In this document: piece after piece, positions 1-64,000 of the stretch
How the letters are laid out: each line of letters begins with the position of its first letter
Numbering within the stretch: position 1 is the first letter of the stretch
From: Gammaproteobacteria bacterium
GTDB taxonomy: Bacteria; Pseudomonadota; Gammaproteobacteria; GRL18
Direction of reading: 5' to 3'
Length of the DNA stretch: 64,000 nt
Assembly (NCBI GenBank): GCA_015488755.1
Contig: WFNB01000120.1
Span: forward strand, 1 to 64,000
Program-made: the position numbers and the translations under genes
The notes under the pieces: model-generated
Told to the model about the DNA's origin: nothing
The model's database searches: none
Seen by the model: only the letters and a program-made list of their open reading frames with translations

Positions 1-768
1 ACTTAATTGTGCTGGAGGGTGAGGCATGGGCAGAGCATTAGCGATGGCCTCTTTGGTAGCCTTCTTCAACACGCTGCGTTTACCATTAATCAGCAGGTTT
101 TTAATTGAGCCATCAGCCAAAAGTGTGAATGAAACCTTAATTTTTCCTTCAATATGTCTTTTTCGAGCAATACGAGGATAGTGTTTATGCGCTCCGATAT
201 GATTTCTAACAAGTTGTTTATAGCTTTTTCGAGTTTGTTCCAGCAAGCGGGGATCAGGTTTTGCCTGTACAGGAGAAATATGGATCGGTTTTGTTGGAAC
301 CTTATCACTATGAGCCACCGCTTTTATTATTGGCTGTTGTTTCAGCAAAGGTTTTTTCTTAACCACTTTAGGGCGTTTTTTTATTTGTGGCTTTTTTTTA
401 AGTTTTTTCTTTGGCTTTTTCTTGATCGTTGGTTTTGGCTTTTGTTTGGCTTGTTTTTTAATGATAGGCTCAGGTTTTTTTTCTACCATTACTTTTTCTT
501 GAATCGGCTCAGGTTTTGGCAACACAATGGGTTCAGGCTTAGGTTGTTCTATTGGCGGCTCAATAACAATAGGGGGAGGAGGGGCGATATTGGCAAAACG
601 TACATGGGTAATGGTTTGCTGAATCACTTGATCAGGTACAGCACTACGGGTTGTTTTTGCCTGAAAAAATAAAAGCAAATGCAAACTTAATGATAAAAAT
701 ATAGCCACAAACCAGATGAGTGTGTTGGAGTGACTCATTGAATGCCAGAGTGAAGGTGCTTGAGTCAT
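1..768 (-). CDS. tonB: TonB energy-transducing protein, C-terminus cut by window edge
   Basis: TonB links the ExbB-ExbD proton motor in the inner membrane to outer-membrane receptors. Translating the minus strand from the ATG at 768 gives an open frame running off the window at base 1 (256 codons seen). It has a short cytoplasmic N-terminus, one membrane anchor (about residues 18-36), then a long periplasmic stretch rich in Pro, Lys and Glu (repeated PKPEP and KKKPK patterns). A C-terminal TonB fold follows, with HYPRIARKRHIEGKIKVSF and LADGSIKN, typical of the family. The start overlaps the exbD stop in an ATGA, so the genes are translationally coupled. The receptor gene at 4739-6952 lies upstream on the same strand and is the obvious client. 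Confidence 0.93.
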   Translation of the reverse strand, partial: MTQAPSLWHSMSHSNTLIWFVAIFLSLSLHLLLFFQAKTTRSAVPDQVIQQTITHVRFANIAPPPPIVIEPPIEQPKPEPIVLPKPEPIQEKVMVEKKPEPIIKKQAKQKPKPTIKKKPKKKLKKKPQIKKRPKVVKKKPLLKQQPIIKAVAHSDKVPTKPIHISPVQAKPDPRLLEQTRKSYKQLVRNHIGAHKHYPRIARKRHIEGKIKVSFTLLADGSIKNLLINGKRSVLKKATKEAIANALPMPHPPAQLS

Positions 769-1214
769 TTGTTTGTGTTAGTTGGCTGTGTTTTTACTGC
801 TTGAGCTGATGACTTAGGTTCCATGGTGACAATATCAACCCCAGAAGCACCGGCTTTACGAGCGGCATCAAATGCACCAATGGCAATACCCAGATCAACA
901 TTTTTATCACCACGAATACGAACCACTTTTTCCGTTTGTTTTTTCAGTTCTTCTATTAATACGGGTTCTAATGCCGCCAAAGGGATGATTTGGCTATTAA
1001 TTGAATATTCCCCCGCTTCGTTAATGATAATTTCAATTTGTTGTGGCTCATCCAGTGCTTCACTGCTTTGCGCTTCGGGTAAATTAATACTTAATACTTC
1101 ATCACGAACAAAGTGTGAGGTCAGCATAAAAAAGACCAAAAGTAAAAAAACAATATCAATTAATGGGGTGAGATTGGGCACATTACTGGTGCGCCTGCGT
1201 CCTTCAAACTGCAT
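765..1214 (-). CDS. exbD: ExbD/TolR-type biopolymer transport protein
   Basis: Small subunit of the TonB-activating proton channel. The sequence has the canonical start MQFEGRRRTSNVPNLTPLID, a single transmembrane helix (IVFLLLVFFMLTS) carrying the membrane Asp of the family (LTPLIDIVF), and a periplasmic domain ending in IVTMEP. I chose the ATG at 1214 because ExbD proteins usually begin just before the FEGRRR motif. A GTG at 1247 in the same frame would add 11 residues. The gene overlaps the exbB end by 11 bases and the tonB start by 4, so exbB-exbD-tonB is one operon. Confidence 0.92.
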   Translation of the reverse strand: MQFEGRRRTSNVPNLTPLIDIVFLLLVFFMLTSHFVRDEVLSINLPEAQSSEALDEPQQIEIIINEAGEYSINSQIIPLAALEPVLIEELKKQTEKVVRIRGDKNVDLGIAIGAFDAARKAGASGVDIVTMEPKSSAQAVKTQPTNTNK

Positions 1215-1884
1215 GGCTAACACCGCTGCGATGGTGGCTTGCCTCACTTTCTTCGGTTAGTGATGGAGAATTGTTTCTAGGAAAATATTCCAGCATTAAA
1301 GAGGCATAATTGCGCATACTATGAGCACGTTTATCCGCGGCTGATTCCAATAAGTGCAATAATAATAATACGGGAATAGCAACCGCCAGACCAACGCCTG
1401 TGGTGAGCATTGCTTCCCATATACCACCTGCTAATGCTTGGGCATCAACTTGTCCCCCTGCTTGCTCAATAACCATAAACGCTTTAATCATGCCGATTAT
1501 TGTGCCTAAAAGTCCCAATAAAGGGGCAGTGTTACCAAGAAATGAGAGTGTGCGAAAGCCTTTTTCCATTTTATTAAGCTCAAAACTACCCAAGCGTATG
1601 GCTACTCGGTTAAGATCCATAATTCCTTCTTTAGAAGCTTGCAACATGCCTTGCAGTAAACGTCCTTCAGGGCCACGCATCTTATTGATAACAGTATCGG
1701 GCTGGCATTCTCTAAGGGCTTTGAGTAAGTGTTGTTCAGCCTGCTTTCCTGGGCGACCCATAAAAGTAAAGCGGATCAGTCGTTCAAATAAAATACTCAG
1801 GGCAATAAATGAGTAGCCTGCTAGTATCCAGACAATAATGCCGCCCTTATCAAATATATCGGTCACAATCATAGTATAATCCAT
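1204..1884 (-). CDS. exbB: ExbB/TolQ-family proton channel protein
   Basis: Pore subunit of the ExbBD motor (MotA/TolQ/ExbB family), 226 residues. Three hydrophobic helices are visible: about residues 14-33, a pair around 112-137 (LSFLGNTAPLLGLLGTIIGM), and 155-178 (LTTGVGLAVAIPVLLLLHLL). These Gly-rich helices are diagnostic. It heads an exbB-exbD-tonB operon, 228 bases downstream of the DsbD-like gene at 2113-2838. It is closer to ExbB than TolQ because tonB rather than tolA follows. Confidence 0.93.
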   Translation of the reverse strand: MDYTMIVTDIFDKGGIIVWILAGYSFIALSILFERLIRFTFMGRPGKQAEQHLLKALRECQPDTVINKMRGPEGRLLQGMLQASKEGIMDLNRVAIRLGSFELNKMEKGFRTLSFLGNTAPLLGLLGTIIGMIKAFMVIEQAGGQVDAQALAGGIWEAMLTTGVGLAVAIPVLLLLHLLESAADKRAHSMRNYASLMLEYFPRNNSPSLTEESEASHHRSGVSHAV

Positions 1885-2112
1885 GCAATAATATGTATAA
1901 GTGTTTGTTGAAAATAATCTAAGTATTTATTTGTGCACAATGGTCGAATTTTAGCATCAAGATTTGTTACGCCTAGAACTAATTATTTTTATATCATGCG
2001 ATATTGAATTTGTTCTAATCGTGTGCAAATCAATCTATTTATTTTGTTTACATCTTAATATGAAGAAATCCAGCAGTATTATATACTGTTTGCTATATAA
2101 TAATAGAATTGC

Positions 2113-2838
2113 TTATACTTGAATCCATCCCAAGCCAGTAAAAATACCTAGAAAAATTAACATAAATCCTGAAAGTTGTTCTATTTTCTTACCCCATTGA
2201 TTTAAATGTTCTTTGATTTGTTGACTGAAATAGGAAATGGCAAAAGCGAAAAATAGACTGGGTATGACAACGGCTCCCAACCCAAATGCAATACCTAATT
2301 TAGCACCACCTACAGGTGTTGCCATAGTGGCTGCTATGGTGAGAATGGTTACCAGTGGAATACACGGATTAAGCGCCATACCTGTACCCATTGCAAATAA
2401 ACTTATTGATAAATATAAGGTGGATTGGGTTTCATTTTTATGTGAAGGTGTTTTATTAAAATAAATGGGCTGCTCATCCTTTATCTTTGCTGAATGATGA
2501 GATGCACAAGACTTTTTATTTGAATAGGCTCCAAAAACCAAATAAATACCAACAAGGGTTGTTGCTATACCAAGAATTTGACTGGCAATACCTTCTTCTA
2601 TCCACTTTGTTGCAGCCAGACCAAAGGCACCGGCAATAGTACCCAATAATGTATACCCTGTTAATCGCCCTAGAGAAAAAGGTATTATGGTTTTCCATGA
2701 TGTTTGCATATTATTTCTGTTCTGTCCTAGAAAAACGGGTCCTAAAAAGGGCAAACAGGTAATATTACACGGACCAGCACCAAAGGTTAGTCCCATAAGC
2801 AATGCAACAGAGAAACTCAATGTTATATCAGCCATCAT
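2113..2838 (-). CDS. DsbD/CcdA- or TauE/UreH-like six-helix membrane protein
   Basis: A polytopic inner-membrane protein of 241 residues with about six transmembrane helices. Helix 1 holds GAGPCNITCLP (Cys24, Cys28) and helix 4 holds ALNPCIPL (Cys159). Paired membrane Cys-Pro motifs of this sort carry electrons across the membrane in CcdA/DsbD proteins. Related TauE/SafE and UreH-like proteins are thought to be transporters, some for nickel. The loop between the halves holds SCASHH, a possible metal site. It overlaps the upstream polyferredoxin gene by 4 bases (ATGA). My inference is a thiol relay or metal permease working with that polyferredoxin. The substrate cannot be told from sequence. 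Confidence 0.7.
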   Translation of the reverse strand: MMADITLSFSVALLMGLTFGAGPCNITCLPFLGPVFLGQNRNNMQTSWKTIIPFSLGRLTGYTLLGTIAGAFGLAATKWIEEGIASQILGIATTLVGIYLVFGAYSNKKSCASHHSAKIKDEQPIYFNKTPSHKNETQSTLYLSISLFAMGTGMALNPCIPLVTILTIAATMATPVGGAKLGIAFGLGAVVIPSLFFAFAISYFSQQIKEHLNQWGKKIEQLSGFMLIFLGIFTGLGWIQV

Positions 2839-3848
2839 TTCTTATGACCTCCAAATAAGGTAATTTTTTCCCATTGAGTCTGAGCTTTTTTACGCTTTTT
2901 AAAATAGCCTGGATCGGAAGATAATATTGGAAAAAATGCATACTTTATTTTTAGTACATCTTTATCGGGACAAAATTCTACACAACGTCCGCATAATGTA
3001 CAGTCGGGATAAATCACATCTTTATTTTCCATGTCTGTATGAATTTCATGTATATCCATTGGACATGATTTAGCACATAAACCACATTTAACACAACGAG
3101 GTTTGGCTTCTTTAACCAACCTCACCAAGCCGATTTTTTTAAAGAGAGTGTTGAGTGATAACATCGGGCAAATCCGACAAAAGGGCTGCCTAACCATTAG
3201 TCCTATAGATATCATTAAGCCAAATAAAAATGTCGCAAGTACTGATAAAATTAAATAGCTCATGGAGCTGGTATCAACGACCAATTCTTTCGTATCTCCA
3301 GTCACCAGTGTCGTTAGAATGCGACTGGGACAGATCCGACAGAATGGATCGCCTAATTCATGTCCTACTACGCCAAAGCCTGCTAATAAAGGGAAAATAA
3401 ATAATAGAAAGATCATTATCAGCCATTTAACTGGACGAGTTTTTGACGTTATATTTTTACTTAATGTTTGAGTTTGTTGAAGTCCCAGTTTTTGTCCAAT
3501 GATATTTAACACTTCTTGAAAGAATCCTAAAGGGCAGATCCAGCCACAAAATGCTTTGCTTAATACAATTAATAGCAACGCAAAAGTACCTAAGGTAATT
3601 GCTGTAGGTAAAAAAGCTTGAATAATGGATCCCCCTGATGAAAGTACAGGAGCTGCATGATGTGCCATCTGATGTTGAAATGAGATTAACGCACAGTGAT
3701 CGGCTGTTTGCATATCATAAGCACAGGCAAGTGCAGGTAAACTACTGGTGAGTTTATCGGCCAGATAATAACCTCCTAAGCCAATACCATACACCATTAC
3801 AATAAAGGCTGTAATTTGAATTAATCGTCTGATGATGGTTAAGTTCAT
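2835..3848 (-). CDS. NapH/FtrD-type membrane polyferredoxin, 4Fe-4S
   Basis: A membrane iron-sulfur protein of 337 residues. About five helices alternate with CxxxCP motifs: CGWICP (101-106), CRICP (170-174) and CRICP (224-228). Two classical 4Fe-4S motifs follow near the C-terminus: CVKCGLCAKSCP (252-263) and CTLCGRCVEFCP (283-294). This layout is that of NapH, NosR C-terminal and FtrD proteins, which take electrons from quinol or NADH-linked donors. It is not the nitrate reductase NapH, which is at 27304-28182. It overlaps both neighbours by 4 bases, between the DUF4198-like gene and the DsbD-like gene. FtrD is known from ferrous iron uptake loci, so a role in metal reduction or uptake is possible. 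Confidence 0.82.
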   Translation of the reverse strand: MNLTIIRRLIQITAFIVMVYGIGLGGYYLADKLTSSLPALACAYDMQTADHCALISFQHQMAHHAAPVLSSGGSIIQAFLPTAITLGTFALLLIVLSKAFCGWICPLGFFQEVLNIIGQKLGLQQTQTLSKNITSKTRPVKWLIMIFLLFIFPLLAGFGVVGHELGDPFCRICPSRILTTLVTGDTKELVVDTSSMSYLILSVLATFLFGLMISIGLMVRQPFCRICPMLSLNTLFKKIGLVRLVKEAKPRCVKCGLCAKSCPMDIHEIHTDMENKDVIYPDCTLCGRCVEFCPDKDVLKIKYAFFPILSSDPGYFKKRKKAQTQWEKITLFGGHKK

Positions 3849-4666
3849 GATGCTCTCCTGGATGCTCTATTATGCTTCCGCATTATAATAATACCGGAAA
3901 GAAAACCGATGGAGAGTGATAATATGCCCCCTATATTTGAATTCCAATGTGATGGATTGACGGAGTAGGGTGCTGAAAAATTTGTTTTATACGTTATGCC
4001 ATGAGAAATATGGACTGTACGTAATATAAATTCTTCAGGTTGATTGGCTCGTCTACCAGGTTGAATGTTTTTAAAATCCTCGGGTAAAATGAAGGAAACC
4101 ATACCATCAATATCTGTTTTTGCATCTAAATTAGAACCATTACTGGTATTCAAAGTAACCCAAGTATCTGCTAGCGGTTTTCCTTTAAATAACACTTTGT
4201 AATTATGATTATTGCTGGTGTAAAAGTGCCAGTGTTCACGGATCATTGGTTCCGGTACAATTTCTAAAGGCAGTTTGTTTTTTTTAATAAGTTTCCTCGG
4301 ACTATAACCTGAAGGTTTATCTCTCATAGAGACATATCTTAAGGATGATTCATAAGTGTTATCTGTTTTTCGCTCAGCAAGTAGTGCATGATAATTATCC
4401 ATTCCCGTTTTAGGTAAAATATATTTGTTGCTATCCTTCTGAGCATTTACTATTTTTATATTCAGAGATGGTGTTATAAATTTAACATGAGCATGGGTAT
4501 TATCATTAAGGTAAAATATTTTTTCCTTAATTCTGTGATTAGTTTGATGTATTTTATGGGTAATTGGGGGTGTCTTTGGTTTTGGAGACCATAATAACTC
4601 CGCATAACAAAGGTGACTGATACTCAGTAGTCCGGATGCAATGAAGATCATATTTTTGTTTTTCAT
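3845..4666 (-). CDS. DUF4198-like secreted or membrane-anchored protein
   Basis: A protein of 273 residues with a signal peptide (MKNKNMIFIASGLLSISHLC, cleavage likely after Ala22). The C-terminal part resembles DUF4198 (PF10670): LPLEIVPEP, then YKVLFKGKPLADTWVTL, then KTDIDGMVSFILPEDF. That family is associated with nickel/cobalt uptake genes in other bacteria. His pairs (58/60 and HWH at 145-147) could bind metal. A last helix (about 247-262) followed by a basic tail should anchor it in the inner membrane. I chose the ATG at 4666, preceded by AAGG 8 bases upstream. A start at 4696 lies inside a perfect hairpin and would place ten residues before the signal peptide. It overlaps the polyferredoxin gene by 4 bases. 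Confidence 0.65.
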   Translation of the reverse strand: MKNKNMIFIASGLLSISHLCYAELLWSPKPKTPPITHKIHQTNHRIKEKIFYLNDNTHAHVKFITPSLNIKIVNAQKDSNKYILPKTGMDNYHALLAERKTDNTYESSLRYVSMRDKPSGYSPRKLIKKNKLPLEIVPEPMIREHWHFYTSNNHNYKVLFKGKPLADTWVTLNTSNGSNLDAKTDIDGMVSFILPEDFKNIQPGRRANQPEEFILRTVHISHGITYKTNFSAPYSVNPSHWNSNIGGILSLSIGFLSGIIIMRKHNRASRRAS

Positions 4667-4680
4667 AGGAGAAACCTTGT

Positions 4681-4721
4681 CTCTACCAAGGTACATATCA
4701 ATTATATGTACCTTGGTAGAG
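4681..4721 (-). repeat. Perfect 18-bp inverted repeat between receptor and DUF4198-like gene
   Basis: The arm CTCTACCAAGGTACATAT at 4681-4698 is matched exactly by its complement at 4704-4721, with a 5-base loop. It lies 17 bases after the receptor stop and 15 before the chosen start of the next gene. No T-run follows in the direction of transcription, so it is not a standard terminator. It may set the receptor to downstream-gene ratio by RNA processing or partial termination. Confidence 0.85.
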
Positions 4722-4738
4722 AAGAATAATGGGCTTAA

Positions 4739-6952
4739 TTAGAATCGTAGAGAAAGGCCAGCAGAGAAGACGATGCCCGGATTTACAACAATTGAGAGAT
4801 CTTCCCCATTGTAAATCCCATCTTCATTAGCATCACGATAGCCACGAGCGGTATTGTAATAATCACGGTTAAACAAATTATCAATACGAGCAAAAATAGA
4901 CCAATCAGCATCACCTATTTTTCGATCATAATTTGCCCAGACATTAAAAATTGCCCGACCACCAATTTTTTCTTGATTGATTTCATCGGCATAATAACTG
5001 GACTGTCCTTCCATTTCTGTTGAAATTGTCCAATATTGAGCGGGGTGTATACGAAAAATTGCATTAAGAGTATGTTTTGACGTTCTTGGTACCTGATTAT
5101 TACCATTGTCATACGGAGTTAAACAATTAGTTAAACGACCACGAGAAAAAACAGGTGATGATCCGGGTGGGCAAGAATGACCTATGGGTGACGTTTTAAG
5201 ATTAAATTCATCATAGGATTTATAGTATGAATCAAGATATGTATAAGTAATATCCCATGAAAACATTTTTTGTATATCACTGCTTATTGCCAATTCTAAG
5301 CCTCGATTTCGTACATCACCAATATTATCATAAACATTATCCGCCGTTGGGCTAATAGTATACTGACCGGCAGATGCTTGAATATAATTATCTCTGTCAA
5401 GTTGAAATATGGAAACATCAATATCATGTGAAATACCAAACAACTGAGTATTCATCCTAAATCCAAGTTCAATATTTAATGATTCTTCAGGGATAAGATC
5501 TTGGTTGGCAGCAACAAAACTGGATGGGTTACTATTTCCTGTAAAGAGTTGAGAAACACTCGGGGTTCTAAAGCCTGTTGATGCATTGGCATAAAGGTCA
5601 ATATTTTTTTGTAATGCATAATTTCCACCAAGCCTGAATGAATTAACATTGAAATTTACATCACCACTTTTTGTAGGCTTCAAGCGGTCTTTATAATCTA
5701 AATCAATATTATCATTACGAGCATTGGCTGTTAAAATGAGTTGTTCAGTTGCCTTGTATTTTAGTTCACCATAAAAAGCAGTCACATTTTCATCTGTTTT
5801 ATTATCTTTGTACCAATCGCCTGTTTTATAACCTCGTCTTGATAGATCATCATCATTTTGCACCATAACTTGATTGTTGTAATCATTGTCACGAAGATCA
5901 ATACCTGCCATCCAAGCAAATTGAGTACCGGAAGATCGATATTCTGACTTTATACCTCGTTGTGTTTGATCATAGTCATTATCAAATGAATATCGGGTAG
6001 GATCATTGTTGATTGGATCGGTATCAAATTTAGTATTATCAGTAAACTGGTAAATATTAAACATAAAATTTGCATCTTCATCGAAATTTTTTGAATAAGT
6101 AGCAAAGAATTTTTTTAAATCAACATCATAGTTATTGGCAAAATCATTATAGGTAAAAATATCTTTACTTTTAGGATCATTTTTTGCGGCTGTTTTCCCT
6201 CGTACTGTGCCATGACTCCCTTTTTCTCTGTTTGCGATTTCCATACCAAGAGTAATATCACTGCTATCATCAATATAATATTGTAGTTTTCCATTGATGT
6301 AATCAGCCTTAGAGTCCGCATCATCATGATAGCCATCAGTCTGTCTGCGAGAAATTTGCAAATGTCCATTCGCTTGTTCGTTCTCAAAGCCTGCTTGTAA
6401 TAGTGCTTTATTGGTATTAAATGATCCGCTTTCCAAATCAACTCTGAAGCCAGCATTATCAGCACCATGTTTAGTGGTAATAATCACTGCACCGGCTAAG
6501 GCATCATCACCAAAAAGGTAGGATGCCCCCCCTTTGATAATTTTAATTGACTCAATATTGTCTAAATCAATATTAACCCGTCCTGTTCGTTCAAAAACAG
6601 GCACCCCATCTATTACAACGGCAACACCAGGTCTTTCTCCCATAAATACTTGATTGTCAACACCACGTATATGGATTTTTAAGGAATCACCATTTTGTAC
6701 TTCAGTGGTTATGCCTGGAATTCGGTGTAACATATCCTGTATGTTTTGAGGATGGTCTTTATCTATTTCCTTACCACTGATAAAACCAATACTTGAAACT
6801 TCATCTCGTTTATTTTCAAAGCGATCATCAATTGCTGTTGATTGAACACTAATCGTTTTTAAATCTTCGGCTAATAGATAAGTAGGACTAAGGGATGATG
6901 AGATCATTAATAGTGTTGGAAATAGTTTTTTATTGGAATGTAAATACAGCAT
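4739..6952 (-). CDS. TonB-dependent outer-membrane receptor
   Basis: A 737-residue gated porin for scarce nutrients. It has a signal peptide ending about Ala28, and a TonB-box-like segment (LKTISVQS) at the mature N-terminus. A plug domain follows, with the family signatures IQDMLHRIPGI, IHIRGVDNQ, VVIDGVPV, IKIIKGGASYLFGDDALAGAVIITT. The beta barrel ends in the classical aromatic terminus (SAGLSLRF). A late loop holds DANEDGIYNGEDL, a calcium-loop-like motif, and another loop carries two Cys (HSCPPG and TNCLT). The ligand is unknown. It heads a co-oriented locus containing its own exbB-exbD-tonB. No Fur-like box or cobalamin riboswitch is evident upstream. Confidence 0.92.
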   Translation of the reverse strand: MLYLHSNKKLFPTLLMISSSLSPTYLLAEDLKTISVQSTAIDDRFENKRDEVSSIGFISGKEIDKDHPQNIQDMLHRIPGITTEVQNGDSLKIHIRGVDNQVFMGERPGVAVVIDGVPVFERTGRVNIDLDNIESIKIIKGGASYLFGDDALAGAVIITTKHGADNAGFRVDLESGSFNTNKALLQAGFENEQANGHLQISRRQTDGYHDDADSKADYINGKLQYYIDDSSDITLGMEIANREKGSHGTVRGKTAAKNDPKSKDIFTYNDFANNYDVDLKKFFATYSKNFDEDANFMFNIYQFTDNTKFDTDPINNDPTRYSFDNDYDQTQRGIKSEYRSSGTQFAWMAGIDLRDNDYNNQVMVQNDDDLSRRGYKTGDWYKDNKTDENVTAFYGELKYKATEQLILTANARNDNIDLDYKDRLKPTKSGDVNFNVNSFRLGGNYALQKNIDLYANASTGFRTPSVSQLFTGNSNPSSFVAANQDLIPEESLNIELGFRMNTQLFGISHDIDVSIFQLDRDNYIQASAGQYTISPTADNVYDNIGDVRNRGLELAISSDIQKMFSWDITYTYLDSYYKSYDEFNLKTSPIGHSCPPGSSPVFSRGRLTNCLTPYDNGNNQVPRTSKHTLNAIFRIHPAQYWTISTEMEGQSSYYADEINQEKIGGRAIFNVWANYDRKIGDADWSIFARIDNLFNRDYYNTARGYRDANEDGIYNGEDLSIVVNPGIVFSAGLSLRF

Positions 6953-7058
6953 AATTACTCACTTAATTAAATTATTTTTCAATAATGCCTTCAGCAATAC
7001 TTATGCCAGAAGATAAGCTACTGATTATGTAGTGAAATAGTCTTTTCCAATATTTTCA

Positions 7059-7100
7059 AAGTGTGTTGTTTCACTGTTTAAGTGTGTTGTTTCACTGTTT
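7059..7100. promoter_or_regulatory. Tandem 21-bp repeat upstream of the receptor, candidate operator
   Basis: Two identical 21-base units sit at 7059-7079 and 7080-7100. Each holds AGTGTGTTGTTTCACT, in which AGTG and CACT form a dyad. A related AGTGAAAT lies at 7031. Units two helical turns apart on the upstream side of the receptor gene fit a binding site for a regulator dimer pair. The regulator is unknown. Confidence 0.5.
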
Positions 7101-7395
7101 TTTTGAGTGAGTACAGGGAACTACAAAGATGAGGGGGTGATTGGGGATTGTTAAACCTAAATAAAGTACCTTTGTGTATTAATTATTTAGGATGAAGTTA
7201 GCTGGATTAACACCAAAAACTCAGTAGACTTATATCCATTCAGTCAAAAGAATTGCCCAGTTTTATAGCTCTCATCGGATATGCTGTCAAATGAGTGTGA
7301 GCCATCCTCTTTGAGTGTTTATTTACCTGAATTCTTGTGTTAAAAAATCCATATAAATAATCGTATCAGGCTATTTTCCACATTGAGCCCAATCA

Positions 7396-7546
7396 CATAC
7401 GTAGGTACTTAAGGATAACTCTGTGTTTACGGAGGAAGTTTTTGCCACATGGATGTGGCAATAAAGCCTCCAGGGATGGATTTACGGCGTCTTGCGTAGT
7501 AAATACAGAGTTATCCTGCCTCAGACATGCTTAAGTACCTACCTAT
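7396..7546. mobile_element. MITE-like element with 17-bp terminal inverted repeats
   Basis: A 151-base non-coding element. The ends ATACGTAGGTACTTAAG (7397-7413) and its complement (7530-7546) match at 16 of 17 bases. A second inner arm pair (7413-7429 with 7500-7516) also matches at 16 of 17. In the centre TGCCACAT and ATGTGGCA form an exact hairpin (7443-7460). An 11-base imperfect direct repeat flanks it (GAGCCCAATCA at 7385-7395, GAGTCCAATCA at 7547-7557), as expected of a target duplication. It shares its core with the element at 62471-62657. The rest of the 6953-7562 gap holds the receptor promoter region. Confidence 0.75.
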
Positions 7547-7562
7547 GAGTCCAATCAAGTTT

Positions 7563-8222
7563 TTAAAATTCTATTAAGCTATCAATGGTTTCTATAATCG
7601 TATCGGCTTGGTAATAGTCTACACTAATAGGCCAATAACTATGATCTAATTTTAGCACCAATGAGGGGTAAGATTGTACCTTCATTTTCTGGCATAGTGC
7701 CAGATGTTGCTCTAAGATCTGATGTGTTTGTAGGGCGCTAAAAACGCTTTGAAAAGCCTTGCGATCCAAACCAATTTGTTTGGCTAGAGCTTCTAATACC
7801 GTATTTTCTGATGGATTAAGAGCCTGCTGGTAATAAGCTGTTTGAATGGCGTCTATCATACGATCTTCATAGTGGTGAGTGTCGTCTGTATCAAACTGAT
7901 GAGCGGCAATAACGGCACGACAAGCAGGATAGGTTGAGCGTCTGGGCTTGCTGACTTGCCAATGTTGCCAGAAATCATAATTAAACTGGGTGTTAGGCAA
8001 TTTCTTTTCAATACGCAACCATGTGTCGTGTAGTTGCTGGCGTAACTCTGCGGACATTGGTTCTTGAGTATCGCCAGCCAAACCACCCAATAGGCTAGTA
8101 AATTCTAAGGCATCTGCGTATTGCTTGCTTAATTGTAAACGCAATTGTTGTAATACGGGTTTGAATGCATAACACCAACTACACATGGGATCATGAATGT
8201 AAAAAAGCGTGTTTTTTGTCAT
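7563..8222 (-). CDS. DsbA-family thiol-disulfide protein (FrnE-like)
   Basis: A 219-residue thioredoxin-fold protein. The N-terminus reads LFYIHDPMCSWCYAFKP with a CSWC redox pair about residues 15-18, then a long helical insertion and a late Pro-containing strand (VQSYPSLVLK), as in the DsbA/FrnE group. There is no signal peptide, so it should be cytoplasmic, unlike true DsbA. It starts 9 bases after the metH stop on the same strand and is likely co-transcribed with metH. A redox-related role beside methionine synthase is only an association. Confidence 0.82.
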   Translation of the reverse strand: MTKNTLFYIHDPMCSWCYAFKPVLQQLRLQLSKQYADALEFTSLLGGLAGDTQEPMSAELRQQLHDTWLRIEKKLPNTQFNYDFWQHWQVSKPRRSTYPACRAVIAAHQFDTDDTHHYEDRMIDAIQTAYYQQALNPSENTVLEALAKQIGLDRKAFQSVFSALQTHQILEQHLALCQKMKVQSYPSLVLKLDHSYWPISVDYYQADTIIETIDSLIEF

Positions 8223-8231
8223 AGTGGTAGT

Positions 8232-11200
8232 CTAATAACTCAAAACGGGTGATAACCATCGTTCGGCTTCACTTATTGATATTCCTTTACGCTGGGCGTA
8301 GTCGGTAACTTGATCCTTATGAATTTTTCCAGTGCCAAAATAACGTGCCTGAGGATGAGAAAAATACAAGCCAGATACGGCAGCCGCAGGCATCATGGCA
8401 TAGCTGCTGGTCAGTTCAATACCAGTTTGCTCTTTAACGGCCATTAATTCCCATAAGGTGGCTTTTTCTGTGTGATCAGGGCAGGCAGGGTAGCCTGGTG
8501 CAGGGCGAATGCCTTGGTATTGTTCAGTGATTAGCTCAGCATTTGTTAACTGTTCATCTTGGGCATAGCCCCAATAGTGTTTTCGTACTTGTTCATGCAT
8601 GGTTTCTGCAAAGGCTTCGGCTAATCGATCGGCCAGTGCTTTGAGCATAATAGACTGATAGTCATCATGTTCGGCTTCAAATTCAGCTAATTTTGTTTCA
8701 ATGCCAATACCGGTTGTGACAGCAAAAGTACCAATATAATCAGCAATACCGCTGTCCTTTGGTGCAATGGTATCGGCAAGGCATTGATTGTATTTGCCTT
8801 GCGGCTTTTTCATCTGTTGGCGCAAAAAATGAAAACGTGTTAATACCTCTTTACGAGAGTCGTCTTTATAGAGTTCAATGTCATCATCATTGATGCTATT
8901 TGCAGGGTAAAAGCCAATGATCGCATTAGCACTGAGCCATTTTTGGGCAATAATTTTATCCAGCATGGTGGTGGCATCTTGGTAAACCTTACGTGCTTCA
9001 ACACCATATTTTTCATTATCTAAAATGGCAGGGAAACGTCCTTTGAGCTCCCATGTCTGAAAGAAAGGTCCCCAATCAATGCGCTCTTTTAAGTCACTTA
9101 ATGGGAAGTCAATAAAGGTTTTGGTGCCTAGAAAGCTAGGCTTATTGGTTAAATCAGTATTGTGAACCCAGCTAATTGGTAACTTGTTTTGTCGAGCCTG
9201 AGCCAGTGTCATTTGATTTTTCTTGCTGGTTTTTTTTGCTCTGGCATCTCGAATAGCTTGGTAATCTTTTTTAATTGAGGCAACAAAGTCTTTTTTTAAT
9301 GCCTTAGATAACAAGCTTTGACTAACGCCAACAGCACGAGAAGCATCGCTAACATGTATGACTGGGTGCTCATATTCGGGTTCGATTTTAACTGCTGTAT
9401 GAATGCTAGAGGTTGTTGCACCACCGAGCATAATAGGAATAGTAAAATTTTGGCGTTGCATTTCTTTAGCAATGTGTACCATTTCATCCAGTGAGGGAGT
9501 GATTAGGCCTGACAGACCGATAATATCGCAATTTTCTGCTTTGGCTGTTTTTAGAATATCTTCGGCAGGAACCATAACTCCCATATCGATGACTTCAAAA
9601 TTATTGCATTGTAAAACGACACCTACAATGTTTTTTCCAATATCATGCACATCCCCTTTAACGGTGGCCATTAATATTTTACCATTATTAGAAATGATGC
9701 TTTGGTCTTTTTCAGCAGCGGCAGCTTTTTGTGCTTCAATATAAGGCATGAGCCAAGCAACGGCTTTTTTCATGACTCGAGCTGATTTGACGACTTGGGG
9801 TAAAAACATTTTACCGCTGCCAAATAAATCACCTACGGTATTCATACCATCCATTAAGGGCCCCTCGATGACTTCAATTGGCTCTGCAAAAGTCAGGCGT
9901 GCTTCTTCGGTATCTTCATCAATATAATCGGTAATACCTTTGACTAAGGCATGGCTGAGTCGCTCAGCAACATCTAACTCACGCCATGAGAGATCCACCA
10001 CACGACCTTTGCCACCAATAGCATCACCTCGGTAATCTTCGGCAATCTCTAATAGGGCATCGGTGGCATTAGGACTACGGTTTAGCACCACGTCCTCTAC
10101 CTTATCTCGTAATACCGTAGGGATGTCATCGTAAATAGCTAATTGCCCAGCATTAACAATGCCCATATCCATACCTGCTTGAATGGCGTGGTAGAGGAAG
10201 ACCGCATGAATTGCTTCACGTACTGGATTATTGCCTCGAAAGGAAAATGAGACATTGGATACACCACCCGATACTTTGGCATAGGGTAATGTTTGTTTAA
10301 TAATACGGGTGGCTTCAATAAAATCCACACCATAATTGTTATGTTCATCAATACCCGTTGCAACGGCAAAAATATTTGGGTCAAAAATAATATCTTCAGG
10401 AGGAAAACCGACCTGTTCAGTTAAAATGGTGTAGGAACGGGTACAAATATCAATTTTACGTTGCTGGGTATCGGCTTGCCCATCTTCATCAAAGGCCATA
10501 ACAATAGCAGCTGCACCGTAGCGACGTATTAAATTAGCATGGTGAATAAATCGCTCTTCCCCTTCTTTAAGGCTAATGGAATTGACAATACCTTTGCCTT
10601 GTATACACTTTAAGCCAGCCTCAATCACTTCCCATTTGGAAGAATCAACCATAATGGGTACTTTGGCGATTTCTGGTTCGGCAGCGATTAAATTAAGAAA
10701 TTTAGTCATGGCAGAGACACCATCGAGCATGGCCTCGTCCATATTAATATCAATGATCTGAGCACCACTTTCAACTTGTTGCTGGGCAACAGAAATGGCT
10801 TCTTCGTAGTTTTCTTCTTTAATCAAACGTAGAAAGCGAGCAGAGCCGGTGACATTGGTACGTTCACCAATATTCACAAAGAGTGAGTTTTCATCAATGC
10901 TAAAGGGTTCTTGGCCTGAAAGTCGACATGGTCGTTTAGCTTGTGTGATGTCGGGGATCTTTCTTGGTGGGTGTTTTTCGATGACCGCTTTTATAGCTTG
11001 TATGGTCTCGGGTGAGGTACCACAGCAGCCACCAATAATATTAATAAAGCCAGATTCTGCCCACTCTTCTAATTGCTCGGCCATTTCTTCTGGAGATTCA
11101 TCATAACCACCCAATTCATTAGGTAGGCCGGCATTAGGGTGAGCGGATACGGCACAGTGGGCAAGACTGGATAATTCTTTAACATAAGCACGCAGTTCAT

Positions 11201-12014
11201 CAGCACCAAGGGCACAGTTAAGGCCAATGGATATGGGATGGGCATGGTTCAGAGCGTTATAAAAAGCCTCTGTGGTTTGACCTGATAGGGTACGACCTGA
11301 TTTATCAGTGATGGTACCTGAGATCATAATGGGATATTCGATAGTATGATCATCAAAATATTTTTTAACCGCAAAGACTGCTGCTTTGGCATTCAGCGTA
11401 TCGAAAATGGTTTCGATTAATAGGATATCAGCACCACCTTCAATTAACCCTTTGGTGGCATCATAGTAGGCATCGACTAGCTGATCAAAGGTGACATTGC
11501 GAAAACTGGGATCATTAACATCAGGAGAAATACTAGCAGTACGATTGGTGGGGCCAAGAACCCCAGCAACAAAACGTACTAAGCCATCTTTTTCTGCTGC
11601 TTCATTGGCTGCCTCACGGGCGATTTGTGCCGATGCAACATTCATCTCATAAGCCAAATCTTCCATGTTGTAGTCAGCCATAGCGATAGTGGTCGAGCTA
11701 AAGGTATTGGTTTCAATGATGTCAGCACCGGCATTGAGATATTGGCTATGGATACTTTTAATGATGTCTGGTTGAGTAATTGAGAGTAAATCATTATTGC
11801 CTTTGACATCAGAAGGCCAGTCTTTAAAACGCGTGCCTCGATAATCGGCTTCAGTGAGATTATATTGTTGGATCATAGTGCCCATAGCACCATCTAAAAA
11901 CAAAATACGTTCTTTGAGTTGGGCTGTTAATAAGGAAAAATGTTTGCTCTGATTTTTCTTAGAAACCAAGTTCTTAGAAGCCAATGGTGTAACAGAAGAA
12001 GTATTTGAAGGCAT
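8232..12014 (-). CDS. metH: Cobalamin-dependent methionine synthase
   Basis: Transfers a methyl group from methyltetrahydrofolate to homocysteine via methylcobalamin. At 1260 residues it has the full four-module layout. The homocysteine domain begins at [13 protein letters not shown], with zinc Cys in IGLNCALG and IIGGCCGTS. The pterin domain has [11 protein letters not shown]. The cobalamin domain has [15 protein letters not shown], with the axial His. The C-terminal reactivation domain carries the S-adenosylmethionine motif [15 protein letters not shown]. The first 30 residues are a poorly conserved extension, so the start could be a little later. No cobalamin riboswitch was recognised upstream, only a hairpin at 12039-12076. 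Confidence 0.98.
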
Positions 12015-12038
12015 GCGATGAACCCATTTGTATTGATA

Positions 12039-12076
12039 CCCAAGCCACTTGAAACTATCTTTTCAAGTGGTTTGGG
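12039..12076. repeat. Hairpin in the metH leader
   Basis: The arm CCCAAGCCACTTGAAA (12039-12054) pairs with 12061-12076 at 15 of 16 positions around a 6-base loop. It lies 25 bases upstream of the metH start. No T-run follows. It could be a dispersed repeat, a leader structure or an end signal for the small gene at 12225-12647. Confidence 0.6.
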
Positions 12077-12224
12077 ATATGCTAAAAAATATCGTTTGAA
12101 AAATGTCTACTGAACCGATCATTTTAGCAGGAATTGGGTAGTGTGTAGTCTTTTTTTCTGAATTTGCTCTTAATTATTGCTTATTTTGATAGATGGTATG
12201 AATAAAGTGAGTGCTATCACCATT

Positions 12225-12647
12225 TTAGTGAGTATGGGGGACAATATACTGCAAAATACCTTCTAATAATGTGTGATCAGGTAAGGAGGCAAAGATAAAA
12301 AACATCCAGATAGGGGCAAAGATAAGTGAGTATAGGCGTAACATCCAATTGGATTGCTCCTGCCACCATTGTGCCATAGAATCAAGACTTTCATCTGACA
12401 TAAAAGGCATGGTCATGCCTAAAAAGATAACGGCAATGCCTAAAAAGAGCATCATATTGGGGAAGCCGGTAAAGGGGGCTGCGGCAATAATAATAAAGCC
12501 CATGAGCATGCGTAAAACAATTACGGCATTGATCCATCGAGGTGAAAAAAAGAAAAAGAGAATTTTTTTCATAGGCGCAGTAAAGAAAAACAGCATAATA
12601 CTAATAAGAAACAGGATGCTGGCGATGGAAGTGATTACATAGGCCAT
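12225..12647 (-). CDS. Small four-helix membrane protein of unknown function
   Basis: A 140-residue hydrophobic protein that I do not recognise. It shows four membrane segments: about residues 5-24, 42-60, 65-83 and 107-124. A polar segment between helices 3 and 4 (SDESLDSMAQWWQEQSNW) should be exposed. A similar layout is common in conserved hypothetical inner-membrane proteins of marine gammaproteobacteria. It lies between the HAD phosphatase gene and metH, all on the minus strand, but gaps of 35 and 210 bases leave the operon uncertain. Confidence 0.6.
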   Translation of the reverse strand: MAYVITSIASILFLISIMLFFFTAPMKKILFFFFSPRWINAVIVLRMLMGFIIIAAAPFTGFPNMMLFLGIAVIFLGMTMPFMSDESLDSMAQWWQEQSNWMLRLYSLIFAPIWMFFIFASLPDHTLLEGILQYIVPHTH

Positions 12648-12682
12648 TAAATAAAGAGTCTCCGAATAATTCGATGACTTGA

Positions 12683-13381
12683 TTATAACGCCTTAAGAAT
12701 TGCTGGCAATTGATTTAATTGATCTATCTCTATGAAAGGTGAATTAAGTTCTTTTGGCCAAGTTGTTTTATTACGATTTAGCCAAATTGCCTGAATGCCC
12801 GATTGCTGAGCGCCTTGAATATCGCTAATGGGATCATCACCAATATGAATAATTTTATTTGCGCCTAGCTGACATTTTTGCATCAGAGAATGAAAAACGA
12901 TAGGGTGTGGCTTTTGTTTGCCCGCATCGGCTGCTGACCAAGAAAATTTGAATAAATGTCCCAGTCCTACTTGGTTAATATCGGCATTGCCATTACTAAG
13001 AGCTACTAAATCATAGTGTTTATTTAATATCTCTAAGGTTGGCAGTACATCACTATAGAGACTGACTTTATTGCGTTCTTTAAAGTAAAAACTAAAAGCA
13101 TCATGAATAAACTGTTGTTGTTGCTCGCTAGAATAGCCCATCTCATGAGCCAGTTCGGCAAAAGAGTGCTTTCTGAGGGCACTTAAATCATGTGCAATAT
13201 GAGGATATTGCTGAGCCAATTTTTGACGTTTGTTACGTAAGTCTATTATTGAATAGTGTTCACTAATAAATGAGTGATGGTGAGTAAACCATTGGTGCAG
13301 TTTTGTTTCTGTTTGTTGTATGGTTGCTAAGCAGGGCCACAACGTGTCATCTAAATCAAAAGTCAGTAATTTGATGGTCAT
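12683..13381 (-). CDS. HAD-superfamily hydrolase (YjjG/YigB-like)
   Basis: A 232-residue cytoplasmic phosphatase of the haloacid dehalogenase superfamily. Motif I is FDLDDTLWP (Asp nucleophile and acid-base Asp), motif II is ALSNGNAD, motif III Lys lies in KQKPHP, and motif IV is HIGDDPISDI. An alpha-helical cap lies between motifs I and II, as in FMN or nucleotide phosphatases. I start it at the ATG at 13381. The frame stays open upstream to 13543, but that part reads through the tRNA-Asp gene and is not protein. The substrate is not certain. Confidence 0.88.
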   Translation of the reverse strand: MTIKLLTFDLDDTLWPCLATIQQTETKLHQWFTHHHSFISEHYSIIDLRNKRQKLAQQYPHIAHDLSALRKHSFAELAHEMGYSSEQQQQFIHDAFSFYFKERNKVSLYSDVLPTLEILNKHYDLVALSNGNADINQVGLGHLFKFSWSAADAGKQKPHPIVFHSLMQKCQLGANKIIHIGDDPISDIQGAQQSGIQAIWLNRNKTTWPKELNSPFIEIDQLNQLPAILKAL

Positions 13382-13454
13382 ACAAACATCATTAATGCGT
13401 ATGCAATAGTAAATAGTGAAAGAGAAGAGATAAAAAATATGACAATAAAGATAA

Positions 13455-13531
13455 TGGCGGAACGGACGGGACTCGAACCCGCGACCCCCTGCGTGACAGG
13501 CAGGTATTCTAACCAGCTGAACTACCGCTCC
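13455..13531 (-). tRNA. tRNA-Asp(GTC)
   Basis: The minus strand folds into a complete cloverleaf. The acceptor stem is GGAGCGG with CCGTTCC, the D arm contains AGCTGGTTAGAA, the anticodon stem-loop CCTGTCACGCAGG gives anticodon GTC, and the T arm is GCGGGTTCGAGTCCCG. CCA is encoded. It lies 73 bases upstream of the HAD phosphatase gene. Confidence 0.97.
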
Positions 13532-13627
13532 GAAGTGATGCATATTATAGGGAAGTAAAAAAAAAATACCAGTTCTTTTTAAAAAAATTTTAAACTTTTT
13601 TATTCGACTTGCTGTTCATCATTTTTA

Positions 13628-13641
13628 TTGATAATTATCAA
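13628..13641. promoter_or_regulatory. Perfect FNR-type palindrome upstream of the MOSC gene
   Basis: TTGATAATTATCAA matches the FNR consensus TTGAT-N4-ATCAA in both half sites. A TATACT hexamer at 13680-13685 could be the -10 box of a plus-strand promoter, which would put the palindrome near -57, close to a class I position. A TGCTTG/CAAGCA inverted repeat (13652-13668) lies between. The site could also act on the minus strand toward tRNA-Asp. Confidence 0.55.
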
Positions 13642-13762
13642 GCAAGACAAGTGCTTGAAAAACAAGCATTGCTTTTCATTATACTGAGCTGAATGTTATG
13701 CTTAGTGTTGTTTTTAATTTATTTGGTTTGACTCCTTAATCGTAATTAAGAGTGGTATTATA

Positions 13763-14608
13763 ATGGCTATTGTGGTTTCACAACTTTGGGTTTACCCCAT
13801 TAAATCGGTAACGGGGATTTTATTAAATTCCGTTCAGCTAGAAAAAAGAGGTTTTCAATACGATAGGCGTTGGATGTTGGTTGATAGCAATCATCGTTTT
13901 ATCAGTCAACGGCAATATCCGAAAATGGCCTTGATAAAGGTGGCTTTGTCAGAATTTGGTTTGGCGCTCAATGCACCGGATATGCCGACACTGATTGTGC
14001 CTTATCCTGATCCTCAAATAGAACTTTATGAGGCGCTCGAAGTGATTTGTTGGGATGATCAGATTATAGCCCACCATATTAATGGCTCAACTGATAATTG
14101 GTTTAGTGATTTTTTAGGTATGGACTGTCAGTTAGTTTATATGCCGGATGACAGCCTTCGCCCTGTTGATCCTCAATATGCTCAAAATCATGATATTGCC
14201 AGTTTTTCTGATGGTTTTCCTAACTTGCTTATTAGTGAGGCTTCATTAGCTGATTTAAATCAGCGGGTTGATATTGACCTGAGTATGAGTCGCTTTCGTC
14301 CTAATATTGTTGTTTCTGGGTGTGCCGCCTATGCAGAGGATACTTTTGGGCACTTTATGGTGGGCGATATGAATTTCTTTGCGGTAAAACCATGTTCTCG
14401 CTGTGTCGTAACAACAATCAATCCTCAAACGGGGAAAAAAGAAAGTGCTGAGCCATTAAAAACGCTGGCACAATTTCGCAAACAAAAAAATAAAGTGCTT
14501 TTTGGGCAGAACGTATTGCATCAATTGAGTGCTACAAATAATAATCAGCTCAGTATAGGTGATAAAGTCAAGATTATTCGTCTAGAAAAACAATTAGAAT
14601 TTGACTAA
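13763..14608 (+). CDS. MOSC-domain protein (YcbX-like)
   Basis: A 281-residue protein with an N-terminal MOSC beta-barrel (VSQLWVYPIKSVTGI, YDRRWMLVD, FISQRQYPKMAL). A C-terminal MOSC domain follows, with SRFRPNIVVSG and the conserved Cys region KPCSRCVVTTINP. These proteins bind molybdenum cofactor through that Cys and reduce N-hydroxylated compounds (YcbX, mARC family). E. coli YcbX has an extra 2Fe-2S domain, which this shorter protein lacks. It stands alone behind an FNR-type site, which would fit a molybdenum enzyme in an organism with nitrate reductase. Confidence 0.9.
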   Translation: MAIVVSQLWVYPIKSVTGILLNSVQLEKRGFQYDRRWMLVDSNHRFISQRQYPKMALIKVALSEFGLALNAPDMPTLIVPYPDPQIELYEALEVICWDDQIIAHHINGSTDNWFSDFLGMDCQLVYMPDDSLRPVDPQYAQNHDIASFSDGFPNLLISEASLADLNQRVDIDLSMSRFRPNIVVSGCAAYAEDTFGHFMVGDMNFFAVKPCSRCVVTTINPQTGKKESAEPLKTLAQFRKQKNKVLFGQNVLHQLSATNNNQLSIGDKVKIIRLEKQLEFD

Positions 14609-14624
14609 AGTCAATGAGAATACT

Positions 14625-14659
14625 TTATTCACAGAGCCTGTGGATAAGTCTGTGAATAA
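14625..14659. promoter_or_regulatory. Cluster of three DnaA-box 9-mers
   Basis: TTATTCACA (14625-14633), TGTGGATAA (14639-14647, complement of the consensus TTATCCACA) and TGTGAATAA (14651-14659) fall within 35 bases. The outer two also form a 12-bp inverted repeat (14624-14635 with 14649-14660). The 454-base gap to ccmA is very AT-rich. It could be a DnaA-binding regulatory or titration site, or simply a hairpin after the MOSC gene. dnaA is not nearby. Confidence 0.45.
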
Positions 14660-14925
14660 ACTTTGGGTAAAAGCCTGTAACTGTATTGTCATAAAGCTAT
14701 ATTACAAATTGGTTACAAAATGAACAGATATAATGAGTTGATAAAAATACAATAAAAACAATGAGTTAAAATATAAACAAAGTTTTTTGTTGACAAACTA
14801 TTTATTTAAGTGAACTCTCATTTAGTCGTTTAAATTCAAGTCTTAACCCTCATACAATTGTGTAAAACTTTTTTTCACAATTGAAAAAAGAGTATAATAA
14901 AACAGTTGCTTAGCTAAATGACTTA

Positions 14926-14981
14926 AACTTGAATTTGCGAATCGCAAGCAAGTTGACTAAAATAATTTCAACTTTTTTACT
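14926..14981 (+). promoter_or_regulatory. Candidate ccm promoter with nested inverted repeat
   Basis: TTGACT (14953-14958), a 17-base spacer and TTTACT (14976-14981) make a sigma-70-like promoter about 80 bases before ccmA. Just upstream, AACTTG/CAAGTT and TTGCGA/TCGCAA form a nested dyad at 14926-14954 that touches the -35 box, as a repressor site would. Confidence 0.4.
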
Positions 14982-15062
14982 CCTTCTTTATACCACCCAC
15001 TTTAAGTAAATAGTAAATTTAGTTTTATGCATACTTAAGATAAAATGACATAAATAGAGAAC

Positions 15063-15719
15063 ATGACACAAGAAAAAAATAACTTCCAAGGTTTATCGGT
15101 TCATAACTTAACCTGTGAAAGAGGCTATCGTGAACTATTTACTGATTTAAGTTTTACGTTGGCCCCAGGTGAAATTTTGCATATTAAAGGTGAAAATGGT
15201 GCAGGTAAAACCAGTTTATTGAGGATTTTAGCGGGTTTGGCACTGCCTGTTAGTGGGGATGTTTTTTTTGATGGTCATAATTGTCGTAACTATCGTAGTG
15301 AATACAATGAAGAAATTGCGTTTATGGGGCATAAGCTGGGTATTAAACTGGAGTTAACGCCGGTAGAAAATATTAATAGTTATTGTCAATTAGGCTCACC
15401 TTGTACTGAGCAGCAGATTATGAATGCCTTAGAGCAAGTGGGTTTATATGGCTTTGAAGATATGTATTGCAATCAACTTTCAGCAGGTCAAAAACGCCGA
15501 GTTGCTCTGGCTCAAACCCTATTGTCACAGGCTAAATTATGGATCTTAGATGAACCTTTTACCTCTTTGGATGTCATTGGTGTAGACTATTTTTTAACAG
15601 TGATTCAGGAACATGTATGTAATGGCGGTATGATTTTATTAACCACACATCAGGAAGTGAACCTTAATAACTGCACGACCCGATATCTGCAACTACCCTC
15701 AGGTAAAGTAACGCACTAA
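15063..15719 (+). CDS. ccmA: Cytochrome c maturation ATPase CcmA
   Basis: ATPase of the CcmABCD complex, which releases heme-loaded CcmE. At 218 residues it has Walker A GENGAGKTS, the signature LSAGQKRR, Walker B LWILDEP and the switch His in LLTTHQEV. It is the first gene of the ccm run, but unlike most ccm operons it is separated from ccmB, here by 213 bases. Confidence 0.96.
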   Translation: MTQEKNNFQGLSVHNLTCERGYRELFTDLSFTLAPGEILHIKGENGAGKTSLLRILAGLALPVSGDVFFDGHNCRNYRSEYNEEIAFMGHKLGIKLELTPVENINSYCQLGSPCTEQQIMNALEQVGLYGFEDMYCNQLSAGQKRRVALAQTLLSQAKLWILDEPFTSLDVIGVDYFLTVIQEHVCNGGMILLTTHQEVNLNNCTTRYLQLPSGKVTH

Positions 15720-15804
15720 AGAGTAGTTGTCGCTTGTTTTTAGTGTTTAACGCGATAACCGCAAAATTAATAAGTCTATGATTGTCAATAATAAAATTAT
15801 GATT

Positions 15805-15822
15805 GAGTTCATCACAGAACTC
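15805..15822. repeat. Inverted repeat in the ccmA-ccmB gap
   Basis: GAGTTC and GAACTC surround a 6-base loop (GAGTTCATCACAGAACTC). The rest of the 213-base gap is AT-rich with no gene found. The role of the repeat is unknown. Confidence 0.4.
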
Positions 15823-15932
15823 TGTAAAATGAGCGATTGTAAAATTAAGTAAGTACTAATAAATCGTTCGCCTTTTTTAAATCATCTTATAGTCATTTAT
15901 GAATGTCATAGCAAAAGTCAAGGTAAATAGTA

Positions 15933-16601
15933 TTGTATAACGCTTTTTTTAGTTTGATAAAACGTGATTTGCGTATGGCGTTCAGACATAAGAGCGAGAT
16001 ACTCAATCCCCTGTTTTTTTTCGTTATCGTTGTCACCCTCTTTCCTTTAGGGATCAGCCCAGACAAACACATACTGGCAGAAATTGGCCCTGGTATTATC
16101 TGGGTGGCTGCATTATTGGCCGCGATGCTTTCTTTGGACTCTCTGTTTCGCTCTGACTATGAGGATGGCACGTTAGAACTCATGCTCTTGAGTGAGCACC
16201 CATTATCGGTGCTGGTATTAGCAAAAATCATTGTCCATTGGCTGGTTACCGGCTTTCCTATTATTGTTTTTTCACCCTTACTGGGTACGGTTATGTTCCT
16301 TAATGGTGAGGCGATAGAAACGCTAATGATCACCCTATTGCTAGGGACACCTATTTTAAGCTTAATTGGTGCTATTGGTATGGCACTGGTGGTGGCATTA
16401 AAACGAGGTGGTATGTTGTTATCACTATTGGTATTGCCTCTTTATATTCCCGTTCTAATTTTTTCTTCTAATGCCGTTGGTAGTAGTATGGCCGGCTTGT
16501 CTATCAGTGGACAGTTATACTTTCTGGCTGCATTTTTAATTTTTTGTATCACGCTGGCACCTATTGCCACATCTGCCGCACTAAGAGTGAGTCTTGAATA
16601 A
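15933..16601 (+). CDS. ccmB: Heme exporter permease CcmB
   Basis: Membrane subunit of the CcmABCD transporter, 222 residues with six hydrophobic segments. It has the family features LIKRDLRMAFRHKSE at the N-terminus, FRSDYEDGTLELMLLS in the first loop, and ALKRGGMLLSLLVLPLYIPVLIF. The start is a TTG with AAGG about 10 bases upstream. The next ATG is at 15975 and would remove conserved residues. Its last base overlaps the first base of ccmC in TAATG. Confidence 0.94.
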   Translation: MYNAFFSLIKRDLRMAFRHKSEILNPLFFFVIVVTLFPLGISPDKHILAEIGPGIIWVAALLAAMLSLDSLFRSDYEDGTLELMLLSEHPLSVLVLAKIIVHWLVTGFPIIVFSPLLGTVMFLNGEAIETLMITLLLGTPILSLIGAIGMALVVALKRGGMLLSLLVLPLYIPVLIFSSNAVGSSMAGLSISGQLYFLAAFLIFCITLAPIATSAALRVSLE

Positions 16602-17374
16602 TGAATGCTGTGACTAAAGCAAAAACAAATCCGGTTATGAAGTTTATTTATCACTTTGCTTCCCCTAAACATTTTTATCGTATCTCAGGTAAGTTAGTTC
16701 CCTGGTTTGGCTGGTTAGCTGTCATTTTACTTATTATTGGTAGTATTGATGGTTTATTTGTTGCTCCGGTTGATTATCAGCAGGGTGATAGCTATCGAAT
16801 TATTTTCATTCATGTGCCAGCCGCATGGATGTCTATGTTTATCTATATGGTTATGGCTGTTTCTGGTGCCATTGGTCTGATTTGGAAGATTAAACTAGCG
16901 GATGTGGTTGCCAGTAGTAGTGCGCCTATTGGGGCGGCCTTTACTTTTCTTGCTTTGGTAACCGGTGCTATTTGGGGTAAGCCTATGTGGGGTGCTTGGT
17001 GGGTTTGGGATGCTCGTTTAACAGCAGAATTAATTTTATTATTTCTGTATTTGGGCTTTATGGCTCTGGAAGCTGCGATTGAAGATCCAAGAGCAGCTGC
17101 CAGAGCATGTGCTATTTTAGCCATTGTTGGAGTAGTGAACATTCCAATTATTCATTATTCCGTAGAATGGTGGAATACCTTGCATCAGGGTGCCACAGTG
17201 ACTAAGTTTGACAAACCCTCTATTCACATTTCTATGCTGATCCCTTTATTAATTATGGCTGTGGGTTTTAAACTTTATTACGCTGCTGTGGTCTTAGTGA
17301 GAGCACGAAATAAAGTATTGTATGCAGAACAAAATAATCGTTGGGTTAAAGATCTGGTCAAATCAGGATGTTAA
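16601..17374 (+). CDS. ccmC: Heme lyase-handling permease CcmC
   Basis: Delivers heme to CcmE. It has 257 residues and six helices, and the tryptophan-rich WWD motif of heme-handling proteins (MWGAWWVWDARLT) on the periplasmic side. Flanking conserved His are in IFIHVPAAWM and IIHYSVEWWNTLHQG. It is coupled to ccmB by a 1-base overlap and followed by ccmD after 43 bases. Confidence 0.96.
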   Translation: MNAVTKAKTNPVMKFIYHFASPKHFYRISGKLVPWFGWLAVILLIIGSIDGLFVAPVDYQQGDSYRIIFIHVPAAWMSMFIYMVMAVSGAIGLIWKIKLADVVASSSAPIGAAFTFLALVTGAIWGKPMWGAWWVWDARLTAELILLFLYLGFMALEAAIEDPRAAARACAILAIVGVVNIPIIHYSVEWWNTLHQGATVTKFDKPSIHISMLIPLLIMAVGFKLYYAAVVLVRARNKVLYAEQNNRWVKDLVKSGC

Positions 17375-17417
17375 TCTAAAGATATAACAATAGTTGTTGA
17401 AAAACAAAGAGTTAACT

Positions 17418-17609
17418 ATGTTGGAATTATTACAAATGGGTAAATATGGTGCTTATGTTTGGTCATCTTATGGTCTTGCTGTGGCATTAATGGCTTATGT
17501 TGCATTTAAGCCATTGTTTGATAAAAAAACAATTTTTAAAGAATTATCAATGAAATATCGTCGTGAAGTTAATCTTGCCAATAAGGCGAAGGAACAGGAA
17601 CAACTATGA
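17418..17609 (+). CDS. ccmD: Heme exporter small protein CcmD
   Basis: A small membrane protein (63 residues) that stabilises the CcmC-CcmE heme complex. It has one helix, GAYVWSSYGLAVALMAYVAF, with a charged cytoplasmic tail, as in the family. I start it at the ATG at 17418, preceded by AAAGAG. An upstream TTG at 17394 would add eight residues. It overlaps ccmE by 4 bases (ATGA). Confidence 0.9.
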   Translation: MLELLQMGKYGAYVWSSYGLAVALMAYVAFKPLFDKKTIFKELSMKYRREVNLANKAKEQEQL

Positions 17610-18097
17610 ATCCTAAGCGTAAAAATCGCCTGATATTGGTGTTATTGATATTGGTTGGTACTGGGCTAGCTGTGACTTTAGGAGCCATGGCTCTAAAAGA
17701 AAACATTCAACTTTATCTGAGTCCCTCAGAAGTGAAGGCAGGTAAAGCACCCGCTAATCATACCTTTCGTCTGGCAGGTTTGGTTGCTAATGGTAGTGTC
17801 AAACGGGGGAAAGAAGGTTTAACAACACGTTTTGATGTGACTGATAATGTATCGACTATAACAGTAACTTATACTGGTATTTTGCCCGATTTATTTAGAG
17901 AAGGGCAGGGTATTGTTGCTATGGGTAAGTTACAAAACTCTACTGAACAAGGGCTATTTGTTGCTGAAGAAGTGCTGGCCAAGCACGATGAAAACTATAT
18001 GCCACCACCAGTTCAAGATGCTTTAGATAATGCCGAAGAACATGCCAAAAATATATCCAAAGAAAAGACTAAAGCCTCAGGAGAAACCGCACAATGA
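17606..18097 (+). CDS. ccmE: Heme chaperone CcmE
   Basis: Periplasmic heme carrier of 163 residues, anchored by an N-terminal helix (LILVLLILVGTGLAVTLGAMA). The OB-fold has FRLAGLVANGSVKR and DLFREGQGIVAMG. The heme-binding motif is LAKHDENYMP, with the His that binds heme covalently and the conserved Tyr. A charged, poorly conserved C-terminal tail follows. It overlaps ccmF by 4 bases. Confidence 0.96.
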   Translation: MNPKRKNRLILVLLILVGTGLAVTLGAMALKENIQLYLSPSEVKAGKAPANHTFRLAGLVANGSVKRGKEGLTTRFDVTDNVSTITVTYTGILPDLFREGQGIVAMGKLQNSTEQGLFVAEEVLAKHDENYMPPPVQDALDNAEEHAKNISKEKTKASGETAQ

Positions 18098-20037
18098 TAC
18101 CTGAAATTGGAAATATTTCTTTAATTATTGCCTTGGCGGTATCGCTTGTTCTAGCAACTTTACCAATGATTGGGGCACAGAAAAATAACCTGCAACTGAT
18201 GCAACTTTCTCGTTACGCTGTTACGGCACAGTTTTTTTTAATATCTATTGCCTTTATTGCCTTAGCTTATTCTTTTAGCGTTGATGATTTCTCAGTGCGC
18301 TATGTGGCGACCAATTCTAATTCAGCTTTACCGATGATATATAAAATATCTGCTGTTTGGGGTGCTCATGAAGGCTCCTTTTTATTGTGGCTATTGTTGC
18401 TCTCAGGTTGGACGGTTGCGGTTGCTTTTTATAGTAAAAGTTTACCTTTGGCAATGACCTCCAGAGTCTTATCTGTTATGGGTATGATCAGCATTGGTTT
18501 CTTGTTATTTATTATCTTTACCTCTAATCCTTTTGAGCGTCTTTTTCCGGCTGCTATTGATGGTCGCGATTTAAACCCCTTATTGCAAGACTTTGGTTTG
18601 GTGATCCATCCACCTATGTTGTATATGGGCTATGTTGGTTTTTCAGTGGTATTTAGTATCACTATTGCTGGTCTGATTTCTGGGCAACTTGATTCGGCAT
18701 GGGCGCGATGGTCTCGACCATGGACTATTGTTGCATGGATCTTTTTAACCTTGGGTATTGCTCTAGGTAGTTGGTGGGCTTATTACGAATTAGGTTGGGG
18801 AGGGTGGTGGTTTTGGGACCCCGTAGAAAATGCATCTTTTATGCCTTGGCTAGTGGGCACAGCCCTGTTGCACTCATTGGTAGTAACAGAAAAACGAGGT
18901 GCTTTTAAAAGCTGGACCGTTCTATTGTCCTTAATGGCTTTCTCCTTAAGCCTGTTGGGAACTTTTTTGGTTCGCTCAGGTGTGTTAGTGTCAGTGCATG
19001 CATTTGCCTCTGATCCTACTAGAGGATTTTTTATCTTAGCCTTTTTGGTTCTGGTGATTGGTGGTTCATTAATACTTTATGCAATTAGAGGATCATTAAT
19101 GAGTGGCGGTGGTCACTTTAATTTATTCTCTAAAGACACCTTTATGCTTCTGGGTAATATCTTATTAACAGTCGCCTGCGCCATGGTCTTATTAGGCACA
19201 CTTTATCCATTGTTGGATCAAATGATTGATCTGGGTAAGTTATCAGTTGGCGAACCGTATTTTAATGCGGTGTTTGTGCCCATTATGTTGCCCGCACTGG
19301 TGATTATGTCTATGGCACCATTAATGCGTTGGAAGAATGATAATTTTTCCAGAGTTGCTAAGCAATTAATTATTCCCCTATTTGTTTCTCTAGCTATGGG
19401 GCTAGCCATGTTGATGTTGGAACAAGGCTCAATTATGGTCTCTATCAGTATTGGCTTGGCGACCTTAATTGTCTCTTCTGTGATTATGAGCTTCATTGTT
19501 CGAGTGCGTAACAAAGGCAATGTGGTACAGGCGATGAAGAAAATCCCCTTATCTTTTTATGGCATGAATCTCGCTCACATTGGCATAGCCATATTTGTTG
19601 TGGGGGTAACGTTTACTGAATCCATGAGTTTACAAAAAGACTTACGTATGGAGCAGGGTGATACGATTTCTTTAGGGGGTTACTCATTTACCTTTGAAGG
19701 TGCAAAATCCCATCAAGGTCCTAACTACATTGCTTATGAAGGAGCGGTGAGTGTTATTGGTGAAAAAGGTGAAGAAGTTGCTGTATTAACACCGCAGAAG
19801 CGTGTGTATCAGGTTCGTGGTATGCCGATGACTGAGGCAGGTATTGATGCTGGCTTATTTCGGGATTTATTTGTTGCCTTGGCAGAGCAACTTGATAATG
19901 GTGCTTGGAGCTTACGGATCTATTATAAACCTTTTATCCGTTGGATTTGGCTAGGATGTATTTTGATGGCGTTAGGTGGTCTTGTGGCGGTGTTAGACAG
20001 ACGTTATCGTTTGCAATTGGCTGAACAAGCGCATTAA
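18094..20037 (+). CDS. ccmF: Cytochrome c heme lyase CcmF
   Basis: A large heme-ligating membrane protein (647 residues, about 14 helices) that transfers heme from CcmE to apocytochromes together with CcmH and CcmI. It has the WWD motif GGWWFWDPVENASFMPWL. Conserved His lie in GAHEGSFLLW, LVIHPPMLYMGYVGFS and SVHAFASDP. It is about the usual family length. Confidence 0.97.
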   Translation: MIPEIGNISLIIALAVSLVLATLPMIGAQKNNLQLMQLSRYAVTAQFFLISIAFIALAYSFSVDDFSVRYVATNSNSALPMIYKISAVWGAHEGSFLLWLLLLSGWTVAVAFYSKSLPLAMTSRVLSVMGMISIGFLLFIIFTSNPFERLFPAAIDGRDLNPLLQDFGLVIHPPMLYMGYVGFSVVFSITIAGLISGQLDSAWARWSRPWTIVAWIFLTLGIALGSWWAYYELGWGGWWFWDPVENASFMPWLVGTALLHSLVVTEKRGAFKSWTVLLSLMAFSLSLLGTFLVRSGVLVSVHAFASDPTRGFFILAFLVLVIGGSLILYAIRGSLMSGGGHFNLFSKDTFMLLGNILLTVACAMVLLGTLYPLLDQMIDLGKLSVGEPYFNAVFVPIMLPALVIMSMAPLMRWKNDNFSRVAKQLIIPLFVSLAMGLAMLMLEQGSIMVSISIGLATLIVSSVIMSFIVRVRNKGNVVQAMKKIPLSFYGMNLAHIGIAIFVVGVTFTESMSLQKDLRMEQGDTISLGGYSFTFEGAKSHQGPNYIAYEGAVSVIGEKGEEVAVLTPQKRVYQVRGMPMTEAGIDAGLFRDLFVALAEQLDNGAWSLRIYYKPFIRWIWLGCILMALGGLVAVLDRRYRLQLAEQAH

Positions 20038-20054
20038 TACAGAGAGAATAGTAT

Positions 20055-20591
20055 ATGAAAAAACAATTTATGACACCTTTAATTGTCTTTGCTCTATTAG
20101 TCGTATTATTGGTTGTTGGATTAGTTAAAGCTAAGTACATTCGTGATGTGCCCTCACCACTGATTGGTAAAGCGGTACCCGTATTTTCAATTCCCACAGT
20201 AGAAGATCAACAAAAAGTCTTTAGCAATAGTGAATTAAAAGGTCAAGTTGTTTTGGTTAATGTCTGGGCATCTTGGTGCGTGTCTTGTCGCGCAGAGCAT
20301 GCATTATTGAACAAAGTGGCTCAACAGGGTATCAAAATATATGGCATCAATTATAAAGATGAGTTATCAGATGCCCGCCAATGGCTCAGTGCTTATGGCA
20401 ACCCCTATGTGAAAAATGCTCATGATATTACAGGGCGAGCAGGCATTGATTGGGGTGTTTATGGTACACCAGAGACTTTTGTTATTGATAAAAAAGGGAT
20501 GATCCGTTACAAACATACGGGTCCTATGTATCAGCAGGATATTGACGATAAAATCCTGCCTCTGATCAAACAACTTCAGGCAGAAACATGA
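20055..20591 (+). CDS. ccmG: Periplasmic thioredoxin CcmG/DsbE
   Basis: Membrane-anchored thioredoxin of 178 residues that reduces apocytochrome CxxCH cysteines before heme attachment. It has an N-terminal helix (TPLIVFALLVVLLVVGLV) and the active site WASWCVSCRAEH. A later motif, GVYGTPETFVID, carries the cis-Pro. The usual site is WCxxC with variable middle residues, so VS is acceptable. It overlaps ccmH by 4 bases. Confidence 0.95.
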   Translation: MKKQFMTPLIVFALLVVLLVVGLVKAKYIRDVPSPLIGKAVPVFSIPTVEDQQKVFSNSELKGQVVLVNVWASWCVSCRAEHALLNKVAQQGIKIYGINYKDELSDARQWLSAYGNPYVKNAHDITGRAGIDWGVYGTPETFVIDKKGMIRYKHTGPMYQQDIDDKILPLIKQLQAET

Positions 20592-21106
20592 TATTTTCTT
20601 ATATAAAAAGATTCTTTAATCCATGTGTTTTCCGTTATTTTTTCTTTTTCACACTCTTATGCCTGATGACTTTACAGGTTCAGGCTGGGTCTGTAGAAAC
20701 CCCTAAAGAACCTATTATTTTTACCGATCCACAAGTAGAAAAAGATTATTTACAATTAGCTAAAGAGTTGCGTTGTTTAGTCTGTCAGAATCAAAATTTA
20801 ATTGATTCTAATGCCGATCTCGCGGATGACCTGCGCCGAGAAGTCGCTAAAATGCTTAAACAAGGTAAAAGTAAGGATCAAGTTACTCAATTTATGGTGG
20901 ATCGCTATGGTGATTTTGTCCTATACAATCCACCATTTAAAACGCAAACGTGGTTGTTATGGGGTGGTCCTTTTGTGCTGATGTTTTTTGCTATTTATTG
21001 GTTGTTAAAAAAGATAAAAGTTGATGCAAAAGAAGCTAATACAGACAGTGCTGAACTTTCTGAAAAAGAAAAAGAGCGCTTAGCGAACATTTTAAACAAA
21101 AAATAG
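20588..21106 (+). CDS. ccmH: Cytochrome c maturation protein CcmH
   Basis: Thiol oxidoreductase subunit of 172 residues with an N-terminal signal or helix. The conserved motif ELRCLVCQNQNLIDSNA carries the redox Cys pair. One transmembrane segment follows (WLLWGGPFVLMFFAIYWLLK). It corresponds to the N-terminal half of E. coli CcmH. The TPR half is a separate gene (ccmI) starting 71 bases later. Confidence 0.95.
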   Translation: MIFSYIKRFFNPCVFRYFFFFTLLCLMTLQVQAGSVETPKEPIIFTDPQVEKDYLQLAKELRCLVCQNQNLIDSNADLADDLRREVAKMLKQGKSKDQVTQFMVDRYGDFVLYNPPFKTQTWLLWGGPFVLMFFAIYWLLKKIKVDAKEANTDSAELSEKEKERLANILNKK

Positions 21107-21176
21107 AGTTTTGTCTTGAAACAAACACTCTTAGTTATCATCATCATGAAAGAATGACGGAAAAGGTAAAATAAGT

Positions 21177-22625
21177 ATGTGGGTATTAGGGTTAATTTGT
21201 GCAGTATTAGTTATCGTTGCAATGAGTTTATTAATAAAACCATTATTTTCCAGATACTCTATTACTGAATTGCAAGAGAAGCAAAAAAAAGCCGATCAGA
21301 GAAAAGCACTTAATATTGACCTGTATGAGCAAAAAAAAGTACAGATAGAACAAGACTTTGCTAATGGCTTACTTGATGAAGAGGGAAGAATTCAAGCAAA
21401 AAATGAAATAGAACATAGTTTACTAAATGATGCTGCTCTCTCTAGTGAGACGAAGCTAACACAATTATCAAACTCGGATGCTAGAAAGCTTAGTATTGCC
21501 TTTCTACTATTTGTGCCTATTTTTTCCCTTATTATTTACCTATTTATTTCACCAGATAAACTTGAACAAATTGTCATGGCACAACCTGTTGGCGGCTCAG
21601 TGGAAGCAACAAGTAAGAAGCAAGTACCCGATATTGCGACCATGGTAAAGTCTCTGGAGAAAAAACTAAATGAACAGCCTGAAAATGCTTTGGGTTGGAA
21701 TATGTTAGGGCGTTCTTATGTGGTATTAAAACGTTATTCTGATGCCAGTAAAGCCTATGAAAAAGCACTTGCACTTGTACAACAAGGTAAGGCCGAACAG
21801 GAAATGCCGGAATTAGAGATTAATTATGTAGAAGCATTGATGCAGACGGGAGATAAAAACAATTATCAAAAAGCACGTAGGCAACTTACCACTCTTTTGC
21901 AAAACGATCCTAATAATGGTGATGCACTATGGTTTATGGGCTTTCTTGATTATGAAGCTGGAGATAAGCAACAAGCTATTACACGTTGGACACAGTTATT
22001 GTCTTTATTGCCTAAAGAAGGTGAGCAAGCAAAAATTGTAATGACTTATCTTAATCAGGTAAAAGGTGCTGTCAGTCAAGTAGCGAGTAAAACCACGACT
22101 GAGGAACTGCCTCAAACAAATTCTCCAGCAACGCAAGCACCATCTTCTGTATCTGAAAAACCACGTCCCAATCAGCAGTTAACAGGGACATCACAAGAGC
22201 AAGCTTTTATTGCTTCTATGATTGCTAGGGTAGAAAAAAGGGTGTTAAAAAATCCTAAGGATCTCAAAGGTTGGACATCACTAGGCAAGTCTTATGGCGT
22301 GTTGAATCGCCAAGTTGACTCAGCCAATGCTTATGCTAAAGCCGTTGCATTAGATCATAATAATGCTAACCTTCTTATGGCCTATTCTAATGCAGTGATT
22401 AAGAGTGCTCGTCTCGATCAATTGGATAAAGCTCGTATATTCTTTGCGCAGTTAGTTGATCAAAATCCACAGCACTTAGATGCACTTTTCCTTTCTGGCT
22501 CATTAGCTAAAGTTGCAGGTGATAATAAACAGGCAAAATTATTTTGGGACAAGCTTTTGCCACAATTAGGTAATGACACTGAAGCGTATAAAACCGTGCA
22601 GCATAATCTTGATTCTCTGAAATAA
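21177..22625 (+). CDS. ccmI: Cytochrome c maturation TPR protein CcmI
   Basis: Apocytochrome chaperone of 482 residues (CycH/CcmI family). The N-terminal helix (LGLICAVLVIVAMSLLIKPL) and a cytoplasmic coiled segment precede a second helix (LSIAFLLFVPIFSLIIYLF). The periplasmic part holds TPR repeats, with LGWNMLGRSYVVLKRYSDASKAY written here only as its key residues: GWNMLGRSY, then ALWFMGFLDYEAGD, then GWTSLGKSYGVLNRQVDSA. A Gln/Ser/Pro linker splits the TPR set. It ends the ccm operon 148 bases before napF. Confidence 0.92.
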   Translation: MWVLGLICAVLVIVAMSLLIKPLFSRYSITELQEKQKKADQRKALNIDLYEQKKVQIEQDFANGLLDEEGRIQAKNEIEHSLLNDAALSSETKLTQLSNSDARKLSIAFLLFVPIFSLIIYLFISPDKLEQIVMAQPVGGSVEATSKKQVPDIATMVKSLEKKLNEQPENALGWNMLGRSYVVLKRYSDASKAYEKALALVQQGKAEQEMPELEINYVEALMQTGDKNNYQKARRQLTTLLQNDPNNGDALWFMGFLDYEAGDKQQAITRWTQLLSLLPKEGEQAKIVMTYLNQVKGAVSQVASKTTTEELPQTNSPATQAPSSVSEKPRPNQQLTGTSQEQAFIASMIARVEKRVLKNPKDLKGWTSLGKSYGVLNRQVDSANAYAKAVALDHNNANLLMAYSNAVIKSARLDQLDKARIFFAQLVDQNPQHLDALFLSGSLAKVAGDNKQAKLFWDKLLPQLGNDTEAYKTVQHNLDSLK

Positions 22626-22682
22626 AAGCTAATTCTTGAGTAAATGACTAAATAATAAATAGCTGATAAAGCTTATTGAAGC

Positions 22683-22724
22683 TTGATTTAGGTCAAGGCT
22701 GTAATATACTGTTAGCGGTAACTT
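22683..22724 (+). promoter_or_regulatory. Candidate FNR-dependent nap promoter
   Basis: TTGATTTAGGTCAA (22683-22696) matches the FNR palindrome with one mismatch in the second half site. A weak -10 hexamer TAACTT (22719-22724) would place the site at -41.5, the class II activator position. A TAATAT at 22702-22707 is an alternative -10 that would make the site overlap the core promoter. Confidence 0.45.
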
Positions 22725-22773
22725 AAACACAGTATTTTTTTAAGGTTTTAAAAGAGAATTGTCAGCATCTTAG

Positions 22774-23394
22774 ATGGCTAATATTACCCGAATGCAATTA
22801 TTAAGAGGGGATCTAAAGGGAGATAAACGGCCTTTTCGTCCGCCTTGGGCTATTCCAGAAAACTATTTTGTGGACTATTGCACTCGTTGCGATAAATGCG
22901 TTGATGCTTGCTTTGATGAGCTTATTGTCAAAGGACGGGGTGGCTATCCTCAAATGGATTTTAGTAAAGGAGGGTGTGATTTTTGTGAAGATTGCCTGAC
23001 TGTGTGTGAAAGCAATGCACTAAAGAAGATTTCTCTAAATAAAACCGCTCATCAAAAAAATACCACAAACCAAACTAATTCTAGAACCAATGATGTAGAG
23101 GAAGCGTCTGAAGAAGATGAGTTGGATTTATACGATCATTTATCATCTGATTTAGAACAATACCTCCCTCCTTGGCATATAAAAGTAGCTATTGACCTAA
23201 AAAAATGTCTTTCAATGAATGCCATTATCTGTCGTTCTTGTGGCGAATCATGTGATGATGAGGTAATTAAGTTTAATTTGCAATTAGGTGGTGTTGCTGA
23301 GCCAATATTAGATGTTGAGCAATGTACTGGTTGTGGGGCATGTTTTTCTGTATGCCCAGTGCAAGTTATTCAACTCAAATTAATTGAACTATAA
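22774..23394 (+). CDS. napF: Ferredoxin-type protein NapF
   Basis: Cytoplasmic iron-sulfur protein of 206 residues that assists maturation of NapA. It has the cluster motifs CTRCDKCVDAC, then CDFCEDCLTVC, and at the C-terminus CTGCGACFSVCP. The N-terminal LRGDLKGDKRPFRPPWA is typical. Between clusters 2 and 3 an acidic, Ser/Asn-rich stretch (about residues 92-130) makes it longer than E. coli NapF (about 164 residues). First gene of napFDAGHBC. Confidence 0.94.
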   Translation: MANITRMQLLRGDLKGDKRPFRPPWAIPENYFVDYCTRCDKCVDACFDELIVKGRGGYPQMDFSKGGCDFCEDCLTVCESNALKKISLNKTAHQKNTTNQTNSRTNDVEEASEEDELDLYDHLSSDLEQYLPPWHIKVAIDLKKCLSMNAIICRSCGESCDDEVIKFNLQLGGVAEPILDVEQCTGCGACFSVCPVQVIQLKLIEL

Positions 23395-23441
23395 AATCTA
23401 TATTATAGGCCTGATAGATAAACAGAATAAAAGAGAACCAT

Positions 23442-23699
23442 ATGAATATTTGTAGTGTAATTGTAAATGCAAAACCTGAAAATGCCCAGATGATTAGCGA
23501 ATTACTAGCAAAAATGGAAGGCGTTGATGTGTTTGGTGGAATAGAAGAAGGGAAGATTATTGCCACTTTGGAAGACAGTGGTGAGAAAGCTTTGGCTGAC
23601 AAGATGGCAGCTATGAATGATATCAAAGGAGTGATTAATGCAACAATGATTTATCATCAAGAAGAAGATAATACCGCGATGGAAGAGGAGATCGTATAG
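23442..23699 (+). CDS. napD: NapA signal-peptide chaperone NapD
   Basis: An 85-residue ferredoxin-fold chaperone that binds the twin-arginine signal of NapA and holds back its export until the molybdenum cofactor is loaded. It shows [14 protein letters not shown] at the N-terminus, then [17 protein letters not shown] and a helix with [13 protein letters not shown]. Its TAG stop overlaps the GTG start of napA (TAGTG). Confidence 0.95.
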
Positions 23700-26233
23700 T
23701 GAGTATAACAAGGCGTGATTTTATAAAAAGTAACGCAGCCGTTGCCGCCGCATCGGTAGCAGGTGTCACCTTGCCCGTTAGTGTCACTCAAGCAGCAGAG
23801 TCTGCTGATGATGGCATTAAATGGGATAAGGCCGCTTGTCGTTTTTGTGGCACAGGTTGTAGTGTTTTGGTTGGTACCAAGAATGGCAAGATGGTTGCCA
23901 ATCAGGGCGACCCAGATGCACCTGTAAATAAAGGTTTGAACTGTATCAAAGGTTATTTCTTAACCAAGATTATGTATGGTAAAGATCGTCTAACCAAACC
24001 ATTACTTCGTAAGAAGGGTGGTAAATATGATAAAAATGGTGATTTTACAGAAGTCTCATGGGATGAAGCATTTGACACCATGGCAGATAAATGGAAAGCT
24101 GCTCTTAAAGAAAAAGGCCCTACTGCTGTGGGTATGTTTGGCTCAGGCCAATGGACTCTTTGGGAAGGTTATGCCGCTTCTAAAATGATTAAAGCGGGCT
24201 TCCGTTCTAATAATTTAGATCCCAATGCACGTCACTGTATGGCTTCTGCCGTAGGTGCTTTCATGCGCGGTTTTGGTATTGATGAACCAATGGGCTGTTA
24301 TGATGATCTGGAAAAAGCAGATGCATTTGTCCTTTGGGGCTCAAATATGGCAGAAATGCATCCTATTCTTTGGTCTCGTATCACAGATACCCGCTTAACC
24401 AAGAAAGATTGTGAAGTTCATGTGCTTTCTACCTTCAAACATCGTTCGTTTGAATTAGCAGACAATGGTATGGTCTTCAAACCTCAAACGGATTTAGCCA
24501 TTCTTAACTATATTGCCAATTACATCATTGAACATGATGCGGTTGATAAAAACTTTATCAAAGAACATGTTGCTTTTCACCAAGCGACGACAGACATTGG
24601 TTACGGTTTGCGTCCCAATCATGCACTTGAGAAAAAAGCTAAAAATAATGGTAAAACGAAGGGTAAACATCCTAAAATTAGTTTTGAGGAATACGCCAAA
24701 TCAGTTAAACCTTATACCTTAGAAAAAGCCAGTGAACTTTCGGGTGTACCTAAGAGTAAATTATTAAAGTTAGCAAAACTGTATGCCGATCCAAAGAAGA
24801 AAATTACCTCACTTTGGACTATGGGTTTTAATCAACATACTCGTGGTGTTTGGGTTAATGGCTTATGTTATAACGTGCATTTGCTTACCGGTAAAATATC
24901 TGAACCAGGTTCAGGACCTTTCTCCTTAACAGGACAACCTTCTGCATGTGGTACTGCTCGTGAAGTCGGTACGTTTGCACATCGTCTACCGGCTGATTTA
25001 GTGGTTAAGAAAGAAGCGCATCGTGATGTTGCAGAAAAAATTTGGAAACTACCTAAGGGTACAATTAATCCAAAACCTGGCTATCATGCTGTATTGCAAA
25101 ACCGTATGCTTAAAGATGGTAAGTTGAATGCGTATTGGGTGCAATGCACCAACAATGGTCAAGCTGCTGCTAACTTTAATGAAGAAACATGGCCTGGCTA
25201 TCGTAATCCCAAAAACTTTATTGCCGTATCCGATCCGTATCCAACAGTTACTGCTATGGCCGCTGATCTTATCTTACCAACGGCTATGTGGGTTGAGAAA
25301 GAAGGTGCTTATGGTAATGCTGAACGTCGTACTCAATTTTGGCATCAACAGGTTAAAGCGCCCGGTGATGCAAAATCTGATCTCTGGCAAACTATGGAAT
25401 TTACCAAACGTTTTAAAATGACCGAAGTCTGGCCTGAAGAACTCTTGGCAAAAATGCCTGAGTATAAAGACAAGACGATGTATCAAGTGTTATTTGAAAA
25501 TGGTCAGGTTAATCAATATCCTAGTCAGGAAATTACCGATGTTAATGGTAACAAGCATAATAATGATGAAATGGATCACTTTGGTTTTTATGTCCAAAAA
25601 GGTTTATTTGAAGAATATGCTTCATTTGGTCGTGGCCATGGTCATGATTTAGCACCATTTGATATGTACCATAAAGCTCGTGGTCTTCGTTGGCCGGTTG
25701 TCGATGGTAAAGAAACATTATGGCGCTTCCGTGAAGGTTATGATCCTTATGTGGCTAAACATAATCCTAAGGGTAAAAAGGGTGATGTTTATTTTTATGG
25801 TAATCATAAGAAAAATGGTGGTAAGGCGAAGATTATTTCAGCTCCTTATGAGCCACCTGCAGAAAGCCCAGATAAAGAACATGATCTTTGGTTATGTACA
25901 GGTCGTGTTCTTGAGCACTGGCATTCTGGTTCTATGACTCGTCGCGTACCTGAGCTTTATAGAGCGGTACCTGATGCAGTAATTTATATGAATAAAAAAG
26001 ATGCCAAGAAGCGCAAATTGCGTAATGGTTCTAAAGCTAAGTTGATGACCCGTCGTGGTGAAATTGAAGCACGTATTGAAACTAAGGGACGTAACAAGCC
26101 ACCAGAGGGTTTGGTATTTGTACCTTGGTTTGATGCTGGTCGTTTAATCAACAAGGCGACATTGGATGCAACTGATCCACTGTCTAAAGAAACCGATTAC
26201 AAGAAATGTGCTTGTAAGGTTGTGAAGGCTTAA
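23699..26233 (+). CDS. napA: Periplasmic nitrate reductase catalytic subunit NapA
   Basis: Reduces nitrate to nitrite in the periplasm using a molybdenum bis-MGD cofactor and one 4Fe-4S cluster (844 residues). It has the twin-arginine signal ITRRDFIKS, then the cluster motif [12 protein letters not shown] with the fourth Cys in GLNCIKGYF, and the Mo-ligand Cys in [11 protein letters not shown]. Later bis-MGD contacts include [15 protein letters not shown] and [13 protein letters not shown]. The GTG start is set by the strong GGAAGAGGAG just upstream and overlaps the napD stop. Confidence 0.98.
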
Positions 26234-26392
26234 TTTAATAGTAATTTTAAAATAAATTGGAGAATATAAATACAACCTTAAATGGGCTAATGCATAATAG
26301 CCTATTTGATACAAATATTAGCATCAATTAGCTTGGCTCTGTCTTTATTCGTAAGGCTAAGTTTATTAGATAAATACGAGGTGATTTTTTAC

Positions 26393-27307
26393 ATGTCTGA
26401 GAAACAAAGCCGGGGGGCTTCTGTTGAGTCAGGAACTGGAACTGTCCGTAATGGGACAGCAGTAGCACTGAATCGTCGTAAGTTTTTGGGTGACACACTC
26501 AAAACTGCATGCGGTGCAGGTCTGCTTGGACTTGGTATGGGGACTTATTCCCGTCAAGTTGAGTCTACTCCAGCCTGGGTTATTCGTCCTCCGGGTGCAT
26601 TGCCTGAAAATGATTTTTTAGGTGCGTGCATTCGTTGCGGGCTTTGTGTCAGAGATTGTCCTTACGATATGCTGAGGTTAGCAGAATTAGGTGAACAAGT
26701 TGCTCTTGGTACACCTTATTTCATCGCTAGGGATAAACCGTGTGAAATGTGTGAAGACATACCTTGTGTGGCAGCATGTCCTACTAATGCGTTGGATCAT
26801 GATTTAACAGTAATTGAAGATGCCCGTATGGGTCTTGCTGTACTGCTTGATCAGGAAGAATGCATTGCCTTTCAGGGCTTGCGTTGCGAAGTTTGTTTTA
26901 ATGTCTGCCCTGTAGAGGGCGATGCGATTACAATTGAAATGCATCATAACCGTCGTTCGGGTAAACATGCGTTGTTTATACCGGTGGTTCATTCAGATGC
27001 TTGTACTGGCTGTGGTAAGTGTGAAAAAGCTTGCATTCTGGAAGAAGCTGCAATCAAAGTGCTACCTATGGAGTTAGCAAAAGGCTTAGTAGGTAAGCAC
27101 TATCGATTCGGCTGGAAACAGAAAAAAATGGCTGGTAAAAGTCTGGTAACACCGGATGTGAAACATCACTATAATTTACCTGAGGGAGTCAAGTATGACT
27201 TAAATGGGAAGGGCTTATCATTGCCTCCAGAGGCTAATAATGAAGCTCCTTTTTCCTCAAATCCTCTTGATAGTTTGAAAAAACTGCAAAATCAGGAGAA
27301 TAAATGA
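26393..27307 (+). CDS. napG: Quinol dehydrogenase ferredoxin subunit NapG
   Basis: Periplasmic iron-sulfur protein of 304 residues that passes electrons with NapH from quinol to NapC/NapB. It has a twin-arginine signal (LNRRKFLGD) and four 4Fe-4S motifs: CIRCGLCVRDCP, CEMCEDIPCVAACP, CEVCFNVCP and CTGCGKCEKAC. The frame is open back to 26306, but I start at 26393 because GAGGTG lies 10 bases upstream and the Tat motif then sits near the N-terminus. It overlaps napH by 4 bases. Confidence 0.95.
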   Translation: MSEKQSRGASVESGTGTVRNGTAVALNRRKFLGDTLKTACGAGLLGLGMGTYSRQVESTPAWVIRPPGALPENDFLGACIRCGLCVRDCPYDMLRLAELGEQVALGTPYFIARDKPCEMCEDIPCVAACPTNALDHDLTVIEDARMGLAVLLDQEECIAFQGLRCEVCFNVCPVEGDAITIEMHHNRRSGKHALFIPVVHSDACTGCGKCEKACILEEAAIKVLPMELAKGLVGKHYRFGWKQKKMAGKSLVTPDVKHHYNLPEGVKYDLNGKGLSLPPEANNEAPFSSNPLDSLKKLQNQENK

Positions 27308-28182
27308 TGGTAAAAACAACACAGGATAAAACCGGACAGGAGGCTGTAGGTTTTCGTGCCATTAAAGCAAAAGGCTGGTTCCAAGCTCATAAGTGGTTGG
27401 TGTTTCGTCGGCTCACTCAGCTTGCTATCCTTGCTTTGTTTTTAATAGGGCCCTTGTTTGGAATGTGGATTGTAAAAGGTAATATGGCATCAAGTTTAAC
27501 TTTGGACATATTACCTCTTTCTGATCCCTATGTGATGTTGCAAGGCTTGATGACTGGTAATGTTCCAGTAACAGAAGGCTTAGTTGGTGTAGCAATTATT
27601 AGTATTTTTTATCTATTAATCGGTGGTCGGCTTTATTGCTCTTGGGTTTGTCCTGTTAATATTGTGACCGACATGGCTGCTTGGGTGCGAAGAAAGCTGG
27701 GTCTTAAAGTGTCGAGTCCATTTTCCAGAAGTACACGCTACTGGCTTTTGGGGCTGACATTGGTTTTGCCGTTAATAACAGGTTCTATTGTTTGGGAATT
27801 GTTCAATCCTGTATCATTGATGTTCCGAGGAATTATCTTTGGTCTTGGATGGGCATGGATGGTGATCATTGCTATCTTCCTCTTTGATGTCTTTATCAGT
27901 CAGCGAGGATGGTGTGGTCACTTATGTCCTGTAGGTGCTTTTTATAGTTTATTAGGCAAGAAAAGTATTCTTCGGGTGAGTGCCAGCAAACGAGAACAAT
28001 GTGATGATTGTAATGACTGTTTTATTATTTGCCCTGAACCAAAGGTTATTCGACCTGCGTTAAAAGGAGCAGATAAAGGCATCAGTCCCCTTATAGATGA
28101 GAGTAACTGTACTAATTGTGGCCGATGTATTGATATTTGTGATGAAAATGTATTTCGTTTTTCCAGTCGTTTTAAAAGTTAA
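27304..28182 (+). CDS. napH: Quinol dehydrogenase membrane subunit NapH
   Basis: Polytopic iron-sulfur membrane protein of 292 residues with four helices. It carries CSWVCPVN and CGHLCPVG motifs at membrane edges, then cytoplasmic 4Fe-4S motifs CDDCNDCFIICP and CTNCGRCIDIC. It is thought to oxidise quinol with NapG. The start in AAATGATGG could be 27304 or 27307, and both overlap or abut the napG stop. Confidence 0.95.
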   Translation: MMVKTTQDKTGQEAVGFRAIKAKGWFQAHKWLVFRRLTQLAILALFLIGPLFGMWIVKGNMASSLTLDILPLSDPYVMLQGLMTGNVPVTEGLVGVAIISIFYLLIGGRLYCSWVCPVNIVTDMAAWVRRKLGLKVSSPFSRSTRYWLLGLTLVLPLITGSIVWELFNPVSLMFRGIIFGLGWAWMVIIAIFLFDVFISQRGWCGHLCPVGAFYSLLGKKSILRVSASKREQCDDCNDCFIICPEPKVIRPALKGADKGISPLIDESNCTNCGRCIDICDENVFRFSSRFKS

Positions 28183-28230
28183 ATTTTAAAACTGAGGCTC
28201 AAGCTTCAGACTTTAAATGGAGATAAAAAA

Positions 28231-28683
28231 ATGTTTAAAACAATAAAATCAAAAACTCTTTTTCAAAAGAGTCTCACGATTTTTTTATTAGCAATGACAG
28301 CAGTGATGTTTTCATCGGCAGCAATGTCGGTACAATCATTACGTGGTGATAGACCGCTTGATAGTAAATCTAATAAAGTAAGCAAACATAAGGTGAATAC
28401 GGAAGAAGGTGGTTATGATCGTAACTATAAACTTCAACCACCGTTGATTCCACATAAAATTGAAAAGTATCGAATTACCTTAAAGGGTAATGGTTGCTTG
28501 AAATGCCATAGCAAAAAATCTCACAAGAAAGAGAAAGCACCTATGGTTGGGAAAAGCCACTTTATTGGACGTGACGGCAAAGAGACAAAAACCATTTCTA
28601 AACGTCGTTATTTTTGTAATCAGTGTCATGCGCCTCAAACTAAAGATTCTCCTTTAGTCGAAAATGTGTATGAGGGTATTTAG
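28231..28683 (+). CDS. napB: Diheme cytochrome c subunit NapB
   Basis: Electron-transfer subunit of the Nap complex, 150 residues. It has a signal peptide ending about MSVQS and two c-type heme motifs, CLKCH and CNQCH, with distal His candidates in KSHFIGRDG and LIPHKIEKY. Maturation needs the ccm genes immediately upstream of nap. A terminator-like hairpin follows at 28721-28763, before napC. Confidence 0.95.
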   Translation: MFKTIKSKTLFQKSLTIFLLAMTAVMFSSAAMSVQSLRGDRPLDSKSNKVSKHKVNTEEGGYDRNYKLQPPLIPHKIEKYRITLKGNGCLKCHSKKSHKKEKAPMVGKSHFIGRDGKETKTISKRRYFCNQCHAPQTKDSPLVENVYEGI

Positions 28684-28720
28684 AAAATAAACCTATATTA
28701 TTGTATAGATTTATACTAAT

Positions 28721-28763
28721 AATCTGATTGATGGTGTACAATTCTGTCAATCAGATTTTTTTT
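28721..28763 (+). terminator. Intrinsic terminator between napB and napC
   Basis: AATCTGATTGA (28721-28731) pairs exactly with TCAATCAGATT (28747-28757) around a 15-base loop, followed by a run of eight T. It should end or attenuate transcription inside the nap operon. Confidence 0.7.
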
Positions 28764-28819
28764 AGACTTTTCTTTAATTTTTAGACTAAAACTCTTTTTT
28801 GAGAGTGGGATTAATAATA

Positions 28820-29404
28820 ATGGGATTATTTTCAAAAGAAGGTACTTTTAAAGTACTGTTTTTTGGCTTTGTTATGGGGGTTATTTTTTGGGGTGGTTTT
28901 AATACCGTTTTAGAAATGACCAATAAGGAAGCTTTTTGTATTTCTTGTCATGAAATGGAAGACAATGTTTATCAGGAATACACAGATACTATTCACTATT
29001 CTAATCGTACAGGTGTGAGAGCAACCTGTCCAGATTGTCACGTACCAAAAGAATGGATTCATAAAATTATTCGTAAGATTCAGGCTTCCAACGAGCTTTA
29101 TCATAAACTGATGGGAACCATTGATACTCGCGAAAAATTTGAAAGTCATCGTTTAGAACTGGCAAAACATGAGTGGGCACGTATGGAAAGTGTTAATTCG
29201 CGTGAATGTCGTAACTGCCATGATTTTGAGTCAATGGACTTTGATAAACAGGAATCACGTAGTTCAGATCGTCATGAAGAAGCAATTGATAATGGTTGGA
29301 GCTGTATTCAGTGTCATAAAGGTATTGCTCATCATTTGCCGGAAGGATATGATCCTTCAGATGATAGCCCCAGCGCTAGCGAAGATGAAGAAAAGGATGA
29401 ATAA
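28820..29404 (+). CDS. napC: Tetraheme cytochrome c NapC (NapC/NirT family)
   Basis: Membrane-anchored quinol dehydrogenase of 194 residues that feeds electrons to NapB. It has an N-terminal helix ([20 protein letters not shown]) and four heme motifs: CISCH, CPDCH, CRNCH and CIQCH. The acidic C-terminal tail ([10 protein letters not shown]) is unusual but variable in the family. I start at the ATG at 28820, preceded by GAGAGTGGG. A TTG at 28799 would add seven residues. It lies beyond a terminator-like hairpin, so it may be expressed below the rest of nap. Confidence 0.95.
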
Positions 29405-29438
29405 TATATTTTAGCCTTATCTTTTCTAAGTATGATAA

Positions 29439-29470
29439 AAAGCCTGTGACGAGCAGGCTTTTTTTTTTCT
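29439..29470 (+). terminator. Intrinsic terminator after napC
   Basis: AAGCCTG (29440-29446) pairs with CAGGCTT (29454-29460), followed by a run of ten T. It ends the ccm-nap region 35 bases past the napC stop. Confidence 0.9.
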
Positions 29471-29500
29471 AATAAAATTAGAAAATTACTATATATCTGG

Positions 29501-29529
29501 TTGCTAATATAGTTGTGCCTGTATATAAT
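29501..29529 (+). promoter_or_regulatory. Sigma-70-like promoter of the sulfur-globule-like gene
   Basis: TTGCTA (29501-29506), a 17-base spacer and a consensus TATAAT (29524-29529). The start point near 29536 leaves a leader of about 130 bases before the ATG at 29666, which has GGAGAG for ribosome binding. Confidence 0.55.
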
Positions 29530-29665
29530 TATTCTACAATAAAAAGAAGTTAATGAGTGAAGCTGTAAATGTTTTGCCTCTGTGGAGGGTGCTTGTTAAT
29601 TCAAAGTAATGCGATAACATTAATTTAAAAATCAATACATAAAAAATAATCTTGGAGAGTCTATA

Positions 29666-30238
29666 ATGAAAAAATTATTAATAATTGCAGCGATTGCTGC
29701 TACAACTGCTTCTATGTCTGTTTCAGCATCTTCTTGGGGGCCTTGGAGTGATGGTAATAGTAACTCAAACTTTAATGGTAATGGCTATAACAACATGAAT
29801 AATAATGCCTATGGCAATGGTTATGGTAATGGCTGGGGTGATGGTTCAGGTGATGCTGATATGGATGGTGATATCGAAATTACTATTAAAGCAAAAGGTC
29901 GTGGTCGCGGTCGTGGTAACTCTCGTGGTTCAGCTTATGGCAATGGTTACAGCAACTACAATGGTTATAACAATATGAATAACCGCTTTAATGGTTATAA
30001 TAATTATGCCAATTCGCCTTATGGCCAGATGCAAGCTCCTCAGGCGCCAATGATGGCTCCACAAACAGCCCCAGTAATCCCAAATCCTAAAGCAAAGGCT
30101 CAGTTTGAAGCGAATCAAAAACGTATGCAAGAGATGCAAAAGCAACAGCAAGCTCAAATGCAAGCAGCTCGTGCCGCATATGAAGAAAAAATGAAGAAAT
30201 GGGCTGCTCAAGCACCAGTTGCTCCAGTAGCTAAATAG
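29666..30238 (+). CDS. Secreted Gly/Asn/Tyr-rich protein, probable sulfur globule protein
   Basis: A 190-residue protein with a signal peptide (cleavage likely after SVSA, residue 21). The mature N-terminus SSWGPWSDG and repeats such as NGNGYNN, YGNGYGNGWGDG and NGYNNMNNRFNGYNN resemble sulfur globule envelope proteins (Sgp family) of sulfur-oxidizing gammaproteobacteria. The acidic patch GDADMDGDIEI followed by GRGRGRGNSRG also fits that group. The C-terminal third is a Lys/Gln/Ala-rich predicted coiled coil (QFEANQKRMQEMQ) ending in APVAPVAK. It has its own promoter and terminator. The call rests on composition and motif likeness. A different low-complexity secreted protein is possible. Confidence 0.7.
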   Translation: MKKLLIIAAIAATTASMSVSASSWGPWSDGNSNSNFNGNGYNNMNNNAYGNGYGNGWGDGSGDADMDGDIEITIKAKGRGRGRGNSRGSAYGNGYSNYNGYNNMNNRFNGYNNYANSPYGQMQAPQAPMMAPQTAPVIPNPKAKAQFEANQKRMQEMQKQQQAQMQAARAAYEEKMKKWAAQAPVAPVAK

Positions 30239-30283
30239 AATTTTTATACTTTAACCTAGATTAAGTAATGGAAATTCATGTAG

Positions 30284-30316
30284 AACCGTAATAGAGAAAT
30301 CTATTACGGTTTTTTA
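30284..30316 (+). terminator. Intrinsic terminator after the sulfur-globule-like gene
   Basis: AACCGTAATAGA (30284-30295) pairs exactly with TCTATTACGGTT (30300-30311) around a 4-base loop, followed by a T-run. The gene is therefore monocistronic. Confidence 0.92.
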
Positions 30317-30347
30317 GTTTATATAAACCCTAAAAAATTAGGCTTGT

Positions 30348-30390
30348 TTGATGAAAATCAATTGAGTTCCTTGCTAATATTAGATATATT
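30348..30390 (+). promoter_or_regulatory. Candidate class II FNR promoter of the cyclase gene
   Basis: TTGATGAAAATCAA (30348-30361) matches both FNR half sites. TATATT at 30385-30390 as a -10 box places the palindrome about -42, the class II position. A second, FNR-independent promoter may be TTGACA (30389-30394), 17 bases, TTTACT (30412-30417). Confidence 0.5.
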
Positions 30391-30491
30391 GACAGGGATT
30401 ATCAATTTTATTTTACTCACTAAAGAATATAAATATATGGCACGCTTATAGCATGTTTTAATGTTAAGTTTAAGGATATAATGAGCTATAG

Positions 30492-32390
30492 ATGGATGAC
30501 TATATGATAAAAGTTGCTTTGCTGACAGATTCTTCAACAGTTGATGGTCTTATTAGCTCATTGTTGGATGATGAACGATTTTGTAAAAAAATAATACATT
30601 CAACCGCTGTTGACTTCTTTCAACAACTTATCGATTATAAACCAGACTTGCTTTTTATTCGGGCAATGTTGTCAAATATGGATGGTTTGTCTGTTTGTGA
30701 TAGCATTCGTTCTCACCCAAGTCTTCGTAATGCCCGCTTAGTTTTTATCTCTACTAATACATTAAACCGTGAATATGCAATTGATCATCGTGCTAATACG
30801 TTTCTTAAAGTCCCTTTTTCTCGAGACGATCTGTATCAGGTTATTCAGCCATTATTTGATCACAAACCTAAACTATTACTTGTTGATGACAGTAAAACAT
30901 GCCGTAGTTTAGTTAAACCTTATTTAGAACAAGAAGGCTATGAAGTTATTGAAGCTGAGAATGGTGAAAATGCTCTCAAAATAATCCGTGAAGATAAAAT
31001 TGATATTATTGTCAGTGATGTTGAAATGCCTGTTTTAGATGGTATCACGTTATGTCGAATTATTAGACAGCAAGAAAAGTTATCTATCCCAGTATTGCTA
31101 CTGTCTTCCCAGCAAACAGATAAAGCTATTATTGGTGGTTTTAATGCAGGTGCTGATGACTATATTATCAAGTCTGATCATTCAGCAACTCATAAAGTTG
31201 TTATTCCTGAGCTATTGTCGCGTATTGAGCGTTTAATGAATGCACAGCACTCAAGAGGCAGGCCAGAACGTATTCTTGTCGCAGAAGATTCTCCGACTAT
31301 GTTACACCAATTAAAAACATCATTGTTAATTCAGGGATTTCAGGTTGATGTTGCTGCTGATGGTTTGTCAGCATGGGAAAAATTGAATAATAATCCATAT
31401 GATTTAGTTATTACTGATTATGATATGCCTTATGTTGATGGTTTGGAGTTATGCTTACGTATCCGTCAATCAGGTCAGTTTGAAGATTTGCCTATTATTA
31501 TTGAAACCAGTAAGGATTCAAAAGTTGAACAAGTTAAAATTCGCTCTATTGGAATTCAAGCCTTTATTACTAAGCCCTTTTCGCCCGATAGAATGGTAGC
31601 AGAGGTTGAGCGAGTTTTAGCCGAGTCAAGGTTAAAAAATCATCAAAATGCCTTAAGTCATTATTTGCCTGACTCAACTATTTCTCATATCTCTACGGCA
31701 AATAAAAATGCAATTGCAGAGGATAAGTTTAGAACCCTGTTGTTTTCAGATATTGTTCAATTTACCAAGATGTCGGATCAATTATCATCACGAAAAGTGG
31801 TTGATTTTTTAAATACTTATTTTGATCGTATGGTTGAAGAACTGATACTTTTTAATGCCACTATTGATAAGTTTATTGGTGATGGTATTTTTGCTTCTTT
31901 TGATTTACAGGAAGTCGGTGCCTTTCAGGCAATTTGTGCTGCTGCTGCTATGCTTAAAGCATTACCTGAGTTACGTAAATCAACAGGTTTAGATGTTCAT
32001 ATGCGTATCGGTATTCATTCAGGGCATGTTATTTTAGGCGATATAGGCAGTCGTCACTCAAGGAGAGATTTTACCCTTATCGGTGATAATGTAAATATTG
32101 CCAGTCGCTTAGAGCATTTAGCTAAGCGAGACGGTATTTTAATCAGTCATGCAACGTATAATATGGTTAAAGATAGGGTGACTGTAATTCCTACCTCACC
32201 ACTTAAGCTCAAAGGTATTAAAGAACCTGTTCAAGCATATTTAATTAAGTCAATAAAGTCTTATCATTCATATTCACAAGCAATGAAAAGAAAGCCTAAG
32301 TCACTGACTTCTTATCCTACAACGATGAACAAAAAAATAAGATCAGGTGAATATCATAAAAACTCTATTGAGACTATTTTTAGTTCTTAA
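30492..32390 (+). CDS. Triple-receiver class III adenylate cyclase
   Basis: A soluble signalling protein of 632 residues with three receiver domains (about 6-122, 127-247, 259-376) and a class III nucleotide cyclase domain (about 410-590). Receivers 2 and 3 keep the phospho-acceptor Asp (SDVEMP, Asp176; TDYDMP, Asp309). Receiver 1 has Arg57 at that place (LLFIRAML) and should not be phosphorylated. The cyclase keeps metal Asp420 (LLFSDIVQFT) and Asp464 (FIGDGIFASF). It also keeps Lys460, Thr528 (DFTLIGDNVN) and Arg539, which suggests ATP rather than GTP. No histidine kinase is adjacent. An FNR-type site lies upstream and a hemerythrin-like gene downstream. Confidence 0.92.
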   Translation: MDDYMIKVALLTDSSTVDGLISSLLDDERFCKKIIHSTAVDFFQQLIDYKPDLLFIRAMLSNMDGLSVCDSIRSHPSLRNARLVFISTNTLNREYAIDHRANTFLKVPFSRDDLYQVIQPLFDHKPKLLLVDDSKTCRSLVKPYLEQEGYEVIEAENGENALKIIREDKIDIIVSDVEMPVLDGITLCRIIRQQEKLSIPVLLLSSQQTDKAIIGGFNAGADDYIIKSDHSATHKVVIPELLSRIERLMNAQHSRGRPERILVAEDSPTMLHQLKTSLLIQGFQVDVAADGLSAWEKLNNNPYDLVITDYDMPYVDGLELCLRIRQSGQFEDLPIIIETSKDSKVEQVKIRSIGIQAFITKPFSPDRMVAEVERVLAESRLKNHQNALSHYLPDSTISHISTANKNAIAEDKFRTLLFSDIVQFTKMSDQLSSRKVVDFLNTYFDRMVEELILFNATIDKFIGDGIFASFDLQEVGAFQAICAAAAMLKALPELRKSTGLDVHMRIGIHSGHVILGDIGSRHSRRDFTLIGDNVNIASRLEHLAKRDGILISHATYNMVKDRVTVIPTSPLKLKGIKEPVQAYLIKSIKSYHSYSQAMKRKPKSLTSYPTTMNKKIRSGEYHKNSIETIFSS

Positions 32391-32616
32391 TGTTACTTGT
32401 ATAGAAAACCCTCTTAGAAATTTACTAGATTATTCATTAATATCATACGTAAACTGCATTAGTATTTAATATAATTTATTGCGTAATTGCTTTTTATGGT
32501 ATTTAATTAATATTGAGGAACAATAATATTATATTCTGTGGCTCACAGTACCATTAGGATGTAGCTAGTTATAGAATTATACTTACAATGAAACCAATAA
32601 ATTTAGGACAATTATC

Positions 32617-33165
32617 ATGGGATTTTTTAGCTTTTTAAATATTTTTTCATCTTCAAGCAAAGAAACTGAAAATTCACAAAAAGAGAAAGAGCAAATAGTA
32701 CTACCAGGTACGCAGCTTTTTTTTGATGCTTTGTTAATTAAAAATTTAAAAGATGATCACCAAACTCTATTGTCTTTATATGGTGAAATGGCTCAAGCTC
32801 TTAGCGATAATGATCATAAAACTTTGGTGGGCTTATTTACAAAATTTAGTGCAGAATTGCGTTCTCATCTATTAACAGAAAATCTTAAACTGTACATTTA
32901 CCTAAGCCATGCTATGGTGGCTGATACTGAAAGCTTAGCTATAATTACTGACTTACGCTCAGAGATGCAACAAATTGGACGAGTTGTGAATAACTTTTTA
33001 ATTCGTTATAGCGAGTTGCCGTGGTCTGAGGAACAAGTACATTCTTTTCCTTCGGAATTTGAAAAAATTGGTGAAGTTCTTGTGGATCGGATAAAAAGAG
33101 AAGAGGCAACTTTATACCCTCTCTATATGCATCCAGACGCTTATTTAAAAGTTGAAGATATGTAA
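32617..33165 (+). CDS. Hemerythrin-like (HHE) domain protein
   Basis: A 182-residue, mostly helical soluble protein. Candidate di-iron or metal ligands are His48 (KDDHQTLLSLY), His84 and Glu88 (LRSHLLTENLKL) and Glu163 (KREEATLYPLY), placed as in HHE cation-binding domains. The N-terminal 30 residues are hydrophobic, then Ser/Glu/Lys-rich. Such proteins bind oxygen, nitric oxide or iron. It follows the cyclase gene by 226 bases on the same strand, so an oxygen- or NO-related link is possible but unproven. Confidence 0.72.
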   Translation: MGFFSFLNIFSSSSKETENSQKEKEQIVLPGTQLFFDALLIKNLKDDHQTLLSLYGEMAQALSDNDHKTLVGLFTKFSAELRSHLLTENLKLYIYLSHAMVADTESLAIITDLRSEMQQIGRVVNNFLIRYSELPWSEEQVHSFPSEFEKIGEVLVDRIKREEATLYPLYMHPDAYLKVEDM

Positions 33166-33191
33166 TAAATCGTTATTTTTTACTGATTTGG

Positions 33192-33354
33192 TTAATAGAT
33201 AAATGATCCTAACATTTGTTCTAGCACTGGGATTAGAAAATGTTCGCTGGTTTTTTCTATGCAAGCAACTGCTTCAAATGGTGTTTTTTATTCATGGCAT
33301 TAATGTAGTACACGCCTTTTTTCTTATTCTGAACAGCTGATAATTTGTATTACC
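33192..33354 (-). pseudogene. Decayed IS481-type transposase fragment
   Basis: On the minus strand one frame reads LSAVQNKKKGVYYINAMNKK. After a one-base shift within a run of A, the next frame reads TPFEAVACIEKTSEHFLIP and then VLEQMLGSFIY to a stop at 33192. This matches the part of IS481-like DDE transposases with the pattern GVYYINAVD / E.V...EKISE.YLIP.LE.LL..FPF. The rest of the gene is missing. The remainder of the 33166-33577 gap holds the lpxC leader and a TGAGTCT/AGACTCA palindrome at 33468-33483. Confidence 0.55.
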
Positions 33355-33577
33355 CCGAATAAAATCCTAAGTGCTATCTAGAAAACGGCTAAGTTATTCA
33401 ATTTGTCTTTTGTTCTTCTAGCTCTATATCTTCTTCATTGCTCGATTAGGCACGATTTATTTAGGTTTGAGTCTTCAGACTCATTTCGCATTGGACAAGG
33501 CTGGCTCTAGAAAAACTGTAGTTAACATGGTAAACTCGTCCGATGAGGCTTTATCTTCGTTAATTCAGGGCACTTAA

Positions 33578-34489
33578 ATGATCAAACAACGTACGTTAAA
33601 AAATAGTATTAAAGCAACAGGTGTAGGGTTGCACTCAGGAAAAAAGGTTTATTTAACACTACGGCCTGCTCCTATTAATACAGGAATAATTTTTCGTCGG
33701 GTGGATTTAGAGCATCCAGTGGAGATTCCTGCTAGAGCTGAAAATGTTGGAGATACAACATTGTCGACAACCTTGGTCAAAGATGGGGTCAGAATCTCTA
33801 CCGTAGAGCATTTATTATCCGCAATGGCAGGTATGGGAATTGACAATGCTTATATTGATTTGAGTGCTTCTGAAGTGCCGATTATGGACGGTAGCGCAGG
33901 GCCTTTCGTCTTTCTTTTGCAGTCAGCAGGCATTGTAGAACAGTCGGCAGCTAAAAAGTTTATTAGAATTAAACGTAATGTTGTTGTCGAAGAAGGTGAT
34001 AAGTGGGTTCGTTTTGAACCTTATGAAGGTTTTAAGGTTTCGTTTATTATTGATTTTGAACATCCGGCAATACAAGGGCGTTCACAAAGTGCTGAAATGG
34101 ACTTTTCTTCCACTTCTTTTGTTCGAGAAGTCAGTCGAGCAAGAACCTTTGGTTTTATGAATCAAATTGAACAGCTTAGAGCAAATGATCTTGCATTGGG
34201 TGGTAGCTTAAATAATGCCATTGTTATGGATGAATACCGAGTGCTCAATGAAGATGGATTGCGTTATGAAGATGAGTTTGTGAAACATAAAATACTGGAT
34301 GCTATTGGTGATCTTTATCTGCTTGGAAGTAGTTTAATTGGTGCTTTTAGCGGACATAAAGCGGGTCATGCACTTAATAATAAGATCCTAAGAGAGTTAT
34401 TGGCAGATGAGTCAGCATGGGAAGAAGTGATTTTTGAGGATGAACGTTCAGCGCCTATTTCCTATATGAAGTCTATTGTTCCAGCCTAA
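33578..34489 (+). CDS. lpxC: UDP-3-O-acyl-GlcNAc deacetylase LpxC
   Basis: Catalyses the committed step of lipid A synthesis. At 303 residues it has the N-terminal [14 protein letters not shown], the zinc His in [18 protein letters not shown], and the second zinc site in [16 protein letters not shown] (His and Asp). The catalytic His lies near [11 protein letters not shown]. In most gammaproteobacteria lpxC follows ftsZ at the end of the division cluster. Here a transposase relic and signalling genes lie upstream instead. Confidence 0.98.
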
Positions 34490-34560
34490 CTATTTAGCTT
34501 TAGAGTGGAGCGTTAAATCAGCCCCATATAAAATTGCTGTGGGTTCACATAACAATGATT

Positions 34561-35004
34561 TCACCTACTATTTTTTTCTACACTGCGAGCCAAGCGCATT
34601 AATGAAGCTTGTAGTTCTTTGTTGTCAATATGTCCAGCGCTATTTTTTATAATTGTAGCTGAGTTTTTTGAGTAAACAGGGTTGTTTCCCTCTTCTCTAG
34701 CGCTTATCTTTGGTGGTATAACTCGTATAACTATTCTTTTAAGCTGGCTAAATTGTGCTTCACTGCTAAGTAAACGCTTTAATGTTGGGATATAAAAACG
34801 TAGCTTACTTGCCCACGCAGGACTTGTGGTTGCAACTGTTAAATTCTGCTTATTCTTTTTGGTGGAGAATCCAATGACAGACACTTTTTGTTGGAATTCT
34901 GCGGGAAGGTAGGTTAATAAGCGTTTGGATAAGTAATTAAGATATTGACTATGCTGTAGAAGGCGCTCAATATTCCCTGATGTTTGTTTGAGGATTTTTT
35001 TCAT
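34561..35004 (-). CDS. DUF721-domain protein (DciA-like)
   Basis: A 147-residue protein with the DUF721 pattern: an N-terminal helical region (LKQTSGNIERLLQHSQYLN), then LTVATTSPAWASKLRFYIP and LKRIVIRVIPP. The family includes DciA, the loader of the replicative helicase in bacteria without DnaC. The position between lpxC and the M23 peptidase/secA, on the opposite strand, is typical for gammaproteobacteria. Whether this copy loads DnaB is not shown by the sequence. Confidence 0.85.
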   Translation of the reverse strand: MKKILKQTSGNIERLLQHSQYLNYLSKRLLTYLPAEFQQKVSVIGFSTKKNKQNLTVATTSPAWASKLRFYIPTLKRLLSSEAQFSQLKRIVIRVIPPKISAREEGNNPVYSKNSATIIKNSAGHIDNKELQASLMRLARSVEKNSR

Positions 35005-35168
35005 ATACTTTTTATTTATATGTTTTTAATGGAGAATACCTATTAATAATAGAGTGTTCAACGGGTTCAATCAGATTATATCAATGCTGTTCTGAAATGG
35101 TACCCTAACTTATTAAATGTGTCGCCCCTGTGTATGATTCAGACTGGCATAAAGTGCAAGCAATTACT

Positions 35169-36164
35169 ATGAATATTATTTTAGTTAGACAAAAAAGCGG
35201 TGCTACAGTCACTATTAACTTATCACGTTTTTTTATTGTTTTTCTTGGTACTTTATTTTTTAGCTCTCCTTTTATCGGCTACTACTATGGGCTTAAATCA
35301 TTTGATACTCTTCCAACTATTAGCCAGTTTGATCAGATAGAACCTTTTCGTAATGAATTGAATAAGGTAGTTGGTAGTATCTACAAAGATGAGTTGCAGC
35401 AGCAAAAAAAAGAGCTTGATATACTTAAGCAGAATAATCAGGAAAATATCAATGCACTGACCTATAGTATGGCAAATTTACAAGCTCATATTATTCGCTT
35501 GGACTCTTTGGGTAATCGATTGATTGAAGTTGCCCAGCTAGATAAGAAAGCATTTAATTTTGATTTAGAGCCTTCAATTGGAGGTGCCTCGGATGAAAAT
35601 AATCAAATGTTAGCTACAAGTTCACCAACAATACTATCCCAGCGTGTTAAATATGATGAGTTTGTAACAAAAATGCAGCAATTATCTCAAGATATAGAGT
35701 CTAAAAATAAACAATTAACCATTCTAGAAAATTTACTGATTACAGAACAGTTGCAACATGCATCAACACCCTCAGGAAAACCTGCAAAGAAAGGCTGGAT
35801 TTCCTCTTATTTTGGCTCTCGAAAAGATCCCTTCACAGGGCAGAAAAAAATGCATAAAGGGGTTGATATTGCTGGTAAGTCAGGTTCTTCTGTACTAGCA
35901 ACGGCTGATGGTGTTGTTATTATGGCAGAAAAACAAAATGGTTATGGTAAGGTTCTAGAGATTGATCATGGCTATGGTCTAAGCACTCGTTATGGGCATA
36001 ACAAGACAATTTTAGTTAAAGTTGGTGATGTCGTTAAAAAGGGGCAAAATATTGCAACAATGGGCTCAACTGGACGTTCAACTGGACCACATGTGCATTA
36101 TGAAGTGCTAAAAAATGGTCGACCTGTTAATCCTCAGCGATATATTGTGACAGCAAAAAAATAA
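35169..36164 (+). CDS. M23-family metallopeptidase, membrane-anchored
   Basis: A 331-residue peptidoglycan endopeptidase-like protein. It has one N-terminal helix (FFIVFLGTLFFSSPFIGYYY), a long coiled coil (about residues 60-200), then a LytM domain with KMHKGVDIAG (zinc His and Asp) and GPHVHYEVLKNG (catalytic and zinc His). These ligands are complete, so activity is likely. I start at the ATG at 35169, since MNIILVRQKSG is the usual beginning for secA-linked members. A GTG at 35130 is in frame. It may be an EnvC/MepM-type enzyme. Confidence 0.88.
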   Translation: MNIILVRQKSGATVTINLSRFFIVFLGTLFFSSPFIGYYYGLKSFDTLPTISQFDQIEPFRNELNKVVGSIYKDELQQQKKELDILKQNNQENINALTYSMANLQAHIIRLDSLGNRLIEVAQLDKKAFNFDLEPSIGGASDENNQMLATSSPTILSQRVKYDEFVTKMQQLSQDIESKNKQLTILENLLITEQLQHASTPSGKPAKKGWISSYFGSRKDPFTGQKKMHKGVDIAGKSGSSVLATADGVVIMAEKQNGYGKVLEIDHGYGLSTRYGHNKTILVKVGDVVKKGQNIATMGSTGRSTGPHVHYEVLKNGRPVNPQRYIVTAKK

Positions 36165-36310
36165 TAATATTGGGTTAGTTTAAGACGCACTCACTCTGAA
36201 CTCATCATTAATATGTGCTATGCTGTGGAGCTAAAATTTACAATGGGTAGTACGTTATCGTGCTATTTAAATTACACTTTTATAATTCAAATAAGATATA
36301 TATAAATACT

Positions 36311-39052
36311 ATGGTTGCAAAATTATTTAGAAAAATTTTCGGTAGTCGTAATGATCGGGAAATAAAACGTTATTCTAAAATTGTTACACAAATAAATGCC
36401 TTAGAAGGTGAATTGTTTGATTTAACAGATGAAGATATCCAGTCTAAAACTACTGAGCTAAGACAACAGTTAGAAGACGGCAAAACTTTGGAAGATATCC
36501 TACCAGTTGCCTTTGCTCTGGTTAGAGAGGCAAGTCGTAGAGTCATGGGTATGCGCCATTTTGATGTGCAGCATATTGGTGCTATGGTGCTCAATGAAGG
36601 TAAAATTGCAGAAATGCGTACTGGAGAGGGTAAAACCTTGATGGCAACGTTAGCAGTCTTTCTTAATGCATTAAGTGGCGATGGTGTCCATGTTATTACC
36701 GTTAATGATTATTTAGCAGAACGTGATGCTAAGTGGATGGGTAAACTTTATAATTTTTTGGGCTTATCTGTTGGTGTAATTCTATCTGGCCAAGATTCAG
36801 ATCAAAAGCGTCAGGCTTATGAGGCTGATATTACCTATGGAACCAACAATGAATTTGGCTTTGACTATCTACGCGATAATATGGCTTTTTCAACAGAAGA
36901 TAAAGTTCAAAGAGGCTTAAATTTTGCTATTGTCGATGAAGTGGATTCTATTTTAATTGATGAAGCTCGCACACCTTTAATTATCTCTGGCCCTGCTGAA
37001 GATAACTCTGATGTCTATCGAAGGGTCAATAAACTTATTCCTAATCTGGTACAACAAGAAGCGGTCGTGGAATCATTGGACGAACAGGTGGAAGAGCCTC
37101 CGGGTGACTATACTGTCAATGAAAAAGACAAGCAGGTATTATTATCTAATGAAGGTCATCAACATGTAGAGGAATTGCTCTTAGAAGAAGGGCTGATCCA
37201 AGAGAATGAGAGTTTATATGATCCTTCCAATATCATATTAATGCATCATGTAAATGCGGCTCTTAGAGCACATAGTTTGTTTACTAAAAATGTGGACTAT
37301 ATTGTTAGTAATGGTGAAGTCATCATTGTTGATGAATTTACTGGACGAACTATGCCTGGGCGTCGTTGGTCTGACGGTTTGCATCAGGCTGTTGAAGCAA
37401 AGGAAGGTGTTGCTATACAGGTTGAAAACCAGACTTTAGCCTCTATTACCTTTCAGAACTTATTTCGCTTGTATAAAAAACTATCGGGTATGACAGGTAC
37501 TGCAGATACAGAAGCGTTTGAATTCCATGAGATTTATGGTTTAGAAGTCATTGTACTACCTACTAATAATCCTATGCAACGCCTCGACCATGGTGATTTG
37601 GTTTTCTTAACTCAAGAAGAAAAATTTTCTGCCATTATTGAGGACATTAAAGATTGCCAGCAAAGAGGACAACCTGCACTGGTTGGTACCGCTTCAATTG
37701 AAGTATCAGAACATTTGTCTAAGGCGCTAAATAAAGCCAATATTCAACATGAAGTACTTAATGCCAAGCAACATGCTCGTGAAGCAGACATTATTGCTCA
37801 GGCAGGTTCTGCAGGTGCTATTACTATTGCAACTAATATGGCTGGTCGGGGTACTGATATTGTTTTAGGGGGTAATATTGATGCAGCGATTGCCAAACTG
37901 GATGAGCCGGATGAAACAACCATTCAGACCATGCGTAATGAGTGGCAAGATCGGCATGAACAAGTTTTAAAAAATGGTGGTTTGCATATTATTGGTACCG
38001 AGCGGCATGAGTCTCGTCGTATTGATAATCAGTTAAGAGGGCGGTCAGGCCGTCAGGGCGATCCCGGTTCATCACGATTTTACTTATCATTGGATGATAA
38101 TTTGATGAGGATCTTTGCCTCAGAAAAAATGGCCGGTTTAATGCGTAAGTTAGGTATGGAAAAAGGTGAGGCAATCGAACATAAATGGGTCAGTCGTTCG
38201 ATTGAAAATGCCCAGCGTAAAGTGGAAGGGCATAACTTTGATATTCGTAAACAGCTACTTGAATATGATGATGTTGCCAATGAACAACGTAAAGTCATAT
38301 ATGAACAACGCAACAATTTAATGTCAACAGAAGATATTTCCGATATGATTGTTGATATTAGAGAAGATGTTGTTGAACAGTTTATTGATACTTATATACC
38401 TCCTGAAAGTATTGAAGAACAGTGGCGTATTGAAGAACTTGAAGAAGGGCTTCGCAATGAGTTTTTACTTGATATACCTATTGCCCAGTGGCTTTCTGAA
38501 GATGATAATTTACATGAAGAACCACTTCGAAAGAAAATTTTACATGCTATGGTTTCCTCAATAGAACAAAAGGAAGCACTTATTGGCTCTGAAATGATGC
38601 GCCGTGTTGAAAAAGGTGTCATGTTAGAAGTATTAGATAGTCTATGGAAAGAGCATCTAGCAGCAATGGATTATTTACGTAAGGGTATTGGTTTGCGTGG
38701 CTATGCTCAAAAAGATCCTAAGCAAGAATATAAGCGAGAGTCTTTTGAACTATTTTCTGATTTACTTGAACGTGTTAAGTATGATGTGATTGCCCGCTTG
38801 AGTATGATTCAAATTAGGGAAGATCCTGATATGAGTGAATTTGAGCACCATGAGCAACCAGAAATGGAGTTTCAACATGATGGTGTTAATGCGTTAGGTG
38901 AAGAAAGCTCAAATAATGGGCTAGATGAAGAAGATGGGTCAAATGAGAAAGAACAACCCTTTGTTAGAGAAGGGCAGAAAGTTGGGCGAAACCAACCCTG
39001 TCCTTGTGGCTCAGGTAAAAAATACAAGCAATGTTGTGGTAAATTGAGTTAG
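36311..39052 (+). CDS. secA: Preprotein translocase ATPase SecA
   Basis: Drives export through SecYEG. At 913 residues it has Walker [12 protein letters not shown], Walker [17 protein letters not shown], the PPXD region, [10 protein letters not shown], and helicase motif [23 protein letters not shown]-terminal zinc-binding tail follows ([18 protein letters not shown]), which binds SecB and lipids. I start at the ATG at 36311 ([14 protein letters not shown]). The frame is open to 36260 but that part is not conserved. A strong terminator follows. Confidence 0.98.
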
Positions 39053-39074
39053 ATAGTTAGCCTAATTCTGAAAT

Positions 39075-39104
39075 AAAAATGCCCACTATTGTGGGCATTT
39101 TTAT
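39075..39104. terminator. Intrinsic terminator after secA
   Basis: AAAAATGCCCAC (39075-39086) pairs exactly with GTGGGCATTTTT (39091-39102) around a 4-base loop. A and T runs on both sides let it work in either direction, but only secA converges on it. Confidence 0.92.
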
Positions 39105-39132
39105 TTCTTTGGATCAAATTTAGAAATTAACT

Positions 39133-39150
39133 TAACCTGAGTTCAGGTTA
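39133..39150. repeat. Short palindrome, possible scar of the dispersed repeat
   Basis: TAACCTGAGTTCAGGTTA is a palindrome with two unpaired central bases. It equals the two outer ends of the 62471-62657 element joined together (TAACCTGAG and GTTCAGGTTA). It may be an excision footprint or an unrelated binding site upstream of argJ. Confidence 0.4.
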
Positions 39151-39197
39151 GCTAAGTTTAAGAGCTTTGAGTAACATGCAGTAAAGGAATTATTATT

Positions 39198-40415
39198 ATG
39201 TCAGTAGAAATAAATTTACCTGAAATGCACTCTGTTTCAGGTTTTAAATTGGCCACAGTGTGTGCGGGCATTAAAGCAACAGATAAAAAAGATGTTGTAC
39301 TCATGTCATTTGGTACACAAGCCCATGTTGCAGGTGTTTTTACTCAAAATGCATTTTGTGCTGCCCCCGTTCATATTGCTAAAGAGCATTTACAAAAAAA
39401 TAGTGTCCAATATTTTGTGATTAATACGGGTAATGCAAATGCAGGAACGGGTGAACAAGGTATACAAGATGCTTTACTAACCTGTGATAAGCTGAGTAAG
39501 CTGACCCATACAGAAAATCATGCAGTGTTGCCTTTTTCAACCGGTGTCATTGGTGAAACTCTACCAGTAGACAAAATTATTCAGGCTTTACCTGAAGTAT
39601 TGGATAATTTATCAGAGCAGGGCTGGCAAGATGCAGCACAGGGAATTTTAACTACAGATACTTGTACTAAGGGGGCTTCAACTCGTGTAATGATTGCGGG
39701 TAAATGGGTAACTATTACAGGTATTGCAAAAGGTTCAGGCATGATCCGTCCAGATATGGCAACCATGTTGGGCTTTGTTGCCACAGATGCTGCCATAGAA
39801 CAAAGTTTATTGAGAACATTATTAAAATATGCGGTGGATCATTCCTTTAATCGGATCACAGTAGATGGTGATACTTCAACCAATGACTCCTGTATGTTGG
39901 TTGCTACAGGTCATGCCAAGATGGATATGATCCATAGTGAAGAGCAAAGTGATTATGTATTATTACGCAGTGCAATCACAGATGTTTTTGAACAACTGGC
40001 TAAAGCGATTGTTTTAGATGGTGAGGGAGCAACAAAATTAATCCATATTCAAGTCTCTGGAGGACTCTCTGAGCAAGAGTGTAATCAAGTTGCTTATACC
40101 ATTGCCCACTCACCGTTGGTTAAAACTGCATTTTTTGCCAGTGATCCTAATTGGGGTAGAATTTTAGCAGCAGTGGGTCGTTCAGGGCTTTCTCAATTGG
40201 ATATTAATGCCTTAGAAATATTTTTAGATGACGTGTGTATTGTAAATAATGGTGGCAGAGCTTTAGAGTATACCGAAGAGCAAGGACAATCTGTTATGAA
40301 CAAAGATGAAATTACTATAAATGTCCAGTTGCATAGGGGCGATGCCAGTGTCCAGATTTGGACCTGTGATCTGTCTTATGACTATGTAAAAATTAATGCT
40401 GAATATAGGACATAG
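39198..40415 (+). CDS. argJ: Bifunctional ornithine acetyltransferase / N-acetylglutamate synthase
   Basis: Recycles the acetyl group in arginine synthesis. At 405 residues it has FVINTGNANAGTGEQG, the oxyanion residues in LPFSTGVIGE, and the self-cleavage site DMATMLGF, where the Thr becomes the nucleophile of the beta chain. DPNWGRILAAVGRSG lies near the C-terminus. It follows secA, as in many gammaproteobacteria. It has its own upstream region with a GGAAT-like ribosome site. Confidence 0.97.
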   Translation: MSVEINLPEMHSVSGFKLATVCAGIKATDKKDVVLMSFGTQAHVAGVFTQNAFCAAPVHIAKEHLQKNSVQYFVINTGNANAGTGEQGIQDALLTCDKLSKLTHTENHAVLPFSTGVIGETLPVDKIIQALPEVLDNLSEQGWQDAAQGILTTDTCTKGASTRVMIAGKWVTITGIAKGSGMIRPDMATMLGFVATDAAIEQSLLRTLLKYAVDHSFNRITVDGDTSTNDSCMLVATGHAKMDMIHSEEQSDYVLLRSAITDVFEQLAKAIVLDGEGATKLIHIQVSGGLSEQECNQVAYTIAHSPLVKTAFFASDPNWGRILAAVGRSGLSQLDINALEIFLDDVCIVNNGGRALEYTEEQGQSVMNKDEITINVQLHRGDASVQIWTCDLSYDYVKINAEYRT

Positions 40416-40472
40416 GTTTATGCCTGTTATTTTCTTAAGTTTACTCATTGCTATGGCTTTATAAGGAACAAT

Positions 40473-41495
40473 ATGCTCCATGTTGCTATAGCTGTGTTGC
40501 TAAAAGATAATCATGTGCTGATATCAAAAAGGGCTGATCATGCTTCTCAGGGAGGTTTATGGGAATTTCCTGGTGGGAAGGTTGAAGAAAATGAAACCAT
40601 TGAGCAGGCCTTAGTAAGGGAAATTAAGGAAGAACTTGGAATTGATATAAAAAGTTCTTCTCCGTTAATTACTACTCAATTTCATTATCCAGAACAAAGC
40701 GTCTTTCTAGAGGTAAGAAAAGTGCTGGACTTTACGGCACATGATTATGTCTTTAATGAAAATGCTCAATATGGCCTTGAAGGGCAACTTGTTAGGTGGG
40801 TTGCTATTAATGATTTAGGTGACTATCCATTCCCTGAAGCAAACCAAGTGATTATAAATGCCTTAATGCTACCATTAAGCTATTTGATTACACCGGATAG
40901 TTTTGACTCAGTATTAGAAAACTCTTCAATAGATAAGACTATTGAAACCCATTTTCTAGATAAGTTTGCTGAGAAATGTCATGATTATTCGCTTATTCAA
41001 TTACGTTTTCCTTCTTATTCTAAAGGGAAAAATAAAATATTGGAATTTGATAATATTATTAAGCAGGCATGTTTTATTGCCATAGAGAATCAGACTTTAA
41101 TTTTACTTAATTCTTCTATGAAATTGGCAGATGATATTATCTCTTTAAGTTCAGGTTTGCACCTAACTGCCAAGCACTTATATGATGTGGAATTTATTAA
41201 GCAATTTCGTAAACGCTTTGCAAAAAAACAACTAGCGGCCTCTTGTCATACTATGGATGATATTAAGCAGGCCAATAAACTTAAACTTAATTTTATTGTC
41301 ATTTCTCCTGTGCAGAAAACAAGCTCACATCCAGAGCAAATCCCTCTAGGTTGGGAGCAATTTAAAGTATTAGCTCATGTTGCCAAAATGCCAGTATATA
41401 GCTTAGGAGGAATGTCTAAAAATGATGTGCCAAAAGCAATTGGTGCTGGTGCTCAGGGAATTGCTGCTATCAGTAAGCTATGGGACAGTGAATAG
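40473..41495 (+). CDS. mutT: MutT-type Nudix hydrolase fused to ThiE-like domain
   Basis: A 340-residue fusion. The N-terminal 130 residues form a Nudix domain with the box GGKVEENETIEQALVREI followed by KEELG (about 35-57). As in MutT it should remove 8-oxo-dGTP from the nucleotide pool. The C-terminal half (about 150-340) resembles thiamin phosphate synthase (LHLTAKHL, LNFIVISPVQKT, PVYSLGGMSKNDVPKAIGAG, AQGIAAIS). This fusion is known in gammaproteobacteria, where the second domain's role is unclear. It follows argJ by 57 bases. Confidence 0.92.
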   Translation: MLHVAIAVLLKDNHVLISKRADHASQGGLWEFPGGKVEENETIEQALVREIKEELGIDIKSSSPLITTQFHYPEQSVFLEVRKVLDFTAHDYVFNENAQYGLEGQLVRWVAINDLGDYPFPEANQVIINALMLPLSYLITPDSFDSVLENSSIDKTIETHFLDKFAEKCHDYSLIQLRFPSYSKGKNKILEFDNIIKQACFIAIENQTLILLNSSMKLADDIISLSSGLHLTAKHLYDVEFIKQFRKRFAKKQLAASCHTMDDIKQANKLKLNFIVISPVQKTSSHPEQIPLGWEQFKVLAHVAKMPVYSLGGMSKNDVPKAIGAGAQGIAAISKLWDSE

Positions 41496-41513
41496 TAAGG
41501 TTGAGGATTAATA

Positions 41514-42041
41514 ATGAATTTCTTAGAGAATAAATACATACGCTTACTGGCAATGAGTTTGGTTATTGTACTGGCATTAAGTTGGGTACAGGACTTTTCT
41601 GACTTTTTAGGAGATCATGCAGATAATACAATTAAATTAGGTGTGAATCCACAATGCAATTCAATGTCTAGCATTTGTAGTGCATCCATTCGTAATGAGG
41701 GGGAATTTCAGCGCCTGAGTTTTTCTATTATTCATAAGAATAAAAATATAGTAGCCAAGAGTGGTGAATATCGTGTCAAACTGATTGCAACAGGTTTTGA
41801 TTTTGATGGTATTGAATCAATTTCCCTTTATTTTGATCGAGTGGGAGAAGATATTAATCGTCAATTAATTCCTTTGCAAGCGGATAAGTCGACTCGACAA
41901 GTGGTACCAGAAAAATGGTTTGCTGAAATAAATCTGCCTGATGTGCAAATAAACAGCAAAAGAAAAGATTGGTTAGCTATCATTATTTTAAAGTCGACAA
42001 AAGAAGAGTATCGTGCAGAGTTTCCTTTTTACCAGCCCTGA
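41514..42041 (+). CDS. Membrane-anchored protein of unknown function
   Basis: I do not recognise this 175-residue protein. It has one N-terminal helix (IRLLAMSLVIVLALSWV) and a periplasmic part rich in beta strands. Two Cys (NPQCNSMSSICSASI) could form a disulfide. The region from LSFSIIHKNKNIVAKSGEYRVKLIATGFDF written in short pieces (LSFSII, VKLIATGFDFDGI, ISLYFDRVGEDINR) looks like an immunoglobulin-like fold. It lies 18 bases after the Nudix gene, so it is probably co-transcribed, and converges on yacG. Confidence 0.6.
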   Translation: MNFLENKYIRLLAMSLVIVLALSWVQDFSDFLGDHADNTIKLGVNPQCNSMSSICSASIRNEGEFQRLSFSIIHKNKNIVAKSGEYRVKLIATGFDFDGIESISLYFDRVGEDINRQLIPLQADKSTRQVVPEKWFAEINLPDVQINSKRKDWLAIIILKSTKEEYRAEFPFYQP

Positions 42042-42044
42042 TAG

Positions 42045-42275
42045 TTATTGTAAAAAGAATTCCTTGTGTTGTAGGCGCTGTGCTTTTTCAGAAACATTTT
42101 CTAAGGAAATACTCTTGCCTTTAATTCTATGTTCTTCAGATGCCCATGCACCTAAGTCGATTAATTGACAACGTTCAGAGCAAAATGGACTCCAAGGCTT
42201 TGACTGATAATAATTATGTGATTTAGAACAGTATGGACATTTTATTATTAAGGTTTTTGTATTATTAGAATGCAT
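42045..42275 (-). CDS. yacG: DNA gyrase inhibitor YacG
   Basis: A zinc-finger protein of 76 residues. It carries CPYCSKSH and FCSERCQLIDLGAWASE, the family's CxxC...CxxxC motif followed by the LIDLGxWA signature. E. coli YacG binds GyrB and blocks DNA binding by gyrase. I start at the ATG at 42275, though no strong ribosome site is seen. A TTG at 42302 would overlap zapD. The zapD-yacG-coaE-pilD neighbourhood is standard. Confidence 0.9.
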   Translation of the reverse strand: MHSNNTKTLIIKCPYCSKSHNYYQSKPWSPFCSERCQLIDLGAWASEEHRIKGKSISLENVSEKAQRLQHKEFFLQ

Positions 42276-42286
42276 AAGGCTGATAC

Positions 42287-43054
42287 TTATAGTGCACAAC
42301 AAGAAAGTTGAAAGTCAATATTATCGAGACAAGGAATGGGGCGTTCACCATTGCTTGGTGTCATAAAGCGAATGCTAAAACGGTGTTTGCCACCACTTAT
42401 TTCAGCAAAAAATGGAGCATCTTGGGGTAGCGAAACTCGAATAAGTTGGAAAGGAATATTGGTATCCAAGTTTTTTCGATAGATGCCTTGTTCCGCTATA
42501 ACAGGTGTATTAATTGCGCTTTCTCTGAGTAGACTTAAAGCAATATTAATGGCAAGGCGATAATTATCTAATTCACCAAGCCATGCTTCTAGTGCTTCAA
42601 TTCTATGTTCTGCGGGTTGCTTTAACCAAAAGTGATAACTGGGAATATCAAAGTCGCAGTTTCCTCCAGGAATTGAATCCCGCTGACGGATAAGCTTTAA
42701 TAGTTCGTTATTACATAAATTATCATTAGAATGATGACTTAAAGACTTAAGGTTTTGAGTGTAGATTTTTAGCTTTTTTAAAGTATCTTCTAATATAGAA
42801 GGATCAACACCAGGTCGAGAACTAATTGCTAATAGTGCAGAGCTTTGGCGCTCCAACTCTTTAACTAATTCGGAACGTAAATCAATTCGACTCATAATAT
42901 TGAGTATATCAAGAATGTGACTGATGGTATTTCTACTATCCCAAACTGAATAACCCCGCATAGAATATCGTGCTTGTTGAAATAAAAATTCAAGACGCAA
43001 TAGAGTGCGTACACGCTCATTGAGAGGGAGTTCGTAAATAGTAGCGTCCATCAT
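42287..43054 (-). CDS. zapD: Cell division protein ZapD
   Basis: Crosslinks FtsZ filaments at the division ring. At 255 residues it matches the family (DUF1342), with an N-terminal YELPLNERVRTLLRLEFLF, a helical domain with RPGVDPSILEDTLKKL, then PGGNCDFDIPSYHFWL and a beta-rich C-terminus ending in PCLDNIDFQLSCC. It is coded between coaE and yacG. Confidence 0.95.
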   Translation of the reverse strand: MMDATIYELPLNERVRTLLRLEFLFQQARYSMRGYSVWDSRNTISHILDILNIMSRIDLRSELVKELERQSSALLAISSRPGVDPSILEDTLKKLKIYTQNLKSLSHHSNDNLCNNELLKLIRQRDSIPGGNCDFDIPSYHFWLKQPAEHRIEALEAWLGELDNYRLAINIALSLLRESAINTPVIAEQGIYRKNLDTNIPFQLIRVSLPQDAPFFAEISGGKHRFSIRFMTPSNGERPIPCLDNIDFQLSCCAL

Positions 43055-43193
43055 TACGGTCTAAAATAGTTCATATTAATTTTTATCAGGGTTAATACCG
43101 ATGCTTATTGTCTAATATCTCGACAATGGTTGCAACAAACATTTTTCCTATTTCTATTTGCTTTAAGCTCTCTAATGTAGCTAAAATTTCACA

Positions 43194-43877
43194 CTATGTT
43201 TTCGACTGTTTCAGTAGAGAGCAATAATATTGAAATAGTGAAACAACTTGTCTTTTTAATTGTTCTAGTGATCCTGAATTGTCGATAATATCATTGGCAT
43301 GGGCAAGGCGTATTTTACGACTCACTTGAGATTCAATAATTTTTTTTATGAGTTTGGTAGAGCATTTATCGCGCTTACTACTACGTTCAATTTGGGTATT
43401 AATGGGAGTATCAATGACCAAAATACGATCAAAAGGGTAGTTCTGGGAGGTTTCAAAAAGTAAGGGGATGGCAATAATATTGATGCTATTACTGCCTGAA
43501 CTAGATTTTATTTCCGCTAGTTGTTGGGTGATTTCTCTATGAATTAAAGGGTGTAAAATCTGCTCTAATTGTTGTTTTTTTGTTTTAGAAGAAAAAATAA
43601 GCGAGCGCAATACTGTACGATTGAGCTTTCCTGATGGGTGAAAAATATCATCACCAAATAGTTTATGTGTATTTTTTAGGGCTGTTTGTTTAGGTGTTAA
43701 GTGTTTGCTATGCTTAGCCTCTTGGAGTGAACCTGATAATAATTGACGGGCAATGCTATCGGCATCAATAATATGTAGACTGGATACATCATCTGATTGC
43801 TCTGCCAGCGTAATAAAATAGTCACAGACAATGCTTTTGCCACTGCCAATTCCACCAGTCAGGGCGATTGTTAGCAT
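43194..43877 (-). CDS. coaE: Dephospho-CoA kinase
   Basis: Last step of coenzyme A synthesis. At 227 residues it has the P-loop LTGGIGSGKS at the N-terminus, IDADSIARQLL for substrate binding, HPLIHREI, and PLLFETSQNYPFDRILVID. The ATG at 43877 overlaps the pilD stop by one base (TAATG) and places the P-loop right at the start. The longer open frame to 43925 lies inside pilD. Confidence 0.96.
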   Translation of the reverse strand: MLTIALTGGIGSGKSIVCDYFITLAEQSDDVSSLHIIDADSIARQLLSGSLQEAKHSKHLTPKQTALKNTHKLFGDDIFHPSGKLNRTVLRSLIFSSKTKKQQLEQILHPLIHREITQQLAEIKSSSGSNSINIIAIPLLFETSQNYPFDRILVIDTPINTQIERSSKRDKCSTKLIKKIIESQVSRKIRLAHANDIIDNSGSLEQLKRQVVSLFQYYCSLLKQSKT

Positions 43878-44782
43878 TAAAGCCCCATTGTTTGAAAATA
43901 AAATTGTTTGATTTCTTCTCCCCAAAGCAAACTAATAAAGCCTGCTGAGGCAAGATATGGACCGAAAGGAATGGGGATGCTTTTATCTCGACCCATAAAG
44001 ATAATTAATGATATGCCAACAATTGCACCAACTAAGGCTGACAGCAGTAGGATTAATGGTAGTGCTTGCCAGCCTAACCATGCACCTAAAAGGGCTAATA
44101 ATTTAAAATCACCAAAGCCCATACCTTCTTTCCCTGTTACCAGCTTAAATAGTTGGTAGATACTCCATAATGACATATAACCCAACATGGCACCAATGAT
44201 GCTATTTTCTATCGGAATAGGTGAAATGTGTATCAAGCTGACTAAAATACCTAACCATAAAAAAGGGAGGCTAATGTTGTCGGGTAATAACTGTGTATCA
44301 AAGTCAATCATCGTTAAGGCAATAAGTGCCCATGTTAACAATAGAGTTGCTAATGTATACCATTGAACTCCAAAGTGGTAAGCAACTAAAAGTGATAGAA
44401 GCGCTGTTATTAACTCTATAGAGGGGTATCTTGCTGAAATTTTTGTCTGACATTTAGAGCACTTAGCTCTTAGTGCTAACCAAGAAATAATGGGAATATT
44501 TTCTAATGCAGTAATTTTATGCCCACAAGATGGGCAACGGGAACGAGGTACGGAGAGATTAAATGCTTTTTCATCTATACAAGAGGGTAGCTTATATTTT
44601 TCAGATTTAAATTCGTCAGATAAGAAATCAATACAGTCACATTTCCACTCACGTTTAAGCATAAGGGGTAAGCGGTAGATCACAACATTTAGAAAACTAC
44701 CGACGATTAAACCAAATAAAAAAACACCAAAAAGAAAAAATCCTGGGTTTGAATGTAAATAAGTAATAGTAATCATAGACAA
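43877..44782 (-). CDS. pilD: Type IV prepilin peptidase PilD
   Basis: Inner-membrane aspartic peptidase and methylase that cleaves and methylates prepilins, 301 residues. The N-terminal helix (GLIVGSFLNVVIYRLP) precedes a cytoplasmic zinc domain with RCPSCGHKI and KCSKCQTKI. The active-site Asp lie in DFDTQLLPD and GMGFGDFKLLALLG. About eight helices are visible. It follows pilC by 2 bases and overlaps coaE by 1. Confidence 0.97.
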   Translation of the reverse strand: MSMITITYLHSNPGFFLFGVFLFGLIVGSFLNVVIYRLPLMLKREWKCDCIDFLSDEFKSEKYKLPSCIDEKAFNLSVPRSRCPSCGHKITALENIPIISWLALRAKCSKCQTKISARYPSIELITALLSLLVAYHFGVQWYTLATLLLTWALIALTMIDFDTQLLPDNISLPFLWLGILVSLIHISPIPIENSIIGAMLGYMSLWSIYQLFKLVTGKEGMGFGDFKLLALLGAWLGWQALPLILLLSALVGAIVGISLIIFMGRDKSIPIPFGPYLASAGFISLLWGEEIKQFYFQTMGL

Positions 44783-44784
44783 GC

Positions 44785-46032
44785 TTAAACAACTGAACCC
44801 ATCATAAAGATTGGCAAATACATTGAAATAACGATGCCACCAATAACGACACCAAGCACGGACATGATAATGGGTTCTAATAAACTGGTTAAACCATCAA
44901 CCAAGTTATCCACTTCATCTTCATAAAAATCAGCGACCTTGCCTAACATAGTATCTAATGCACCAGATTCTTCACCAATGGCAGTCATTTGCAATACCAT
45001 ATTTGGGAAAACACCAGTGTTGACCATTGCTTTATTGAGCTGAGTGCCTGTTGATACTTCTTGTTGGATTTGATCGACAGCATTTCTAAAAACAACATTT
45101 CCCACAGCACCAGAAACTGAACTCAAGGCCTCAACTAATGGCGTGCCAGCAGCAAACATGGTTTGTAAGGTTCGCGCATAACGGGCGATGGCTGCCTTTT
45201 CTTGTATAGGGCCAATAACAGCCACTTTTAAAACAAGTCTATCAAGTATGTCCCGAAAATGTTGAGAACGTTTTTTAAAATAGAAAAAGACATAAAAGAA
45301 TAGGCCTATGGAGCCAAAGAGTGCCCACCACCATTCTTGTAAAAATTTTGATAAATTAACAACAAATTGTGTGGGAGCTGGAAGTGATGCACCAAAGCTT
45401 TTAAACATATTATCAAACACAGGAATTACAAAAATTAACATAATAGCGATAACAATAACTGCTACAATAATAACGGCAATAGGATAGCCCATGGCTTTCT
45501 TTATCTTAGATTTTAAGGCTTCTGTTTTTTCTTTATAAGTAGCAATTTTATCAAGGATTGAATCTAAGATACCTGCATGCTCACCTGCTTGTACAAGATT
45601 ACAAAATAAATCATCAAAATGTAAAGGAAATTTTCGCAAGGCTTCAGTAAGAGAACTACCACTCTCAACATCGGCTTTGATATCTAAAATCATTTTTGAC
45701 ATATTGGCATTGTCATGGCCACTGCCGACAATTTCAAAAGATTGAACCAAAGGAACACCGGCTTTCATCATGGTTGCTAACTGACGAGAAAAAATTGATA
45801 TATCAGCAGGGGTAATGGCTTTACTTTTTGCTCCTCCGAGGCCAAAGAGAGGTTTAGGCTTTGGTTTTATTTTAAGAACATTAATGCCTTCACGTCTAAG
45901 TTGTGCTTTTGCCAGAGCTGAATTTGAAGCCTGAACCTCACCTTTTTTGCGATTGCCATTTCTATCAGCCCCTTCCCATATAAATATTGGAGTAGGCTTT
46001 GCGCTTGCCTTAGCTTTAGCTTTAGTTGCCAT
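44785..46032 (-). CDS. pilC: Type IV pilus assembly protein PilC
   Basis: Inner-membrane platform protein of the type IV pilus, 415 residues. It has two repeated GspF domains (AFSRQLATMMKAGVPLVQSF is the pattern; here IFSRQLATMMKAGVPL and IARYARTLQTMFAAGTPLVE). Three helices are near 205-225, 245-265 and the C-terminus (VLGVVIGGIVISMYLPIF). The N-terminus is Ala/Lys-rich. It lies 74 bases after pilB. Confidence 0.97.
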   Translation of the reverse strand: MATKAKAKASAKPTPIFIWEGADRNGNRKKGEVQASNSALAKAQLRREGINVLKIKPKPKPLFGLGGAKSKAITPADISIFSRQLATMMKAGVPLVQSFEIVGSGHDNANMSKMILDIKADVESGSSLTEALRKFPLHFDDLFCNLVQAGEHAGILDSILDKIATYKEKTEALKSKIKKAMGYPIAVIIVAVIVIAIMLIFVIPVFDNMFKSFGASLPAPTQFVVNLSKFLQEWWWALFGSIGLFFYVFFYFKKRSQHFRDILDRLVLKVAVIGPIQEKAAIARYARTLQTMFAAGTPLVEALSSVSGAVGNVVFRNAVDQIQQEVSTGTQLNKAMVNTGVFPNMVLQMTAIGEESGALDTMLGKVADFYEDEVDNLVDGLTSLLEPIIMSVLGVVIGGIVISMYLPIFMMGSVV

Positions 46033-46106
46033 ATTAATCCTTAGTTATCTCTGACTTTTTATCTATGATTGTATAGTTGAGTTGCAAATGTAATTGATAG
46101 TAAATG

Positions 46107-47813
46107 CTACTCTTTAGTGACACGATTTACTTCTTCTAAGCTGGTGATACCATCCATAACTTTTTTCAGCCCCGATTCTCTTAAGTCGGGTATGCCTTCT
46201 TTTTTTGCCTGATCAGCAAGGCCAATTGCATTCCCCCCTTCCATAATAATGCGACCCATGGCATCAGAAATTTTCATGACCTGATAGATGCCTACTCGTC
46301 CTTTATATCCAGCATTACAATTGGCACAACCGACAGGTTTGTATACAGTGAAGCCATCAGTAATATTTTTTTCAGTAAAACCTTCCTCTAACAAGGCTTC
46401 TTTTGGAATGTCATGGGGTTGCTTGCAATTTTCACATAAGCGCCGAGCAAGGCGTTGTGCGATAATCAGACTGACAGCAGAGGCAATGTTATAAGGTGGA
46501 ACCCCCATATTGACAAGACGTCCCAATGTTTGTGGAGCATCATTTGTGTGTAATGTTGATAGTACCATATGTCCAGTCTGTGCGGCTTTAATACCAATTT
46601 CAGCAGTTTCTAAATCACGTATTTCCCCGACCATAACGATGTCAGGATCTTGGCGTAAAAATGAACGAAGGGCTGCTGCAAATGTTAGTCCGGTTTTAGG
46701 GTTTACATTAACCTGATTCACGCCAGGTAAGTTAATTTCAGCTGGATCTTCAGCGGTTGAAATATTAACCTCTTCAGTATTTAAAATATTAAGCCCTGTG
46801 TACAGTGATACTGTTTTTCCTGAACCTGTTGGCCCTGTGACTAGGATCATGCCTTGGGGTTTCGATAAGGCATCCATATAAAGATCTTTTTGAAAGTCTT
46901 CATAGCCTAAAGCATCAATTCCTAGCTGTGCGCTGGTAGGATCCAATATCCGTAGAACTGCTTTTTCACCAAAAAGTGTTGGGCAGGTACTGACACGAAA
47001 GTCAATAGCTCTATTTTTAGAAATTTTTAAACGCATTCGACCATCTTGAGGGATTCGACGTTCAGATATATCAAGCTGAGATAATACTTTGATACGAGCG
47101 AGTATACGAGGCGTCAGGCTAACAGGTGGTTTAGCAACTTCTTGTAAGAGCCCATCTAAGCGTAAGCGTACTCGAAAGAATTTTTCGTAGGGTTCAAAGT
47201 GAATATCAGATGCGCCTTTGTTAATAGCGTCTAATAGTACTTTGTTAACAAATTTAACAACGGGCGCATCATCCTCATCAACCTTATCAGGATCCTTACT
47301 CCCGTTATCATCTTCGTAGTCTAAGTCTTCTAAATCATCATCAAAACCAGACATACTGGTGTCAGCATCTGATAGAGCTTTATCAATTGCTTTTTCTAGC
47401 TTGCTTGCTTCAACGAGAATGGCTTCAGTGCTAAGACCCGATTGAAATTTAATTTCATCAATGGCAGCAATATTTGTTGGGTCGGCAATGGCAATAAATA
47501 AACGAGACCCTCTTTTAAATATTGGTAAGGCACGGTGTTTGGTAACAAGAGTATCTTTTATGATATTAACCGTGTCTTTTTCAAACTCAGTAACAGAAAT
47601 ATCAAATAAGGGCGTGCCAAATTCCGTTGATGCAAGTGTGGCAACATCAATCGATTTTACAAGTCCTTTGCTTGTTATGTAATGTACAAATGGTTGCTTA
47701 TCTTTTTTGGCTGCATCCAATGCCTCGAGTGCATCTTCTTCATTAATAAGGTTTTGCATGACAAGCTGCCGTGCAAGTCCTGTCAGTTGAGATGATTGCT
47801 GTGCTAAAACCAT
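46107..47813 (-). CDS. pilB: Type IV pilus assembly ATPase PilB
   Basis: Extension motor of the pilus, 568 residues. An N-terminal MshEN domain (ALEALDAAKKDKQPFVHYI) precedes the ATPase with Walker A VTGPTGSGKTVSLYTGL, the Asp box ISTAEDPAE, Walker B IVMVGEIRDLETAEI, the His box VLSTLHTNDAP, and a tetra-Cys zinc site (CENCKQ and CANCNAGY). The linker (FDDDLEDLDYEDDNG) is acidic. No pilA lies in this window. Confidence 0.97.
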   Translation of the reverse strand: MVLAQQSSQLTGLARQLVMQNLINEEDALEALDAAKKDKQPFVHYITSKGLVKSIDVATLASTEFGTPLFDISVTEFEKDTVNIIKDTLVTKHRALPIFKRGSRLFIAIADPTNIAAIDEIKFQSGLSTEAILVEASKLEKAIDKALSDADTSMSGFDDDLEDLDYEDDNGSKDPDKVDEDDAPVVKFVNKVLLDAINKGASDIHFEPYEKFFRVRLRLDGLLQEVAKPPVSLTPRILARIKVLSQLDISERRIPQDGRMRLKISKNRAIDFRVSTCPTLFGEKAVLRILDPTSAQLGIDALGYEDFQKDLYMDALSKPQGMILVTGPTGSGKTVSLYTGLNILNTEEVNISTAEDPAEINLPGVNQVNVNPKTGLTFAAALRSFLRQDPDIVMVGEIRDLETAEIGIKAAQTGHMVLSTLHTNDAPQTLGRLVNMGVPPYNIASAVSLIIAQRLARRLCENCKQPHDIPKEALLEEGFTEKNITDGFTVYKPVGCANCNAGYKGRVGIYQVMKISDAMGRIIMEGGNAIGLADQAKKEGIPDLRESGLKKVMDGITSLEEVNRVTKE

Positions 47814-48133
47814 AATCGATAATTCTTCTTTTGAGTGAATGAAGTTCTTATATTTACTGCTGAGTACGCCATAGTTACAATTGTATTTTAGTACGTACTT
47901 TAATTATAGCCAAAAAAGTATTGTTTTTTCTCAATAAAATTCTAAAAATGAGATACGTTTCAATAAATAAAAGCTTATTTTGTTACAAATCCAAAATAAG
48001 TATTATCAACAATAATTGTTCGTTTGTATTATTGGACAAGTTACAATCCTTACATAAGATATACTGATAAGAATAATGTTGCAAATATTAGAGCTAAGCA
48101 GTTGATTTTTTTTTTAGAAAGGCACAAAAATGA
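47814..48133. other. Non-coding gap upstream of pilB
   Basis: A 320-base AT-rich stretch with no gene found. It should hold the pilB promoter. A consensus-like TATAAT lies at 47903-47908 on the minus strand without a clear -35 partner, beside the palindrome AGTACGTACT at 47890-47899. pilA, often coded here divergently, is absent. Confidence 0.4.
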
Positions 48134-48220
48134 TGGTAGCCGAGGACGGACTCGAACCGTCACGCTGTTGCCAGCACCGGATTTTGAATCCGGCGTGTCT
48201 ACCAATTCCACCACTCGGCC
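48134..48220 (-). tRNA. tRNA-Leu(CAA)
   Basis: A type II cloverleaf on the minus strand with a long variable arm (GTGCTGGCAACAGCGT), D arm AATTGGTAGAC, anticodon stem-loop CCGGATTCAAAATCCGG (anticodon CAA), and T arm GACGGTTCGAGTCCGTC. CCA is encoded. The acceptor stem GGCCGAG/CTCGGCT implies a G1-U72 wobble pair. Confidence 0.96.
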
Positions 48221-48363
48221 ATAGAGAAATGTTTTTAGAAATTGGAAGCATCATTATAGGGATTTTTAAGAAACTGACAAGTTTTTTCTTTTTTTATTGA
48301 AACTGATTAAAAAATACCGTGGAATAATGCTCTGTGCTCTTATCTTTGGTAGAATGCCCCGCT

Positions 48364-50549
<2,186 letters not shown>

Positions 50550-50723
50550 GTATCTTAGTTATATGGCTATCCCCATAAAAGTTAATCAAGGGCTAACATT
50601 CCAAAGTCCCTTGAATTTATGTCATAATAGCGCCACTTATACTTTTTAGTGGCTGTTTTTTTAGCAGAATTTCTTAGTAGAAATAGCACAGCACATATTT
50701 ATTGCAATAATTGAGGATACACA

Positions 50724-51059
50724 ATGAGTTTTTTTATAGAAGATGCCATGGCAGCGGGTGCAGGACCATCAGCGCCAGATATGATTTCACAACTACTGGT
50801 TTTTGGTGGTATTTTTGTTATTTTTTATTTGCTGTTTATTCGGCCACAAAATAAAAAAATGAAAGAACATCAGGAAATGGTTAATGCTCTGGCCAAGGGT
50901 GATGAAGTTGTGACCAATGGTGGTGTATTAGGTAAGGTGGTAGGCCTACATGATAGCTTTGTGACACTCGAAGTAGCTCTAGATATAAAACTTAATGTAC
51001 AACGCTCTGCTATTGGTGCTATTCAGCCTAAAGGTACCATTAAGGGTCTTAAAAGCTGA
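50724..51059 (+). CDS. yajC: Sec translocase accessory protein YajC
   Basis: A 111-residue single-helix partner of SecDF. The helix LLVFGGIFVIFYLLFIRPQNKK and the following KGDEVVTNGGVLGKVVGL are family signatures. It lies 175 bases after tgt. A TCAAGGG/CCCTTGA hairpin (50586-50614) occurs in the gap. Confidence 0.95.
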   Translation: MSFFIEDAMAAGAGPSAPDMISQLLVFGGIFVIFYLLFIRPQNKKMKEHQEMVNALAKGDEVVTNGGVLGKVVGLHDSFVTLEVALDIKLNVQRSAIGAIQPKGTIKGLKS

Positions 51060-51158
51060 TCCCTCTTTCACTTACTATTTAACTATATCTCTAGATATGA
51101 TTTATTAAAATAGCCTAGGCTATTGTGGTCTTATTTAGAGTCTACAAAAAGAAAAATT

Positions 51159-53078
51159 ATGCTTAATCATTATCCTCTCTGGAAGTACCTACTGATCGTA
51201 TTTATTGTTACGCTCAGTGCTTTTTATGCCTTACCAAATATCTATGGCGAAGATCCGGCCTTACAAATTGCTGCCTCTGCTCGTGATGTGACGATAGATG
51301 AAAAAACATTGGTGCGGATTTCAACCTTGTTTGATAAGCAAGGTCTAAAATATCGTAATGCCAAATTGTCTGATACCGGTTTGTTATTTCGCTTTAGTAA
51401 TAAAGATGATCAAAATAAGGCCAAAATATTAGCAGAGAAAACATTAGGTGATGATTATGCGATTGCATTGAATCTAGCCACCGCAACGCCCCAATGGTTA
51501 TTAAATATGAATGCTCAGCCTATGTACTTAGGGCTTGATTTGCGAGGTGGTGTTTATTTCTTAATGCAAGTGGATATGGATGCAGCCGTTATAAAATCTG
51601 TAAATACCTTTGTTAGTGATTCACGAACGATTTTACGTAAGGCAAAAGTACGCTATTTAGGTAGTAAACGAGTCAACAATACAATTATTTTGCGCTTTAA
51701 AACAGAAACCTTACGGGAGCAAGGTCTTACGATTCTAAAGCGTGAAATGCGAGACTTGTCATTTAAAGAAAAAAATAGTGATAACAGCTTTGTTTTACAG
51801 GGTAGTTTGAGTCCAGCAAAATTAAAAGAGTTAAAATTATTTGCCTTAAACCAGAATATTACCACATTGAGAAAACGTATTGATGAAAAATTTCATGGCT
51901 TAGTTGAACCCATTATTCAGCAACAAGGCGATGACCGTATTGTTATTCAATTACCAGGTATTCAAGATACGGCGGGTGCAAAAGATATTTTAGGTGCAAC
52001 TGCGACACTAGAATATCGCGCAGTTGATGAAGAACATACAGTAGAGCAAGCATTAAATGGCCGAGTTCCAGCGGGCTCAAGGATTTATTATACCCGTGAA
52101 CGACATGAGGCTAAGCGTGTTATTCCTTCTGTTCCCGTATTATTGAAAAAACGTGTTATTGTAACAGGTGAACATGTAACTAATGCTCAAGCAGGTATTG
52201 ATCCTGATAGTGGTGGTGCTAAAGTTAATGTTTCTCTAGATAGTTATGGTGGTAAGCGCATGGGGGCTTTCACTAAGGAAAATGTTGGCAAGCGCATGGC
52301 TGTTGTTTACCTTGAAACTAAGCAAGAAACAGTAAAAGATAAAAATGGCATCACTCTTAAGGACAAAGAGGGTAAGCCTGTTATTAAACGCCATACCACC
52401 GAAGAAGTGATTAGCAATGCGGTTATCCGTGGTCATTTTTCTAATCGTTTTGAAACGACGGGTTTGGATAGTGTACAAGAAGCGAATGATTTATCGTTGC
52501 TACTTAGAGCAGGGGCATTGGCTGCACCGGTCTATATTATTGAAGAACGTACGATTGGCCCAAGTCTGGGACAAGACAATATTAATAAAGGCTTTATGTC
52601 GGTCATTATCGGTTTTGTTGCGGTACTGTTTTTTATGGCGTTCTGGTATCGTAAATTTGGCATGATTGCTAATTTGGCTCTTGGTTTAAATCTAGTTATT
52701 ATTGTTGCGGTTTTATCTTTATTGCAAGCGACTCTAACTTTGCCGGGTATTGCGGGTATTGTCTTAACCGTTGGTATGGCTGTGGATGCTAATGTGTTAA
52801 TTTTTGAGCGTATTAGAGAAGAATTGCGTAATGGTAATTCACCTCAGAATAGTATTCATGCAGGCTACGAAAAGGCATTAATGACCATTGCAGATGCGAA
52901 TATCACTACATTGATTGCCGCTTTTGTCCTTTTTGTTGTTGGTACGGGGCCAGTTAAAGGCTTTGCTGTGACCTTGTCTATTGGTATTGCAACCTCAATG
53001 TTTACGGCCATTATGGTCACTCGTGCTGTGGTCAATCTCCTATATGGTGGTAAGCGTATAAAGGAAGTTTCCATTTAG
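51159..53078 (+). CDS. secD: Protein translocase subunit SecD
   Basis: Uses the proton gradient to pull exported proteins through the membrane with SecF. At 639 residues it has helix 1 (YLLIVFIVTLSAFYALPN), MYLGLDLRGGVYF, a large periplasmic domain with VIQLPGIQDTAGAKDILG, and five C-terminal helices with GMAVDANVLIFERIREELR. I start at the ATG at 51159 (MLNHYPLWKYLLI) rather than an upstream frame start at 51123. Confidence 0.97.
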   Translation: MLNHYPLWKYLLIVFIVTLSAFYALPNIYGEDPALQIAASARDVTIDEKTLVRISTLFDKQGLKYRNAKLSDTGLLFRFSNKDDQNKAKILAEKTLGDDYAIALNLATATPQWLLNMNAQPMYLGLDLRGGVYFLMQVDMDAAVIKSVNTFVSDSRTILRKAKVRYLGSKRVNNTIILRFKTETLREQGLTILKREMRDLSFKEKNSDNSFVLQGSLSPAKLKELKLFALNQNITTLRKRIDEKFHGLVEPIIQQQGDDRIVIQLPGIQDTAGAKDILGATATLEYRAVDEEHTVEQALNGRVPAGSRIYYTRERHEAKRVIPSVPVLLKKRVIVTGEHVTNAQAGIDPDSGGAKVNVSLDSYGGKRMGAFTKENVGKRMAVVYLETKQETVKDKNGITLKDKEGKPVIKRHTTEEVISNAVIRGHFSNRFETTGLDSVQEANDLSLLLRAGALAAPVYIIEERTIGPSLGQDNINKGFMSVIIGFVAVLFFMAFWYRKFGMIANLALGLNLVIIVAVLSLLQATLTLPGIAGIVLTVGMAVDANVLIFERIREELRNGNSPQNSIHAGYEKALMTIADANITTLIAAFVLFVVGTGPVKGFAVTLSIGIATSMFTAIMVTRAVVNLLYGGKRIKEVSI

Positions 53079-53151
53079 TTACAAGTTAAAATAAGCTTGT
53101 TAAATCATTTATATTTTTTAGAGTAAACAGAGCGGTGGCTCAAGAGAAATT

Positions 53152-54093
53152 ATGCAGATATTTACAGATACGCACATGAAATTTATGTCACATCGCAAAC
53201 TAGCGATGATATGTTCCATTAGTTTGATTGTCATCTCACTGACATCCCTAGCTTTTCGTGGTTTGCAATTTGGTTTGGATTTTACGGGAGGAACTTTGCT
53301 TGAAGTGGCTTATCCCAAAGAAGTACAACTTGATCCCATTCGTAAGCAACTCCATAATAATGGTTTTGAAGATGCAGTGATACAATACTTTGGTTCAAAC
53401 AAAGAGGTCTTAATCCGTGTTGCTCCCAAAGATGGGGTTCCTAATGCTACGATTTCAACTCAATTGCTCGACTTGTTAAAAGCGAAAAATGCAGAGGTAG
53501 AAAAACGTCGTATTGAGTTTGTTGGTCCTCAAGTGGGTGAAGAGCTGACTGAAACAGGTGGTATTGCCATGTTAGCAGCTCTATTCTGTATCCTTATTTA
53601 CGTGGCCTTGCGTTTTGAATATCGCTTTGCTCTGGGTTCAGTCGGTGCTCTGGCGCACGATGTCATTATTGTCTTAGGTTTGTTTTCTGTTTTTGGTATT
53701 GAATTTGATCTAACGGTTTTGGCGGCGGTTCTGGCGGTTATTGGTTATTCTCTTAATGATACCATTGTGGTCTTTGACCGTATTCGAGAAAATTTTCGTA
53801 GGATCCGTAAAGGTGATGCGATTGATGTCATTGATACCTCTCTTAATGAGACTTTATCCAGAACAATTATCACTTCATTAACCACTATATTGGTATTGGT
53901 TGCCTTGTTTGTTTTTGGTGGTAAACTAATTCATGGCTTTGCTACAGCGCTACTAACCGGTGTTTTTGTAGGTACATACTCTTCCATTTACGTTGCCAGT
54001 TCAGTCCTAGTTGCCATGGGGATCAGTAAAGAAGATTTGGCTCCAGTAAAACAAGAGGGTGGACAAGAAGAAGAGGTTTACGAAGAAGTGTAA
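53152..54093 (+). CDS. secF: Protein translocase subunit SecF
   Basis: Partner of SecD, 313 residues and six helices. It has LQFGLDFTGGTLLEV after helix 1, VGPQVGEELT, and AVIGYSLNDTIVVFDRIREN with the conserved Asp in the membrane. The C-terminus is acidic (GGQEEEVYEEV). It follows secD by 73 bases and converges on suhB. Confidence 0.97.
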   Translation: MQIFTDTHMKFMSHRKLAMICSISLIVISLTSLAFRGLQFGLDFTGGTLLEVAYPKEVQLDPIRKQLHNNGFEDAVIQYFGSNKEVLIRVAPKDGVPNATISTQLLDLLKAKNAEVEKRRIEFVGPQVGEELTETGGIAMLAALFCILIYVALRFEYRFALGSVGALAHDVIIVLGLFSVFGIEFDLTVLAAVLAVIGYSLNDTIVVFDRIRENFRRIRKGDAIDVIDTSLNETLSRTIITSLTTILVLVALFVFGGKLIHGFATALLTGVFVGTYSSIYVASSVLVAMGISKEDLAPVKQEGGQEEEVYEEV

Positions 54094-54170
54094 TCTAAAT
54101 TTAGCTGCTAAGGATATCCCGAGACTTTTTTGTAGCTAGGTCAGTAGGGTATCCTATACCAGTTATGCTC

Positions 54171-54971
54171 TTAACGGGCTAATTCTGAGCTAAGGTGAGG
54201 CGTAATTGTTTGCAGGATTTCTTTAAATACTTTAGGCGTTCCAGCAACGACATTGCCTGTTTTAAGAAAATCATCACCGCCTGAAAAGTCGCCAACCAAC
54301 CCACCTGCTTCTCTAACTAATAATGCACCAGCGGCCATGTCCCAGTCATTTAGGGCAATTTCCCAAAAACCATCCATGCGCCCAGCTGCCACATAAGCTA
54401 AATCCAACGCTGCGGAGCCGGGTCTTCTAATACCAGCAGTCATAGGAAATAAGGCCTTAAATGTCTCCATATAGGTATCTAGATGCTGTTGTTCTTTAAA
54501 TGGAAAACCAGTGCCCAGTAATGCACCTTCCAGCTTCTTTTGTTTAGAAACTCGAATTCGGCGATCATTAAGCATTGCCCCTTCACCACGGCTGGCGGTA
54601 AATAATTCCTGATTGATAGGGTTAAAAACAACACCTTGAGACAAACGACCATTTTGTTTAAAGGCAATAGACACGGCAAATTGTGGAAAACCATGTAGGA
54701 AATTAGTTGTGCCATCAAGAGGATCGATGATCCATTGAAAGTTTTCATTGCCAGCAAGCTCACCATTTTCTTCTGCTTTAATTGCATGATCAGGATAGGC
54801 TTTTCTTATAATATCGATAATAGCCATTTCTGCCTGACGATCCACATCGCTGACAAAATCATTAGCACCTTTGGTGGTGACTTTTAAATTGTCCACTTTA
54901 TCCATAGAACGGTATATGACGGTGCCTGCTGCGCGGGCAGCACGAACGGCGATAGTAAGCATAGGATGCAT
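54171..54971 (-). CDS. suhB: Inositol monophosphatase family protein SuhB
   Basis: Magnesium-dependent phosphatase of 266 residues. It has the metal sites AEENGEL and WIIDPLDGTTNFLHGFP, and NDWDMAAGALLVREAGG near the C-terminus. In E. coli SuhB also joins the ribosomal RNA antitermination complex. The N-terminus MHPMLTIAVRAARAAG is typical. It is divergent from trmJ, as in E. coli. Confidence 0.96.
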   Translation of the reverse strand: MHPMLTIAVRAARAAGTVIYRSMDKVDNLKVTTKGANDFVSDVDRQAEMAIIDIIRKAYPDHAIKAEENGELAGNENFQWIIDPLDGTTNFLHGFPQFAVSIAFKQNGRLSQGVVFNPINQELFTASRGEGAMLNDRRIRVSKQKKLEGALLGTGFPFKEQQHLDTYMETFKALFPMTAGIRRPGSAALDLAYVAAGRMDGFWEIALNDWDMAAGALLVREAGGLVGDFSGGDDFLKTGNVVAGTPKVFKEILQTITPHLSSELAR

Positions 54972-55101
54972 TTGAGAATTCCCATAAAAAACGTAAGTTA
55001 AAAATTAAAGAGCAAGTAAACAGAGCATTATAACCTAGATTCGCCTAAGAAGTGCATGTTAAAATTGAATTAAATTAATATAAATATGAATAAGGTATTC
55101 G

Positions 55102-55830
55102 ATGAACGTAGACTCAATTCGTGTTGTGATGATCAACACCTCCCATCCTGGCAATATCGGTGCTGCGGCAAGAGTAATGAAAAATATGGGCTTAATGCGA
55201 CTGTATTTGGTTGAGCCAAAACATTTTCCAAATTATGAAGCAACCGCTATGGCTTCTGGAGCAGATGACTTGCTGTTAAAGGCAAAGGTGTGCTCGTCAC
55301 TTGAAGAAGCACTAGAGGGCTGTCACTTAGTTCTTGGTACGACTGCAAGAGAGCGAAAACTGCAACATGAGTTTATTGATGCTCGTGAGGCAGGTGTATT
55401 GGCCATGAAGGAAGCTAGTACACAGGAAGTTGCTTTGGTGTTTGGTCGAGAACGCACGGGTTTGACCAATGAAGAAGTGGGGCTTTGTCATAAATTAATC
55501 AATATACCGACAAATCCAGACTATCAATCACTCAATGTTGCCTCTGCGGTACAAATTGTGACCTATGAAATTATGATGGCTATGGGAGGATTTAAAAAGC
55601 AAGCAGAAAAAGATTCTGATAATAGTATCGACTATGCTTCCAGTGATAATATGGAACGTTTCTATCAACATTTACAGGAGACATTGGTTGAGATTGATTT
55701 TCTGCATCTTGAACAGTCACCCCAATTGATGCCTAAATTAAGGAATATTTATAATCGAGCACGTTTGAAACAAGAAGAGGTAAATATTTTACGAGGTATT
55801 TTAAATAAGACTCAAAAACAGGGTGTGTAG
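55102..55830 (+). CDS. trmJ: tRNA (cytidine/uridine-2'-O-)-methyltransferase TrmJ
   Basis: SPOUT-class enzyme of 242 residues that methylates the ribose at tRNA position 32. It has NTSHPGNIGAAARVMKNMG for RNA binding, LVFGRERTGLTNEEVGLC and SLNVASAVQIVTYEI, which form the trefoil knot. It lies upstream of cysE and iscR in the standard order. Confidence 0.96.
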   Translation: MNVDSIRVVMINTSHPGNIGAAARVMKNMGLMRLYLVEPKHFPNYEATAMASGADDLLLKAKVCSSLEEALEGCHLVLGTTARERKLQHEFIDAREAGVLAMKEASTQEVALVFGRERTGLTNEEVGLCHKLINIPTNPDYQSLNVASAVQIVTYEIMMAMGGFKKQAEKDSDNSIDYASSDNMERFYQHLQETLVEIDFLHLEQSPQLMPKLRNIYNRARLKQEEVNILRGILNKTQKQGV

Positions 55831-56067
55831 AGTATCTTTGTCTATTAGTTAAGTTGTTTTTGATTTTTATCGCTTTTAGCCTGTTATTTATGATTGAGAG
55901 TTTGTCTATTTCCTAGTAAAATGCCCAGTCTTTAATTTTCATTAGTATCTTGTTGTGAGAGTGATAGTATTGTAAATGAATGCGAAATGCATTGTAGCAA
56001 GACAAAAATAATTACTATAAAAAGCCGCTTAAACCTAATTAAAATATGATAATGATGGGTATACACA

Positions 56068-56982
56068 ATGTTTGACCACCTAAAGGAAGATATTCTTTGT
56101 GTCTTTGATCGTGATCCTGCTGCCCGAAATTATTTTGAGGTATTAAGTACTTATCCAGGCGTTCATGCCATGATGTTTTATCGCATGAATCATAAGTTAT
56201 GGCACTGGGGGTTTCGCTGGTTGGCAAGATTTTTTTCTGCCACAGCAAGAGTTTTTACTGGTATTGAAATTCACCCAGGTGCTACTATCGGACGACGTTT
56301 TTTTATTGATCATGGTATGGGGGTTGTTATTGGTGAAACGACTATTATTGGCGATGACTGTACGCTATATCATGGTGTCACTTTGGGTGGGACATCATGG
56401 AATAAAGGCAAGCGCCATCCTACCCTAGGTAATGATGTGGTGGTTGGTGCCGGGGCTAAAGTGCTTGGCCCTATTACCTTAGCCGATGGGGCTCGTGTGG
56501 GCTCTAATGCTGTGGTTGTTAAAGATGTGCCTGCCTCTTGTACGGTTGTAGGCATACCGGGGCGATTAATTAGTGCCGACAAAAAGCCCAAACCTGAGAG
56601 TTCGCCTAATGATGAAAAACGTGAGCATATGGCTAAAAAAATAGGCTTTGATGCCTATGGTACTTCCAGCGAAATGCCTGATCCCGTTGCTCATGCGATT
56701 AATTGTATGCTGGATCATATGCATTCGGTGGATGATAAATTAGACAAAATGTGTACGGCAATTCGCTCCATTGATGCAGAGTTTCCTGAAATTACAATTC
56801 CCGATGTACATTTTTGTGAAGTGACCTTACTGGATGATCATCAAGCTTGTCCGGCACAGGATATTTGTAGCAGCTCAGCTAATAATCAAACAGACGGGGA
56901 CGTCAATGAAGTACATATTGATGTTAAAATTCCTGTTCGAGCAAATGCTGAGTCAGCAAACTCAAGCAAGACAGAATCATAA
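56068..56982 (+). CDS. cysE: Serine O-acetyltransferase CysE
   Basis: Makes O-acetylserine for cysteine synthesis. The left-handed beta helix of hexapeptide repeats has [43 protein letters not shown] in part ([23 protein letters not shown]) and the catalytic His of DHG and YHG. The N-terminal domain is short, as in the EpsC/NifP-like form next to iscR. At 304 residues the C-terminal tail (about 190-304) is longer than usual and poorly conserved. Cysteine is the sulfur source for the isc genes that follow. Confidence 0.95.
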
Positions 56983-56988
56983 TAATAC

Positions 56989-57017
56989 TTGACTAAAATG
57001 CTTGGTTTTTTTAAGAT
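56989..57017 (+). promoter_or_regulatory. iscR promoter with type 1 IscR-like half site
   Basis: TTGACT (56989-56994), a 17-base spacer and TAAGAT (57012-57017) lie 34 bases before the iscR ATG. The -35 region reads ATACTTGACTAAAAT, which resembles the left part of the E. coli type 1 IscR site, so autorepression is likely. Confidence 0.6.
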
Positions 57018-57050
57018 AGGGGCATATTATCTTAAAAACAGGAATTAAAC

Positions 57051-57527
57051 ATGAGATTGACTACAAAAGGGCGTTATGCAGTAACGGCAATGTTAGACTT
57101 GGCTATTCACTATGATCAAGGCTCAATTACTTTATCTGATATTTCTCAGCGTCAGGAAATCTCACTTTCTTATCTGGAACAATTATTTTCTAAGCTGAGA
57201 AAAAATGAGTTAGTTAATAGTGCTAGAGGTCCAGGTGGTGGCTACCGTCTGAGTCGTCCTGCTAACGAAGTGGCTGTAGCAGAAATTATTGCCGCTGTTG
57301 ATGAAACAGTGGATGCGACACGGTGTAAACGAAAAGGCAATTGTCAGCACGCTGAGCGATGCTTAACTCATGATCTTTGGTGTGACCTTAGCGATCAAAT
57401 TTTTAATTTTTTAGCCAATATTTCACTGGGTAGCCTAGTAGACAAGCAAGGCGTTCAAGATGTTGCACGACGTCAAGACAACTCCTTACCTGCCGATGCA
57501 GGTTTAGATGAGTCTTGCGTAGCATAA
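57051..57527 (+). CDS. iscR: Fe-S cluster regulator IscR
   Basis: Rrf2-family repressor of the isc operon, 158 residues. The winged helix begins [18 protein letters not shown] and has [19 protein letters not shown]. Cluster ligands are Cys92, Cys98, Cys104 and His107 ([20 protein letters not shown]), at the same numbers as in E. coli. It should sense 2Fe-2S supply and repress iscRSUA when clusters are plentiful. Confidence 0.97.
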
Positions 57528-57609
57528 ATTTATTATTTAAGAAAAATGTTGCAATATAATAAGTTATGTAACTTTCATTGATTGTGACAAACTGGAATAG
57601 GAATCATTA

Positions 57610-58824
57610 ATGAGCTCTCCAATTTATCTTGACTACTCAGCGACAACACCTGTTGATAAAAGGGTTGCTGATAAAATGTGCCACTATTTAACGATGGATG
57701 GTACTTTTGGTAATCCAGCATCACGCTCACATAAGTACGGCTGGGATGCAGAAACAGCTGTTGAGCAAGCACGTTCCGATGTCGCAGCCTTAATTAATGC
57801 GGATGCTAAAGAAATTGTCTGGACATCGGGTGCCACAGAGTCAGATAATTTAGCCATTAAGGGGGCAGCTCATTTTTATGCCAAACGAGGCAAGCATATT
57901 ATTACCTCAAAAACAGAGCATAAGGCTGTTTTAGATACCTGTCGTCAGTTAGAACGCGAAGGCTTTGAGGTTACTTATCTTGATCCCAAAGAAGATGGCT
58001 TAATTGCTCTTGCTGATCTAGAAGCGAGTATGCGAGATGATACGATTCTTGTATCCATTATGCACGTTAATAACGAAATTGGTGTGATTCAAGATATTGC
58101 GGCTATTGGTGAACTCTGTCGTTCTAAAAAGATTATTTTTCATGTCGATGCCGCTCAAAGTGCAGGTAAAACAGAGATTGATTTACAATCATTAAAAGTA
58201 GATCTACTCTCTCTCTCCGCTCATAAAGTTTATGGCCCCAAAGGTATTGGCGCTCTCTATGTTCGTCGCAAACCACGCATTCGTATTGAAGCACAAATGC
58301 ATGGCGGTGGTCATGAACGCGGTATGCGCTCAGGCACTTTAGCCACTCACCAGATTGTTGGTATGGGGGAGGCATTTCGGATTGCTAAGGAAGAAATGGT
58401 CAGTGAAAATAAGCGCATTCTCAGTTTGCGTAATCGCTTACTTAAAGGCTTTGAAGGTATGGAAGAGCTTTATGTTAATGGTAACTTAGAGCAACGTGTA
58501 CCCCATAATTTGAATTTAAGTTTTAATTTTGTTGAGGGTGAATCACTCTTAATGGCAATTGACTCTCTAGCCGTTTCTTCTGGTTCAGCCTGTACATCGG
58601 CCAGCTTAGAACCCTCTTATGTATTAAGAGCTATTGGTCGTAATGATGAGCTTGCCCATAGTTCTATTCGTTTTAGTATTGGCCGTTTTACCACCGAAGA
58701 AGATGTTGACTACACGATTAAGTTATTAATAGAAAAGGTAGATAAACTAAGACTCTTATCGCCTTTATGGGATATGTATAAAGAGGGTATTGATATATCA
58801 ACCATTGAATGGAACTCGCACTAA
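57610..58824 (+). CDS. iscS: Cysteine desulfurase IscS
   Basis: PLP enzyme of 404 residues that removes sulfur from cysteine for Fe-S clusters and tRNA thiolation. It has [25 protein letters not shown], the PLP Lys in [17 protein letters not shown], and the active-site Cys in [16 protein letters not shown]. It is the same length as E. coli IscS. Confidence 0.98.
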
Positions 58825-58946
58825 AATAACGCAGTGAAACTATAAGTGATACAATTTATAGAGTAAACTATCCGTTTTAGCAGAGCTTAACGTTGTTAGT
58901 AAAAGTTGCTAAAATAGAATGATGATAATGATTGAGGTAAATGATA

Positions 58947-59330
58947 ATGGCATACAGTGATAAAGTAATGGATCACTATGAGAATCCACGTAATGTAGGC
59001 ACTATGGATAAAGATGAGTCTGGTGTGGGTACCGGTATGGTGGGAGCACCTGCTTGTGGTGATGTCATGCGTTTACAAATTAAAGTAGATGATAATGGCA
59101 TTATTGAAGATGCTAAATTTAAGACCTATGGTTGTGGCTCCGCCATTGCCTCTAGCTCTTTGGTTACTGAATGGGTGAAGGGTAAGTCCTTAAATGAAGC
59201 TGGGCAAATTAAAAATACAGATATAGCAGAAGAATTGGCTTTACCACCAGTAAAGATTCATTGTTCCGTATTAGCAGAAGATGCAATTAAAGCAGCAATT
59301 ACGGATTACAAAGAAAAACAGTCCGATTAG
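58947..59330 (+). CDS. iscU: Fe-S cluster scaffold IscU
   Basis: Scaffold on which clusters form, 127 residues. The three Cys are in GAPACGDVM, TYGCGSAIASSSL and KIHCSVLAEDAI. The HscA-binding motif LPPVK comes just before the last Cys. I start at the ATG at 58947 (MAYSDKVMDHYENPRNVG), 10 bases after GAGG. An ATG two codons earlier is too close to it. Confidence 0.98.
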   Translation: MAYSDKVMDHYENPRNVGTMDKDESGVGTGMVGAPACGDVMRLQIKVDDNGIIEDAKFKTYGCGSAIASSSLVTEWVKGKSLNEAGQIKNTDIAEELALPPVKIHCSVLAEDAIKAAITDYKEKQSD

Positions 59331-59364
59331 TTTTCACACAGAAAAATAACGTAGGTTATAACTC

Positions 59365-59688
59365 ATGGCAATTACATTAACAGAAGCAGCAGCTGATCAT
59401 GTGATTCGATTTATTGAAAATCGAGGCAAGGGTGAAGCGTTAAGGCTGGGTGTTAAAACCAATGGTTGTTCTGGAATGGGCTATGTTCTGGAATTTGCAG
59501 ATACGGTTGAAGAAGAAGATAACGTTTTTGAAGACAAAGGCGTTAAAATTATTGTCGACCCCAAAAGCTTGCTCTACATTGATGGCACAGAATTAGACTA
59601 TGGCCGTGAAGGCCTAAATGAAGGCTTTAAATTTAATAACCCTAATGTCAAAGATGCTTGTGGTTGTGGTGAGAGTTTTAACGTTTAG
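59365..59688 (+). CDS. iscA: A-type Fe-S carrier IscA
   Basis: Carrier of iron or clusters, 107 residues. Cys are in [10 protein letters not shown] and [10 protein letters not shown]. The last codons and stop lie in the first unit of a tandem repeat (59672-59737). Confidence 0.97.
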
Positions 59689-59737
59689 TAATAAGAGTTT
59701 CAACGTTTAGTAATAAGAGTTTCAACGTTTAGTAATA
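59672..59737. repeat. Three tandem 22-bp units overlapping the iscA end
   Basis: Units at 59672-59693, 59694-59715 and 59716-59737. Units 2 and 3 are identical and share CAACGTTTAGTAATA. Unit 1 differs at one base and contains the last codons and TAG stop of iscA. The array looks like two recent duplications of the gene end. Confidence 0.9.
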
Positions 59738-59774
59738 AATACGTTATTTGTTCAGTTACTAAGAACTCAGGTTA
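59731..59774. repeat. Half copy of the dispersed inverted-repeat element
   Basis: This stretch aligns with the reverse complement of the left arm of the 62471-62657 element. Shared blocks are AATACGTTA, GTTCAGTTA and AGAACTCAGGTTA. Only this arm is present, so it is a truncated copy in the iscA-hscB gap. Confidence 0.6.
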
Positions 59775-59880
59775 ATTATTTATAGTAATGAAAGCATAGC
59801 AGTACAAACGCCAATCATTAACTCAGCAAAATAAGCTCTATACTCTTTATTGCTTAAAAAATCCCTTCAGGTAAATCATC

Positions 59881-60468
59881 ATGCATACCCTTGAACAGCA
59901 GTACCCTGAAAATTATTTTTCATTATTGGGTTTGCCCATAAGTTTTGACATTGATAAAAACTTATTGATAAAAAACTACCATGAGATCCAAAAATCCATT
60001 CATCCAGATAACTTTGCTAATGCCGGTGATCGGGAACGACGACTCTCGGTACAAAAAGCTGCACAAATAAATGATGCTTTAAATTCATTAAAAAACCCTC
60101 TGCCCCGTGCTATTTACTTGTTATCATTGTTTGCCATTGAACTCAGTGAAAATAAGCACGTTGCCCCAGAGTTTCTAATGGAACAGATGGAACTGCGTGA
60201 AGCACTCTCGCAAGTGAACGATAAAGCCGATCCTTTTGCTGAACTTGATGTGCTTATAAATGATGTGAATACTCGAATTAAACACTCTATTAGCCAACTC
60301 AGTCGGTTATTTGAGTGCTTACTTGCGACTGAATCCGAATCTAAACAAGATAACATACAACAAGAACAGCTTGAATTGATCACAGTAGAAGTTGTAAAAA
60401 TGCAGTATCTGAATCGTCTTCAAGAAGAATGCTTGAACAAAGAAGAAGACCTAGCTAAACAATATTAA
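59881..60468 (+). CDS. hscB: Fe-S co-chaperone HscB
   Basis: J-domain protein of 195 residues that brings IscU to HscA. The J-domain has NYFSLLGLPISFDID and the HPD motif (SIHPDNFANA). A C-terminal helical bundle follows (LMEQMELREALSQV), which binds IscU. The start follows iscA by 192 bases, filled by tandem and dispersed repeats. Confidence 0.96.
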   Translation: MHTLEQQYPENYFSLLGLPISFDIDKNLLIKNYHEIQKSIHPDNFANAGDRERRLSVQKAAQINDALNSLKNPLPRAIYLLSLFAIELSENKHVAPEFLMEQMELREALSQVNDKADPFAELDVLINDVNTRIKHSISQLSRLFECLLATESESKQDNIQQEQLELITVEVVKMQYLNRLQEECLNKEEDLAKQY

Positions 60469-60568
60469 CGATGGCTTCACACCTGTTTATACGACCAGAA
60501 ATATTTCTTAAATGAACACTTTATTATTTTGATTAGAATTTTAACCTATTGACCAGTGACCTTACTTT

Positions 60569-62473
60569 ATGGCTTTATTACAAATATCAGAACCAGGACA
60601 AACCACTGCACCTCACCAGCATAAATTAGCTGTAGGCATTGATTTGGGAACCACTAACTCATTAGTTGCGAGTCTAAAAAGTGGCTTGGCAGAAACTCTT
60701 GCTGATACCCAAGGCCAACATCTATTGCCTTCTGTTGTTCAATTTCAGGCTAAAGATGAAATCGGCTATAAAACCATTGTTGGACAGCAGGCACAGGATA
60801 ATGCTGCCAACGATCCATTAAACACCATTTCTTCTGTAAAACGCTATATGGGACGGGGTCTGGAAGATATTAAAAAGCACTCTATTTATCATTTTGTTAG
60901 CGAAGAAGGTTCAGCAGTACCTCGTATTCGCACCGTTGCTGGTGATGTCAGTGCTGTTGAAGTATCGGCTGAAATTCTTAAGACATTGAAACAGCGTGCC
61001 ATAGAATCATTAGGCGGTGAGCTAATAGGAGCTGTTATTACCGTACCGGCTTATTTTGATGATGCTCAACGTCAGGCAACAAAGGATGCAGCCAAGTTTG
61101 CAGGTTTGCCTGTTTTACGCTTGATTAATGAACCCACCGCAGCAGCGGTTGCTTATGGCTTAGACAGTGGTAGTGAAGGTATTCATGTTGTTTATGATTT
61201 AGGTGGTGGCACTTTTGATATTTCCATTCTTAAACTGACTAAAGGGGTGTTTGAAGTACTTTCCACCGCAGGTGACTCAGCCTTGGGTGGTGATGATTTA
61301 GATCATACCATCGTAGATTGGATGCTAGCAAAAACCGGTATTATTGAGCCGGATGCTTCTTTACTACGTGTCTTATTGGACAAAGCCAGAGCAGCAAAAG
61401 AAGCACTTACGGAGCAGGATACAACACTTATCCAGATCCACTTGGATGAAAAACTTCATAGTCAATCAGATAAACAAAACTCATGGCAATATGAACTTTC
61501 TCGTGAGCAATTTGAACAATTAATCCAACCCTTAATTAAAAAAACCTTAGTACCTTGTCGCCGAGCTTTGCGTGATGCTCATATTAGCGTAGATGAGATT
61601 CAAGATGTGGTGTTGGTTGGTGGTTCGACGCGAGTGCCTTTAGTGCGTCAGATAGTTGGGGATTTCTTTGCCACACAACCATTGGCTGATATTGATCCAG
61701 ATAAGGTCGTTGCTATTGGTGCTGCTCGTCAGGCTGATGTGCTTGCGGGCAATAAATCTGATGAAGATATGTTATTGCTGGATGTGACACCCTTATCCTT
61801 GGGCTTAGAAACAATGGGGGGGCTAGCAGAAAAAGTCATCCATAGAAATACCACCATTCCCGTTGCCCGCGCACAGGACTTTACGACATTTAAGGATGGT
61901 CAAACAGCCATGGCCATTCATGTGGTACAAGGTGAGCGAGAGTTAATTAGTGATTGTCGTTCACTGGCTCGGTTTGAATTAAGAGGCATACCGCCAATGG
62001 TTGCTGGTGCAGCCAGAATTCGAGTTACCTTTCAAATTGATGCAGATGGTTTGTTATCTGTGTCGGCTAAAGAGGAAACCTCTGGTGTACAAAGTAGTAT
62101 TCAGGTGAAGCCTTCGTATGGTTTGAGTGATGGTGAAATTGAAACCATGCTTAAAGATTCATTCAGTCATGCTCAAGATGACTTAGATGCACGTAAGCTA
62201 AGAGAAGAGCAGGTTGAGGCGAAGCGAGTGGTAGAAGCCTTATTAGCTGCTTTGGAAGAAGATGGTGAAAACTTATTATCAGCCCAAGAACAACACACCA
62301 TACAACAAGCTATTGATGAGTTAAGTGAGATAGCTGAAGGTTCAAAACAACGAGCCATTAAGCTAAAAATTGAAGAGGTTGATAAAATTACTGCAGAATT
62401 TGCTCAACGCCGTATGGATGCGAGTATTAATAAAGCATTAGCAGGACAACGTGTAAACGATTTACATACCTAA
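60569..62473 (+). CDS. hscA: Fe-S chaperone HscA
   Basis: Hsp70-type ATPase of 634 residues that helps move clusters off IscU. It has [33 protein letters not shown] in part ([16 protein letters not shown]), [13 protein letters not shown] and [13 protein letters not shown]. The substrate domain has [15 protein letters not shown]. coli HscA is 616 residues. The stop codon TAA is the first three bases of the repeat element at 62471, so the very C-terminus may be set by that insertion. Confidence 0.97.
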
Positions 62474-62657
62474 CCTGAGTTCTGGATAACTGAACGAGTA
62501 ACGTATTAATTAGCCTTTATTTGTTACAGAAGTCGCCGTTAATACATCCTTGTAGGCTTCACTTTGGCATCCATGCCAAAGAGACTTCTTCCACAAATAC
62601 AGGCTAATCAACACTCTGAAGTTATTTTTAGGAGTATTTTATCCAGAGTTCAGGTTA
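62471..62657. mobile_element. Dispersed inverted-repeat element, second full copy
   Basis: A 187-base non-coding element. Ends TAACCTGAGTTCTGGATAA (62471-62489) and TTATCCAGAGTTCAGGTTA (62639-62657) are complementary at 17 of 19 positions. Inner arms ATTAGCC...ATTTGT and ACAAATACAGGCTAAT match at 15 of 16. In the centre TTTGGCAT and ATGCCAAA form an exact hairpin (62563-62580). Read on the minus strand its core aligns with the 7396-7546 element (GCCTACAAGGATG and TTAACGGCG against GCCTCCAGGGATG and TTTACGGCG). Confidence 0.75.
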
Positions 62658-62731
62658 CCTAGGATAATTGGGCAATAAAAGACAATAGACATCAAATTAA
62701 AAAACTAAGTGACCGCAAAAAAGGCTAAAGA

Positions 62732-63070
62732 ATGACCAAATTAATTTTTTTACCCCATGAAGAAATCTGTCCTGAGGGTGCAGTGATTGAAGTTAAACCC
62801 GGTATCACTATTTGTGATGCAGCTCAAGAGAATCATATTGAAATTGAACATGCTTGTGAAAAATCTTGTGCTTGTACAACCTGCCATGTGATTATCCGAG
62901 AAGGTTTCGATTCTCTTGAAGAAGCAACAGATATTGAAGAAGACTATTTAGATAAAGCATGGGGTGTGGAACCTGATTCACGCTTAAGCTGTCAGGCGGT
63001 TGTTGCGGATGAAGATTTAGTGATTGAAATTCCTAAATATACGATTAATATGGTTTCAGAAAACCATTAA
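62732..63070 (+). CDS. fdx: isc-type 2Fe-2S ferredoxin
   Basis: Electron donor for cluster assembly, 112 residues. Cluster Cys are in ACEKSCACTTCHVII and LSCQAVVADEDLVI. EATDIEEDYLDKAWGVEPDS is the adrenodoxin-type segment. It follows hscA with the repeat element between. iscX, found next in E. coli, is absent, and rlmN follows. Confidence 0.96.
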   Translation: MTKLIFLPHEEICPEGAVIEVKPGITICDAAQENHIEIEHACEKSCACTTCHVIIREGFDSLEEATDIEEDYLDKAWGVEPDSRLSCQAVVADEDLVIEIPKYTINMVSENH

Positions 63071-63107
63071 AACGATCCTCTATTCTTAGCGACCGATATG
63101 ACTGACT

Positions 63108-64000
63108 TATGAATCTAAGTACCGAGTTCCCCTTAACTCAAACGACTGTAAAAAAACGGAATTTATTAGGCTATGACTTAGCCCACATGAAGGCATTTTT
63201 TGCAGAAATTAATGAAAAACCCTTTCGAGCAGTACAAGTTCTAAAGTGGATCCATCAGTTTGGGGTTGATGATTTTGCCAAAATGAGTAATGTCAGCCAA
63301 GCTTTACGAGCAAAATTAGCAGACATTGCTCAAATCAAAGCACCTGAAATTATTATGGAACAAAAAGCCAGTGATGGTACCATAAAATGGTTGATGCGCT
63401 TAGAAGGTGGTAATAGTATTGAAACAGTATTTATCCCTGAAGATAATCGGGGTACACTCTGTGTGTCATCGCAGGTAGGCTGTGCCTTAGACTGTGGTTT
63501 TTGCTCAACAGCGAAACAAGGTTTTAACCGTAATCTAAGCAGTGATGAAATTATTGCCCAGCTTTGGGTGGCACATCGCACATTAAACCAATTGGCTGAT
63601 CATAGTGAGGCTAGAACCAAAGGTAATAGCCAGCAAAAAATTCAGGATTCAAAAAATCGAGCAGTTACCAATGTTGTCTTGATGGGTATGGGGGAGCCGT
63701 TACTTAATTTCAATAATGTTGTTGAAGCTATTCACTTAATGCTTGAAGATCATGCCTATGGTTTATCAAAGCGTCGAGTGACAATCAGTACCGCAGGTGT
63801 TGTTCCTGCTCTGAAACGCTTGCGTGAAGAGTGTGATGTTAGCCTAGCTATATCCTTACATGCACCCAATGACCAAATTCGTGATCAAATTGTCCCCCTA
63901 AATAAAAAATACCCAATTAAAGAATTACTGTCGGCCTGTCAATATTATTTTAGTGGGGATACAAAAAAGAAGCAGTTTACGGTTGAATATGTTATGTTAG
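63108..64000 (+). CDS. rlmN: 23S rRNA/tRNA adenine C2-methyltransferase RlmN, 3' end cut by window
   Basis: Radical SAM enzyme that methylates A2503 of 23S rRNA and A37 of some tRNAs. The ATG at 63108 gives [36 protein letters not shown] and the cluster motif [54 protein letters not shown] and [10 protein letters not shown] follow. The frame is open to the window end (297 codons seen). A linker of about 20 polar residues ([19 protein letters not shown]) before [10 protein letters not shown] is longer than in most homologues. Confidence 0.96.

Follow-up and report, generated by a model that had tools for sequence, protein, structure and literature searches.

A conserved TonB-dependent gene module with a polyferredoxin and a DsbD_2 protein in a gammaproteobacterial genome, a candidate for copper acquisition

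Which substrate is served by a TonB-dependent uptake locus that carries its own membrane redox proteins is the question raised by the first 6,952 positions of the window, the whole 64,000-nucleotide stretch of DNA analysed here. The original prediction had described seven genes on one strand and had read them as a system for redox-coupled metal import, with nickel, cobalt or iron as suggested metals. Coordinates and Pfam searches confirm the gene set and its products. The co-directional seven-gene set occupies positions 1-6952 on the minus strand, and every assignment is supported by Pfam except DUF4198, which scores below the gathering threshold. The features are as follows.

4739..6952, minus strand: TonB-dependent outer-membrane receptor, 737 aa, receptor group A; Pfam plug and beta-barrel above cut-off
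4681..4721, minus strand: hairpin with a perfect 19-bp stem between the receptor gene and the DUF4198-like gene; fold z-score -7.2
3845..4696, minus strand: DUF4198-like periplasmic protein with C-terminal membrane anchor; PF10670, 28.8 bits
2835..3848, minus strand: NapH-like four-helix polyferredoxin; Fer4_5, Fer4_10
2113..2838, minus strand: DsbD_2 (CcdA/DsbD-like) membrane protein; PF13386, 82.6 bits
1204..1884, minus strand: ExbB; PF01618
765..1247, minus strand: ExbD; PF02472
1..768, minus strand: TonB, cut by the contig end; PF03544

From the receptor to tonB, the successive intergenic gaps are 42, -4, -4, 228, -44 and -4 bases. The close packing claimed for the inner genes therefore holds for three 4-base overlaps (DUF4198-like/polyferredoxin, polyferredoxin/DsbD_2 and ExbD/TonB) but not for the 228 bp between the DsbD_2 gene and exbB, and because of this gap the energizer genes may form a second transcript here. 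The contig ends within tonB, and so the window opens there; C75, a second contig that shares 97 identical bp with this end, completes TonB to 270 aa. The neighbourhood brings together plug, barrel, ExbB, ExbD and TonB, each above its Pfam cut-off, and thus qualifies as a TonB-dependent uptake system that has its own energizer. As had been predicted, Pfam detects no ABC transporter or classic permease among the module genes; an ECF component is absent as well. A DsbA-like gene and a gene read as metH lie upstream of the module.

A protein search of named genomes with the polyferredoxin returned 13 good relatives, which come from MAGs of Gammaproteobacteria and from Neptuniibacter and Neptunomonas; one more match, short and weak, was left out. 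In Neptuniibacter and Neptunomonas, which are cultured, six genes of the module lie in one unbroken run. The DUF4198-like gene is present in all 13, and the DsbD_2 gene follows in the same order in 12, the sequence of the thirteenth (L012) ending inside the polyferredoxin gene. Of 369 genomes of the class, 14 encode the DUF4198-like protein by profile search; the phylum sample gave 31 of 398. Receptor, DUF4198-like protein, polyferredoxin, DsbD_2 protein, ExbB, ExbD and TonB recur together in approximately 30 sampled Pseudomonadota loci from many families, and the neighbourhood is therefore not due to chance. Scattered homologues, which had been named as evidence against the prediction, were not what the search of other genomes found. 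The wider sampling was done by order and includes only single genomes for G034 and G014. A variation of the gene order is seen in family f207, in which the energizer genes are placed first.

The view that ExbB, ExbD and TonB are dedicated to the module holds in part. In the more distant families exbB-exbD-tonB is contiguous with the core, often with overlaps, and an ExbB orthologue follows the DsbD_2 gene in eleven loci (L041 and L110 among them), with ExbD in the same context. In the closest relatives with enough flanking sequence (L006, L007 and L009-L011), however, these genes do not adjoin the four-gene core, so that the term dedicated rests mainly on distant loci. A literature search for the gene combination found no description, in agreement with the original statement that it matches no named system. 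The module is conserved, widespread and without a name found in the literature, and is best placed with TonB-dependent metal acquisition, most likely of copper.

Across the loci the receptor comes from one of three exchangeable families (groups), so that what stays constant in the module is its inner genes. Group A receptors are common to modules in other classes, at 44-56% identity. The window receptor reaches no NCBIfam equivalog cut-off, including those of the curated B12, siderophore and copper types, so that the assignment to vitamin B12 or a siderophore that would have contradicted the prediction did not occur; it also lacks a match to TIGR01778 (NosA/OprC; cut-off 472 bits). Its nearest solved structures, YncD/PqqU, are distant. 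With the CrtA structures 9RVQ/9RVX it gave no phmmer hit at 1e-5, while a group B receptor did match them, partially (4e-14). Taken by its sequence, the receptor does not name copper.

The PF10670 gathering score is 34 bits, which the window protein misses with 28.8; it is called DUF4198-like for this reason. Its true start is likely to be the ATG at 4666, which precedes the signal peptide. The protein has conserved YH and PREH motifs, no conserved cysteine and a C-terminal helix, and many homologues have a His-rich N-terminus. The best fold matches of its AlphaFold2 model (pLDDT 76) are structures of Zcp (PDB 9mhl, 9mhm and 9mhn; Foldseek E approximately 5e-9, TM-score 0.5-0.6), which were solved with zinc, copper and cobalt. 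This likeness is one of fold, at about 13% identity, and the C-terminal membrane helix belongs to the window protein. DUF4198 had been taken to point to nickel or cobalt. That link is not diagnostic, because DUF4198 proteins are Fur-regulated in Caulobacter (PMC3751524), gonococcus zcp is zinc- and Zur-regulated (PMC13343924), and the match to NikK is weak (E = 0.096).

The AlphaFold2 model of the polyferredoxin has a pLDDT of 34, and its topology was therefore derived from hydropathy and charge only, which predict four helices. In this predicted topology the first periplasmic loop, between helices 1 and 2, carries C42, C52 and QHQ at 58-60, the second loop carries C170 and C173, and CxxxCP, CxxCP and two 4Fe-4S motifs are on the cytoplasmic side. 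C42, C52 and H59 are kept in all 27 aligned module polyferredoxins and are absent from the NapH-type paralogue of the host genome. This paralogue, a true NapH-family protein located in the nos cluster of the genome, scores 243 bits with TIGR02163 (NapH/MauN), above the cut-off of 213 bits, whereas the window polyferredoxin remains below it with 71.5 bits. The DsbD_2 protein passes PF13386 (82.6 bits, cut-off 24.9). Its C24, C28 and C159, in the contexts CxxxCxP and PCxPL, are invariant in 22 homologues. A homologue also passes DsbD_TM. Redox-coupled metal import, as originally suggested, is thus well supported by the conserved neighbourhood, the Zcp-like fold of a metal-binding kind and the invariant cysteines in the two membrane proteins. 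A 2-hydroxyacyl-CoA-dehydratase-type protein accompanies a distinct branch of polyferredoxins (L051, L111, L114 and L019, a Sulfurovum plasmid record). The L051 protein exceeds the cut-off of the double-cubane reductase model (362 bits against 350), and an activase ATPase comes next. Given this pairing of a double-cubane-type protein with an activase-type ATPase where checked, reduction in the branch may be driven by ATP, with low-potential electrons.

The hairpin at 4681..4721 has no T-tract, and no Rfam match was found in positions 1-13000. A stem is present at the same place in L006, L007, L009, L010 and L012 with diverged loops, and the element likely acts in mRNA processing or stability. 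The upstream regions, where a search for shared motifs had been proposed, showed no surplus of metal-regulator sites: across 49 regions, Fur-, Zur-, NikR- and CueR-like sites numbered 1, 3, 0 and 1 at p <= 0.05. FNR-like sites were slightly enriched (6 versus approximately 1.7 expected in 47 regions), too weakly to be used. No copper-responsive promoter was found among the upstream regions examined, and the sequence ahead of the window receptor contains no DUF2946/CruR-like leader ORF.

The identity of the metal is suggested by genes that accompany the module elsewhere. A PCu(A)C copper chaperone is encoded directly downstream of tonB on the same strand in L041, L051 and L110, which represent two families. 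About 0.02 such neighbours are expected in 30 loci, assuming a rough density of 2.5 PCu(A)C genes per 3,500 genes; as L051 and L110 come from one family, two independent events are the safe count. In L093 a curated TIGR01778 receptor (638 bits, cut-off 472) is located directly upstream on the same strand, in L043 the module is embedded in a nos cluster with nosZ, and L086 has a copper-receptor-like gene below cut-off. In the polyferredoxin tree, each of the three clades contains copper-linked loci, and the nearer relatives of the window polyferredoxin include L041, L043 and L110. In the window, and at most other loci too, the module has no copper gene beside it. The copper genes were singled out post hoc, after PCu(A)C was first seen, and the copper counts are subject to phylogenetic dependence among loci and genomes.

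Locus L043 prompted a test of co-occurrence with NosZ. Of the 14 genomes with the module 11 encode it, compared with 47 of the 355 that lack the module (p = 1.5e-7); without the genome of L043 the count is 10 of 13. Counted by family, the figures are 8 of 10 versus about 30 of 172 (p = 6e-5, with an approximate family count). In the phylum sample NosZ is present in 11 of 17 module genomes versus 49 of 367 when f207 is left out (p = 3e-6), and the p value is 0.003 with f207 included. Within the family of the window genome the link is not significant (8/9 versus 8/15). NosZ cannot be the only client, since all 14 sampled module genomes of f207 lack it, and the association may stem from an anaerobic or microoxic way of life instead of from copper. 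The window genome (G000) itself has a Sec-dependent clade-II nosZ cluster and no TIGR01778 receptor. The idea that the module replaces NosA was rejected, as module and TIGR01778 receptor do not exclude each other: the receptor is present in 7 of 21 genomes with module and NosZ versus 9 of 47 NosZ genomes without the module.

We read the locus, with moderate confidence and from sequence evidence, as a TonB-dependent module for copper acquisition that includes its own membrane reductase. Copper is the probable substrate, rather than the nickel, cobalt or iron suggested originally; NikR-, Fur- and Zur-like sites do not stand out, and at other loci the module is linked to copper genes (PCu(A)C at three of them, TIGR01778 and nos at one each). 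The putative reductase chemistry of the polyferredoxin is less certain than the substrate. Chelated Cu(II) would be taken up by the receptor, and the DUF4198-like protein would bind the metal or the chelate in the periplasm and hand it on to the polyferredoxin. Through the latter, electrons from the quinol pool or the cytoplasm would cross the membrane and reduce Cu(II) to Cu(I), which would be freed from the chelate, while the DsbD_2 protein would keep periplasmic thiols reduced or carry part of the electron flow. Periplasmic chaperones, for example PCu(A)C, would then receive Cu(I) and deliver it to NosZ and haem-copper oxidases; such a hand-over would account for the lack of a gene for an inner-membrane metal permease.

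Several known systems share parts of this design. In the CrtA/CrpH operon of Bordetella pertussis, CrtA is accompanied by CrpH, a putative periplasmic copper reductase (PMC12914433, PMC13038864). As is proposed for the module, a TonB receptor for chelated copper stands beside a putative membrane reductase, and some of these operons add ExbBD-TonB and PCuAC. CrpH, however, is a haem PepSY_TM protein, while the module has an Fe-S polyferredoxin and a DsbD_2 protein; with no PepSY domain detected by Pfam, it is not an operon of the CrtA/CrpH type. NosA/OprC (TIGR01778) likewise provides an outer-membrane copper route, which serves NosZ, and one such receptor is the upstream neighbour in L093, but it is a single receptor that comes with no set of reductase genes, and the window receptor belongs to a different family. 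CcoG is an Fe-S protein that reduces Cu(II), not Fe(III) (PMC7558416). It resembles the polyferredoxin as a membrane Fe-S protein with two 4Fe-4S clusters (motifs in the window protein) and is tied to oxidase copper supply. The C-terminal Ig-like periplasmic domain of CcoG is absent from the window protein, whose C-terminal part is the cytoplasmic Fe-S region and which, unlike CcoG, has the periplasmic Cys/His loop between helices 1 and 2. TonB receptor, secreted DUF4198 protein and transmembrane electron carrier are also combined in PepSY-type clusters with DUF2271, ApbE and DUF4198 (PMC8238504, PMC3751524), which are proposed iron reductases (PMC8238504); the module differs in its Fe-S carrier and lacks PepSY, ApbE, DUF2271 and an FMN-binding domain. 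As to NikMNQO-type nickel/cobalt uptake, ECF and ABC parts are missing from the module and NikR-like sites are not enriched. For FtrABCD and P19-FTR1, neither P19 nor FTR1 occurs in the module or in the 25 commonest families of 130 neighbouring proteins elsewhere.

Reductive iron uptake, in which an imported ferric siderophore would be reduced in the periplasm by the polyferredoxin and the DsbD_2 protein and Fe(II) would enter via a separate transporter such as FeoB, is unlikely. All three receptor groups do score best, below cut-off, with generic siderophore/haem receptor models, and the Fur-regulated Caulobacter genes and the PepSY/DUF4198 clusters fit such a role. Against it, Fur-like sites are not enriched in the 49 upstream regions, the same 25 commonest neighbouring families include no iron-transport family, and outside its core the module is tied to copper genes.

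Uptake of zinc, nickel or cobalt, with metal binding by DUF4198 and redox proteins that only keep thiols reduced, is quite improbable, even with Zcp (encoded by a Zur-regulated gene in gonococcus) as the closest fold and NikK as a weak sequence relative. These metals need no redox step, Zur- and NikR-like sites show no enrichment, and no ECF or ABC component is present. The side-branch locus L111 is located near znu-like genes, named by eye and not by profile; they point the other way from the module, and as the znuA-like gene faces it, the zinc link was judged incidental. Most doubtful of these readings is one without metal uptake, in which the module supplies electrons to a periplasmic enzyme such as NosZ or the receptor imports a redox cofactor such as PQQ. 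Periplasmic reductases receive electrons from NapH-type proteins (PMC8238504), NosZ co-occurs with the module, and among solved receptors YncD and the PQQ transporter are closest. But the host nos cluster has its own true NapH-family protein, the f207 genomes keep the module without NosZ, and PCu(A)C and the copper receptor would be left unexplained.

On the copper reading, a further proposal is made tentatively: the polyferredoxin and the DsbD_2 protein could form an unrecognised class of periplasm-facing cupric reductase and, with exchangeable TonB receptors, a reductive copper import able to serve NosZ and haem-copper oxidases where an organism lacks NosA, perhaps ATP-driven in the branch of L051, L111, L114 and L019. 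Copper acquisition in Gram-negative bacteria is poorly known, and the module is a concrete candidate with testable reductase chemistry. It may be one of the missing copper routes for nitrous-oxide-reducing bacteria. NosZ removes N2O, and its copper supply therefore bears on greenhouse-gas turnover.

In the following loci from other genomes and contigs, polyferredoxins of a side branch are accompanied by a 2-hydroxyacyl-CoA-dehydratase-type protein:

L051, 10132-13853: polyferredoxin side-branch locus
L111, 5468-10609: polyferredoxin side-branch locus
L114, 3098-10376: polyferredoxin side-branch locus
L019 (Sulfurovum plasmid record), 9971-13040: polyferredoxin side-branch locus

The dehydratase-type protein of L051 passed the double-cubane model, and an activase ATPase is also present beside the side-branch polyferredoxin in L051 and L019. 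Genome G774 carries the double-cubane-type variant (L111) alongside a full module of the window type with the copper chaperone gene PCu(A)C (L110).

The intergenic spot between the receptor gene and the DUF4198-like gene contains a strong hairpin in the window (4681-4721). A hairpin was found again at this spot in the close relatives L006, L007, L009, L010 and L012, with diverged stems and loops. It is possibly an element of mRNA processing or stability. Upstream of the receptor gene, a perfect tandem duplication of 21 bp is located at 7059-7100, and two nested, imperfect inverted repeats occupy 7396-7547, in the interval that separates the receptor gene from the DsbA-like gene. The nested repeats are perhaps a mobile palindromic repeat; no further copy of them was found in the 64-kb window.

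The genome to which the window belongs also encodes a complete-looking nos (N2O reductase) cluster of clade II (Sec-dependent) on contig C122 (L107, 7782-18733).

In one module, that of L091, the DsbD_2 gene and exbB are separated by the gene for a second, different TonB receptor (5995-8082). In family f207, all four loci read (L085-L088) code for an added secreted protein between the receptor and DUF4198-like genes. Its N-terminus is rich in Cys and His, the L086 copy contains an LTXXQ domain, and the protein is a possible metal-binding partner of the module.
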